DNA from: Prostheceraeus crozeri
Lineage: Eukaryota; Platyhelminthes; Polycladida; Euryleptidae
Length of the DNA: 64,000 nt
Assembly (NCBI GenBank): GCA_907163375.1
Contig: CAJQUW010015581.1
Coordinates: forward strand, 1 to 64,000
Reading direction: 5' to 3'
Part shown: positions 1 to 64,000 of the stretch, piece by piece
How the letters are laid out: each line of letters starts with the position of its first letter
Numbering within the stretch: position 1 is the stretch's first letter
Notes under the pieces: generated by a model
Told to the model about the DNA's origin: nothing
Database searches by the model: none
The model's input: only the letters and a program-made list of their open reading frames with translations
Made by a program: the position numbers and the translations under genes

Positions 1-889
1 CCCGCGTGATTCGATTTAAGTGTGCACTTACTGATTCACATGGCACATCCATGACCATCAGCTACATCCGGTCGTACAAACCAATGTCAACCCTCGGATA
101 CTTACGTAGAAAGTCAATCTTTTAGCAAAACCGAGTCCTGAAACCATCATTAGCACTGACCAATGTAGATTGCTGGCAACCTTTCGATGGAAATTGACTC
201 AACAGACGAAGTCACCCACAATAGCTCAGTTTACTCTTCTAATTTCAAAGGATATGATTCCTCTTCATCCTCAAAATCGCTTCCAATTTCGTTCTCCACT
301 TGTCACTGAAGCTCAACCTGTAATTGTTCAGCAGAGGCCCTTTTTTTTTTGTAGTGGATGATTTCTTTTTATCATTTGGATTCTTTACGCACTCTCCCTC
401 AATTGTTTGAGCAACCGACTCGTGTAGCAATCATGCTAGATCGTTCTTCCTCGTCGTCTTGGTAGCACATGGAGATCTTGCAGCAACCTGAAAATGATTG
501 AGAAGAATGGCTAAATAATACCCGATGATTACAAAAGTAGGCCTACTTTAACAAGAAAGATTTATATTTGAGATGACATAACTAAGGATATTGAGTTAAT
601 ATAATTTTACAACATAAAAAGAGCAGCAAAGGTGGTTACTACTAAAAAATGCATATGATATTTTTTAAAGTAAAATACGATTCGTTTGTAAATTCTTCTG
701 CCCTATAAAGTGCGCGGGCTATAATAATCTGTCATGAAGAACTTAACCTAAGAAAATTTCTATCGACCATAATATGAATGCACCTAAGCATTTTTGATTT
801 GTTCTTACCTTAGAAATCCTATGAATGCAGGAAGGTGACACGAAATCGATTGAGGTGCCCGTTTTTTTGAGAGATTTCGCAGAAACAAA
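1..889. other. AT-rich stretch without recognised gene
   Basis: I see only short open frames here, none with a recognisable motif. The last 50 bases resemble a degenerate first unit of the minisatellite that follows. Confidence 0.5.
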
Positions 890-1395
890 GGTGGGACTGA
901 GGTGGTTTTGCCGGCAGATTCATTGAGAGTCGCAGAGGGCATGTGTGTGGACTGAGATGCTGCCGTGATTCACTTGAGAGTCGCAGAGGGCATGTGTGAG
1001 GACTGACGGTGCTGCCGCAGATTCATTGAGAGTCGCAGAGGGCATGTGTCGAGGAACTGAGGTGCTGCCGCAGATTCAATTGAGAGTCGCAGAGGGCATG
1101 TGTGAGGAATGAGATGCTGCCGCAGAATCGTTGAGAGTCGCAGAGGGCATGTGTGAGGACTGAGGTGCTGCCTGCAGATTCATTGAGAGTCGCACGAGGT
1201 CGGCATGTGTGAGTGACTGAGGTGCTGCCGCAGAATCGTTGAGTAGTCGCAGAGGGCATGAGTGTGAGGACTGAGGTGCTGCCGCAGAATCGTTGAGAGT
1301 CGCAGGAGAGGCATGTGTGAGGACTGAGGTGCTGCCGCAGAATCATTGAGAGATCGCAGAGGGCGTGAGGCCTGAAGGGTGCTGCCGCAGAATCT
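890..1395. repeat. 51-bp minisatellite, about nine units
   Basis: A unit of about 51 bp recurs about nine times. Each unit contains GAGAGTCGCAGAGGGCATG, followed by a GAGGACTGAGGTGCTGCCGC segment. Units differ mainly by single-base insertions and deletions rather than substitutions, which may be true divergence or residual read error. A 148-residue minus-strand open frame over the array (repeating a serine-glutamine-arginine-phenylalanine-cysteine block) is just the repeat translated and is not called as a gene. Confidence 0.85.
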
Positions 1396-1599
1396 CGTAC
1401 AGGGCGGTCGGTAACCATTGCGGGAAACAAAATCGTCCTCTCCAAAAAACCTGTCTGTTTAAAGGCCATATGCCAGCTGCTTTAAATCAGACTGGATATT
1501 CTTAGCTGTTGCTCCCTTCAACCAAGCCAGATGCGAACAAGTTCAGCGACATGGTAGATTGAGAAATTAATGCCCGGATTGCGCATTCATCCATGACGT

Positions 1600-1905
1600 C
1601 ACAGCTTCATAATAGATAAGATTTCATGGGCCCAAACCCAGTAAAACATGTGACGTCAGCGGGATGTCATGACGACGTCCATTCCAGGATGCCCACGTAC
1701 GTCTTATTTGACAGTAAAACAAAGTGCGTCACAGCGGGAAGCATCACAGGAACGTCAGTATGACATCCCGCCGGGACATCCCACGTACGTCACAGCTGGA
1801 ACTCTCACAAGGACGTCAGTCTGACATCCCGCCGGGACATCCAACGTACGTCTTCAAAGTGCTCCTACGAGACGTCCTAATGAGTCACTTGACATCGTGA
1901 CATCA
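1600..1905 (+). repeat. GACGTC-rich repeat (copy 1)
   Basis: Dense GACGTC, ACGTACGTC and GACATCCC words are arranged in two to three imperfect units of about 70 bp. The best pair shares GACATCCCGCCGGGACATCC followed by ACGTACGTC. The edge reading CCCAGTAAAACATGTGACGTCA matches, in opposite orientation, the edge of the repeat at 5488-5665, so both belong to one dispersed family. GACGTC is also the centre of the cAMP response element TGACGTCA, but nothing here shows a regulatory role. Confidence 0.7.
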
Positions 1906-2847
1906 GACATCCCATTACCATACTTAAAACTAGTTTCAATCATTTACCCAATTATGAAGATAGCGAAAACATTGGAATCATCTGTGTATAATTATATTTT
2001 CGCAAATTATCTAAGTATTTCTGTTTGCATACACGTTCCACTTGAGACAAAAGCAGACGCTGATAAATCACGGATCCTTCTTCGATATTCCATTGACCTT
2101 TTGTAAGCACGACGTACCTGAAGCAAGAAACAGCAAAATTTTCATTAGATCACAAAAATTACATACACATAGGCATACATATACAACGCTCAAAAGAGAA
2201 ATCACTATATTAGAATATCAATATCTAATATGATGAAATTGCTCATCAGAGGTATCGAAATGCATGCCTATTGAATTTGAGTCACCGTAGAGAAGATGCT
2301 TCGACATGTAGGCATATAGGTCCTACATTGAATATGAACAATATATAATTCTGTATAGTTCGTAAAATATAAAATTTCTTTCATTGACATGAGGCACAAC
2401 TGATCCAAAATAAAAGTTTCTTCATGCTTGTTGCCTAAAATCTAGAGGCTATCGAAGCTAAATTATAAATTGAAGACATAATTAGAAACTAAAATTTAGA
2501 AAAACATACATTTTAAAATTCACATTGTCATTATATTTTGAATGCATGCAATGCTCTGCATCTGGACAGGGACACAATTTTGATATATTTTTGATTTTTG
2601 ACCATCTTCGGATATTTATCGCCTGTAAAAATTAGATCATGAATTTTAACATGATTTTGCATTCATACTGTACAACCCAATAAAATTTGACATTCATATG
2701 ATGAGAGAATTCCTTGTTTAGATAGTATTTCCTCTGTTTTTCAAGCAAATGCGGGACAAGCGACCACCATCTTCCGGCTATAGGCTAATTTATTTACACA
2801 CAATTAATTGCACAATCATGATAAAATTAATCATCAATAAATAAAAA
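1906..2847. other. AT-rich stretch without recognised gene
   Basis: Only short open frames of 60-70 codons with no family motif are seen. I find no RNA gene or repeat. Confidence 0.5.
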
Positions 2848-3151
2848 AAAGCCACTAGATTTATTTTGATAAAATTAAAAACTAATTCTTGCACAATGTC
2901 TTTCGCCCAATCTTATTCAAGTGCAAACGTGGACTGAATATAAAATACAAAATCTAGAATCATATAAGCATACTTCTGCAGTAATATATCTATGAACAAT
3001 CCTTTTGTTCATAGATTCATTGCTGTAGAAGTATGATTTCAGATTTTGTATTTTATATTCAATCCTGCATGTTTGCACTTGAATAAGAATGGACGAAATG
3101 CATTGTGCAAGAATTAGTTTTTAATTTTATCAAAATGAATTTAGTGGCTTT
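2848..3151. repeat. Foldback (MITE-like) with arms of about 150 bp
   Basis: Left arm 2848-2999 and right arm 3005-3151 are imperfect reverse complements around a 5-nt loop. The outer ends read AAAGCCACTA and TAGTGGCTTT, and the inner ends TCTATGAACAA and TTGTTCATAGA. Small indels and scattered substitutions mark it as an old insertion. It carries no coding capacity. Superfamily cannot be assigned, because terminal motif and target duplication are unclear. Confidence 0.8.
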
Positions 3152-4949
3152 AGTTATAAACTGAGTAAAGGGTAATCATTTTTTAGACATCATAATTATC
3201 ATCAAATAATAAACGTTTTGTTCTATTTACAACATAATACAAACATAACGTTTTATTATAATTAAATCGAATACAGGCCTATTTTATGTAGCCCAGAATG
3301 TGTTCCTAACCTTACAAATATGCAAATTATTATATTGTCATGTTTGCCAACCATTTCATAAAAATCAGCTAGCAAAAAATACATTGCATCCAATACATTC
3401 ATGAGAAAAGCAAATTATTTATTCATTCATTTTCGCAATAATTGATAACTTTCAACAAAATAAGCTTATTTGAATATTATTCAACAAAACTTATGTATGT
3501 GCACGCATTACGAGATTGCAAACTGATATGTGTGACGTACAATCGTCCAATTATTCAAATATACAGTAGAATCATAATCATTATCTAGATTTGCTTAATA
3601 AGCTTATACCTGTACCTTACATTATTACATTGTTACAGTACATTTAAATTATTCACTTACGTAAAAAAATCAATGCACAATCACAACATTTTGATCGTCA
3701 AAATGGTTGCCTATGCATTGTCATTTATAATCCTATGGTACAAACTTCAGTATTTTGCAGAAAACTTTAAGTATTATATTGATGATCCACACACAACAGT
3801 TCAATAACAGGAAGATGAAAATGTTCGAATAGCAGCGTTCCTTTTTAAGCATGGCAAAATGTATGTAAAGCCTCTAATTATGGTAAATTATCTTCGGCGG
3901 GAGGAACTAATCTGATTCCAATTCGAGAGCCACAAAATTTGAAACAAATTAATTGATATCAGATGATGCCATGTTTTATAGACAATTAAAATATTTTTTC
4001 TTTTATTTTTGCGATTTCATGAATTAGCTTCAACATTTATAATAATTTCGTGAAAATAGACGTATAACTAATCCAGTGCGTAGTTAATTCACTTAAACTT
4101 AATAAGAAGTGAAAAGAGTAGACATCTCACCTGAAAACTCCGGCAATTGATGATATCAATCATTTTGTTGTACTGCATTAGACTATTTTCTTGTCAGAGA
4201 TCACGAGATGAAATTCGAAGCCTTGGTTTTCACCGACTAATGTAGGAGATAAAGTCAAGTCACTAAATATGAGGTGAACCAAATCGCAAGATGTTTTGTA
4301 AGATGATAAAGGCAAAAGCTTAGTCGTCAACTGCTGGTCTGCAACTTGAAAATAGAAATAAATGATCTGTGAATTGATTGTGGAGGTCGAATATGGGTGG
4401 TGGATTTAAGTTCCTCCAAATGTCGAAAGGAAAGGTGCTCGAGGCGTCGTTTAAGAAAGTTTGGTCTAAATCGTAGACTTATCACTAAACCGTATCGCAA
4501 AACATGAATCACGTTCGATGCGCAGTGCGAGTAACATGAATGAAATGAAGGGACTGCTTGTACGGTTCCTCTCGCTGTCATGTGATTATCGTTAGTGACG
4601 TGTTGATTGAAGGTCATTCGCCCAGGCGGTAGTAGGGAAATAATCTGTGCGCAGTTCTCCTCTATTCAGAAATGAAATACGAGGGCTGTACTTAATGACG
4701 TGACCGCCAACGCTGGGATGCTTTTAAATCATCGAAAGACAGACTCATTCCATGCATCGAGTACGGGCACGAATGAATCCGAAAAAGAGATCCGTTGAAT
4801 TATGATATTGAAGTATTGCAATTGTATTCTATTCCAACTGCAATCGCAATATTGGGATTCATCAAATGCCATGCGGATAAACATGAATCCTAGTAATAAG
4901 AAATGCATGGGTAGAAATTAGTGATGAATTTTTACATTATGTTGTTATC
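3152..4949. other. AT-rich stretch without recognised gene
   Basis: The longest open frame (96 codons, minus strand, 4327-4617) has no recognisable domain and biased composition. I see no repeat or RNA gene. Confidence 0.5.
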
Positions 4950-5395
4950 GAAGATACATCGATTTTAGATAAAAACAAAGCAGAAAACAGATTGATGGGA
5001 GAATAATAAATAGAAGAAGAAAAAGAAGAGCTGATAAGGAAACAGAAGAATAAAAGGAAGATAAATGAGAGAAATGAGGAGACAGAGTAGAGGAGGAAGA
5101 ATGAGAAATCAAGAGAAAGGAGAGGAGGAAAAAGAGAAGTGAAAGAGAATATTGAAGAAGAAGAGAAATGATGAATTGGAACAAGAGAAGAAAATGAAGA
5201 GAAGTGGGAGAAATAGAAGATGAGGAAGAAAAGAATTAAGTTGAGAGATTAATAGAAATTGGGAGAAAGAGAAGAGGAAGAAGAAGAGAAATTATGAATG
5301 AGATCTAATGCTATGACAGAGAATCATTATCAGAAGAAAAAGTATCAAGAAAAGCGAGGAGATAGATAAAGTGAGTGAGAGATCGAGAGTTCGAG
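4950..5395 (+). repeat. Polypurine (GA-rich) low-complexity tract
   Basis: About 450 bp in which the plus strand is overwhelmingly A and G (GAAGAAG, AGAGGAGGAAGA and variants). A leucine/serine-rich minus-strand open frame over it is a composition artefact. Such tracts can form triplex DNA, but that is not shown here. Confidence 0.8.
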
Positions 5396-5487
5396 AATGG
5401 AAATTAAAAAAGACAGTCCCAAAACTTAGTGCAATTAAGTGGAATTTATTCATCATAGCGTAAACGTTATAATTTCATGACTCATCG

Positions 5488-5665
5488 TGGTTGTGGCTCA
5501 TTGATCATGTTTGTGGTCACACTTTGGATGTCACAGTGACGTCATATACAGGCGGTCATTCTGACGTCTTTGATGGGAGGTCACTGCGACATCCCGTTCT
5601 GGTCATAGACGTCTCCAGACGCATGATGACGTCAATGGGACGTCGCAATGACGTCACAATGTTTA
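5488..5665 (-). repeat. GACGTC-rich repeat (copy 2)
   Basis: Repeated TGACGTC, GGGACGTC and GACATCCC words, homologous to 1600-1905 but inverted. Its right edge reads, on the minus strand, CCCAGTAAACATTGTGACGTCA and directly replaces the C-terminal codons of the adjacent pogo transposase, so it either inserted there or marks a truncation breakpoint. Confidence 0.65.
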
Positions 5666-6677
5666 CTGGGAACACACTTATATCGAGTGGCTGAGTCTTG
5701 TGACTTGTGTGGGGCACCAGTGTGAGGATATGAATGTTGTTCTTTCTCGCAAATTCAAGTGATGGCAGAGACAGGTGGCTTTCGTGATTGTCCATTATGA
5801 GGAGTAGGCCTACAGGATAATCTGACGAATGCCTACAATGATCTTTGAAATGTTTCAATGCGTCAACAAATTTCTCAGAATTCATCCAGCCATTGCTTGT
5901 TGCTACTCCAACACTCCCTTCGGGAGCGTTTCGCAACATCAAGTTGTTATATTTCTTTCGCGGAAATACGAAGAATGGTGGTATGGCCTCACCAATGGCA
6001 GAAACAATGCAGCATACTGTTACTAACTCGCCTCTATCTCTGCTTGATATTTGTCCAATTTGTTTACTTCCCCGGGATGCTACAACTTTAGGCATCTTTT
6101 GAACCGTGGTGAAACCACTCTCATCCAGATTGTATATCTGTCTTCCCCTGAATTGAAATGACTGCAACACATGCTCAAGTTTGTCAAAGTATTCTTTAAG
6201 ACTAGCTTCATTGAAAGATGCGGCTCTGGCAAGTGATGTTGCTTCCGGTCTTCGAATCGACAAGTCAGGGTGACGCAGCATAAATCCATGCAGCCAATCC
6301 AGACCAGCTTTCTTATCAGCGTCCCAATTCTTAGGATGCCTGAGGCTATTAAAAACTGCCGTTTGGTATGCTAATTCTCTGGTTTGATTGGTTGTTAAAC
6401 CATAGAACATAGCTGAACAGGATTTTAAATATTCGCATATTTCAATTTCCTGTTCATCAGTGAAAACTTGCGATCTCTTAAAGTTTGTAGCAATGCTTGC
6501 CTCCGGAGTATTTCTGAGTATATCGACCTTTCTTCTTATAGTTGTGCGTGGGATACATGTTGATTGGGCGACCTTAAATGCTTTTTCGCCATTTAACACC
6601 CTTTCAACTGCTTTTCTTACATATTCTTCTGTGAAGGGTGTTCTACTCGCATCCTTTCGAGAGTACCTTCGCGGCAT
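5556..6677 (-). CDS. Pogo/Tigger-type DDE transposase, C-terminally truncated
   Basis: The 373-codon frame from the ATG at 6677 is intact. Residues about 15-55 look like a psq-type helix-turn-helix and 105-155 like a CENP-B-type DNA-binding domain (WLHGFMLRHPDLSIRRPE). The catalytic acids are D185 (NLDESGF), D296 (LIMDNHESH) and D332 (HKTQPLDISVF). There are 35 residues between the last two, fitting the DD35D spacing of pogo-like enzymes. From about residue 337 (near base 5670) the family sequence stops and the frame reads into the GACGTC repeat, so the normal C-terminus is missing. The element is therefore probably inactive; a domesticated use of the N-terminal part cannot be excluded. Confidence 0.9.
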   Translation of the reverse strand: MPRRYSRKDASRTPFTEEYVRKAVERVLNGEKAFKVAQSTCIPRTTIRRKVDILRNTPEASIATNFKRSQVFTDEQEIEICEYLKSCSAMFYGLTTNQTRELAYQTAVFNSLRHPKNWDADKKAGLDWLHGFMLRHPDLSIRRPEATSLARAASFNEASLKEYFDKLEHVLQSFQFRGRQIYNLDESGFTTVQKMPKVVASRGSKQIGQISSRDRGELVTVCCIVSAIGEAIPPFFVFPRKKYNNLMLRNAPEGSVGVATSNGWMNSEKFVDALKHFKDHCRHSSDYPVGLLLIMDNHESHLSLPSLEFARKNNIHILTLVPHTSHKTQPLDISVFPVNIVTSLRRPIDVIMRLETSMTRTGCRSDLPSKTSE

Positions 6678-6699
6678 ATTGTACCTGAAATGATGAGAT

Positions 6700-7020
6700 T
6701 TCGTAAGGTCTCAACGTCGCTACAATGTCTCATTATTTAATTTTGATATCAATAAATGACGTGACGGCCATTTAATATTCAAAAAACCGTAGCTATGTCT
6801 GATCTATTATCAAAAAACTGGATAAAGATAACATGCGATGACGAATCATATTCCATCAGGAAAAAATATTTACTTAAGTCTATGGTAATAGAATTAGGTT
6901 AAATAATCATGCAAATAAGAGGAAAATCAATGTGAGATCTCAAAAAATGCAAGCAATTCGCACAGTGACTAAAGCTTGGATAGGTTTTACGCCATGAGCT
7001 ATTCAAATGCTCTAGCCCGT
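6700..7020. other. AT-rich stretch without recognised gene
   Basis: Likely 5' flank of the pogo element. No terminal inverted repeat could be matched to a partner. Confidence 0.4.
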
Positions 7021-7034
7021 GTTATTTCAAAACA

Positions 7035-7441
7035 TGGGGAGACTTGGCCACTCTTGATATTACCTGGGGAGAATTGGTCAATTTATGGCCATGTCTCCCC
7101 ATGTTACGTCATTTACCTAACAATCGCATGGAATCTTTTTTAGCGAATATAGAGAATTATTACTAATAGATTATGAAAATAGGTTCAGACAGTAATATGA
7201 ACACTTACTTACAACTTTTGTGGTGTGATTGCTTCTCGCCGACAAAGCTCCGTGAGAATGAGGGAAAGTTTCTAAAAATGACGCTGAAATCACAATGTCA
7301 GTGTGTACGAAACACCATTGATTGACATCATCATCCAATCAGCGCTTCTGTACTATGTCGACGCATTCCCTTGGCAACACTGAGTGTCTACTTCGTCAAG
7401 TGAATAGTTTCTGAGATCTCAGACATGGCCAAGTCTCCCAA
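7035..7441. repeat. Possible MITE bounded by short inverted repeats
   Basis: GGGAGACTTGGCCA at 7037-7050 is exactly complemented at 7426-7439. A third related copy in the inverted sense (TGGCCATGTCTCCCC) lies at 7085-7099. There is no open frame and no clear target duplication, so this is a tentative non-autonomous element of about 400 bp. Confidence 0.4.
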
Positions 7442-10400
7442 CCCTCCCCTACCTCTATTCTAAAGCAAGATTCACGTTATCCCAAACGGTGTCTGTGTGA
7501 TAATCAAAAATGCTACCAAATTAGCACAAGCCACTGCTGGTGGCAAAGGAATGTTCAAAAATCCGCGGACGGAACTCGCAGTGCTACGATCGCTTTAATC
7601 GAAATAATGATGAAATCAAGAGTTTTAGACCCATTCTATTGGTGTGTACCTGCCTCGGCTGCGCGAAGCGCCCCAATTATAGGGCGCATCACAAAAATCA
7701 AAACTTTCAAAATTTTCGGGAAAATTTTCATCACTATCTTAGGTGTAGAAACCTGCTGGCACAATGTTTTTGAAGGTCTTCTATCGGTTGTTCGTGCTTC
7801 CGCATGTCTTGATTGTGTATTTTGGAAAAAAAATAGTGGCGGTGCTAACTTCACATCACCGCCATGTCGAACTTTCGAGTAGCGATTTCTCCTAAACTAG
7901 GTGGAAATCTCTCAAAAGAATGGGTGGCACATGCTGGCACACACCAAATGCATCGACCCGTTAGGCTAATTTGAGTGGCACAATCCATTTTGAAGATGGC
8001 GGTGCTCAACACACGTCACCTATCAACCTCAAACCCATAGATAGCTATAGTCATCCATGCTCCGACCAAATCAATAGACAGTAAATCAAGAAAAAAAGAG
8101 AGCTATCCAGCATTCAAATACTCAATGGAGTATCATAATGGAGCACGCGTGAATTTCGAGGATTGCAGCCTTGTATGGCATGGCAAATCGCAATAAGTCA
8201 GGCATTTAAATCAGTTCATGCACCTTTCTTTATGTATTTCGTGAAAAGCTATCAATTTTCCATGAAATACGGTGTATTTCTAATATTCACTGTTATCACG
8301 CAATCTGGAATCAGTCGGAACACCGTTTCGATTCGCTATCACCCATACATATGAATTAATCGATATAAAAATATACTTTACATCCAGATAATACATTTCA
8401 AAATTTCATATTTTTTGACTGAATAAAAAATAATTCGAACATAATTGAAATAATACACCGATTGAATTCTGATGCAACCTCCACCCTCTGTTTTCGCAAC
8501 TATGTGATGCATGAAAAAATTACGCAGTTAAAAAGACAGCAGACAAACAGTCAGCCATGATACTCGAAGTTTGATGAAAAAATTTACAGCCGAAAAGAAC
8601 TAAGTTATTTCAAATTAGAACATTTGCTTGTGGTTGTTTCCAATGCGTACATTTTCAGTCATTAAGTAAAACTATTATTTACTTTCACATCAAGTATGCA
8701 TTTAGTTTGAAACAGTATACAGGTCTGATATAGAATGTCACTGGTAATTCATAAACAATGCATATATTTCCGGGGACAAAATATTCCTGTATTTATACAT
8801 TAGGATGTATTTTGAAAACAAATTCTCTTAGATCGACTCTTCAACATTTCTTCACATCAAGCTCAAATATTGAACTCTTCATAAATGTACACGAGCGTGA
8901 CATTAAAAATGAATGACGCTTATGTATTTCGATATAAATTCACAAAAAATAAAAACAAACCCGGGTCCATTTTGTTTACGATAGAGAAGTTTGTGCATTG
9001 ATAAGGCTTGTAGAACTATCAACCTTGACGTAAACTCATACTTTATAGCCGAAAAAATAAGTAAATGTATCTGTTTTTAGACAAATTATTGAATTATGTT
9101 AACTATCAAGTGATAGGTACAATTGCGCGCAAATGAGTAAAAGCCAATAGCCAACGTGAGCAGCGTACAACCATGATGACTATTTGATAGTAGAGCCTGC
9201 AGCCTTGTTCATCTTGCTGAAGTTGTTTTATTTACTAGGCTAATATTTTGCTAAATCCCAGAGCAACATTTAAGGCTCATTGAAAAAATGTACTAAAACA
9301 ACGATTTCAAAATAATGCATTGAGTTTTTAAGATAGTAACATGTTTTCATAACTAATTTCACTGTAGCACCCTATGGAATCTTGATGATATATTTCCGTG
9401 CTGATATGTGGTTGATCCAATTAATTCAACTATCAGTCTAGCTTTCCATACGTACTATTTGTGACAACATTGTAATATCTGAAAATGTGAAATTTTAAAG
9501 ACATTATGAGGACGTTGTCAAGATAACTGGTTGAGGTAAAAATGCAGAATTACGAAACCAAAGCTAATAGGAGCGTATTGAAACGAACATAATTTCAGAG
9601 CTTGTTTCTAGTTTCGGTCACATATTTCTCTTATTTTCTGCTCATTATTTACAAGTAATTAAGGTCTGGTTTTAAATGAGAAGCTAGAACTCAAATCAGC
9701 CGGAATTAACAAAGAGCTTTCGATGCAGCAGATGTCCTGTTTCGTAAATCGCATGTGCCCGTGATTTGAAATTGATGTAAATTGCAATGTTTAAGCTCCT
9801 CTTTCCTAATATCGTCTTCATTCTTGTCGTATGTTAATACTCGTCACTCACTCTTTCCAAATAAGCTGTTGGTGTCAAGTCAAAATGGTTTTCGTGCACA
9901 ATAATCTACATAATTATCTTGACAAAACTGTCCAAGGGAAAGACACAAAATAACATTTTAATCGCAAGAACGATTTCACCAGCATAGAAAACCTAGATTT
10001 ATGTTAAAATTGTAGAACAAAACTCAATACCCTCTGACAGCTTGAACGCAGCCTGCTTAAGCCTACTGTCAAAGAAAGGCGAATGTCAGAGACTATTGAC
10101 TTTCTGGCAAAAATGTTATGATTAACCGACGTTTTAGATGTTGCTGAAATCGTTTCTGTTACTTAAATTCCCGTTTCTCGGTTTCCCTGGCACAGTTTTA
10201 CAAAACCAAGTTTTGGGATGACCTGGAACCACTTATTTTGATTGTCAATTCATCCACCGGCAGAATCCGAAAGTTTCACTGCGCACGTGACTAAGGTAAT
10301 AAACGTAAAAGCAAAATGTACACTAATCATGAGCATTTTGACATTACAATTATATCAGGTAACTATATTTATGCAGACACATTTACTCATACTCTGAATG

Positions 10401-10503
10401 ATGCTATATTGGTCGATCTTCCTAATTGTTCAACAACAATCTCCAATTTCAAATGCCAGATAAGAGACATACACAATAGTAAAATACTGCGAAATCAGTA
10501 CGA
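7442..10503. other. Long non-coding AT-rich stretch
   Basis: Apart from three short frames near 7540-7880 without recognisable motifs, I find nothing. Its right part is the 3' flank of the phosphatase gene. I could not place a convincing minus-strand polyadenylation signal close to the stop codon. Confidence 0.45.
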
Positions 10504-11433
10504 TTAATTTGTTCTGTTCCTGTTATAAGGGAGACCACCTCTATTCATATGACGTCCACGATTATACGGATTGAAGAAGCTTCTTCGATTCCGTCGTGTT
10601 TCATGACTTGAAACTGATCTATCATGATGCCAACTACCAGCATTCATTGGATAAGGAAAATCGCAATGACGGCCGGAAAACGACGAATTAGTGAAGCTAT
10701 TTCGATTATCGTGACCATTATCGTTATGTGCTGATTTGTACGGATTTAAAGCTGCAAATCGGCTGCCACCATAACGATTTGAGTTGTAGCCGTTTGTCAG
10801 TGAATTCACACTATCAGTATTAGATGTACCGTCGATATGTAGACAATTTACTCGATCTCTTATACTCGGAAATTCGAATCCATTACCAGAAACTCGTTTC
10901 TGTTCACGTAGAGATGCAAGATACAGTGGTCGTTCAATAGGGTGCCCTCTACCATCAGCAAATGCAGATATCGCCTCTGCAGGGGTCATATCTAATTCAT
11001 GGATCATATAATGACACAGAATATATCCAGTTCGATTAACTCCGTGGGTACAATGTACGGCAATAACACTGTCAGGCGGAGCAGTATCAATGAAATATTT
11101 CACTGCGTTCGTGAACTCCCTAAGCACAGACATATTAGGTATCACATGTCCCTCAGTGAATATCTTTTTATGCACTATTCCATTGCTTTCAAACTCCATT
11201 CCATTGTAATATCTTGTCGTATATGTCAAATCGATTACCATTCCAATTTTCAAGTTTTTGTCACTGCATAGTTGCATGAAGTTTTTAGGACTGAACTGCT
11301 GACTGGGATCCTCCAAATGAATATTCAAATGCTCCTTCAAGGGAACTTTAAATGGTAAAAATCTTGTGCCCCGAATGACTTCATGAAAAGGCCGATAATC
11401 GGTCCAACGATCAGGAATTTTGGATTTCGGCAT
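10504..11433 (-). CDS. DUSP11: DUSP11/PIR1-like RNA 5'-phosphatase
   Basis: This 309-residue frame matches the RNA 5'-triphosphatase branch of dual-specificity phosphatases, which remove 5' phosphates from RNA in the nucleus. The signature HCTHGVNRTGY lies at residues 127-137, with catalytic C128 and R134 of the HCx5R loop. The N-terminus IPDRWTDY, VIDLTYTTRYY near residue 67 and GRGHPIERPLY after the loop are family features. The C-terminal 100 residues are N-, R-, S- and G-rich, as expected for the low-complexity tail. I chose the ATG at 11431-11433; the preceding TTG is not a usual animal start. A pyrimidine stretch ending in AG at 11441 suggests a 5' UTR intron just upstream. No frameshift is present and length is close to vertebrate DUSP11. 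It could be a single-exon gene or an intact retrocopy. Confidence 0.9.
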   Translation of the reverse strand: MPKSKIPDRWTDYRPFHEVIRGTRFLPFKVPLKEHLNIHLEDPSQQFSPKNFMQLCSDKNLKIGMVIDLTYTTRYYNGMEFESNGIVHKKIFTEGHVIPNMSVLREFTNAVKYFIDTAPPDSVIAVHCTHGVNRTGYILCHYMIHELDMTPAEAISAFADGRGHPIERPLYLASLREQKRVSGNGFEFPSIRDRVNCLHIDGTSNTDSVNSLTNGYNSNRYGGSRFAALNPYKSAHNDNGHDNRNSFTNSSFSGRHCDFPYPMNAGSWHHDRSVSSHETRRNRRSFFNPYNRGRHMNRGGLPYNRNRTN

Positions 11434-11450
11434 CAATGGTCTGAAAATAC
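11434..11450 (-). promoter_or_regulatory. Candidate splice acceptor before the phosphatase start
   Basis: On the minus strand GTATTTTCAG ends at 11441, eight bases before the ATG. It would place a non-coding first exon further right. No matching first exon was identified. Confidence 0.4.
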
Positions 11451-12877
11451 AAAGAGAAGAGTATATAATTACAGATTAGAGGAAAAATTTTCATAAATTT
11501 CGTGATGTACATTTCAACGTGATAAGCCAGATATAGCCGTCATAATCCTTTCATTCTAAGGCTTAAAATAGTCTCATCTGCAATCTGTCACTGAGAATAT
11601 CAGAACACTATCGGCATACTTTTTCAGCTGGATTTAAGAACGACTTTCAATTATTGTTGTAAGCAATTATGCTTGAGACTCGGACAGCATGCGTCTCTAC
11701 AGATTCAAGCAGTCTGAGATTTTCAATTTTTGACATGTTGACAGAAAGCGTAAAGAATGTTAACGGTTCTTGGTCAAAGTGGCAATAAAGCTCTTTTTTT
11801 ATACAATTGGCACAGCAAAAGTCTTGAAATAAAATGTGAATAACATAAACGGTCCTAGACATTTAAAACCATGCTTCTGTTAGAATTTATGCAGAAAATC
11901 AATTAACTGTTACAGTTCGTGGATAAGGTCTACTTTCAAACTGCATGTAATGTAATTCCAATTGATTTTCCGACTGAATATTTTTACAGCTGTTTTTGTT
12001 TTAGATGTTGCTAAGGACGCTCTTGTTACTATCCTGCTACTTCATTTCGAGCATGGTTTGTGCGATCACCCATGTGCGATCACACAATCTTTCTCTCGAT
12101 TCGTAGAATATCATTCGATTATAATTGCATGATTATGTTTCATTCATGCTCACTGGATTTTATAATTTCGTAGTCATGCAGTCATTTGAGTATAGAACAT
12201 CTGAACAGCAGCAAAATCTTATACAACAGTTCTTCTTGTCGAGATGAATTGCAAGATCCAGATGGTTGGCTGGTTGGTGTTTTACTTGTCGAGTTCGAGA
12301 GTTGTCAAATGTAAAAAGAAGTCTCATTTGCTTTTCCCAACAACCACCTTGTTGCTTCTCGGTAGACGGCTCTGACATGCCAGGAATTTTGATGGCCACT
12401 CAATTAATATGGCAGCACAAGCCGTCAGACTTCATCAAAGTCTTATCAAATGTAATGTACATCGAGTAACACTTGAAAATTTTCCAACGACAATTGTCGT
12501 CAGGTGGGAATTATGACTATCTTCGTGTTGCACCTTAACGGCAACTTTAGTACATAACTGATTTCTCATACAATATTTCATGCAGTTGAAATCGAATGAC
12601 GAAGTAATGAACTTTATCATGGAAACTATAAATCAGCATGTTTGTGTAAGCATTTCTACTGTGATGCATCATTACATTTGAATATTTACTTGATGATTTA
12701 GATGTTTTTCAATAAGTTTACTTGTACATGTACCTAACTGAACAGGGGAATAATTACATACCTTATCATATACTTGTCTAGGCAGTGAATCGGTGACAAA
12801 AAAATTATATAGGACAGGAAGTATTTAGATGCGACTATCCAAGAAGATACTCGACATACTCAACTGATATGATTTTT
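11451..12877. other. Upstream region of the phosphatase gene, nothing recognised
   Basis: This stretch should contain the promoter and any first exon, but I cannot identify a TATA box or exon with confidence. Short frames here have no family motif. Confidence 0.4.
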
Positions 12878-13056
12878 TTTCTTTGGAAAGAGCCAAATTC
12901 TAGTGATGGATTGATTTTTATTTCCTAACGTTTGATTAATTTCAGCTATTATCTATAGCTATCTTCAGGAACTATCTATAGATAATAGCTGAAATTAATC
13001 AAACGCTAGAAAATAAAAATCAATCGATCGCTAGAATTTGGCTCTTTCCAAAGAAA
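12878..13056. repeat. Foldback with arms of about 85 bp
   Basis: The outer sequence TTTCTTTGGAAAGAGCC near 12878-12895 is complemented by GGCTCTTTCCAAAGAAA ending at 13056. The arms meet around ATCTATAG near 12955-12980 with a loop of roughly ten bases. A few substitutions separate the arms. There is no coding capacity; it is a MITE-like or inverted-duplication insert. Confidence 0.8.
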
Positions 13057-15700
13057 ATAAAATTATGACCAATGGCCAAGGAATCTTTCCAATTTCAACT
13101 GATATGGTTGACCTATTTGCTATGACCAGTTCATCAGGCATTGCCAATCTTTTTTTAAAGCCTGAACCTACTCACATGCTACGTCAGTCAAATGCGTGTC
13201 TGTAATGATGACAAAAGTGATAAAAGAATTAAGGCAAAAAAAGTGATCAATGACTCAGACGAACTAATTTTTCATTCACTTCATGTGCTATCCCAGTGAT
13301 GTATTCAGCAATTAAGTTGTAATGGGATCAAACAAGTTAGTTCTTTGAACGACTCCCTATCCTCAAATTTTCTTATCAACGAAGTGACTTGCAAATTTAT
13401 GGGTATACAGATATAACTCATGCATCTTCTGAGACCATAAAATAGTGTTCCTTTCAAAACCTGTGTCTTCATTTTTCACACATAATTTAGGACTAGTATC
13501 TTGAACACTGTCTGATGGGTAGTGGAGGCTCACTTACTACCGAGAAAAATTTCTCAACCTAGTAACACTAAAATACAAAAGAAGTTCGAAAAATGGAACA
13601 TTTAATTACATATTGCCAGCAATTTCTCGTCAAGTTTACGCGTAAATCGGCTATAATTTTGATTTTCAAAAATGATCAAGATTGATCCACAATTATATAA
13701 ATACATACTTGCAAATTCAATAGTAGTAATAGAACATAAAAATGTGGCTATGTTTACCATATGATTTGTATCAATTTTCGAACGACTGCTATCATAACCG
13801 TAAAATTTAGATTGAACGTTCAGTGGCTCGATGCTTATCAATGTACTCTTTTATTCAATTCCGATATTTAGGTGATTAGCGAGTTAGCAGTGTTTTCTGC
13901 TGTATGCTATGTTGTTGCACAGATGACGCTGCTCCTGCATAGAAGAGCAAACATTAACCATATTGGCCACCACAAATTTTGAAAAAAGTAGTGCAGGAGA
14001 CATTCAATTTTGTGTAATAGTGATACCAATCAATGATAATGCTATTGTATACAGTAGATATACAAAATTGTGCATTGTCTCAGTGATGTTCAATTACGTC
14101 CGTAGAACAGCATGCCATAAGAAATCACATTTATAGAATCCACTTTCCGGCCATTCCACCCTCACGTTCGGGACACTTCCACAATACATTTTTTATGATG
14201 GATTGCTTGTTCTCACATCTGACGCAAATGTGATGCATAGAGTTTTATGATAAAACATGCCATTCATACACATCATGTTTATGTGCTGCAATTCGACCTA
14301 GTAAAGTTTGACATGCTCCTATACTCATTTTAAAATTCGCTGCGCTAGGATACTAAGGTGAAGGGAACTGAAGTTCATGGTGCACATCTCTATGGTGCAA
14401 AATGCAAATTTCTCCTCTGTTGCGATATCTTTGAAAATTTATATCACATGAGTTCATACTTCAGGTAAAACTATTCGGTTACACTAATACTTTTCTGAAT
14501 CGCCATTAGCATTCGATGTTCATAAGAAAATACATCAATTGCGCTTGGGACATGAGGCAATTTTTAATTCCTCATGAAATGACTTTGATGAAATTTTTGA
14601 TGACATGTGCTCATAGCAGACTGATAATACGATGTAACTGTGTACGTTTCAGAAGATTCAGCTGAATTAATGCACAAATCAACCAAGCATCTTTCTTCCA
14701 TTTAATAATTAATAATACGCATTGAATTGCTACAGAAACACTGATTTAAAAAGTCATTAACTTAACTCTCATTATTGCAAAATTGATTAGTGAAATGTGT
14801 AATTTCTGATTAATTACACTGATTACTTCTAGAACAGTCTACAGAGTCTTCAGACAAGTAGAATTAATTACAATCTGTTTGTAGTCTCTGAACAGGTACC
14901 AGTATTGGAACTGGCCCGGATTTGGCAGTTGGCATCGTCAACTTTTTCATGATACTTCTTTGAATCTGTTGAAAAGGATTGCATGTAGCAATTTAACTCA
15001 AAATAAAAACAAATAACGCGAATGATGTGTCGTGCGGCCCTCTATCAATTTGTGTGTGATTGTATCTGTCAAATAGTGTCTTTCAACAGAAGGAAATTGA
15101 TACATTGAGCAACTTAAGCCTGATTCGATGATTGCTAACATTTCACTTGGACCTCTGATTCAGAGATGGGAAGAATTCGACGGCGTCATAACTATTATGT
15201 CGTACCTTTTCCAGTATCTGGAAACAATGAAATTTGAATCTACATGTAAGAAATGCACGACAGCCATATTCACGCATTGTTCATGTTCCTGTATAATGCA
15301 GGCTCTTTAGGTACATTATTCAATTGCATTGCACTAGGCCCACAATACATTGCGATACACCCTTTTAGTATATAGTCTTTGCTAGATGGAAGATGAATTT
15401 ATCAATTGGCATGAAGTGGCCTCTGATGAACGCTATAACCGACGCGTGTATAATGCAGAGATGTAGCTGGTCGGAAACATTCCAGATCGAACCGCTGACC
15501 GAACTGTACCAGTATAGACTGGCAGGTAGAGACTTTATTCATCATCCTTTTAGAAGATAAGAAATAGGAGGTACTCAAATTTCCACTTTCTGAAACAATA
15601 GGGATACCGGAGATCCGGCCGGTATAATACATGTATCTGATGCATGATCGGCGATTGATGCCGGCCTAGCGACGATCAATGTATCATCGCTGTGTGACAC
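13057..15700. other. AT-rich stretch without recognised gene
   Basis: Contains a small inverted pair near 13998-14085 (GAGACATTCAATTTTGTG against CACAAT-type ends) that may be a tiny MITE. The other open frames are short and featureless. Confidence 0.4.
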
Positions 15701-15729
15701 TCAAGATAACCGCATTAAGTAAAATAAAA

Positions 15730-16790
15730 AATGGCCGAATTATTATCCGATGAATTTACAATATCTCGAACGTCAGGACTATTTCAATTTCGAAAGAACG
15801 CTGTCAACCGGCCCTCGTCTTTTCCTAACCGATCGGTAATAACCGACAACAGAGAGGCCTTAAATTCTTTTGAGATAACAACCGAGGATTGGCTTGAAAT
15901 TGTAAATAGAATTGTTGAATTCTCGGACCTCTTCAAGCTGGACCACAGGTTATGTCCCGAGCGCTTTAATAGTGTTCCTCAACTGGCCATCAGCTGGAAA
16001 GCTGCAGCAGGAATTGTATGCAGTATACGAACAGCAATCGCCGTCTAGCAGAAGCGGGCCTGAGGTCATACCGACCTGCTGTAAGAATTCCTCTAAGTAA
16101 GTAATGCGAGAATTTCACACAATGACATTGTTTCACTGCCAATTTTTTTCTCCGCAGGTCTCGAACACAAGCGAAAGCGTGTGGAATGGTGTGAGCAGCA
16201 TCTGTCGTGGAGCACAGAGGAATGGCGTCAAGTGATATGGAGGGATGAATCCCGTTTCACTTTGGATTTTCACGATGGTCGCATTAGAGTGCATCGAATG
16301 GTTGGTGAGAGGTATTCACCCTGCTGCATATCTGAGCATGACCGCTATGGTGGTGGAATGGTGGTAGCGTGATGATCTGGGCCGGTATCTGGTACGGAGG
16401 TCGAACTGTCGCAGTCATTGTGAATGGGAACTTGAACGGAGAGCGATATTTATCGAATATCATATCTCCAATCGTCATCCCAACGGTAAATGAACTCAAC
16501 CTCATATTCCAGGATGACAACGCTCGACCACACAGAGCTCATTGTGTAACAACAGCGATAGTGAGATCTGGAATTCGCATCCTCCATTAGCCTTCAAGCT
16601 CCCCCGACCTGTCTCCGATCGAACATGCTTGGGATGAACTTGGTCGGAAAGTGAGAGATGCATGTATCATCCGCCATCAACACTGACAGCTCTTTCAGAG
16701 AAACTCATCGATCAATGGTCATTGCTGGATCAGGAACGGCTTGATCATCTTTGCGACTCGATGCCGATGAGACTTCAAAGCTGAATTTCA
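15730..16790 (+). pseudogene. Tc1-type (DD34E) transposase with a probable 61-bp intron, decayed
   Basis: Family sequence begins before 16097 (RLAEAGLRSYRPAVRIPL). It then jumps across 16097-16157, which starts GTAAGT and ends TTTTTTTCTCCGCAG, and resumes in frame as KRKRVEWCEQHLSW. The first catalytic D is in WRDESRF, the second in FQDDNARPHRAH, and the E is in SPIEHAWDELG. Damage includes a 2-base frameshift in the glycine-rich block near 16355, a stop just before the SSSPDLSP block (about 16590), and another shift after about 16665. Upstream, 15731-16048 is an open frame of 105 codons that may overlap the DNA-binding domain but shows no clear motif. Flanking inverted repeats were not found. 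Confidence 0.8.
16097..16157 (+). other. Putative 61-bp intron in the Tc1-type transposase
   Basis: Donor A|GTAAGT and acceptor CCGCAG|GT with a strong pyrimidine tract. Removing it restores the reading frame exactly at the expected point of the family. It contains in-frame stops. Confidence 0.65.
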
Positions 16791-17439
16791 ATGCGGGGAG
16801 GACATACTCGGTACTAATGTCTCCCATTTATTCAAATATGTTTTATATAAAATGCTATCTTATAATTCATGAGTGTGAGTGGAATAAAGTTCATATATTT
16901 GAGTGGAGCATTTTTTATGTCAGGCAGCATATTAGCTTCCAGTTTAGCATGATAGCTTACACAAAAATGTCCATTACGCTACAACTATGTTGCCCCACAT
17001 CTCGATTCCAATTTGACCATGATACTTACGCATCATACATTGTAGCAATTATGCGATGATGATGTATCTTGACATGTACAGGACGCCTAAATTAAATTGG
17101 ATATGCTGTCAAATACATGTAGCTATTCATCCTAGAAATAGATTACATAGCGTTGGGGGTATTTCAAATACTTCAGATTTTGCCCTGATGGCGAAGGCAT
17201 CAAGAGACAGAATTGCGAAGATGTGAAACCTGCCTAATCCACTCGACATACAAATCGGAACATTAAGCTAGAAAATACCGACTAATGAAAAACCAGTTTG
17301 CACACTTTTGAAGAAAATCTAAAAAAACTTCGAGAAGGACTAATTCTTTGCGGTTTAAGAAAATAGCGCAGAAACCCCGGTGAAGGCAAAAGAGTAGCGC
17401 AATTAGCGCAGCAGTGGCTACTCTTTAGAGATGAAGAGT
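16791..17439. other. Spacer between Tc1-type and RTE-like remnants
   Basis: No motif found. The last 150 bases may belong to the decayed endonuclease part of the following LINE. Confidence 0.35.
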
Positions 17440-19470
17440 CGTTTCTATGAGTTCCTCGAAAATACTATTCGAAGTATGGTGAATTAGCCTCCCATCATTG
17501 GCGGAGATTTTAACGATCATGTAGGTACTGGTGGATGGTTGGGATGGTCTTGCGAGAGCTTTGATCGAAGCTGGTAGGACGACCTGTGCCACCACTAGAG
17601 GCGGAAAATTTAGAAATTTCGAAACCTGGTGGTGGCAGAGTGAAGTGCAGCAGACCGTCAGGCACAAGAAAGAGGTCTTTAGGAAAAATGAAAGAGGGCA
17701 AGGAAGCGTACAGGCTCGCAAAGAGACAGCCTAAAGCAGCGGTGGCCAAGGCTTAACATGATGCAACGGAAGATCTTTACCAGAAGCTGGGGACCCGAGA
17801 AGGGAAAACGATTGTGTACCATATTGCTACTGCGACAGATAAAGTGAGAAAGGATAATCATGAAGGATGAGTCGGGTCAGATTATCACAACGGCAAATGG
17901 AAACAGACAACGCTAGGCAAACTACTACGAAGCCTTGCTGAACCAAACCAGGCCGCATGAAGAGATCCCTACTGGAGCTGCTGTTGAGGGTTCGGTGGAG
18001 ATGACTACAGGGGATGAAGTGGCTGACCAGCTGAAGAAAATGGGATCGGGTAGAAGTTGTGAGCCGGATGACATTCCCACTGAAGTTTTCAAGGTGCTTT
18101 GGTATTATGGCTTGGACCTCCTGGTGTACCTCTTCAATGAGATACTGATATCAGGAAGGATACCGGACACGTAGCAGAAAAGTGCAATGACACCTATCTG
18201 CAAGGGTAAAGGAGACCATCAAGATGTTGGAAACTATAGCGGTATCAAGCTTCTCAGTCATACCATGAAGATCAATGAGAAAGTTTTGAAGAAGCGTCTC
18301 CGTGATTTTATTGAGGTGGATATGAGTCAGTTTGACTTCAGAACAGCAGTTGGCAAAACAGATCCAATCTTTTGTCTAAGAATGGCGATGGAGGCATTCA
18401 CAGAGAAAAATAAGCCTTTCCACGCTGTGCTCGTCGATCTCGAAAAGGCCTATGATACAGTCCCAAGGAAGCTAATATGGAATTGTCTCCGCACACGGGA
18501 AGTACCGGAATGTTACATCCATTTAATACAGGATATGTACAGGGACAGTACAACTGTAGTGAGATGTAGACAAAGTGAAAGTCGAGCTTTTCCTGTCTCG
18601 GTTGAGCTATATCAAGGCTCAGCACTAAGCCCTTTTCTCTTCATTGTAATGTTGGATGAGATTTCCAAGGAATGCAGAAGAGGTGTTCCCGAGAATATGC
18701 TATACGCCGACGATCTCGTATTATTTGGAAGCAGTCATCACGATGTGGAGCGAAGGTTGGAAGCATGGAGGGCAGCGTTTGAGAGCAAGGGCCTAAGGGC
18801 AAGCCGTTCAGAGTATCTGTCGTCCGACCCAGGAAGACCAACGATGGAAATTCAAAGTCAGCCGTTGAAGAAGGTGGACTACTTTAAATATCTGGGGTCC
18901 ATAGTCAATACTGAGGTGACCAGCGGAAGTGATGTTCCACATCGAATGCGATGCGACTGAAACACATGGAAGAAACTGAGCCCAGAACTATGTGACAGAA
19001 GGATGCCACTTAAGATAAAGAGCAAAGTGTACTCCTCGATGATAAGGCCAGCAATTCTGTATGGTTTGAAGTGTTGGGCCTCTCTTGAGACGGATGAGCA
19101 GAAGCTACACGTTGCGGAGATGCGGATGCTAAGGTGGATGCAGGGCTGCACACGCTTAGACCGGAAGACCAACGAGGAAATACGATCAAATGTGGAGATA
19201 GCCCCAATACAAGAAGTGGCAAGATCAAAAAGGCTGGCATGGTTCAGTCATGTGCAGAGTCGGTGAGAGTCATCCCCTTAAGAAGGTACCCTGTCAGCAA
19301 GTGGAGGGAAGAAGAGGACCTGGAGGTCGACTGTGAACGCCGATATGAAGGCAAAAGGAGTGGATGCCTCACTGGTCAACACCAGAAAAAGAATGGAAGA
19401 AGAGGACTGCACCTACCCTGGGATACGCGGGACAAGGGTCAGCAAGGTGAGCCAGAATATTTTACGACAA
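17440..19470 (+). pseudogene. RTE-like non-LTR retrotransposon (endonuclease and reverse transcriptase), degraded
   Basis: An endonuclease motif GGDFNDHVG is encoded near 17500-17526. A TWWWQSEVQ-type linker follows at about 17625. The reverse transcriptase covers about 18000-18800: a KMGSGRSCEPDDIPTEV block, NYSGIKLLSHTMK, VDLEKAYDTVPRKLIW, an LYQGSALSPFLF block and the active site YADD at 18703-18714. The C-terminal block RPAILYGLKCWA...EMRMLRWM lies at 19045-19140. It resembles the RTE clade (BovB/CFDP2-like proteins). Inactivating stops lie at 18172-18174 and 18958-18960, with frameshifts before 17940 and after 19260. The 5' end is incomplete. Confidence 0.85.
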
Positions 19471-19800
19471 ATTGGTCCATTAAAGACATCAACTTTCATT
19501 CTTTTTGTTTCGATAGTTAGGGTCTTTTTCTTCTCTAATAGAGATTTCGATTTTTCTTTCGAGTCTTTCACTTTGGTTGTTGCCATCGCAATAAACTCAG
19601 CAACTTTTCTCTTTTTCGGTAAAAGTGCTTGCAATTGCCTATCCGTTTCTACGGCAGAACTTTCGATATTTGTAAGAGACTCATTTGACTTCCGAAAAAT
19701 GGAAAAATCTCCAGTAATTCAGGCCTCCATTTCTTTCCTTCTGATCACCTCGTTCATTCTGGCTTCATCTCTTTTTCTCTTCTTGTAGTGCTATATATAC
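19413..19800 (-). other. Lysine-rich open frame of unknown origin
   Basis: Minus-strand sequence of about 130 codons, interrupted by one stop near 19725, with a charged K/E/S-rich stretch (KSKSLLEKKKTLTIETK). No family is recognised. It overlaps the 3' end of the RTE-like LINE, so it may be a fragment of another element or chance. Confidence 0.25.
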
Positions 19801-19969
19801 ATATTCGAATGCCAAACACACAAAATCAAAGTTCAATCTTTAGCTCTTGGAGCCAATATCTTAAGTCTTAAAAAAGGGACCGTCGTTGACTTGCTTGTTT
19901 CACATATTCAAAACATCAAAACCGTCACGGAGGAGGCGGGACGCGTGACTTGAGAAAGACCGCCGTGAT

Positions 19970-21640
19970 TTAAGCCGCTGAGTTGGTGATACGATGATGG
20001 AGGAGGTTATGTTGGTTGGCCTTTGCTCTAGTTGCGAGACTCATGACATGCGACTCTCGCCGAATTACGGGTGGAGCAATGCCTGCAAGAACCGGAAGGG
20101 AGATCGCTTCGGTCGGACGTGGGCAACCTGTGATGATCCTCATTGTCTCGTTGAGTCGATGATCCTCGTATGAGCACTGCGACACCATACTGGAGATGCG
20201 TGCTCAGCCGTGCTGTACACTAGTGCAAGAGCGCCTGTTCGCAGCGTCGAAGGACATGATCCCAAGCTGCTGCTCACCAACGATCGTAGTAATCCATTTC
20301 TCGCACTTATTTTCTTTTGTGTCTTCTGGAGGTGAAGTTTGTGGGTTAGTGTGCGATCAAGGGTCACACCCAAGTAAGTAGGGTGGTCGGTGTTCGGTAA
20401 TGCGGTTCCATTCAGTTATTGTCAGCTGATGCTTGCCATCGCTATTGTTCAAATGAAAAGCAGTCGTAACTGCTTCTTCAGTGCTCATTTTCAAGCGCCA
20501 CGTAGTTAAGCAGTCAAGTATCAGTTGCACATCTTTGTCGAGGGTGTTTTCAACATGGGACCAACTCCTATTTGCCGTCAGGAGAGCTAGATCATCTGCA
20601 TATCCGCACTGCCTGGAGGTGGTTCGTGGAATGTCGCTGATGTGAATGTTGAAGACCATCGGGGATAGAGCAGATCCTTATGGTACTCCATTGCGAAGTC
20701 GTCGAAGGTGGCTAATTCGTTTGTCATTCGTCCTTAGCTTAAAGCTCCGATTAGATAAGAGCTCCATGATGAATGCAGCGGCATGGACATCACTCAATAG
20801 CCCCGGAGTTTGAAGTGAAGTCCTTTCAACAAGTCATAGGCGGCGGTCATATCAACGAATACCACTCCGACTTTTTGCTTCTGTTCGAATCCTGTTTCAG
20901 CATCATCAGTGAGCAGAGTAATTTGGTCAGTAGTAGAGCAGCCGCGGCGGAACCCCGCCTTTTCGTGAGGAATCTTGGGATCGATAGTGGGCTCGAGGCG
21001 TGATAGTATGAGTCTCTCAAGTTTCAGGGGTACACACAGTAGACAGACTGGCCAATAGCTGTTTGCGTCTTCAGCCGGATTGTATTGCTTGAGGATGGCG
21101 GCAACGCCTGACCGTCACCAGAGTTTGGGCAAGCGAAGGGTTGAAAAGCAATTGAAGAAGAAAACTCGAAATTAGTCCAACATTTCTGGTCCGCAATGGA
21201 TAAGAAATTCTGAAGCGATAAAGTCAGGACCCTGGGATTTACCGCTTTTGATTTTACTGAGCGCTTGTTTCATTTCAGCCTCGATGAAAGGTCCGGATAG
21301 TGAGTTGTCCTCCGGGTCTGCATTTCTCTTCAGGCTTTGGAAGTGAGGTTGCCGGTGAATTTCTCCCAGTCTGCTTTTCGGAAATTCAAACGTTTCACTG
21401 GGAGTGAAGACAGAGGATCAATGGAGGCTGATGTTCCGATGAATGATGGACGGTGCTGGGACTTTGGATCGAGGATTCTTCTTAGCGAGGGACGGAGGTC
21501 GATGTTAATAAAGGCAGGGTCCGGATTTGTTGACGAGCCCCAGCGAGCGGATCGGAAGCTACGGGGTTGTTTGGGATCATACGGAAGAGTTAGATCAATA
21601 GATGAGGCCCAATCTTCCTAAACTTCTCCATCCGAGCTAG
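19970..21640 (-). pseudogene. Jockey-like non-LTR retrotransposon, degraded
   Basis: Reading leftward from about 21620: an endonuclease C-terminal block (RSARWGSSTNPDPAF, then SQHRPSFIG and VKRLNFRKADW), then the reverse transcriptase with EKAGFRRGCSTTDQITLL near 20940, VGVVFVDMTAAYDLL near 20860, and SALSPMVFNIHISDI followed by YADD at 20591-20602. The C-terminal block LALVYSTAEHASPVWCRSAH is near 20200-20240, then a PVLAGIAPPVIRR block. A TAA at 20678-20680 replaces the glutamine expected in the family GxPQGS motif, and frames shift repeatedly. The N-terminal endonuclease is missing. Confidence 0.85.
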
Positions 21641-21649
21641 TGTTTGGAT

Positions 21650-24600
21650 AGCCTCAGGCAGTACCGTGACCTGTAGTGCTGATGCGCAGCAGACAGACAC
21701 TCAGAAGGCTTTCATAGATTTTAACAGTGGAATTCACAAGGCCATTGGAAATGTCGTTGCTTAATAGACTTTACTATATTTGATCCAAAAACCCCTTTGA
21801 TAAAGGAATCATGAGGTTTGAAAATGATATTTTAGATAAATTTTAATGATATGATTACTCGTGAGCGTTGATATTTACTGATGATGTTCGACTGCAACAG
21901 GACCCAATACCAAAATAACTTATTTGTTACAGATACTGCATAATAAAAAAAATCGGCAATTTCGGATCTACATTTTCGGGAAATTCGGGAGTAAATTAAA
22001 ATTTTCGGGAAATTCCCGATTTCGGGAATGAATCTGAGTACTGCTTTGCCATTCTTACTTTATGGTGCAAGAAAATGGAAATTTAAAAATGATGAGTGAA
22101 ATGTTACAGAGTTAATCGCAAAAAACGGACTACCTAAATTACGCCAAAATTCAGTCGATTCTCATGCTTTCCAATCGTGTCGCACAACAACGTGCCATAC
22201 ATCGTATGAGAGGCTGCCTTCTCAGCTTTAAAATGAGCTGTGATAGATTTATATCCGTTGTTGTATTTGCTGAGCAGTGCTCAAAATGTGAAAATAGCTC
22301 AATTGACAAATCACAAGCTTTCAATAAGAAAGCATGTGAGTTTGATAATGAATCAAGCATGGAAAGAGCGAGCATTTTCTGAGCTCTCTTTTGATATACT
22401 GGTCATCAAAATCGGTGAACTAGGGGAAAATTAGTGAAGTCATTACAAAATCATGACTGCTGTGCAGTGGCTATATTCTATAAAAGTGTTATATTCTCAC
22501 TTTTTCACAAAAAATGTTCATGTTTGGTATCTTCAGAATCCTTGCAATGTAAAGAGTGCGAATATGAAAGTTTTACTCAAATAAGTTCAATAATTCTTTT
22601 TCAAACCTCTTCAACATTTTTCCTCATAACAGCTACAGTACACCAGAACGTCTTAACAGGATAAAGCTGCAATATATGAATGAACAACTGCACAAAGCTG
22701 AAATAGATACGGACTCGAAGAAGTGCTCAAAGACGTCAGGAAGATCATTGGGCAGATTGGAGAATATGGGCTGATCAGCCAGAAGAGTCAGACAGTGTCA
22801 CTATTCATCATGAAATAATATACGGTTCTCCAGTGGAAGAAAAGGGCCAGATCATGAATGATAGAACTGCTTTTTGGCGATATGCGAAAAAGGAGTAACG
22901 GAATATTGCCTTCATTCAACAATAAGCATAATTCGATCGGAGCGACCCAAAAAAAGAATCCTCTTCAAATAACAGTTAACACAGAGAATACGTGAAAAAT
23001 GAATCCCTAGATGACACCAGCGTTGAAGGTGAAGCTGTCAGAGAGGTATCCATCAGTGCGATCTATAATAGAACGCTAAGTCAGAAAATCTTCTGTTCAT
23101 GTCACGACTTCACCATGCATCACATGAGGAAGAAGTTCATTGATAAGAGCCGGGTACCAAACTCGATCGAAGGCCCTTCATATGCAAAAGGATGCAGCAA
23201 TAGATCTCCAAATTTTAGTATTCCTGCGGTTATATACATACAACGAGCTGACATATTGCCAATAAAAAAGACTGTTGATCAAAACAAGAAAAAATTGTTG
23301 CCAAAAATGAACTTGCTAAGAGTAAAAATGCATCAGACACCGGTGTTAGTTTTGAACACGAAACGTGCGTAAATCAAACATACTGCTAAAACTACTAAAA
23401 GTACATATTATAGAAATAAAAAGCAAATTTGTTTCAGCAGTGCCAATTTTTACGGATAATATCATCTTTTTATCAAAAGGACAGGAAAGCAAATTACCTC
23501 GTATATGTAAGATAAATTTCACATGCTTTAGAATATTCATGTGTCAAACAAGATCTCAACACTATTATTAGTTATGAATAATAAGACGTCTATAATTGTG
23601 ATACTCTATACGATGATTAAAGCATGGGAACTGATATAAAGTGTCGTAACAGTCACATAAGATGTCATAACATACATAACAGTAAACATAACAATAACAC
23701 GAAAATTGAAAAATCAATCAAGGCTATTTGGAAATAACAAGTCGATTTTCGGTTCAGCAATTATTTAGTACAGCTCCTATTTAAAAAATTATTAGTGTTG
23801 AACATCCAATCAAAGTCACTTTCAGTTATAGGCCTACCTACATATTTGTCGATAGCCTGATAGTTGAATCCTGTTAACTTAAGTCAAAATAGCAGTTCTG
23901 GTAGATAAATGTTTAATTGCATAGGCCTATTTATAAGAAATAAGCTACCGCCACTCAAAAAACACATCTCTTTTAAAATTTATGGCACCAAAAAAAGAAA
24001 TTTTTCAGAAACCTTCATCCGCACAGGTTCTCCGCACGCGTAGCTCGAACCCCTCATCAGTGCAGCTGCGGAATCGCGCAGCGGTGGCAACCCTGAACAA
24101 TGCTTTTATATCAGTGGAAATATATAAAATCACTTCGTTTCAGGTTTTTACCTCTTCAGTTATCGCACAACGTTTCAATATTGTAATGCAGGCTCGCTAC
24201 ATGCTCTTATCGCCTTGCAACTAATATAGAATTTCTAAGTATTTGGATAATTGGGATCAATTTTAACCATTTTTCAAATTCAGAATTTACCGATCTATAC
24301 AAAGAAAATGTTACTTTTCTTAATAAATTCTTTAAGTCAATGTCAAACCCGTGTATGTACAACTCCAATGTCAATGTACATCCGATGTACACGCAAACTT
24401 GGCAAGAAGCTGTTCGCACTATCATGGAAAGTGAAATTTTTAAACAGTCCTATTTTAAATAATTCAAGGCACCATTTCATCAGTTTGCAAAACCTCCGAA
24501 CTATTTTCAAAATATCTTTGCTATGTATATCAACAACCCTGATATCATCACTTAGTTCTATCTGCTGTGCATTCAAAATCTTGAAAACAATCAAAGCTTC

Positions 24601-25340
24601 GATTTTTTCGAAATTTTCAAAAATTGATTGTTTTCTGCTAGGCAGAGAAATTTTTCTTTGGAAAAGGTGAGCTTCATTACGTGCTACCATTCGGATATAT
24701 TGCGGGATACTAACCCTAGACCATGTGCGAAAACTAAGTCGATATTGACACCGAAGCCGGAGATGCAGGGTTCGAAAGGAACACTGCTTTTGGACTCAGT
24801 AATACAGTTTTTCATATTTTCAAGTGTCCCAGCATATAAGAAGTCGTCCGAATTTTTTTCGAAATACTTCATTGATTTTCTAAATATGTCCAAAGCACTA
24901 ACACGCTGTGATATGAGCCGAATTTGAGTAAGTCGACCACACAACGTTTCCTAAATTTGGTGAAATGTTGTGGAATGGCTCACATTCATCTAATCTTCTT
25001 TCGCACCTATGTTCAAGCTTTTATAGTTTTCAGAGAGCGAATTCGTTACATCTCCTTCGTTGGTCGTGGAGCTTACTTCGTTTCTCTGCAGCCAAGCATT
25101 GCCAAATAATTTGTTTTGTTTTCGCTACAATTAAATTGTTGAGTCTGCAAGCATGTCACTAAAGAGAGCTTTGAAGTTCGAATTACTTAGGCACGAATGA
25201 ATTTTGTTCATAGACAGCATGCATATTCCATTTTATTTCTGCTGTGCCAACAGATGATGATGCCGCAATACTACTGCGTGACAAGAATGATGAAGATGAC
25301 TATTGCCGAAAACTCGCAAGTTGGTTGTGATGGTAAATTA
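21650..25340. other. Region without recognised gene
   Basis: Several unassigned open frames of 60-139 codons occur (for example 22992-23372 plus, 24251-24670 plus, 24343-24690 minus). A segment near 22700-22800 reads EVLKDVRKIIGQIGEYGL, which has the flavour of a reverse transcriptase thumb but is too short to call. A CGGGAAATTCCCG palindrome sits at about 22008. TGGCAACCCTG at about 24088-24098 looks like a hAT terminal motif without a partner. Confidence 0.35.
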
Positions 25341-28300
25341 AGGTGATCAGGGTTGCCGCTGTTTTCAAGAGATCGAATTCCATGAGTTTACAGATACCCT
25401 TGATTTTCAATGCTTCCTACTGTTCTTCCAGGAGGTTGACTACCCTCAGGACACGAAATTCGGACTAAATTTATACAAAATTGGCACGAAATTTTCTGAT
25501 GAATATAGTTCACATTGAATGAAATGTAAAATATTACGATGCAAGTAAATTAAATGCACCGCACTTCAAAAAAGTCGCTACATAAAACAGTCAGCATCAG
25601 TGTCCAATCGTAGAACGATCGAGCGTTGAACCATCGAAAATACAATACCTTCTTTAAAAAATATGTGAATGTTTAAAAATGTGTGCATGTGTATGCATAA
25701 AAGTATGTGTATTGCAAGTTAAATTTTAAGAAACGAATTATTGTCCATTACTACGTAGACCGTAGAACTTAGCAGGACCGTAGAACTGTATTCAATGAAT
25801 TGACTTGAATTTTAAGATTTTCAGTTCATCACCATAAACAAGAATATATGATGATTGGGCCTAGTCATAGATTTATTGCATCTGTTCGGTTATGTAAAGG
25901 TACTGTGAAGGAACCAAAGAAACCGTAGAAATAATGTCATTAAAGATCTCAATCAACTAACTGAAAGTAGATGAATTGCGATAAATGAAAAAGAAGTAAA
26001 TATGCAACGTGATTGATAATTCTTCTCTTGCTTCCTCGTTTACATCTGTTCTTCCTGGTCCCGACGCGGACGATCGTGCGATGTCCCGTTTCCGCTTCAG
26101 CTGATCGAGAGTATTGACTCCCGACACATGTTAAGACCTGAGGTCTTCTTGGATACAGGGTTGACAAGTCTTCTTAGATCTTCATGGTGGTCGTTGACTA
26201 GGTTGCACTGAGTGTTCGTTTCGTTCAAACCCTTATAGCCTTGACAAAGAATGCTTACTCGAAACTTAGCGCAAGACTTTTCTACTTAAAGCAAAATCTG
26301 CATTGGAATTGATGGACCAAAAAGTATTGAAGGAGGTAGTGAAAACAAGTTTGCCTTAAAAACATTACTCCTGCTTCTGCTTATTTCCAATACTTATAAT
26401 CTATGCTTGCCACTGTTATTGACCGAGGAAGCAGAATGGCATGTGACACGTGGTGTGAAGTGCTAGACGGTTTATGACAATTTGGTTTTTGTTGCTCGCA
26501 TCAAAATCTGGCTTTCAATTCGGTTTCTTCAGATAGAACGAGGCCTGCATTGATCAAGTGTCATTTCAGCATAAACTATCTAAGTCAGTAACAGCGTTTC
26601 CGCGGTTTTCAAGGATCGCTTTTCCAGGAGTTTCCAGGAGCCTTCTGATGAAATTTCCAAGAGTTTCCAGGAGGTCAACACAATTGGATTTCCAAACGGA
26701 TTTTGCATAACTCGTGATATACCAAGTACAAGTTCTTTGCGGTACATATGCAAATGAAAAAGCAACTGATTATACAAGCTTTAACGCACGTTTTCACTTC
26801 AGTCTTAATGCGAATCTGACCAGTTACTATAATTCATGAGATCTGGTTCTGATAAACAATGCATAATTAAAAAATAAGATTTATATATTTCAGGTACTCG
26901 GCGTACGATGTCCCAGTGTGCCTCAAACGCACCTTTGATCATTTGGTGTACCCAAAAAAACTCATCGGTATACCTAAGTAGATAGATCAAGACAAATAAT
27001 CTGATAAAAAAAGGATTTGACTGATCTATTCAATTCATCTTCTAATTTGTTCATCTGTCCTTCCAGCGTGTCCTCTAAATTTAATTTTCGGCGATATAAA
27101 GGAAGCAGTTACAGGACAAATAAATACTTAAAAAATCTAATACTCACATCACTGAGTAAATGTTGCTGTATATCGTCAGTCGTGTTATATTTATATTTAG
27201 GATTTTGAAATCTCATAGTGAATAACGCGTAGGCCTCCGCTGCTGCTACTCCTCTTGCTAAGATATATGGCGTCTTGGCATTCCTGTGGCCAGGGGGATC
27301 CGTGTGAAAGATTTTCTTCTTGGTTGCTGATACTGCTTGAAGCCGATGGTAATGTCGAATTTTGACTTTCCGCATAGTAACTTGCAGATAACGTGGAATT
27401 GCTTCGAGCCTGTCTACACTTCTTGATGTGTTCAGCTATTTTGAAAAAGAATCAAAAATGAAATCTTACTTTATCATTTTAAAATGAATCAATTAAAAAC
27501 CCAACGTTTCGTCCGCCAATGACTTGGTTATTCAGTTGTTGTTATTCTTTCAATCATTTTTTTGTTGCATATCGACATTTCTATTTTCACCTAGTTTAAA
27601 TGAATTCTATTAGAACTATCATAGACACGCGTTGCACAAGTATGATGTCAGTGCACTTGCAGGTATTGGTAAAATAGAATTAAAGAATGCCTTTGCAAGT
27701 CTGTTTCAAAATCTTTAACACTATTAGAACTTTCCCATTACTCTATAAAATTTGCAGTGAAAATGTGCATGTGAATGTTTAAAATGAAGTATAGAGAACC
27801 TGCTTACAAAATTTTGATATTTTATGTGACTATCACATGCGAAACATCTACAACGCGAAGCAATATATATTTCGTCTATACTTTAATATGTGCTTCAGGG
27901 AAACTTTTTAAAATTTTTGGTACCGGTGCACGGCTGCGGCTAGCGCACAGCCTCAAATGCGAGAAAAATGAACACGATATTATATACGATGCAGCTTCAT
28001 TTCAAATCCATATCTGCCGGTATTCAAAATGTTCTTCAAAGCACGACTTGCTACTTTTATAGACTACGAACTGCAATGATAAGAGACCTAATTAAATTTC
28101 CTAAGAAAATGACCTTGACATAGTCTTTAAGATGCGCAGCTGGAATATTCTTGTGCTACAAAGCAAAAAATGTAAATGAATTCACTACATTTACTTTGCA
28201 TGAATTGAAATACATCATTAAAAACTTCTAGTAATCAAGTGGAGATGCCCTCATTTATCTACCATAATCATCAAATTCCAGGAGTTCCCAGAGTCCTGGA

Positions 28301-28439
28301 AAACCGCTTTTGAAATTCCAGGAGTTTCCAGGAGCGCTGACAGGGTACCCGCGCTAAATGATAATCTCCCGACTAAATGATAATCCCAATTTACCCTAAT
28401 TCACCCAAAAATTTGGTTTGATTAACCTGTAGGAAAAAA
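25341..28439. other. AT-rich region with hAT-like terminal fragments, no gene
   Basis: CAGGGTTGCCGCTG at about 25349, CAGCGTTTCCGCGG at about 26593 and GGAGCGCTGACAGGG near 28334 resemble hAT ends. The phrase CCAGGAGTTTCCAGGAG or close variants recurs at about 26620, 26660 and 28320. I could not pair these into a complete element with a target duplication. A minus-strand 88-codon frame at 27109-27375 is unassigned. Confidence 0.35.
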
Positions 28440-30330
28440 AGTAAGAAGAAAGAACACCTGGGCTGTATTCGGCAATCAGAGAAGCAATGACAGACAGGAA
28501 TAACTCAGAGGACATTCCTGTTCACAGATGAAAGGCAAAGTCGAAACATAGCACACTACAGTCTGGATAACATGAAAATATACAGGAGCGAGTGCAATTA
28601 ATTCCGAAAGGCGGCACGAGCCGATATGAAGTATGGCTGCAGGAGAAATAAAGATTGATTGAGCAGTGTGCAAAAGCAGAGACACGCCAAACATACCTGT
28701 TAATCAGAGATATCAATACAAAAAAGGAACCGAAGCAACTATTTGCTAAAGATCGCGATGAACACGTGTTCCAGACATCCGAAGAGACCAAGGAGAGATG
28801 GACTGAGTACTGCCGAGACCTCCATGCGTAGACGTATGATCATGACACCACAGTAATGACAGAACTTAAAGACATAGCACTCTAAGAAGACGACAGAATT
28901 GGCGAAATACTCGGGTGTCAAGTTGAAACAGCGACCAAGAGACTAAAGCCACTCAAGGCTCCCTGTACAGATGACATCACAGGAAGGATGCTACATGCAG
29001 GTGGAGTAGAATTGGCGGAAGCACTGCTCAATCTATGCAGTCAAGCAAAGTTTGATTTGAAGAGAAAGTTCCTCATGAATGGAACAAGTCGGTTATAGTG
29101 ACGCTGTCAAGGAACGGAGATCTATTCATCTGCAGCAACTACCGCACCATATCTCTGATGAACCACGTCTGAAAGCTTCTGTAGACCCATTCCTGGTAAA
29201 AGAACAAACAGGCTTCCGCAGAGAACGCAGTACTGTGCAACAGATCCTTGCTGATGGTCTGCTTCATCGGTTTCTCTAAGGCTTTCGGTAACATTTCACA
29301 AGACGCCATGCGGGCAGTAGGCCTACTACTGAAATTATGCGGAGTGGATGCCAAGATAATCCACATTTTAAGAGCATGCACTACCGTGCCAAGGCTGCAG
29401 TTAAGATTCAAATATGAAACTGGGGACTTGTTCAGAGTAGGATTCCAGACAGGGATATCCCCTATGACGCCATTTTGCTTTGTATACCTGGAACGTGTTA
29501 TAACAATGCGGCAGGATTGTCAATTCAAGGACGGTCTATCAACAGCCCAAGCCTTGCCTATGATATAGCACTTTCGGATGAAAGTTGGTGTGAGCCTAAA
29601 CCTCGTTTCTTCAGATGCAGGTAGATGTGGCCGAAGATCAACACCGATAAAACAAAGGAATTAGTGATCGTGGAAACAAGCAAAAAACACAGCTTTCGAT
29701 CAACAGTGCAATCGAAACAGTCCGAACGTTCACTTATCTTGGAATCACGATTGATGGCGAGGGATGTGCAATGAAATTTCGTCAGCGCATTGGCATGACA
29801 TTCAGGACGTTAGCAAGTTTTGTCAAAATATGGAGGAGTCACAAGATTAGCACAAAAATTTCAATGCACGGTGTTGCAAACGTGTGTTTCTAGTGCGGAC
29901 GCATACTTCGGAAACGTGAACGCTGAGAAAGAAGATAAGCGGCGTCTCGATGCATTTGAGTTGCGTTGCTTCCGATGGATTTTAGGTGTTAAATGGCTTC
30001 ACCGCACCACCAATTATGAAGTCCTGAGAAGAGAAGAACCAAAGTTACGGCTTGAGCAGTTGATTAATAAGCGCAAAGTGAGTCTGTTCGACCATATCTA
30101 CCGAATGAAAGATATTTGCCTAGTGAAGATCGTGCTGTTTGGTATCGCGAATGGCAAGTCGTAGAGCCGATCCATGATGTGGTGAACAGACAGCATCAAA
30201 GGCAGGTGCGAAGCTGACCTACACGCGATAGGCACGATGACATGAGAGACAGGCGGGAAATAGCCGAACGTGTACTTGATGACACCAACAAATGATTCGA
30301 CCTCTTCGCAAATCAAGCAAAGTGAGCAAA
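28440..30330 (+). pseudogene. Third non-LTR reverse transcriptase remnant
   Basis: A linker block reads TKERWTEYCRDLH at about 28790, then ATKRLKPLKAPCTDDITGRML near 28935. RT motifs follow: NYRTISLMNHV near 29135, QTGFRRERSTVQQIL near 29205, a DFKKAF-type block decayed to FIGFSKAFGNIS near 29262, and a TGISPMTPFCFVYL block near 29450. The expected YADD is reduced to AYDIAL near 29557. A C-terminal block RRLDAFELRCFRWILGV is at 29940-29995. Frames change at least five times. The element differs clearly from the two LINEs to its left. Confidence 0.75.
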
Positions 30331-31616
30331 ACGATTTGAGGGACCAACAGTCTGTTTAGTTAGTGGTTCTGACCAGTGCATTACAACTTTTTGTTGAAAG
30401 TGAACGAGGTTCTTAGTCGTTCACTAGTAAGCAAATGAGCTTAGCAAACAGGATTTCCTTGTAAATGCCACTGAAAAGAACTTTTATTTTCCAGTTCATG
30501 AAACTGACGAACGAAATGAACTGATGCTTTTCAGCTGTTAAGACATAGACAGCTACTTAGAGCAACCTTCGCTCAGACAAATCCGTACTGTTGCCTCTGT
30601 TCGTGAACATATTGTAATACAATGTAAATGAGCAGATTAAAGATCAGACCAGACAGGGATTTTTGAGGTCATTTTAGACGGCGTAGCGCCGCATAAGAAT
30701 TTTCGTGTGCATTATGAAATATTTCATATAATTTCTCTCGATTTCTGCATGGTGATAAATGAACGGCTGTGGTAAAATTCCAAGTAATTATGGCTTCAAA
30801 TATTCACGAGTTATATAATTCTGGGATACAGGCTAATCAACTAGCCTACTTGATGAATTCAATAGTATAGGGTTGCCATTTTCTCAGGAATCCCCTGAAG
30901 TAGCAGTTTTATGTATGTCAAAATCGATTTGTGAGACAAAGGCAAATCAGGTACAGCTTTCAAAATTGACAGAGTGACAAAGTAGGCTTATAAGAAAGAA
31001 CGACAGACACTATGAAGAATAGACTTCTTTGATTCTCAATGTGGTCAACGAGCGCCAAGTCCCACAACGTTGCTGCCTTTCAAAGTAAACCAAAAGGAAG
31101 TGAGTGACGTTAGAGTTTTAGTTCAACGAAACGGCATAGCGTAAAATTTTTAAATGAACAGGCGAACGAACTGAGTAAACGAATAAAATAGTTGAATGAG
31201 CGATGAGCTGAGTGAGCTGAATAAATGGCCGCATTCGAATGCACTGGTGGACTTGGATCGATCTTTCGCATTCAAGCTACGAATATATATGCATTTATCG
31301 TTGGAATGATAATTTGTGAATTTTACGCTTCACCAGCAAATGCAATAATGAAAAGGGAATGTTGTACTTCAGAATGCTGCAAAATAGCCGTAGTTTCCTT
31401 AGTTTAAATTTGTCATAAAAGTTTTTTGCAATTATGATGAATGGAATTCAGTGGTTACCACATAGCAGCTGGCATTTAAACGCTTTCAATCTTGAGCGCA
31501 TATTTTCACATATTTCCTATTTATTACAATTTATCTATAATCTATTCATTTTCTATTATTATAATCAGTGAAATAGAATTTTCTTCTTCAGATGACTTTA
31601 TTCAGTCATGATATTA
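30331..31616. other. AT-rich spacer without recognised gene
   Basis: Possibly includes the 3' UTR of the preceding LINE. No RNA gene or repeat recognised. Confidence 0.4.
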
Positions 31617-32449
31617 CAGGGTGTTTACCGCTTTCGGATTTTCAATTTCCCTGATTTTTCCCGTTCTCTTATTAAAATTTTCCCGGTCTCTTGAAATTCC
31701 CTGTACACTTCATTCATTCTGTTAGCGCAGATATCACTGAAAACGGTTGCCCGCGACAGTAATCCATTTCAAATTTCCATAACAAAAAACCGCAGTTGAA
31801 TGCGCTTTCAACGTAGACTCCTTCTCTATGTATATTTTTTTCATTTAATCCTTGATTTTTTTATTTTTTACTTGATATTTTATATTGATCACAACAATTT
31901 GATTGCAGATCTTACCAAAAACATCAAAATATTTTTTATCTCGTTTATTAACATGAAAATGTTGTATTCCATAAGCACATTACATTTCTCAACATCTGCA
32001 ATGCGCAGATTTTTTCGCTAACTGATTATTATTGGATTATGATTTTACGTTTAAAAGCTGGCTGTGGATATCTTGACATGAGCGGATAAATATGCTTTTG
32101 ATTGGATAATATGCGCAGATATGAACATACCAAAAAAGGCCACTAAGTATTCGCAACATGGCTTCTTTCCTATGCTTCATGCCATCTGGAATTCATATTA
32201 AATCGGTATTTCAAAAAGTATCTATAGATTAGCATCCTGATGTATATGCCACTAATGTTTAGGAAGTAACAAAATATTGCAAAAACTGTTCAACAAAAAT
32301 ACATGAACACCAATACCATGATTACGGACAAAATCATAGCAAAATTAGAACGTAAAAGCCTATTTCATCTAGGAGTGGATATCTTGGTCAATACGATCAA
32401 GCTGCAATAAAAGTTTTTTCTTCATATTTTCTATCTTTCATTTACGACG

Positions 32450-33936
32450 TCTTCCTCTTCTTTTCATTCAAAATGCCTGTTTTGACCTCTTGGCTCCGCA
32501 CTTATTCCTTTCTAGCTTCTCGATATCGCGCAGCGGAATTTCAAGAAGACAAAATCAGTTTCTTGGATACGTCAAAATTACGAGCATCCCCGTCATACAT
32601 AGCGCGCGTAAGATCTTTGACTATTCTTTGAGCAATAAGAGAAAGTTAGTTCTCTTTTTGATTCTCATCTCTTTATTGACCGAGGAACCTCTTTCCATCG
32701 AAGCTGTCCATAGCTCAAACAGAATGATTTGGCACGAGTCGTTCAAGCTCAGGAGAGGAATTATCTTTTTAAAAAGCAATGGAGTAAACAGTCATCAATT
32801 CTGTTTCTTCTTTGGTCAAACATCTCCAAGTAGAACTTCATGGGATTGTTTGATGTCAGAAATATGCATTGATTCTTCATGTCATCTGCCTCGAATTTTG
32901 AAAATTGAGTGACAATATTTTTCCCCATCAGTTCATCCGAAGTCTTATCTGATGATATCAATTTCCGTTTGGTATCTGGGGCCATAAACAACGGATCCAA
33001 GCAAGATTACTCCTCGTAGAATGGATACTTGGAAGGCACCAAAATAGCATTCAAGAATTCCAGACACTTTGAAGAAAATTCTTCCTTAGAAATCTTCCTC
33101 CAGAAAATTGATTATTATTGCCTTGACAACTGATGTGTGGTGGTGAGGGTTTGATCCTGCCAATTGACAGAGTCGCGTAAGTGGCTCGTAGCTCAGTTGG
33201 TTAGAGCACAGGTCTAGTTAACCTTGGTCGTAGGTTCGAATCCTACCAGCCGCACATCTTTTGCATGGCAATTTGATCTATCGTTTATTTAATTTCATTG
33301 TTGTTAATTATGTATATCCGCTCAGTCTGCCGATTTTACGTCTGATATCGCTGCAAAGCCAATGTCAATTGCTTTCAGTTACGCGAAATTTTTTCAGTCA
33401 CGGGCAGCTTCAGTTTTTTGAACTGTTGACAGGTTTTCATAACATATGGCTTGATAAACCGATTCGACAGCGAATTTATGATTCTCTCACGGATTCAAGC
33501 GGGAATGGAACGACGGGCTTTTCATCTTGAAATTTCTTCATGAAAACCTCAAATTCCTTGGTTATTGTGACGAAAAGACACACAATTTGGCCTTTAGGCG
33601 AGGATCATTCAGCATTTCCCTCACGTTCTTGTAGGACGTGTCAGGTTGCTTCTTGATGTTTTCGACATAACGTCGCCAGTTTGCCAATAGTTCGATGATC
33701 ACTTCTGCAACTGCTACGTTCTCAATCCATCGAGTCGCACAATACTTGGGTGGTGCGTGTGGGTCACTGCGAAATGTCAATAATCCGCTCAACGAGACGG
33801 AAGATCTTTAAAAACTTCCCAACAACTTCGCAGGAATTTCATCAGTTCGCAGAGCACCGTCGATGATGTGCAGGGAGCAACTTCCTACATTTGTCCAAAA
33901 CTGTCATCATGTTCACGAGATTCTTCAAACGGACGG
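32450..33936 (-). pseudogene. hAT transposase remnant, middle and C-terminal part
   Basis: Reading leftward: SLHIIDGALRTDE (about 33840-33880), PPKYCATRWIENVAVAE (33720-33770), RFIKPYVMK with QFKKLKLPVTEK (about 33400-33475), SCLDPLFMAPDTK (about 32965-33010), then a dimerisation-type region with SVNKEMRIKK (about 32670) and RIVKDLTRAMYDG (about 32600). These match the order in hAT-family transposases. Stops and frameshifts are numerous, and a tRNA-like sequence lies within it. The N-terminal part continues beyond 37604. Confidence 0.75.
33181..33254 (+). tRNA. tRNA-like sequence (degenerate tRNA-Thr-like or SINE head)
   Basis: The A box TAGCTCAGTTGG (33189-33200) and B box GGTTCGAATCC (33233-33243) are perfect. 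D-arm and T-arm stems form, and the anticodon position reads AGT, which would be threonine. However, the acceptor pairs only as GTGGCT with AGCCGC and leaves an extra base before the D arm, and the base of the anticodon stem is mismatched. This points to a pseudo-tRNA or tRNA-derived SINE head rather than a working tRNA gene. It sits inside the decayed hAT. Confidence 0.6.
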
Positions 33937-34289
33937 CACGGTGTCCCCATTTCAACATTCAGACTCAAAAAATATACCATCGGCCAAACCTGTTTTTTCA
34001 TGATCCATGACCCATTTGAAGTGTGTAATCGCAAAAAGGAAAATTTTTTAATGCTCAGATTTTTTTAAATGGCCAATTTTCAAAATGGCGGCTATTTTCG
34101 TTATGTGTGTCCTCTTTTTTTCAACTCAACGCATTTCCGAGACAAGGTAGCCGTCATAACACTATATATTGTTGTAATGCATCCATAAAATACTTGAAGG
34201 AATTGTCAAGTACTGTCTGCATAGGTGACATATCTATTTTATGAGTAGTACGTCCAAGTTTTACCACTATTTTGCAAAAATAGAAAATA
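33937..34289 (+). repeat. Left terminal inverted repeat of the RAG1-like transposon
   Basis: 353 bp, same length as the right copy with no indel and about four substitutions. It starts with the heptamer CACGGTG, then 23 bp, then AAAAAATAT. Confidence 0.95.
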
Positions 34290-35034
34290 ATTTCATTCAT
34301 TTGTTAAATCAGAAATTTTCCGCAGCTATTGAAATTGCAAAAGTAATTGAAGCTCAGAATCTAAGACTTTACAAATGTAGATAGTGATCTTCAAAACCTA
34401 TCCTTTATAGCTATCAAATGAAATCTCGAGCGTCTTTTGTCACCTCATTTATTCTATCATCGTATTTTTTTCTATGACATGTCTTATCTTCACATCTCAT
34501 GTTATGTTTTGTCACCATAATAGACTAACAAGATCATTTTTCTCAACGTCTAGAGCAGACTCGGAAAAGGCTCATTGTTTCAGATTACCGGCTACATAAA
34601 GTCATTAGTAAAGCCACCATATAGCATGCAAGTGTGATATAGAGTCTAAGACTTTACAAATGTAGATAGTGATCTTCAAAACCTATCCTTTATAGCTATC
34701 AAATGGAATCTCGAGCGTCTTAGAGGTATCTCGTGAGTTTAGAGGGTAAAGAATTCTCCTCTTCATACTTCTATTTATTATATTCTTTACTCTTTACTTC
34801 TATAAAGATATAGAAGCCATAAAATATCTATTGTCTTGACTCGTTATGTTGCGTGCGGTAATAGCATTGTTCGATTTCTTCATTAAACTGCTAGTGCATC
34901 GTGATTGATTGAAACTGATTGATGAGTCATACCAAAGATATCCATGGTCATACACATGTATGTTTTGGCATAAATATAACATAGGAATTGAATTGTCGCT
35001 CACTGGTAAATTTTTGATTTCATTTACGATCAAA
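34290..35034 (+). other. 5' non-coding part of the RAG1-like transposon with a 77-bp direct repeat
   Basis: The segments 34360-34436 and 34645-34721 are identical except for one base and lie 285 bp apart. The leader otherwise has no recognised motif. An in-frame ATG at 34909 would add 42 residues to the transposase but without similarity. Confidence 0.7.
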
Positions 35035-36986
35035 ATGGCAACGGCGTTAGATGAAACACACGAAAAACTACGGAAGAGAGTATGCATCGTTTGTTACCGG
35101 AAAGCGTCGAGAAATCTTTCTGCTAAAGAAATTTCTATCGTACAAGAACATTTAATTGAACACTTTGACATAGACAATCCTGATTTTCCCAGTGGCGTTT
35201 GTGGAGGTTATCACATGCTATTACTGAAGAAAGGTAAAGGGGACAGTGTTGACTTTTTTCTACCAGATGACTACGATCCGCGACGTCAGACAAACACTTG
35301 ATCCTGCAAGAAATGTGAGTGTAGAATTTGCTCTGTTGCACTGATGAGCCTACAAGATGCAGTTAAATTGAAACGGAAATCAGGCCGACCTCAAACAAAT
35401 GTGATTCCACCTGTAGAACATTTCAAAATACGTGGACGTTGTTTTGCAAAGATCTATAGAGGAAGTAACCATTCAGTTGAAATGTGCTCTTCTAGACGGG
35501 CAAGAGTTTGCAACGTTGAATCTTTGTTGGATTCCTCTTCAAAGCAAACTAAACAGCGAGTTGCAAGTAGAACCATCAACAAATCCACGCTGGGAAACTG
35601 CGATCGAAGAATCCCGCCGAAGAGAAAAAGCCTAGAAAGTCCTATTATTCAGGCAAATACTTTTACAAAAATTCAACAAAGACTTTATTTAAGTACTCGA
35701 GAAGTAAACAAGCTATCACAAGATCTACGAAATTCTAACCCCGGAATTGTAGAACGTCGTCTTAGAGACAAACTATTTGAACTGAATCATTCATTGGATG
35801 GATTCTTTGACCTTCGATTACTGCCATTCAAGATCCAAAAATCTGACGACGATTCAAAAGAAGAATGGGCAGTTGTTTGTCGTGATTTGAACGTTTTCGT
35901 CGATTTTGTTCTTCGAGAAAGAGGTATTGACAATGACTCTGCTTTGATAAAGATCGGCATCGATGCGGAGGTGGTTTTATAAAATGTTGTCTTTCCATCT
36001 TCGATCCGTCAGATGATGCAACAGCAGGCACATCAAGGCGTTCGGAATTCAAAGACTCAGGAGTCAAACGTTGCTTCATTATAGGCATCGTTCCTGAAGT
36101 ACCCGAGAACTACTACAATCTGAAACAGTTGTGGATCAATGTCGGCATTCATTTGCTCAACCGGAAATTTACGATTGCCAGTGACCTAAAATTGTGCAAT
36201 ATTTTGCTCGGTCTGATGTCACATAGCAGTGTGCATCCATGCTCATGGTGCGATATCAAAAAAGATCGACTCGATTGCAAAGAAAATCAGAGAACTCTCG
36301 GTACTTTGAGGAAACTGTTTTGGAATTACTATGACGATGGCGCAGTGAAAGAAAAGGCAAAATATCACGGTAACGTCGTTCATCCTCCAATGTTTTGTGG
36401 TAAATCCTATATCACCACAGTTATTTCTCTCGTTCCCCCACCTGAGCTACATTTGCTTACAGGACAGGCAAATACCATATTCTCGGCTTTGCGAAAACTT
36501 TGGCCACAGGCTGACGAGTGGTTGCTACGCTGTGGTATCCAAAGAGAAGGCCTGCATGGAGGAAGTTTCACCGGGAATGCCAGCAGGAAGTTGTTGGCGA
36601 ATGTTGATGTTCTAGAGCAAATGGCTCCGAATAATCAGATTGTATTTGTTGAGGCATTCAGGCGTTTCAAAGACGTCATCGACTCATGCTATGGAAGTAC
36701 CTTGGATGCTGACTATGCCACAAAAATCGAATTATTCAAGATATCTTATCAAAAATTGAAGATCCCAATCACACCGAAGATCCATGCCGTGATTTTTTAC
36801 ATTTCTGAGTTCTGCTCCTTCAATGGCAACAAAGGTCTTGGGCCATGGAGCGAGCAGACTTCAGAATCCGTCCATTATGATTTTCAGCGTGTGTGGGACA
36901 ACTACAAAATCCGCAGCACTGAGAACAATAATTATGGCAAACAATTGTTGTCTGCTGTATGCAGATACAATAGCTTGCATTTATGA
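35035..36986 (+). pseudogene. RAG1-like transposase, about 650 codons, two clear lesions
   Basis: Start chosen at MATALDE (35035; A at -3, G at +4). N-terminal residues 15-105 hold cysteine motifs VCIVC, a GVCGGYHMLL segment and CKKCECRIC, in the order of the RAG1 N-terminal region (CRIC, FCHNCW, SCDIC). The core resembles RAG1 and Transib: first D in IGID (35962-35964), second D in ASDLKL (36183-36185), then SVHPCSWC, PELHLLTGQAN, FTGNASRKLL, and E in SEQTSESV (36864-36866), corresponding to D600, D708, the C727/C730 pair, LHCDIGNA, GNFARKLM and E962 of RAG1. Lesions: TGA at 35299-35301 in the cysteine region and a one-base deletion at about 35965 next to the first D. The zinc-binding histidine expected five residues after PKIH is a tyrosine. 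Closest named family known to me: N-RAG-TP of Aplysia. Confidence 0.85.
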
Positions 36987-37250
36987 ATTTTCTAATTATG
37001 AATGAAGTTCGTTTTAGCACCTGGTAGTGTGGCTTGGTAGAATTAACTTGTTGATCTTGTTATTGAAACATGTCTTCTCTGAGCAAAATTTGGATAAAAA
37101 AGTCTTTTCTCTCATCCTGTAATATGATTTGATACTCGAATACTGAATGGTCAGTACTTCTTCCGATAGATAATGCAAATGTAACATGCTTCATGCATCG
37201 TGTACGGCTATAGCGAAATCTTTCATTGCATGAAAATACAGACTCAAAAA

Positions 37251-37603
37251 TATTTTCTATTTTTGCAAAATAGTGGTAAAACTTAGACGTATTACTCATA
37301 AAATAGATATGTCACCTATGCAGACAGTACTTGACAATTCCTTCAAGTATTTTATGGATGCATTACAACAATATATAGTGTTATGACGGCTACCTTGTCT
37401 CGGAAATGCGTTGAGTTGAAAAAAAGAGGACACACATAACGAAAATAGCCGCCATTTTGAAAATTGGCCATTTAAAAAAATCTGAGCATTAAAAAATTTT
37501 CCTTTTTGCGATTATACACTTCAAATGGGTCATGGATCATAAAAAAACAGGTTTGGCCGATGGTATATTTTTTGAGTCTGAATGTTGAAATGGGGACACC
37601 GTG
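37251..37603 (-). repeat. Right terminal inverted repeat of the RAG1-like transposon
   Basis: Reverse complement of 33937-34289 with about four mismatches. Between the stop codon at 36986 and this repeat are about 265 bp without motif. Confidence 0.95.
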
Positions 37604-38200
37604 GTACGGTGTGTTGCAATATTGACATTTGTACCATCCATTACCACCTACAGGAGTTAAGAATTCCAGGCATCGACCTCTCCCTCAAGAGCTTTGTGCA
37701 ACTCAGATGTAGAAGAATGTCCAAGAAATTCAGAATTCAGGTATCTTGTCATTCATCGCCCTGTCTTCAATCCAATACCTACCGAGAACATCCATTTGTC
37801 CGCGATGCATCTACATGAGTCACGCAGCACTTCAGACCGTGTCATCTGAGTCCTAATCAGCCATGCACTGCATATGAACGCGCAAGGCGTGGGAGTACTG
37901 AAACTGCGGAATAATCTCCAGAATCAACTCGCCCATTGAGACAGATGAAGACCGATCTACCTCAAGCTCACATCAATGGCATGAGTCAGATGAGAAAGCG
38001 AAGCACCTGTCCTAATGCCGGGGATCCAGACTTCCTCGGCTGAGTATGCATATTCCGTCCGGACATTTTCAAACCAGCTTTCCTCATCCAACAGAGTGGA
38101 TCGGGACGCAGCTTCAGAGAAAAGCGCAGCAGGAAATTAAGAAAGCACGTGAAAGCAACTGGCCTTCTCAGTACAAATTACTGAAATTTAATTAAGCAGA
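37604..38200 (-). pseudogene. hAT transposase remnant, part before the insertion
   Basis: The minus strand reads VMDGTNVNI at 37618-37644, the hAT block that holds the first catalytic D (usually MDGPNVN). The reading is then cut by the RAG1-like transposon and resumes at 33936. Further upstream the protein is too decayed for domain assignment. Confidence 0.65.
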
Positions 38201-38449
38201 CGCACAATGTCTCAAAATTAAGATTATAAATGCTTGACCATACTTTTCTGGCGAATTAGGACTTATTGATCAAATCTTCAAACGATATGAAAAGTGATGT
38301 TTATGTCAAAAAGATGGAAAATATGGAATCTCTACTTTTTCTGTTTATAGTAAGCCATTTTATAAATGTTGTTATCGGTCATAAATTTATCTCATCTTTA
38401 CTGCTCCCAATTTCAAAATTCCCTGATTTTTCCCGCGCTATACACCCTG

Positions 38450-40563
38450 TATTACCCTTTTTGCAACTACAGCACTATACCAACGGCATGCACATACGAG
38501 CATTTTACAGGCTAGTGCACATCACTCTTAGGCACTGTTTTTAAAAAATGCATGTAGTCTGCTGCTTGCAGCTGTAATATATTGTTCTTGCTCAACTGTT
38601 TAACTGTTATTTTGTATCACTAAATTACGAAACTCACTTTTGTTGGAATATCACAACTTTTAGCACATAAGAAACGGACTATATTGGTGAGACAATTTTG
38701 TAAATAATCAACTATATACCCTCACAAAGCCTACAGCTAAACAACTAACAGAGGGACTGAGTAAATACTTAGTAGTGACACTAGTTAAAACTATCTAAAA
38801 ACAAAATCAAGGTACAATCAGGATCGTCTTATTAATATGAAAAGTAAACATGGACAGCTTGAAATTATACAATTTAAAATCATAGCTAGCAGTTCGCACA
38901 CAACCATCTTTGAGGGAAAATCAAGTATCGAAAATAATGAAAAGGAATAGACACTCAGTCGCTCACATAACTTTTCTCTTTGTTAACAAGATTTATAAAT
39001 ACTTCTAAACGTCTTACGTCATTGACCAGATGGTTTCCTTAATCAAGTTGAGTTTATTTTCTCCCTCATTATCTCGTCGTCATTAAATATGTGACTAAAA
39101 TGCTTCCCTAATTACGATTTTGCCCACATCGAGTTTTAGCACCTATGGTTCTTTCTATTTTCTCAATGTATTCAAATTGTTTCGCTCACCAATCTCACTC
39201 TGTGCATTCATTGAGATAAACCACGCTACATTGCTTTACTAGTGCTTGTTTTTTCTCAAATGGTCACTCAACTATCTTTACGCACTAGCAAGAATCTTTG
39301 ACAACTTGCAGCAATAAATTCACAGAATGCGATTGGAATAATGTGAGTGAAGTTTCAATACTTCGACTTATTTATCCAATATTTTTCCAGATTTCCCTGA
39401 CTTTTTCCAGACTTCCTAAACATTTTCTTAAAAATAATACTTTTCCCGACTTTCCAGACCCGCGGGAACCCTGGCTGAAAATCTTAGTAATTGAAGGAGT
39501 TATCATGGTGATCGTGCAACACTGAGTTAGAAATTTGCTGACTTTTTAATGACACACAAGGTCCATTATGTGGTAGGCCTATATACAGGGATGAGAACGT
39601 GGTGTCACAAAAAATCTGGAAGATTTCTTCTAGGGGGCCCATACGTCACTTTTTCTGTTCCCATACGTATGCGTCACTATAGGCCATATGATGCAACTAC
39701 AATGCATTGAGGCCACATAATAATAAATTACAGCTCAACCATATTGAGGCAAAGTACAGCAGACAAAACCTCCAGCCGTTTGGGAGTACAGCTAGTAGAA
39801 TTTTATGGTTTTAAAGCGCCGAAGGCGAAACCTCCTGGAATGTTTAAAACATTTTCTCAGCAATTATACCAAGCAGGAATTACAACTTTTCTGAGCCTGA
39901 TGTTATTTCAATATGTCACATGAGTGAGGGTCTTGTGAATCAAAATTTCTTGACGTGTATGAGTTTGACAATGTGCGAGTAATAATAGACCTAGCACGTA
40001 TATCCCATACATAGTAGATCAAATAGAATTGTTTACTTCACAATGTGCGGTTTCCTTCTTGAATGCATGTACCTACACTATATGTAGTTTTTATAAAATT
40101 AATCGCCATTTATGCCAATGATGCATTAAAACAAAGAAGACGAATACCAGTATAAACATAATTTCTTGAATATAATGCAATAATGTGCTCATATTGTCAT
40201 ATGCAAAATGACCAAAACTTTCTTTGCAAATGTTTGCAAAGAAATGGTGAAGTACGGTCCGTAATCAATTTTGAGTTTTATTTGTAATCTTCAAGCCTAT
40301 TTTTAGTTGTAAACATTATCTTTTTTTCAAGCATGGTAGGAGGACCTGATATTCATTAAATCATGATTTAACAAAGAAAGTATAAAAATAAATCTGTATA
40401 GATTAAACCACCCAGAAAAATAAAACACTAATCCGAACAAGATAGTCACAAAATATCGGGTATTTGTAGAAAGTACTAGACACATTACTGATTATCGAGT
40501 GATAGGTCTTCATAAAGAAATACATAATTACTGCTGATTGATGACATAAAACGTCGTGAAAAA
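38450..40563. other. AT-rich region, one hAT-like end, no gene
   Basis: Near 39380-39472 repeated TTTCC(A/C)GA words lead to CCCGCGGGAACCCTG, the form of a hAT right end, but I found no matching left end. Otherwise nothing is recognised. Confidence 0.4.
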
Positions 40564-41210
40564 TCATCTTATGTCACTTTGAAGCTTCACCTTCTTCGAA
40601 CAAGGTTGTGGGGCAGCTTCCTTGCGGACAGCATCGGTAGGGTCACCGTCAATATAATCATCTAAAGAAGTTGGTGGATCATTTTCTTGAATACGCGGAA
40701 TTCGAGCCAGGTTATGTAAACGACGACGACGATTTACCAAACCAGGAATCATATCTTCCAAAGCTTTTCTCTGCTGTCTCTCCATATTTCGATTTTCTCT
40801 TCCTATTTCAGTCAGGTGTGCAGCCGCTCTGGCAACTAGCCGATTTGCCCGCTGTTCATTAAAGCATTTTCCAGGCAGACTGCATACAACTTAAGAGATG
40901 ATTTAAAACGGGTTCCGTCCTCTGATTCGGAGGAAGTTGTGAAACGGAAGACCCGTAGACTTTGTTCCGATATTGTGTACTCAATATTGCACTCAGTGTA
41001 CGGACACTCATCGATGATCTGAATTCTGCGGCAGTCATACTCATGAGGGTAAAAGCCCTCTTCACCTTCGGTCCATTAAAACACGTTATCACTGCCTTCA
41101 TGTTTGCGCATAGATTCGGATAGCGACCCAAATTCTCATTTTTTCCCAGTGTTCATCAATTCCGATTTCATCAGATGGTGGAAGAGCGTCATCCGATGAA
41201 TTTTGCCGAG
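40564..41210 (-). pseudogene. hAT-like transposase C-terminal fragment
   Basis: Reading leftward: DEIGIDEHWEKM near 41150-41185, then GRYPNLCANMKAVITCFNGPKVKRAFTL split over a frame boundary, RSSMSVRTLSAI, and a basic tail (NEQRANRLVARAAAHL, then NRRRRLHNLARIPR). The pattern of IDExW, YPNL, HG-like and a VxRxFx segment followed by RSSM is that of the hAT dimerisation domain. One frameshift lies near 40862 and another near 41130. It differs from the hAT at 31.6-38.4 kb. Confidence 0.55.
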
Positions 41211-42714
41211 TCTCTTGCCGAGTTCACATTGTCATTTCCAGTAACAGGGAAATCTTTGATCAGACTCGATAGCTGCTGAACACACAGTTCTGTCCCAAGA
41301 TTTTCCAGGTCCAATCCTGCGAACGACTGCTACAGATTGTTGTTGAGAGGTAACTTTTCATTTAGGTGCACTGGCGTTTTGACTAGTCCAGAAATGGCTA
41401 ATTTTCCATTTTGATGTGTTCCAAATGTAGGTGCACGAAAAACACAACAGATGCTTCTCGAGAGAATTTTCAAAATAGTTTACATCACATGTTGACAGAA
41501 CAATAATATACAGTTAAACTGAACTATCAATTCATCAACGAATATCAAATTTCCAAAATGAAAGTTCTATGATGAAAGGATCGATACGGGGTGTTTCAGT
41601 CATGTTTGAGTAATTTCACTATACTATTGGTAAATTGTTACCCATACTACCTGTTTCAATTGTTCTATGTCAGTCAGATAAAAGCTATTAAATTGCCTTA
41701 GCTACTGGTGTAAGGTAACGCAGTAGTATCTGCCGCCTCTACCTTCTATTTCTATGTTTATACATTATTATGCTTGAGTTTTTTGAGTTCCTTTGAATTA
41801 TGCAGAATAGATTCACTTGCCGGAAGATGATTGTCAGGTGCTGATCAAAATATGTCACAAAGCAGGCTATAAATAAGATTAAATTTTGAATATCAAACAA
41901 AACTTGGCTCTTCCCAACTCAACATAATTCGGCCAAACCAAGACACAGCATTAACGTCTTTTGCTGTATATCTAAAGAGAATGAACAGTCAGTGTGGACT
42001 ACTGAAGAAGGTGCGGGCTCGTCTCCACCGCGAACTTCTGTTCGATTACTGCGCCGGGCGAGTACGGTCGGGGATTCAAGGGTGTTGGTGTCTTATATTG
42101 ACTTAGTAGTTGTCATTCTATTAGATATTCAATGTAGGTACTGTGACAGACCATTGTTGTAAAACTCAAGTTGTATTAACCCTGACGTTTCCGAGTTTGG
42201 GTTTAAAAGAATGCTGGTGTTATCAGCTCTAAGAATATGCAAGTTTTATCAAGATCGGCCCATCTGTTCAATGGGAAACTTCAGTTTTGTATTATTGCCA
42301 TACTTAGTCATTTGGTGAGTCATCATTTCCCTCGGTTGAGGTCATGAAGATTTCGAATCTCTGTTCCACACACGAAGGTTTGTCTCCAGTCCACCTGTTC
42401 ACAAACAATAGCATTCTTCACGCCACAGTTGCTGACTCCGACAAATGGATCGACAACCGTTAGCATTTCATTCAGTGATGAGGAAGACGGGGCCGATATG
42501 AAATGATCTGCTATGATCACATGAAGCAACAAACTCCCAATCACTATTCACTAATTACTTCATTTTATTAGGCAAACCACATTGTTCCCTAGACCAAGTG
42601 TCTCCGCTGACCAAGTGAACAAGTTTAGTAATCAATTGATTATTAGACAATGATTAAATTTTATGAGAATAAAAAGAAGATATCAAAATTCTCTCTGAGC
42701 AGCATTATTGTTAA
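41211..42714. other. Region without recognised gene
   Basis: The right side of the hAT-like remnant may extend to about 41480, where a minus-strand frame reads through without motif. The rest is featureless. Confidence 0.35.
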
Positions 42715-43333
42715 TTTTAAAGAGTTAAGACAAATTCGTCTATGTAGCCGAGGCTGCTTGGTTGATAACTCGATGAGTTAGGCCTAATTTAATACTTATA
42801 TTTCGGCTGTCACAGCCCTTTTCAAAGTATAGAGTAGAAAAGATTTACAAATGGAGTACAAAGCTATATAAAAATGTTTTCAAAAATCAAAATGTCATGT
42901 ATATACCACTGTACAGATATCTTGTCCTTCATCACGCCTGTTCAGGTCAGGTTGGGCTGTCTTGATTATGAGTGCCTCTTTGAGACGAAGATCACAAGCT
43001 CATCTGTCATGGCAGCCTCAGCATAGAAATTGTGTCACATGCTAAAGACGCAGTAGATCTTCGTCTCAAAGAGGCACTCATAATCAAGACAGCCCAACCT
43101 GACCTAAACAGGCGTGATGAAGGACAAGATATCTGTACAGTGGTATATACATGACATTTTGATTTTTGAAAACATTTTTATATAGTTTGTACTCAATTTG
43201 TAAATCTTTTCTACTCTATACTTTGAAAAGGGCTGTGACAGCCGAAATATAAGTATTAAATTAGGCCTAACTCATCGAGTTATCAACCAAGAAGCCTCGG
43301 CTAAATAGATGAATTTGTCTTAACTCTTTAAAA
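42715..43333. repeat. Inverted duplication of a Penelope-like element 3' end
   Basis: The arms 42715-42993 and 43056-43333 are near-perfect reverse complements around a 62-nt centre. In the right arm the plus strand reads LRLKEALIIKTAQPDLNRR near 43058-43115, resembling the end of the GIY-YIG endonuclease of Penelope-like elements; the left arm reads the same on the minus strand. Thus two 5'-truncated copies point outward from the centre. Further out, TTTGAAAAGGGCTG, TGA, CAGCCGAAA forms a short stem (43223-43247). No intact open frame remains. Confidence 0.7.
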
Positions 43334-44221
43334 AGAAGATAAATAAGCTTTTCGGGTTGTGCAACGATTTAGGAAACGGACTGTACATTGACAGGTGGGA
43401 AAACTCTACATAGACTTCCCAGTTAATGCAGTCATACAACAAATCATAAATGAAACGCATGCTATTTATTTTGATTTTTTCAATATTACTACTCGACTTT
43501 TCTACTACAGTATTGCATCACATGACTGTCTACATGCCAGGGTTTCGGAGCCGGAGCAAACAGAAAATACCACGACCACCGCTCAGGCTTGAAACTTAAT
43601 GTGTATTTGAATTCAGTCACTTTGCGAGAAAAGTGATATTTGATAGTGTAGCTGAAACGAATGCAAGTGTCATCGTTGCAGGTAATTGCTATAGACCTCC
43701 AAAAATTGCTTGGCCTTCATCTCCTCGCAATACATAACACTGCGAATATTTTATCTGGATTTTAAAGGAGATCGCGGACTTCCTTCAGTATTATGCTTCA
43801 GCCGAAAACTCAAGTGTCGGGCGAAAGCACATGGCGAGCAACATGCACATGCATTCTCGCCTTAAATTTGGTGCACTTATTATTAAAGGATATTTTGGTT
43901 CTTACTATAATTCTTCCCTTGAAATGCATAGTTATTTTATCAGTACTTCATTTTCAAAAAATACGAAACTAGAAGTATTCAAATACTCCTACAAATGTGC
44001 TTTTAATAAAAAAAGACTTTTGGTGCAATTAGAAAACCCAATAGTTGCACCTGATCGATGAATATTTAAGGCTTGACAGCTAAGTGGTTGAATCATATCG
44101 AGGTGCCTGGCTACAATTTGATCAATTTAATTGTGTTTGACGACAAAAAAAGAACGATGTTATAATAATGTCATTATTTTCCGAAAACCTTGGTCTGCTT
44201 TGCCAGTGGATTTATATGTGC
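43334..44221. other. AT-rich spacer without recognised gene
   Basis: Two open frames of 65-76 codons (43395-43592 and 43831-44061, plus) lack recognisable motifs. Confidence 0.4.
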
Positions 44222-45922
44222 CAGGGTTGGTCAAAAACCCACTGGGTAATGGGATTTTAAGGTGGGTTTTTGGATTGTTTGGGATTTTTGGTCCATGACG
44301 GAACTAGATTTCTGTGGATTTCTCGACACTAATTTTGAGGTATATTATTTTGCCAACAGAGTGCTCAAATGTCGCTGGTTATTGATTAAAAATGATATTA
44401 TAATGTGAGAAAATGCATTGGTGTATTTGATGAACAGTAGTTTTCTCATACACATGAAATAAAGCATGGATCACTGAAATAAAGTATGTAACGGTAAGGG
44501 CGGCAAGCCGGCAACCTAATACGTTTCTGCTTCGCAATGTAGGATATTCCAGGGGACCAGGCGACCGGACCGCACACTGCGTGAGAAAAAGTGTCACGAG
44601 GCTTTGGTTTAAAGAATCAGAAATACTAAGCCAGAATCATCATTGACTTGACATTTTCATGAAAATAAGATTAGAGTTATAAGGCTTAAGCGCAGTCCGA
44701 GTTTTAACCTGTAATTTAGGCGTGTGAGAAGTCAGGGGAACCAACCAGTCAGCGGCAACTTTTATGTTAGGGCTAATTCATGCATCTAGCCATGAAAAGT
44801 CACACCTCGAATGCGAATTTAAGCTACGTTTTTAGAACGTTCTTTTGATTTTCATTGTCAATCAACGTTAACAAAAAGGAATTCAAAGTCGGATTATTGA
44901 TCAATTCATACACCCTTTAACCGACTTAAGATGGAAAATATGAACAGTGAGACATCTCACATCGGTTAGAATTAGTTCTATCAAATAATGTTTTGAAACT
45001 GAAACTTAGAATAACATGGTTCCTCTGATTTCTCTCACATATAGTCAGTCGAGACGCATTGGAATACGAGTTTCTTGTTTTCGTTTTGTTTTTTAGAAAC
45101 CATTGTTTTTCAACAAAATAATCTTATCTTTTTACTTTCTACTCATGTACATGACATGCAGGCAATATATTATATGACGCAATGAGCACACAACAGCAGT
45201 TAAGCAACATGTAGCTGCGTTGCACAACATTTACGCGAAATAGAAGGAATTTCGAGCGATGTGTATGATAAATAATCAGGCCCTCCTTTTAATAAACATT
45301 AATATGAATAATTACATGAATGATGATACAATAATTATAACTCATTATCTAACCTCATATCTAAATAGATCTACAGAATGCCCTCTTTACAATATCTCCT
45401 ACGCTTCCCTGAATATCGGGGTCATAAATTCTCAAATTGAAAGGTCGATTTATAACATACTTCCTTTATAGACTTAACTTATTATTATGGGTCAGGAGAT
45501 GCCTGACAAAGTGCCGCTCGCCCTTTCAGTAGTCTACCACGAAAAACACTCTCTAGTAGCGATGACCGGTTTCGTCGTTTATTGACTTTCTCAAATTACA
45601 TATGAACAAGAACAGCACAAATCGCACCCTGGACATCAGGGTCATCAATTCTCAAATTGAAAGGTCGACTTATAATATAGGCCTGCCTCTTTATAGTGAT
45701 AATAATAATAATAATGATAATATTAATAACTACAATAGCAACAATTATGACAATTGAATGCACGTATTATTATATTGATAACAATAACTCTTTATCTAAC
45801 ATCGTAGCAAAACATGGAATGTCAACTGCCTTTAAACACTTGCGTTTTCTTAAGTATCGGACCTCGGGGTCAAAAAATTCCCAAAAACCCAGAATTGGGT
45901 TCTTGGGTTTTTGCCAACCCTG
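44222..45922. mobile_element. Non-autonomous hAT element, 1.7 kb
   Basis: The left end reads CAGGGTTGGTCAAAAACCCA and the right end, complemented, CAGGGTTGGCAAAAACCCA. It is flanked by a perfect 8-bp target duplication ATATGTGC (44214-44221 and 45923-45930), the hAT hallmark. No transposase is encoded. Inside, 45417-45459 and 45637-45679 are near-identical direct repeats (GTCATMAATTCTCAAATTGA). Confidence 0.9.
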
Positions 45923-46369
45923 ATATGTGCCTTCTTGATTTTGTCTGAAGAGGCACCCGATAGACCTCGACAAATGTGAAGTTTCGTAGTAGTCATGTGA
46001 GGCATACATCATTATGCAAAAGTCTTATCTTCGGCCTCATGTTGACGGCCCTTCTATGTGTCGAAGGTTCTGGGCTAGGAGCCGGAGGCGTGGTATCTGG
46101 AACAGGAATCCCAACCCTTGCTACATACACCAATAACACCACAAACAGGGCAAAAATCCATTTGATTTTACCTGAACAGGCCTAGTTGTGGTAAAGCCAT
46201 AAATTTTGCTGAACTAAAATTTTCAATAAAGATGATCATAGAAAAATTTTTTTCGGGAAACCGAGTACAAAAGATGGTAATTATTATTACTCTTTTTAAC
46301 TAATTTCGGGCTCCTCTTAGGCCATCACCAGAAGTAGAGAAACAAACGATCAAGATGGAAGTAAATTTT

Positions 46370-48112
46370 ATAATTGGAGTTCATTAACTTTAGTCTGTTT
46401 ACAAGATGATGCCTGTGACAAATTAACATCACCAAGTCTTCTCACAAAAACGAGTTGTTCGGTTAGTGTTCCGATTTGATCGGCAGGGGTTTCTATGCCA
46501 TTTCTGACTAGCATTTGATGTGAACAAACAGCCAGAGAGACAAAATGTTCGCCGATCAAAAGGATTCATTGAGGAATTTTTCCTCTGAGTAGGCCTAGTG
46601 TTAGAGAAAATCGTGAAACTTCACCAAGTCCTCTCACAAAAACCACTTGTTCGGTTGGTGTTCCGATTTGATCGACAGGGCCTTCTATGCATTTCTGGGT
46701 AGTATTTGATGTTTACAACATCATAAAGAGGAGAAATGTTCGCCGATCAAAAGGATTCATTGAGGAATTTTGCTTCTGAGTAGGCCTAGTGTTAGAGAAA
46801 ATCGTGAAACTTCACCAAGTCCTCTCACAAAAATGACTTCTTCGGTTGGTGTTCCGATTTGATCGACAGGGGTTTCTATGCATTTCTGGGTAGTATTTGA
46901 TGTTTACAACATCATAAAGAGGAGAAATGTTCGCCGATCAAAAGGATTCATTGAGGAATTTTTCCTCTGAGTAGGCCTAGTGTTAGAGAAAATCGTGAAA
47001 CTTCACCAAGTCCTCTCACAAAAACGACTTGTTCGGTTGGTGTTCCGATTTGTTCGGTAGGGGTTTCTTTGCATTTCAGAGTAGCATTTGATGTGAACAA
47101 ACAGCTAGAGCGAAGAAATGTCCGCCGATCAAAAGGATTCATTGAGGAATTTTGCCTCTGAGTAGGCCTAGTGTTAGAGAAAATCGTGAAACTTCACCAA
47201 GTCCTCTCACAAAAACGACTTGTTCGGTTGGTGTTCCGATTTGTTCGGTAGGGGTTTCTTTGCATTTCAGAGTAGCATTTGATGTGAACAAACAGCTAGA
47301 GCGAAGAAATGTCCGCCGATCAAAAGGATTCATTGAGGAATTTTGCCTCTGAGTAGGCCTAGTGTTGGAGAAAATCGTGAAACTTCACCAAGTCCTCTCA
47401 CAAAAACCACTTGTTCGGTTGGTGTTCCGATTTGATCGACAGGGCCTTCTATGCATTTCTGGGTAGTATTTGATGTTTACAACATCATAAAGAGGAGAAA
47501 TGTTCGCCGATCAAAAGGATTCATTGAGGAATTTTTCCTCTGAGTAGGCCTAGTGTTAGAGAAAATCGTGAAACTTCACCAAGTCCTCTCACAAAAACGA
47601 CTTGTTCGGTTGGTGTTCCGATTTGTTCGGTAGGGGTTTCTTTGCATTTCAGAGTAGCATTTGATGTGAACAAACAGCTAGAGCGAAGAAATGTCCGCCG
47701 ATCAAAAGGATTCATTGAGGAATTTTGCCTCTGAGTAGGCCTAGTGTTGGAGAAAATCGTGAAACTTCACCAAGTCCTCTCACAAAAACCACTTGTTCGG
47801 TTGGTGTTCCGATTTGATCGACAGGGCCTTCTATGCATTTCTGGGTAGTATTTGATGTTTACAACATCATAAAGAGGAGAAATGTTCGCCGATCAAAAGG
47901 ATTCATTGAGGAAATTGACATTGGAGTAGGCCAACTTGACAAGAAAATCCTGAAATTTCTCCATGTCCTCTCACAAAAACCACTTGTTCGGTTGGTGTTC
48001 CGATTTGATCGGTAGGGGTTTTTTTTGAGTTTCTGTGTAGTATGTGATGCTATTATCTAGATACACTGTAGAAATGTCCGCCGATCAAAAGGATTCATTG
48101 AGGAAATTTAGT
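46370..48112 (+). repeat. 191-bp satellite array, nine units with A/B variants
   Basis: GATCAAAAGGATTCATTGAG recurs nine times at about 191-bp spacing. Units fall into type A (GGTAGTATTTGATGTTTAC core) and type B (GAGTAGCATTTGATGTGAAC core), in the order B-like, A, A, B, B, A, B, A, then a divergent end unit. The B-A dimers starting near 47160 and 47540 are almost identical, showing a 382-bp higher-order period. Identical 64-codon minus-strand frames in three B units are repeat translations, not genes. Confidence 0.9.
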
Positions 48113-48512
48113 TTAAATGTATGAAATTAGGTCGAGAGCAAAAGAAAATTAAAAAAATGACTATTAAAAACTATTAGAAAGTATTTTCCGCAAATTTTCA
48201 TAAATTTCCTGGTGCCATTTGTTGCAATCTGAACATAGGGAAACAATATTCTACATTTCACTGAAGAGTGAGGGACAGGCTGCATTATACATCTGGAAGG
48301 TCCCTTTGAATTATTATTATTGAATAAAATTAATTTATTGAATATCGCAATCAGAGGCGTCGCTAAGGAAACATCATTGGGGGGGGGGGGGTGTTTGCTA
48401 AATTTTACCTGATTTACAACTTAGAGCCAAAATTTGCCTGATTATTGCATACACGCATATTCACACACATTCCAACATGTTTCATGTTTATATCCTACAG
48501 AAGAGGTACCTG

Positions 48513-49421
48513 CAGTGTTGGATTTGAGGGGAGGGAAAGTGGGGAAGTTCCCCTGCACTGCCTCATCTCATCCCCGGCACTGGAGATGCACCTTCCTTCC
48601 CTGAGGGGGAAGAATATTTCCAGTAGATAGGCTTTACATTGCCTCAACCAGATTGATTGAGCATCAGTTCATTATTTTAGTGAATATGAGCAACATTGAC
48701 AGGCGCAGGCCTAGTTTCCTCACGATTCTTCATAAGCTTAATTGTCTTATCATCAAAAATTGACCTTCTTTGTTCATAAAGATAACAAATAAATTCGAGA
48801 AGCAGAAAGTGCTGAATGAAATAATTAGAAGGTAGCGAAACCATCACAAAAAGAGTGGAATCCAGAATGCTATCTTGATTCTTTCAGGGTCTTGATGACA
48901 ACACACACAGTATTTTATTCATATTAATGTAATAGAACTCTTCACAATCAATAAAATCAAGTTTGGGAACATTGTTTAACTTTCACTCTGTGAATATTGA
49001 CAGAAGCCCGAATTTTGTGAATTCATTATAGGTATAATTACAATAAATTACAGAATGATCATCTGCGGAATGTTTGTGTGGATCTTCACATGCGAGACCT
49101 ACTATGAATTTCTGATGCACAAGGGTATCTACGCACCTTATTTGAAGCATTATTTAACCAAATGCGGGTGGCACCAAATGCATGCATTGGAGAGTCCCTT
49201 TCAAGGATCAAATGGGCCTATCTCCTACTTTTTCCATTTATGGTTCAACTGTTTTCAAAATAATTCGCGGGCGTTCTTAGTGCGAGGATGATAGTGGTGC
49301 TATATGAATCAATGTCCTCTTTCTTTTGATCACCCTTTTTCCGGCTTTGGTTGCAGCGTTGACCCAAAAACTTCCGTTCGAAAGCTTCCCCCTACTGCTA
49401 TCATGCTCAAATCCAACACTA
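48513..49421. mobile_element. Small non-autonomous hAT-like element nested in the larger hAT
   Basis: The left end reads CAGTGTTGGATTTGAG and the right end, complemented, TAGTGTTGGATTTGAG. The flanks are GGTACCTG (48505-48512) and GGTACCTA (49422-49429), an 8-bp duplication with one mismatch. The 909-bp interior encodes nothing recognisable; a 78-codon frame at 49055-49291 has no family motif. Confidence 0.75.
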
Positions 49422-49770
49422 GGTACCTACCTAATCATCTAATCGGTCGGAAATGACGCCTATAAATGAAAAATAATTTAATTGGTGGTTATTTAAGTGG
49501 CCAATGAAATGCCGATGACGTTAAGTTAATTTGTGCGCAATTGGATCCCGTTGTATCGACTGTTAAGGAAATTTTCGACGGTGTTTGCATCGAGAAAGTT
49601 AACACGCTCTTGACAATAAACTTCTACGCACAGAGAAGACGGTGTGCCTTATTCATACCGTGCGCTTTCCGCGGTGCGCGTGTGAATGACTCGGTATGAG
49701 GAAGGTTTGATGAAATCCACCGTAACGATGACGTCATCTCCTCAAGGGACAACGCAATAGCCAGAGCTTA

Positions 49771-50858
49771 CGTGGTGAGATCAAAAATGATTTAGACTCG
49801 ACCAGAAGGAATAATGCTACGACTTAGATATTTCACACTGGATGACTAATGAGTGTATAGGCAACAAATATCGTAATGATAACTTTCATTGATATTTTTT
49901 TCTTTAGTATTTTTATCGATTTTAAATATTTAGTATTTTTCAGCATTTTAGTTGATTTTTGCCATACATTTCCTTTCTTGAAAGTATTTTGACAGATACA
50001 TTTACTTCGAACATGACTTGCATAAACTTCAATAGGGTCTGATTTGTATTCATCAATGTATTCAGTTGTTTTGATTGTTATAACAATCACGAGCAGTACC
50101 GAGTGTGAGTTGTGTTCAAAGGTCAGTTGATGCTGACAATCTTCTGGAACAGATGCGGCATTGTTCATATGGATTTCGTCGACCGACATCAGCGACTGAA
50201 TACCGAGTACTACTGTGCGCAACTTCGTAAAGCTCGTCAAAGTGTTCGAAAACCCCGCAAACAGAATCTTCATCTACTACACGACAACGCGCCCATCCAT
50301 ACTGCAGCGACCACTACAACTGCAATTGAGGACTCAGACTTTCATGTGCTTCCTCATCCCCATAGCTCCGACTTAGCTCCAAGTGACTATTTCCTATTCC
50401 GCTATCTAAAGCATCATCTCAGGGGAGAGCGTTTTGTTAATAGTGAGGATGTGAAAGATGCAGTGATGGAATTTTTCAATTCCAGAAGTCGAGACTTTTT
50501 CCACGAGGCTTTTCGAGAGCTTCCTAAAAGGTGGAGCAAGTGTGTAGAGAATGAGGGGATTACATTGAGAAGAAATGACTTGTATTTACTTTTAAAATTA
50601 ACATTTTGTGGATTAGCTGTTGTACTTTTGTGGCATATATTCAGAGGGAAGTTAAGGAAATGTATGGAAAAAATCAATTAAAATGCTGAAAAATACTAAA
50701 TATTTAAAATCGATAAAAATACTAAAGAAAAAAATATCAATGAAAGTTATCAATACGATATTTGTTGCCTATATACCCATTAGTCATCCAGTGTGAAATA
50801 TCTAAGTCGTAGCATTATTCCTTCTAGTCGAGTCTAAATCATTTTTGATCTCACCACG
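49771..50858 (+). mobile_element. Mariner element with 205-bp inverted repeats nested in the hAT
   Basis: Starts CGTGGTGAGATC and ends with its complement, flanked by TA on both sides (49769-49770 and 50859-50860). Arms 49771-49975 and 50654-50858 are equal in length and differ at only a few positions. This is unusually long for mariner elements, whose inverted repeats are often about 30 bp. It encodes only the second half of a transposase. Confidence 0.9.
50112..50681 (+). pseudogene. Mariner transposase, C-terminal half only
   Basis: Open frame of 189 codons with no ATG of its own at the start. MLTIFWNRCGIVHMDF is the family block after the first catalytic D, which is itself absent. LLHDNAPIHTA holds the second D and DLAPSDYFLF the third; 33 residues separate them, one fewer than the canonical 34. 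RSRDFFHEAFRELPKRWSKC is the usual C-terminal block. Because the N-terminal DNA-binding domain and first D are missing, this is an internally deleted, non-autonomous copy whose remaining frame is still undamaged. The frame runs on into the right inverted repeat. Confidence 0.9.
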
Positions 50859-51408
50859 TATATCAATCAACGGTGAAATATACACTACCCAGCTAGGCAG
50901 AATGAGTTGCAGGCGTTTCAGCGTTAGGTGATTCAGTGCCAATATTCACTGGCCACATTATAGGTAAGGTACTGGAATTACATTTCAATTCCACTTAGAT
51001 ATTTTAAATTTAGCAGAGCTAACTCACATCGCCTTATGTTCCAATTTTTAAGAAAATGCGAGGCGACTGTTCCTCCTGCTCGCATATACAGTCATCCCCG
51101 GTGCAGGTCGTTTTCAGCGCGCTATGTTTGACCGCTTTCGCGTGACAAATCAATATCATCAACGGCAACTAACTATATACTTTCTGGTGTCTAGAAAGGG
51201 TGAGAATTTCCCGACATTACGATGTGTTTTTGTGACAAGACGTGTTTTTGTGGCTAAGAACAACGTCAGTGAATATTGGAGCTGAATCGCCGGCAAACCG
51301 GCGGTTTGCCTGAAATTTCTCATTTTACCTGAATCTTTTTATTAATTTCATATTGGGGGGGTGTTACGGTCCCCCACACCCCCCGGTCGCGACGCCTCTG
51401 ATCGCAAT

Positions 51409-52129
51409 AAATCATTAAGCGCATGACTATGATGTCCGACGGACCTCGAAAGCGCTCGCGCCAAAGAGATTTTTGAGTTTTGCTACCACCAGCAAAGGGG
51501 ACCCTCCGGATGTATAATATTCTACATGCAACGAAAGAAAATATCACATTTTTCGGTTTGAGCCTATTGAGTTGATATAGTTAAATTTTGACGTTTTTGA
51601 TGATTTTCTGTAATTTTTAATGGATTATTACTGTACTACAGGCAATAGTAGGCGACAATTATTGCTCTGAAGCCATTTTTACTGCAAAAGCGTCTGATTT
51701 TTTCTGATCGGTATGATCGGCTTGATCGGTCGTGATCGGGTTTTATACCCATTCTATTGCATCCTTGATTGGGGTGTGGAACAACAATATAGAAACTGCG
51801 AAATTTTAAAACTAATCTAATAGTTAAACAAAAGATAATCACAGTCAAATTCACATCAATTTAAAACAGCTACTTTTTATGAAAAAAAAAAAATCACCAA
51901 ATTTTATCAATTTGGTAAAATAATAAAAAAGTTTCTTGTTTGACTACTTAAAAGTACATCAGTTATACAATTTTTCATGGAATATGAATTTAAACTCAGT
52001 ATATTCCTAGAAATGTTCAATAACGATTTCTGTGATAAACCAGTGGTCTCAGTTCTTGATCTCAACTACAATGGCCTCTTTGACGAACAATAGTCTTTAC
52101 ATTACTTAAAAGAAATAAAATATCTGCTA
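51409..52129. other. Spacer without recognised gene
   Basis: Short repeats of GATCGG occur near 51700-51735. No gene is seen. Confidence 0.4.
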
Positions 52130-52275
52130 TCCCGGCCATTGACACTGCTCCACGCTATATAACAGGCAATCGCAACAAGAACGTATGGGTATTCCGTAAA
52201 CGCGTTTATTCCTACCTATTTTCACATGCGTTTTTAGCAACCAATCAAAATCTGTCGAATCTATTTACGAAAAAC
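52130..52275 (-). repeat. Dispersed repeat, inverted partner of 57990-58110
   Basis: The minus strand reads GATTGGTTGCTAAAAACGC, ATGTGAAAATAGG, then GTTTACGGAATACCCATACGT. The same order with mismatches and small indels is on the plus strand at 58028-58095. Confidence 0.6.
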
Positions 52276-55200
52276 TGCTCTTCTGATTGGTTCATATTCA
52301 TCGAAACTTTATGGACCATTTCAATTCACAGCAAATGAGCATATAAAATTTCACAACAAATAGTTTGAAGAGTGCAAGTAATATTGAACTTATCAATCGA
52401 ATGATTCGGAATTTGTCAACTTTCCGTCAATGAAAATGATTTCCGATAACTTCTTTAGTACTGAGATCACAGTTTACACAAAAATGACTTGCGCATTCCG
52501 ATATTACCAGAAGTTCGGTGCATGGATGGGTTGCCGATTGATGATTCGCTTTTGATTTGCGGCTTGGTATTGCTCCTTTCTTTGCTATTTCAAAGATCAG
52601 TGGAAATGAGGATACTTGCATGATCAAAGCACCATGTAGCACATGTTGACATTACTTGCAACTTCTTAGCGGAGGACGACAGACTCTGCTTCTTTCTATA
52701 TTCAACAATGTGAATGCTACACTATTTCGGGAGAGAATTTGTATAATGGAGCTCCTTCATGGCTAATTCTCGCCATGATAGCAATATGCGTCGGATAGCA
52801 ACAAATATTTTACACAATGGTAGTGTTAACTGAAATCAAATACAATAACATGCATTCGTAGATCAAATATTGATGTTCTGATGTCTGTGATCATGGCATT
52901 AATAAAGAAAGGGGCGCTCTGTAATATTTTACACAATTTTGTTTAATTACATCATATCTGAAGCGCTCTAGTAACTGTTATTGATACTAAAAAAGCGCTA
53001 AACTTGATTTTTCGGAACACGTGGTTGAAAAATTGCATGGATTATATGGACTATATGCTTTTTGGAGCATTTTCTAATGTAGAACATGCTAGAAGGATTT
53101 TTTTGTGATTGTTTATTTCATTTGACTATCCTACCCACCTCCGGGAGCTATATAAGGCTGATTTAGAAGTTTTTCGACATAGGAAAATTTGAACGAACGC
53201 TAAGGTGAGTGTCGCTTGTCGATCGCTTGTCTATATGACCATTAGACACAGTGGAATATTTTCACATGAACCACTATATCATTAGTTCATTATGTTGCGC
53301 TGCCTTCCTTCCCTCCGCTTGCACAAAAAGTCACAAAATAGATATCTTATGTGATGCCAGAGGAATCGATAGAGTTTTGAGAAAGGTATCTGCGTGAATG
53401 TTACTGAAACTGTGCGAATTGACACTTTCACAGAATATTGTACATTCTATGACTACTTAAAATTTGCGTGTCTACAGAGTTCTAGCTAGTTCCTCCTCTT
53501 GTCACATAGAATCAAATAAAAAGTTAATCCAGTGGGACGCAGATTGACGTCCTTGGCAAAGATGAACATTTCTCTATATTTTCTATGATTATGCAAGAAG
53601 GACGAAGCTCGGAGACATTAATTTCTACATGGAATGTATTGAGGTCATTTCCTGCCATGTTCATGCATCCGTGTCGATGAAGGGAGCATTTTGAGCAATT
53701 TAATTCACAGATTCCCACATTCTCGCATATGTTACCGATCAGAAGCATGATAGCGCGTTAATATCATAGGAAATGCCCTGAACGCATTCCATGCCAAAAA
53801 TTATGACTCTTGGCTTAGTACTTTTCACTTAATCATGGAAAACATGGAAGATTTAATTTCTGCCAAAATCTTCAATCTGCGTCTCTTTGCATTAATCTAT
53901 GTTTTTCTCAGATCGTTTCTTGCAAGAAGAGAAACCAGTTAGAACTCTGCAGACGCACAGATTCGTAACAGACAAATGGTGCACATCATTCTGTAGAAGT
54001 CATTTTCGACCTCGTTCGATACAGAAACTAGCTCTCGCTGCTGGACTAATGCCGGACACAAGGAAAATACTTCCCTCATGTCCTGTCCCTCAAGATCCAA
54101 TATCAAGTAATGAAAAAGAGATAATAATTGTTTATACCCGGAAGCACGCTAAGTCGAACTTTATTTATTCTACTCCCATTCTTTGGTACTTTGGAAAGAA
54201 TGGAGAGTAACTTCCCTCAAAAGTCCTAGGTTTGACGAGACCAAAAGTTTGATTTTTTCGGGCACTGGGTAAGCACTGTAGCAGAAGGTTACAGCGCTGA
54301 TGGAAAAATCGAAGAAGTCACTGCATTTTTTGCAATAAACACCTCACTTTCGGGGCCTGACGGGCGCAAAATTGTCATTAAATTGGAATTTTCATTCTAC
54401 AAGCATATCAAATGTAGGCGTCCAATTGATAGTACAATGTATTCTTATCCGTCAGCATAAAAAATGTTTCCGAATGAAGTGGCATTGGTTAATCGCTGCC
54501 ACGATCAATTCAGGGATGATATCAGTTTTTACGATCCTTGTGTTTTCAACAAAAATTAATTAATGATATTGATATTTATTTTGCCTCAGAAGAAGGCAGG
54601 GTGTTGAAATCAATTATTGCTAGCCTTTTGCTCTATTTTTCACTGGTTTCGTCTTGCTTCATTGTATCGTAAATTTCTGTATAGTGTATGCGCGTCCTCA
54701 TTAAACGCTGCTGTATCAATAATATCATCGAGAAGGAATGAAAACAATAATCTGCGGACACATGTATTCAAAATAATGAAATATGCATGTATTTGCAAAT
54801 ATATCCATAAATATGAGCTATCTCCGTCAGCATTGCATCCCCATCCAAGTAAATTGAGTGAGAGACAGTTGATGACATGCAGATTGGTAGTTCTTTTGGA
54901 GCGGAAACTAATCTACCGGTTCGGAGCAACATCATTGCATTTGAAATAAGACGCATAAATTCGACGTCTTATTGTTCCCATGTTTCGTGAAAATTCTTTA
55001 AATTAGGATTTTTGTGTGGTAGCTAGTGCAAGTCCATGCCTCCTGTGAACCGGGGGGGGGGGAATAATGGTGAGTTGTTGCGCATCTTTCTACGAGATCG
55101 TACGATACAAATCCTTCCAGATCCGAAATTACAGTTAACCTTCTGAATCACCTGTCTATATATAATGTACAGTTCTTTGAAATGTAGAGTTTTTCCATCA

Positions 55201-55570
55201 GTAGGAAAAAGAAATTCCATGACAAAGCACCGTTGCTTCTATTTGTTATGTACACTCATATGTCAAGTATTGCGCATGATCTCAGACACGCGCTTTTCTG
55301 TAAAATCTATTTGCTTAATTTGTATATAACTGTATGTTCTTTAATCGCTGTGACTTCAGAAATGTAGCCATCCAGGTTCCCCAAGATACTGGGATTGCAG
55401 AATCGAACTGCATCTACACAACATATTTGAAATCGCAGCGTTGACTGTCGTTCTGATTCTCAAAGCAGCAGATCGACCAGACAAGTCATAAAACATAAAC
55501 AGGAAAGAGACAATGTGAAGTCATAAGCAGCGTACAAAAAAATGAATTGACGCATCACAAAAAAAGAAAA
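52276..55570. other. Region without recognised gene
   Basis: Several frames of 60-110 codons (for example 53899-54210 and 54617-54949, plus) show no motif I recognise. A G8-9 run lies near 55050. A possible promoter at 53148 is listed separately. Confidence 0.35.
53148..53210 (+). promoter_or_regulatory. Candidate TATA promoter followed by a splice donor
   Basis: CTATATAAGGC at 53148-53158 is followed about 45 bases later by CTAAG|GTGAGT (GT at 53205-53206), a strong donor consensus. This would fit a short non-coding first exon. No downstream coding exon was identified, so it may be chance. Confidence 0.25.
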
Positions 55571-55579
55571 GGCTATTGC

Positions 55580-56345
55580 AATGTTTACTAACAACTCTGT
55601 ATGACAGTGAACGGATGTCCCACATGCTAGCTGAAAATCACATTCAATCAACTGTCCTGTCCACTCATCCTTCCCATACAGCACTGGAACATAAAACATA
55701 CACCTGCATGTTTTCTCATCAAAAACAATCACTCTCCACAACTCCTCTCTATGAAAACGCATAGAAGTCCCAGACACTAGCTCAAATACATGTCTACTCA
55801 CTCCAACCGTATTCACCATTCCCTGAGGAGCCTGCAGATGCAATTTGATGCACATCTATGCATATTAGATCGAAAATCTGTGTTTTTTCATCAGAAACAC
55901 TCATTCTTCACTAACTACTCTCTACGAAAACGCATAGAAGTCCAAGACACTAGCTCAAAAACACGTTTACTCACCCCAACCCTATTCATCACTCCCTGAG
56001 GAGCCTGTAGATGTAATTTGATGCAGATCTATGCATATTAGATCGAAAATCTGTGTTTTTTCATCAGAAACACTCATTCTACACTAACTACTCTCTATCA
56101 AAACGCATAGAAGTCCCAGACACTAGCTCAAAAACACGTTTACTCACCCCAACCGTATTCATCACTCCCTGAGGAGCCTGCAGATGCAATTTGATGCACA
56201 TCTATGTATATTAGATCGCAAATCTATTTGTTTTTTCATCAGAAACACTCATTCTTCACTAACTACTCTCTATGAAAACGCATAGAAGTCCCAGACACTT
56301 GCTTCTAGAGGGGGCAAGTTTACTCACCCCGAACCCTATTCTTCA
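55580..56345 (+). repeat. 174-bp satellite, left array (four to five units)
   Basis: GCATAGAAGTCC recurs at 55759, about 55932, 56106 and 56280, a period of about 174 bp. Each unit carries CTCCCTGAGGAGCCTG and TTAGATCGAAAATCTGTG. Units in this arm are close copies with few indels. The outermost unit (55580-55750) is strongly diverged. Confidence 0.85.
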
Positions 56346-56374
56346 TAATTTACAAATTCCAGATGTATTTCAAT

Positions 56375-57790
56375 AGAGAGCAGTGGTTAGTGAAGAATGA
56401 GTGGTTTTTGATGAAATAACACATAGATTTTCGATCTACATATGCATAGATGTGCATCACATTACATCTACAGGCTCCTCAGGGAGTGATGAATAGGGTA
56501 GGGGGAGTGGTAAACGTGTTTTTGAGGTAGGTGTGGGACTTTATGCATTTTCATAGAGAGTGTTAGTGAGAATGAGTGTTTTTGATGGAAAAAACACAGA
56601 TTTGATCTAGTATGCATAGTGTGCATCAATTAATCTACAGGCTCCCTCGGAGAGATGAATTGGGGTGGGATGAGTAAACGTGTCTTAGAGTAGTGTCTGG
56701 GACTTTCTATGATTTTCAAAGAGAAGTGGTTAGTGAAGAATGAGTGTTTTTGTTGAAAAAACACATAATTTTCGATCTATATGCATAGATGTGCATCAAA
56801 TTACAGCCTCTACAGGGTTCCTCAGGGAGTGATGAATACGGTTCGGTGTGAGTAAACGTGTCTTAGAGCTAGTGTCTGGGACTTCTATGCGTTGGGATGA
56901 GAGTAGTTAGTGAAGAATGGAGTGTTTTTGATGAATAAAAACACACAGATTTGTCTAATATGCATAGATGGCATTCAAATTACATTCTACAGGTCCTCAG
57001 GAAGTGATGAATACGGTTTCGGGTGGTCAACGTGTTTTGGAGCTAGCGGTGTGGGACTTCTATGCATTTTCATAGAGATAGTTAGTGAGAATGAGGTTTT
57101 TGATGAAAACACACATAGATTTTCGATCTAATATTGATAGATGTGCATCAAATTACATCTACAGGCTCCTCAGGGAGTGTGATGAATTGGGTTGGGCTGA
57201 GTAAACGTGTTTTTGAGCTAGCGTGTGGACTTCTATGCGTTTTTTCAGTAGAGAGTAGTTAGTGATGAATGAGGTTTTGATGGAAAAAACATAGATTTCG
57301 ATCTAATATGCATAGATGTGCATCAAATACATCTTACAGCTCATTCAGGGAGTGATGAATAGGGTGGGGATGAGGGGTAAGTGTTTTTGAGCTAGCGTGT
57401 GGGTTTCTATGCATTTCATAGAGAGTAGTTAGTTAGAGAAAGAATTGAGCTGTTTTTGATGAAAAAAAACACATAGATTTTCGATCTAATATGCATAGAT
57501 CTGCAGCAAATTACATCTACAGGCTCCTCAGGGGAGTGATGAATACGGTTGGGGTGGTAGGTAAACGTGTCTTAGAGCTTGTTGCTATGGGACTTCTATG
57601 CGTTTGAATAAGAGAGTAGTTAGTGGAAGAATGAGTGTTTTTGATTGAAAAAAACATAGGATTTTCGATCTAGTATGCCATAGTGTGAATCAAATTACAT
57701 CTACAGGCTCCTCAGGGGGTGATGAATAGGGTGGTGGTGAGTTAACCGTGTTTTTGAGTAGTGTCTGGGACTTCTATGCGTTTTGATAGA
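56375..57790 (-). repeat. 174-bp satellite, right array in opposite orientation (about eight units)
   Basis: The same unit in reverse (CAGGCTCCTCAGGGAGTGATGA and GGGACTTCTATGCGTTTT) recurs about eight times. Here units carry frequent one-base losses and gains, in contrast with the clean left array. The switch point lies near 56345-56375. Open frames inside are not genes. Confidence 0.85.
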
Positions 57791-57989
57791 GAGAAGTTTG
57801 TATTGCCTATTGCAATTTTCATGCTACAACTTGTTTTTGACGACAGCTGTCAGCTGGTGCCATGTTTATGTTGTTGGTTGGCATAATGGGTTGTTATTTA
57901 GGTTGAGTTTGGGAAATTGTGGGAACCTGTGCGAGGGGAGAACACCTGAGTTTGGTGGGATAACTATCTGCTATTAGTAAATTAATAGA

Positions 57990-58110
57990 TTCGATGCTTA
58001 AGTTGCGATGTATTCCTTTCTTTAATTTGATTGGCTGTCTGAAACGCATGTGAAAATGCATAGGAGTAAAGGTGTTTACGGAGTACCCATACGTACAAGC
58101 GTGTCAAAAT
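57990..58110 (+). repeat. Dispersed repeat, inverted partner of 52130-52275
   Basis: Shares AGATTCGA, TTTGATTGGCTG, AAACGCATGTGAAAAT and ACCCATACGTAC with the minus strand of the left copy. Together they bracket the inverted satellite arrays. Confidence 0.55.
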
Positions 58111-59130
58111 CTGTATTTAACAGCTGCAACTGGGTTTAAAAAGTGTATAAGTCTGACATTTTATTAATCTACATATCTTAACAACTGCGGGTTACCGAAC
58201 ATTCATTGATTATTAGTGGTATCAATCACAATGTCCCTAGAAATCCGACAATCTGCTCTGTTTAGGCTAGTCAGACTAGAATGGATACGACAACATTCGC
58301 ATAGAGTTTAGATTGTCATAAAGCCGGACATTTCAAAGAGCCAAGAAATGCCTTACACTGTTGCCAAACAATATATATCAAAAATACATTTTAAGGAATA
58401 ATGTATGATGTATAATACACAAGAAGATAGAGATTGCAATACATAATATATGAGGAGCGACAATGTAATTGATATGACTACACATCCAAATGTGGGCTGC
58501 TTGAAATTTATGGAATATATTTCAATTTTTCAACTGAATGAATGCAGTTATGGTGTAAATTCATGTATCTATTTGATTCTTTTCAAAATCATGCGACATC
58601 GAGATCTTTGTTCGAGCTATATCATTGGACCGAATAGCTGAATTGATCATCAACAAAAATGAAAGCATATCATGCACAGTTAAGTCATATATAAACACAG
58701 CAGTCAACACGCATAGAGTAGAAGCAACATGTATATTTACCAGGCAGGCACCATGGAGTAGGGATTCACAGGGTAAGCAAATCATAGAATTGGAAGGATC
58801 AAATATGTGAGAGTCCATGAAGTGGTAATTTATGAATTATCGTAAATAGCGGTTTCGTTTCAAGGATCCTATGAAAGATTGAGCACGCTATTAATTATTT
58901 TCTGGCTTATTTATTAAACCACTCATGCATGCAAGTAATCAGTGATGAGATGATCTTCTGGTTTTCAATAGGGGCTATTGAGACTGAAGGCGCCCGTAGG
59001 ATTGTGAATTGCCCTTCAAGAATATAAAGGTGCCCCTTAAGATTTCGAAGGGTTTTGAGTTTATGAGGTAGCCCTTTTGAGATTGTGAAGGCACCCTTAA
59101 TCAGATTCAAAGTCCAGAATATTTTCAAGC
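58111..59130. other. AT-rich spacer with short AGGCACCCTTAA-like repeats
   Basis: Between 58985 and 59105 a word like GAAGGCACCCTTAAGATT recurs about four times at 30-40 bp spacing. Otherwise nothing is recognised. Confidence 0.4.
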
Positions 59131-59139
59131 CTCACCATT

Positions 59140-60960
59140 ATTGTGTTGCTGTCAAAGACGAGATAGAAACTTTGCGCTCAGTCATTGATCAACACTAGAG
59201 TGACGCTGATTTCGCAATCCTGAAGGTTGACATGTCCAACGCCTTCAATCAAGTTTCAAGACGACACATGTTGAACGAATGCGCCAAAGAATTTCCTGAA
59301 CTGCCGTGAGTCACAAGCTGTTATTCAGAGCATCCTACCTTACGCACTCTTAGCCGTCGGAAGTGGGTGTGGGGCAAGGAGATCCTTTGAATACCACGCC
59401 CGCATGATTTCGAATTCCATTTCACTCATTTTTCATTCTTCGCCGGAAGCCGAGATTCTTTGAATCGTTTTGACTATTCTTCAGTTGGTAACTCAAACAA
59501 CTGGCCTCCAGCTCAATCTTCAGAAATTATCTGTGATTATTCTGAGATGGAGAAGAATTATCTGACTTTCACTATGACATCAAGAAATCTGCGGAATCCA
59601 ATCTTGACATTCTTGGTTCACCTATTGGTAGCATTCCCTTTTGTTATTTGTTTATCGAAAATAAGATGAAAAAAGCTAAGGAACTACCGATGCTGACATT
59701 GGTGCTAAGTGCAAATATCGCTCTCTCAATTCTCCGGCGATATAGTGTGTTTTGAAAAATGATTCATTTTGCCCGCACGACCCCAGTTAAGCATTCAGAA
59801 GATTATCTGATACAGTCTGACAATGATACACGATGGACCTTTCAAGACGCTACAGCAATCAAATGCTCGGACAAACCTTGGAAACAAGCTCAGTTATCAA
59901 TTCGTAATGGTGACCTTGGTTTGAGATCAACAGCAGAACATGCAGGTGCCGCATACATAGATAGCTTCATATGCAAAATATCAATTATCTCCGTCAATTA
60001 CCGTATGTAATGCAATGGAACAGTATGAGAGCGAAGTCTCAAACGGATATCAAGTGGCAGTTCAGGATTTGATGAATGAATCCATTCCAGTTATAATATG
60101 ATGAATTCTTCAAAAACCAAGTTCTCTTCAACTATTTTATTGCGAGCTTTCGGGTGAATGCTCCACCCGTCTTCAGGCACGTACAGAGAGTGACTGGAAG
60201 CTGACGTTAAGCATGGTCTCTGTACGTGCCTGAAGACGGGTGGAGCATTCACCCGAAAGCTCGCAATAAAATAGTTGAAGAGAACTTGGTTTTTGAAGAA
60301 TTCATCATATTATAACTGCTACTTGTTCTCTGAGAAGAAGGATATGGATGAAATCCATTCCACTAACACAGCATAAGTTATCGACAAAGATTGAAAAGCT
60401 TTCAATGGAGAACCTCAGATCTGAAACTAGTCCCGCAGATCTTATTGGACTTGATAGTATCGTCGCTCCCCACGCCTCTGATTGGCTAAGAGTAATTCCG
60501 TCTGCGGGCCTCAACCTCTGACTACAGGTGAATGAAATGAGTTCTGCTTTAAAGTGGTGGTCTACCATTGCCTGGATAGAACTCAGTGTACCGCTTCATC
60601 CCACTAAATCACTGGATACTCATGGACATCATGCATTAACGTGCATGAGTGATGGTGATGTTGTTAATCCACATAATAAGATCCGGGATTTGTTGTTTCA
60701 ACATCGCAATCGAGCACATACGAGCGCGTCGGAATGCGGAGTTGGTGCGGGCATTTCCGATCCTAGACGAAACTATTGTGCACCCGCTCAATTGCAAAAC
60801 CGTTTGCGGAGAAAGCATGTCAGTAAATGAAGCTGAAGAACGCAAGCATCAGCATAACTTTACCAAATGCGATGAACTTGGATGGATATGCCGTCCATTT
60901 CCATCACAGCAGACCGCGGTTTCGTCGATGGAACTATAGAAATGATCCATAGACTGGCTT
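59140..60960 (+). pseudogene. Reverse transcriptase remnant of a further retroelement family
   Basis: RT block AILKVDMSNAFNQVSRRHML at about 59215-59270, then a decayed GQGDPL region near 59375. Later parts: LDILGSPIG (about 59605), a KAKELPMLT and LSILRRYSVF stretch (about 59675-59755), FARTTPVKH, QAQLSIRNGDLGLRSTAEHAGAAYI (split over 59885-59965), APHASDWLRVIPSAGLNL (about 60470-60520), and HGHHALTCMSDGDVVNPHNKIRDLL (60620-60700). I recognise these blocks as one family from invertebrate genomes but cannot name the clade. Stops and shifts abound, and a 231-bp hairpin interrupts it. Confidence 0.65.
60088..60318. repeat. Perfect hairpin, 102-bp arms and 27-nt loop
   Basis: Arm 60088-60189 is the exact reverse complement of 60217-60318 as far as I can read. 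Outer ends are CAGTTATAATATG and CATATTATAACTG; the inner side ends at GTACAGAGA. Both arms carry GAGCTTTCGGGTG, GAATGCTCCACCCGTCTTCAG and their complement, giving a small internal stem. It interrupts the retroelement remnant between SIPV and the LTQHKLSTKIEKL block, so it is an insertion. It has no coding capacity. Confidence 0.9.
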
Positions 60961-61189
60961 GCCGGTTAGCCATTTGAACCGGAACCACTTTGTCAGAGAC
61001 AATTTCCTCAATCTGTGGGAGAATCTCAACTTACCTTGTGAGAAGCAACGCCATCGCAATTAACCGTTTAGAGTCGGACATAAGAAGGCATGGTCAACTG
61101 TTGGTGGCAAGTGACAAAACGCTGCGAATGGGGTCTAAATAAGACTAATATGGTTAATAATCAAAAGTTCAGTGCGTACTTTTCGAGAT

Positions 61190-62262
61190 ATAGCAATGTT
61201 CCACAATCCATTGTGGTCATCCGTTGAGTACTGATGTATCCGCCAACTTGTGACGACCGCCACGTTCAAAGCGTTACTGAAAAGGTTCCAGTACCACTTT
61301 CTCGTACGAAGCCTTGGGCGTTAGGAGCCCAAGAGACGGCCCATAACATCGACACCTCCCACCCATATACTGGTTGTATGAGCGAACCAACTTTGGCTGC
61401 GCAACGTCTTTCCTACGTTTCTCTTTCGTGCTCCATCGCTTCACCTTAGTAGTTGGAGTGGCTACTTCGAATTTGCTTTACAATATTCACAACAGCATTA
61501 TCCTTCCATTGGCACACGAATACTGTTCCATCAGAACGAAAATCAAAGGTGCCCTTTTCTTTTTTCTTCATCATTTGTTTGCCAAGGGGACATCTGTTCA
61601 TGCGATTCTCTCTTATGGGGCCAGTGGCTCTAATGCCTTTCGAAGATAAGTCAGAGAGTAATTTATGGCTGGTGAAAAAATTGTCAAAATACACTGCATG
61701 ATGCTCTGCTGCTTCCACCACATCCAGTAATTCCGCAACTACGCGTGACCCCATAGGATCTGGGGATTTCTCAGATTTTCCACTATACAAAAGAAGACGA
61801 AACGGATATCCGTCGGGAGTACAGAGTGACCAAATCTTGTAGCCAAAGCGTATTGACTTCCTCTTTATAAACATTCTTCCAGAATGATGTCCATAGTGAG
61901 GTACCATGGATTCGTCAATACTCAAATGTTCAGCAAAAACTCCACATTGAGAAAATTGCTGGTTCAAATGATCATAGAAGGGTCTGATTTTCGAATACTT
62001 ATCTCCTGGTGTTAGACGATTATTATCAACAAAATGAATGCTGTTCTTGATTTTCTTGAAGCGGTCTCTGGACATGACTTGACTGACTAGATCAAAGCGC
62101 AAGTCTGGTGCAGTCGTCCAATACGCATTTTCGAAGGGTAGAATATGGTATCCACTCAAAATCAAAATTCCCAAAAAGCGCAAGAGCTCATCCTCAGATA
62201 CATTGAGCGGAGAACCTTTTGAAAGATCAAATGCTCTTACAAAATTTAGACCCAGGATAGAA
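61190..62262 (-). pseudogene. piggyBac-type transposase, degraded
   Basis: The main frame (62262 to 61446) runs through SEDELLRFLGILILSGYH and contains the three catalytic acids: D in LSIDESMVPHYG, D in VYFDNFFTS, and D in QWKDNAVV, the piggyBac pattern. A frameshift at about 61445 follows KQIRS; the family continues in another frame as TTKVKRWSTKEKRRKDV and SYNQYMGG, then shifts again into GGVDVMGRLLGS and RTRKWYWNLFSNALNVAVV, ending near 61200 with a stop inside. No ATG heads the main frame: a stop lies just upstream of 62262, so the N-terminus is lost. Terminal TTAA sites were not identified. Confidence 0.85.
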
Positions 62263-62529
62263 TATTCGATTCAAAAACATCGCATTTTAGACATCGAGAA
62301 TAGTGCACTTCAACTGATAAGTAGGCCTATTATGTAATACAAGATGCGTAATGTTGAATGTTTTTTATGAATTCTTCTTATGTAGCTCCATTTCTATGAT
62401 TGTCTATGAGTTTCCATTTCTATGAAGACAATCATTGTCAAAATATCAATTCAAGAGTCATTATAATCATTTTGTTAAGGTTAGAGTGATATCTGTAGTC
62501 ATCTATCATGACATGGATTGATCATGAAT

Positions 62530-62940
62530 ATTAGTTATTTACGCAACTAGTGCAAAATATCCATCTTTATTGCTTTCTTCGAGGTCAACATATCTATGCA
62601 CGAGCCCGAAGGGCGAGGACATAGAATATTGATCGAGGAGAAAGCAAAAGATGGATATCTTTGCACGAGTTGTGTAGGTAATTTCATTTTTCACCGATAT
62701 CATGACCATTATGACTAATCTAATTCTATGGTGTTTGATGATTCAAATAATAAGCGGGTTTTATATAATTCAATCGCATATACAACTATATGTATCTATA
62801 TAGAAATCTATAATTCAACCAGTGCAATAATGAAAATATTACTGCACGCCCGTGCAATAATCTGCTTTACAGGTAAAATAAAGTGACAGGATATCTACAT
62901 TATACGCACGGTGAAAAATAAAATTTCATATCTTGGAAGC
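62530..62940. repeat. MITE-like inverted repeats
   Basis: GTGCAAAATATCCATCTTT near 62550 is complemented by AAAGATGGATATCTTTGCAC near 62647-62667 around the palindromic centre GAGCCCGAAGGGCGAG. A second pair, AATTTCATTTTTCACCG near 62680 and CGGTGAAAAATAAAATTTC near 62912, may mark another small element. No coding capacity. Confidence 0.6.
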
Positions 62941-64000
62941 ATCATAGATTGTTTACAGCTATGTGACATACCAAATGTAACATAGCTTTTCAGCGACATG
63001 ACCTAAATATCAGCCTCGGCCTGCGGCATCGGCCATAGGTTAAGGAAATTAGAAATGGATATTATAAAACAACAGGAAACCGATGAATAAAAATTGGAAA
63101 AGTGGAGGTAAAATATGGAAATACAACGATGCTACTACACTGATTACAAGTGAACTATATCTGACACTACTCGAAGTGGATAATGGTAAGAGTGGATAAG
63201 TGGAAAGTGGATAATGGAGGTAAACAATAGAACTACAATGACACTCTACTACACCGAAAGCAATGAAACTATACACACTATACCTAAGACTACACATGGA
63301 AAATACTATTTCTTCACTTGAATTTGTTATCGCCAGTTTCTTCATCCGTTTATAGTACTTCATGTAATTCCACATTTCTTCATTTGAATTACAATACATC
63401 GACCACTACTTCAGTTACCGATTAAGGGATATAAAACATAATACTGCAGTCCGTCAGTCATCAGCAGGTACTCGTCTAGTTGTGTTTCGACCCCTAACCT
63501 GAACACTCAAACCCAGACGAGCGGGGTCCCACACATAGTGGCTGACAAAATACTGAATAGGTAATGATATGTCTTGAAAGATATGTCACAAAGATAAATC
63601 AGACATAATTCAATTGTTGCGTTTCCCACATGTAAACAGATCCTGTCATTAAATTCATCCCATCAATAAATACAGTATGCTTTTTGCGATCCTCACATGT
63701 AAACAAATCCTGTACATCAATCTTTGCCTTTTCGATTCCCACAAGTAAACAGATCCTGTTCATCCTCGAATCCCATAAAGATGTAATCGCTGTGTGATAA
63801 ATATGTAATCCGCCTTTACACAAACTTCGCCTCATACATCAAGACTTAACAATGGGAGCTCTCTCATCTCCCGTAAGCCGCGCTAAGCGCTCTGTATTCA
63901 CTCTTCACCGCCCACCCCCCATTTCACATTTCATAAGCACATTTCATGATCATTGATTATGACAACCCTTATGCATCTAAATCACAATTTAAAAAATGTT
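62941..64000. other. AT-rich end of window with a short triple repeat
   Basis: CACATGTAAACAGATCCTGT and two variants recur near 63630, 63697 and 63740. The minus-strand 78-codon frame over it is unassigned. Nothing else is recognised. Confidence 0.4.

Follow-up and report, generated by a model that had tools for sequence, protein, structure and literature searches.

Chapaev transposons reportedly go back to Kapitonov and Jurka in 2007. The hallmarks given in the accessible part of one account are target duplications of 3-4 bp, CAC...GTG ends and the motifs C(2)C, LH and H(4)H (PMC4079192). In the accessible part of another, Chapaev and Chapaev3 transposons are described that join a cysteine-rich N-terminal finger to a core related to those of RAG1 and Transib; there the Chapaev 'Chapa' finger is equated with part of the N-terminus of RAG1, and RING is placed in two Chapaev subgroups (PMC4411706). 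As far as the accessible portions of three further sources go, DUF1280 is attributed to Chapaev and classed with RAG1 (PMC3985635), RAGL, Transib and RAG yield 5-bp duplications (PMC7204232), and N-RAG-TP of Aplysia holds RAG1 N-terminal-like sequence and consists entirely of this N-terminal part (PMC8355894).

The window, the whole stretch of 64,000 nucleotides from Prostheceraeus crozeri analysed here, holds an element that we identify with high confidence as a decayed cut-and-paste DNA transposon of the Chapaev superfamily (CMC), judged by the hallmarks as printed rather than by Repbase alignment. The first-pass annotation had presented it as a stand-alone union of the RAG1 N-terminus and core with direct bearing on how the RAG recombinase arose. 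The novelty of such an element is not borne out, as the architecture has been in print since at least 2015, to go by the accessible part of PMC4411706. It is already known as Chapaev, the set of families being what is new here, and the published account of RAG origins stands unchanged.

The element and its gene

The element measures 3667 bp (33937-37603), with one plus-strand gene between terminal inverted repeats of 357 nt each that differ by 5 mismatches, and the clean inverted-repeat structure first described for it was confirmed:

33937..34293, + strand: terminal inverted repeat on the left, with CACGGTG as its outermost 7 nt
37247..37603, - strand: terminal inverted repeat on the right, pairing with the left one at 352 of 357 positions
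34649..34734, no strand: internal stretch of ~86 bp, absent from the close copies compared
33931..33936 (left, GGACGG) and 37604..37609 (right, GTACGG), no strand: flanks of the window copy

An 81-nt direct repeat, whose second copy (34641-34721) overlaps the ~86-bp stretch, is single in 17 of 20 close loci and missing from the other three. The description as a stand-alone element also held, in that no second gene was found inside: the five frames on the minus strand that reach 60 aa or more gave no Pfam match at E ≤ 0.01, and a convergent RAG2-like gene, a trait of RAGL and ProtoRAG, was not found in the element. Genome-wide, the RAG2 family PF03089 had no match at E ≤ 0.001, nor did any of 14 control genomes match it. 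Note that the absence of RAG2, RAG1 and zf-AD from the genome is not demonstrated by such searches, because the control genomes were without a match as well.

The transposase gene lies where the first-pass annotation had placed it and carries both lesions named there: one frame is open from 35035, a TGA stands at 35299-35301 and the frame shifts near 35967. The motifs IGID, ASDLKL, C-W-C, LHLLTGQAN, GNASRKLL and WSEQTSES follow each other in the order claimed, and equivalents of RAG1 D600, D708 and E962 are all kept in this copy:

35035..36986, + strand: single broken transposase gene of ~650 codons; frames of ~650 codons are open in certain other copies of this genome
35077..35247, + strand: N-terminal C-x2-C...C-x2-C finger, residues 15-71, ZAD-like; one Cys of the second pair is lost here
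35314..35331, + strand: C-x-C-x2-C motif, residues 94-99, invariant among aligned relatives
35962..35964, + strand: first catalytic Asp codon, RAG1 D600 equivalent, immediately before the frame change
36183..36185, + strand: second catalytic Asp codon, RAG1 D708 equivalent
36852-36854, + strand: other conserved Glu, E626 (P0003 numbering)
36864..36866, + strand: Glu codon aligned with RAG1 E962 (E630, P0003 numbering)

Three presumed zinc-ligand positions are lost in the window copy (C74 to Tyr, C151 to Arg and H609 to Tyr, P0003 numbering). Because of the stop and the frame change, this copy is very unlikely, judged from its sequence, to yield an active enzyme.

A protein search with the read-through window protein, an X marking the stop, returned 128 relatives (120 listed) at E ≤ 0.001, the best being 58% identical (E 4.4e-244), and query coverage was at least 96% in 30 of the best 31. 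With 128 relatives found, and nearly all the top ones near full length, the gene and its motifs are more than a product of chance. No relatives appeared in scans of viral and prokaryote contigs, and an NCBIfam search gave no useful match. As evidenced by an alignment of 62 near-full-length relatives, taken from the 120 listed of the 128, the catalytic residues D331 and D403 are kept in 62/62 and E630 and E626 in 61/62 each; C422, C425 and the L491-H492 pair are present in all 62, and H604 and H609 of the H(4)H motif in 61 each, the second His being absent from the window copy. In the N-terminal half, C71, C109, C111, C114, C151, C154 and H164 are found in all 62 relatives, and C32, C35 and C74 in 61. 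The C-x-C-x2-C motif at residues 94-99 is probably part of the published 'Chapa' finger. DUF1280 was matched by 17 of the 62 relatives at E ≤ 1 and rose above the cut-off in P0066 and in P0115, the latter outside the 62; among frames from the own genome it appeared in one of seven (L041, E 0.0089, below the cut-off), and it is not convincing in the window lineage (P0001, E 0.034; L010, none at E ≤ 1).

Elsewhere in the window, a tRNA-Thr (AGT) gene lies ~0.7 kb upstream of the element (33181-33255, +), and a dual-specificity phosphatase gene (10504-11436, -) is nearest to RNA/RNP complex-1-interacting phosphatase; its protein matches are mostly invertebrate, the best named coming from the molluscs Pomacea and Aplysia at 50-51% identity. 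Mobile-element pieces are present at 5556-6677 (-; DDE_1 with a weak Tc5-type HTH), 18187-18960 (+; reverse transcriptase), 50112-50681 (+; Transposase_1) and 61446-62183 (-; DDE_Tnp_1_7), and tandem arrays at 909-1391 (unit ~53 bp), 46425-48109 (~191 bp) and 55709-57801 (~173-175 bp).

Genomic copies and target duplications

A search of the 2.05-Gb genome from which the window comes (14,165 contigs) returned at least 137 matches, window included, with identities between 44% and 100%. Fifteen further elements of the window lineage, all complete, measure 3535-3965 bp, and 11 of them fall within 3557-3584 bp and have one gene. We fetched 49 loci (L009-L057) by region, many picked for a long frame, and the first-pass proposal to look for intact copies in the same genome bore fruit: 24 of the 49 have a frame that runs from stop to stop over 640 codons or more and includes the PELH motif, and in 17 of these 24 all 20 key residues checked are kept. 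The 24 loci form seven lineages of 36-52% mutual identity, the window lineage among them. Six or more additional Chapaev lineages whose frames are open are represented among L029-L057. Within 17 of 20 loci the main terminal repeat arms are 97-99.8% identical, and by its sequences the Chapaev family looks to have been recently mobile in this genome.

The family assignment was decided by the target duplications. In the window lineage, 20 close copies were fetched and 15 had both ends resolved (5/20 dropped), which together with the window makes 16; exact duplications of 4 bp flank nine of these, of 3 bp two and of 2 bp two, and the crossed control for 4 bp gave 2/240. Among the other lineages, 20 of 29 loci were resolved (9/29 dropped), with exact 4-bp duplications in 18/20, a 3-bp one in 1/20 and 0/380 in the crossed control for 4 bp. 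Pooled, 27 of the 36 copies with both ends resolved show an exact 4-bp duplication, and none shows the 5-bp duplication that is a Transib trait (0/16 and 0/20). The window copy is not among the 27, as its flanks hold no exact 4-bp duplication. One or two nucleotides are missing at one junction in L011, L017, L023 and L047, and two extra palindromic bases occur at the flanks of the window copy and, with a further mismatch, of L021. Such inexact flanks could be traces of flank-hairpin opening; this reading was set aside, since a stagger that varies, or mutation after insertion, would account for them just as well.

The ends are CAC...GTG in the window and its close copies, one of which (L027) has CATGGTG at one end. 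In several other lineages, CACGGTG also terminates repeat arms that were located with no motif presupposed; note that the duplication survey of the 29 other-lineage loci sought CACGGTG and is not independent support for that motif. All printed Chapaev hallmarks, from the 3-4-bp duplication and the ends to C(2)C, LH and H(4)H with D-D-E, are found in the family. Points against the assignment are the unconvincing DUF1280 result in the window lineage, the want of an exact 4-bp duplication at the window copy, and the sequence search of solved structures and the full-length profile comparison with RAG1, both described below.

That the element belongs to Chapaev3 and not to Chapaev in the narrow sense is very improbable. 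Superfamily and motifs are held in common, and Chapaev3 transposases mostly appear to be single-exon; in the Chapaev3 elements examined, however, the duplication is a 3-bp TWA, and 556 aa are given for the silkworm transposase, both according to the accessible part of PMC4079192, whereas here the duplication is 4 bp in the majority of copies, none of the nine listed for the window lineage shows TWA, and the protein has ~650-700 aa. It is the duplication length that disfavours Chapaev3.

The core and the N-terminal cysteine region

For the Chapaev transposase, the claimed core of RAG1/Transib type is supported by structure prediction. The predicted core is an RNase H fold with D-D-E, with C(2)C and H(4)H zinc ligands and flanking parts matching RAG1 460-996; it has the architecture of RAG1 over ~410 residues, at a structural identity to RAG1 of only 12-16%, and thereby shows the Transib trait of a RAG1-type core fold. 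Profile comparison with RAG1 was divided, with a probability of ~1% at full length and of 29-55% for core slices. Sequence searches of solved structures with single pieces and with the family profile retrieved neither RAG1 nor Transib nor a ZAD, so that the predicted structure reveals the RAG1 architecture of a Chapaev core where direct sequence search of solved structures gives nothing. The Pfam RAG1 family was absent from the best 25 of 41 families among the relatives, ordered by members and E, an order that by then had reached one member at E 0.09. The genome, these copies included, gave no match to PF12940 (RAG1) at E ≤ 0.001, a weak result as none of 14 control genomes matched either.

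Least probable of all, and already disfavoured, is that the element is a Transib or RAGL (RAG1L), a true member of the RAG lineage in which RAG2L was lost and the N-terminus of RAG1 retained: the predicted core resembles Transib and BbRAGL almost as closely as it does RAG1, and the terminal CACGGTG resembles the RSS heptamer CACAGTG, but 5-bp duplications are lacking in all 36 resolved copies, the two Pfam results for RAG1 (weakly in the case of PF12940) and the low structural identity stand against it, and so does the failure of the RAG1 N-terminal family PF12560 (RAG1_imp_bd) to match any of 19 N-terminal fragments at E ≤ 10.

The N-terminal cysteine motifs of the Chapaev element, a ZAD-like finger with more Cys/His motifs behind it, are real, as the first-pass annotation had stated, whereas their identity as the N-terminus of RAG1 is not demonstrated. 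A profile of this region, compared with the RAG1 finger region in a profile of vertebrate RAG1 only (23 of 120 listed), reached a score that 6 of 100 shuffles also reached; for a tighter slice, chosen afterwards, it was 1/100, or 4/100 with the Cys columns fixed. In Pfam, a zinc finger other than that of RAG1 comes closer: zf-AD (PF07776, ZAD) matched 11 of the 19 fragments weakly, below the Pfam cut-off where seen, against none for PF12560. The best structural rows for the N-terminal model are a ZAD, very weak, and in Foldseek steroid-receptor fingers scored about as well (E 2.2 against 2.0). Neither Foldseek nor VIA returned a RAG1 chain for this model, which carries little weight as the RAG1 88-223 chain (21wb_A) is perhaps outside the library. 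A sequence search of solved structures with the N-terminal profile or one N-terminal fragment gave no RAG1, Transib or ZAD, and a six-frame genome search for zf-AD found nothing at E ≤ 0.001, as was the case in 14 control genomes. RING appeared only weakly, as Prok-RING_1 in 1/62 relatives (E 0.01) and zf-RING_4 in 1/19 N-terminal fragments (E 0.28). By the refuting condition set in the first-pass annotation, the RAG1 identity of the N-terminal half is thus in doubt, given the shuffles, the Pfam counts and the ZAD rows, although PMC4411706 equates the 'Chapa' finger with part of that N-terminus.

ZAD proteins are transcription factors, and the fingers of THAP and the P element have one common origin. 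A single origin for the Chapaev N-terminal finger, the arthropod ZAD and the N-terminal finger of RAG1 is a speculative idea that we consider rather unlikely. If true, a jumping gene gave the vertebrate V(D)J recombinase its N-terminal finger and a large arthropod transcription-factor family its dimerisation domain. In the literature searched, that outside subscription journals, we found no link between the Chapaev finger and ZAD, and no paper with both ZAD and Chapaev as whole words.

Proposed transposition and comparison with known systems

Set beside the 4-bp duplication, ends, predicted fold, conserved active site and open frames elsewhere that the family displays, transposition may proceed as follows. 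A single transposase protein, probably a dimer, would pair both long repeats and, by analogy with RAG1, Transib and Hermes, would nick next to the terminal CAC, make a hairpin on the flanking DNA, free the element, and insert its 3' ends into the target with a spacing of 4 bp. The N-terminal finger may help in dimerisation or end binding. One animal genome here offers a large number of Chapaev copies in which the frames are open and the ends and 4-bp duplications clean. They can serve to study how DNA is cut by a core of RAG1 type that has no RAG2 beside it, and to set its 4-bp stagger against that of RAG and Transib, which is 5 bp.

Among the known systems, N-RAG-TP of Aplysia, by description only, is the N-terminal part alone, whereas finger and core are joined here, and the ZAD or zf-AD of arthropod zinc-finger proteins is matched weakly by the element's finger. 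RAG1/RAG2 and RAGL (ProtoRAG) differ from the element in its 4-bp duplication, in that no RAG2-like gene was found, in the low structural identity of its core to RAG1 and in an N-terminal homology that these data do not demonstrate. Unlike Transib, it has a 4-bp rather than a 5-bp duplication and a long cysteine-rich N-terminus. From Chapaev nothing defining sets it apart, RING being present here only as stray weak matches, and it shares with Chapaev the CAC...GTG ends, the 4-bp duplication, the C(2)C, LH and H(4)H motifs, a single transposase in which an N-terminal cysteine-rich finger precedes a RAG1/Transib-related core, and the lack of any RAG2 found.
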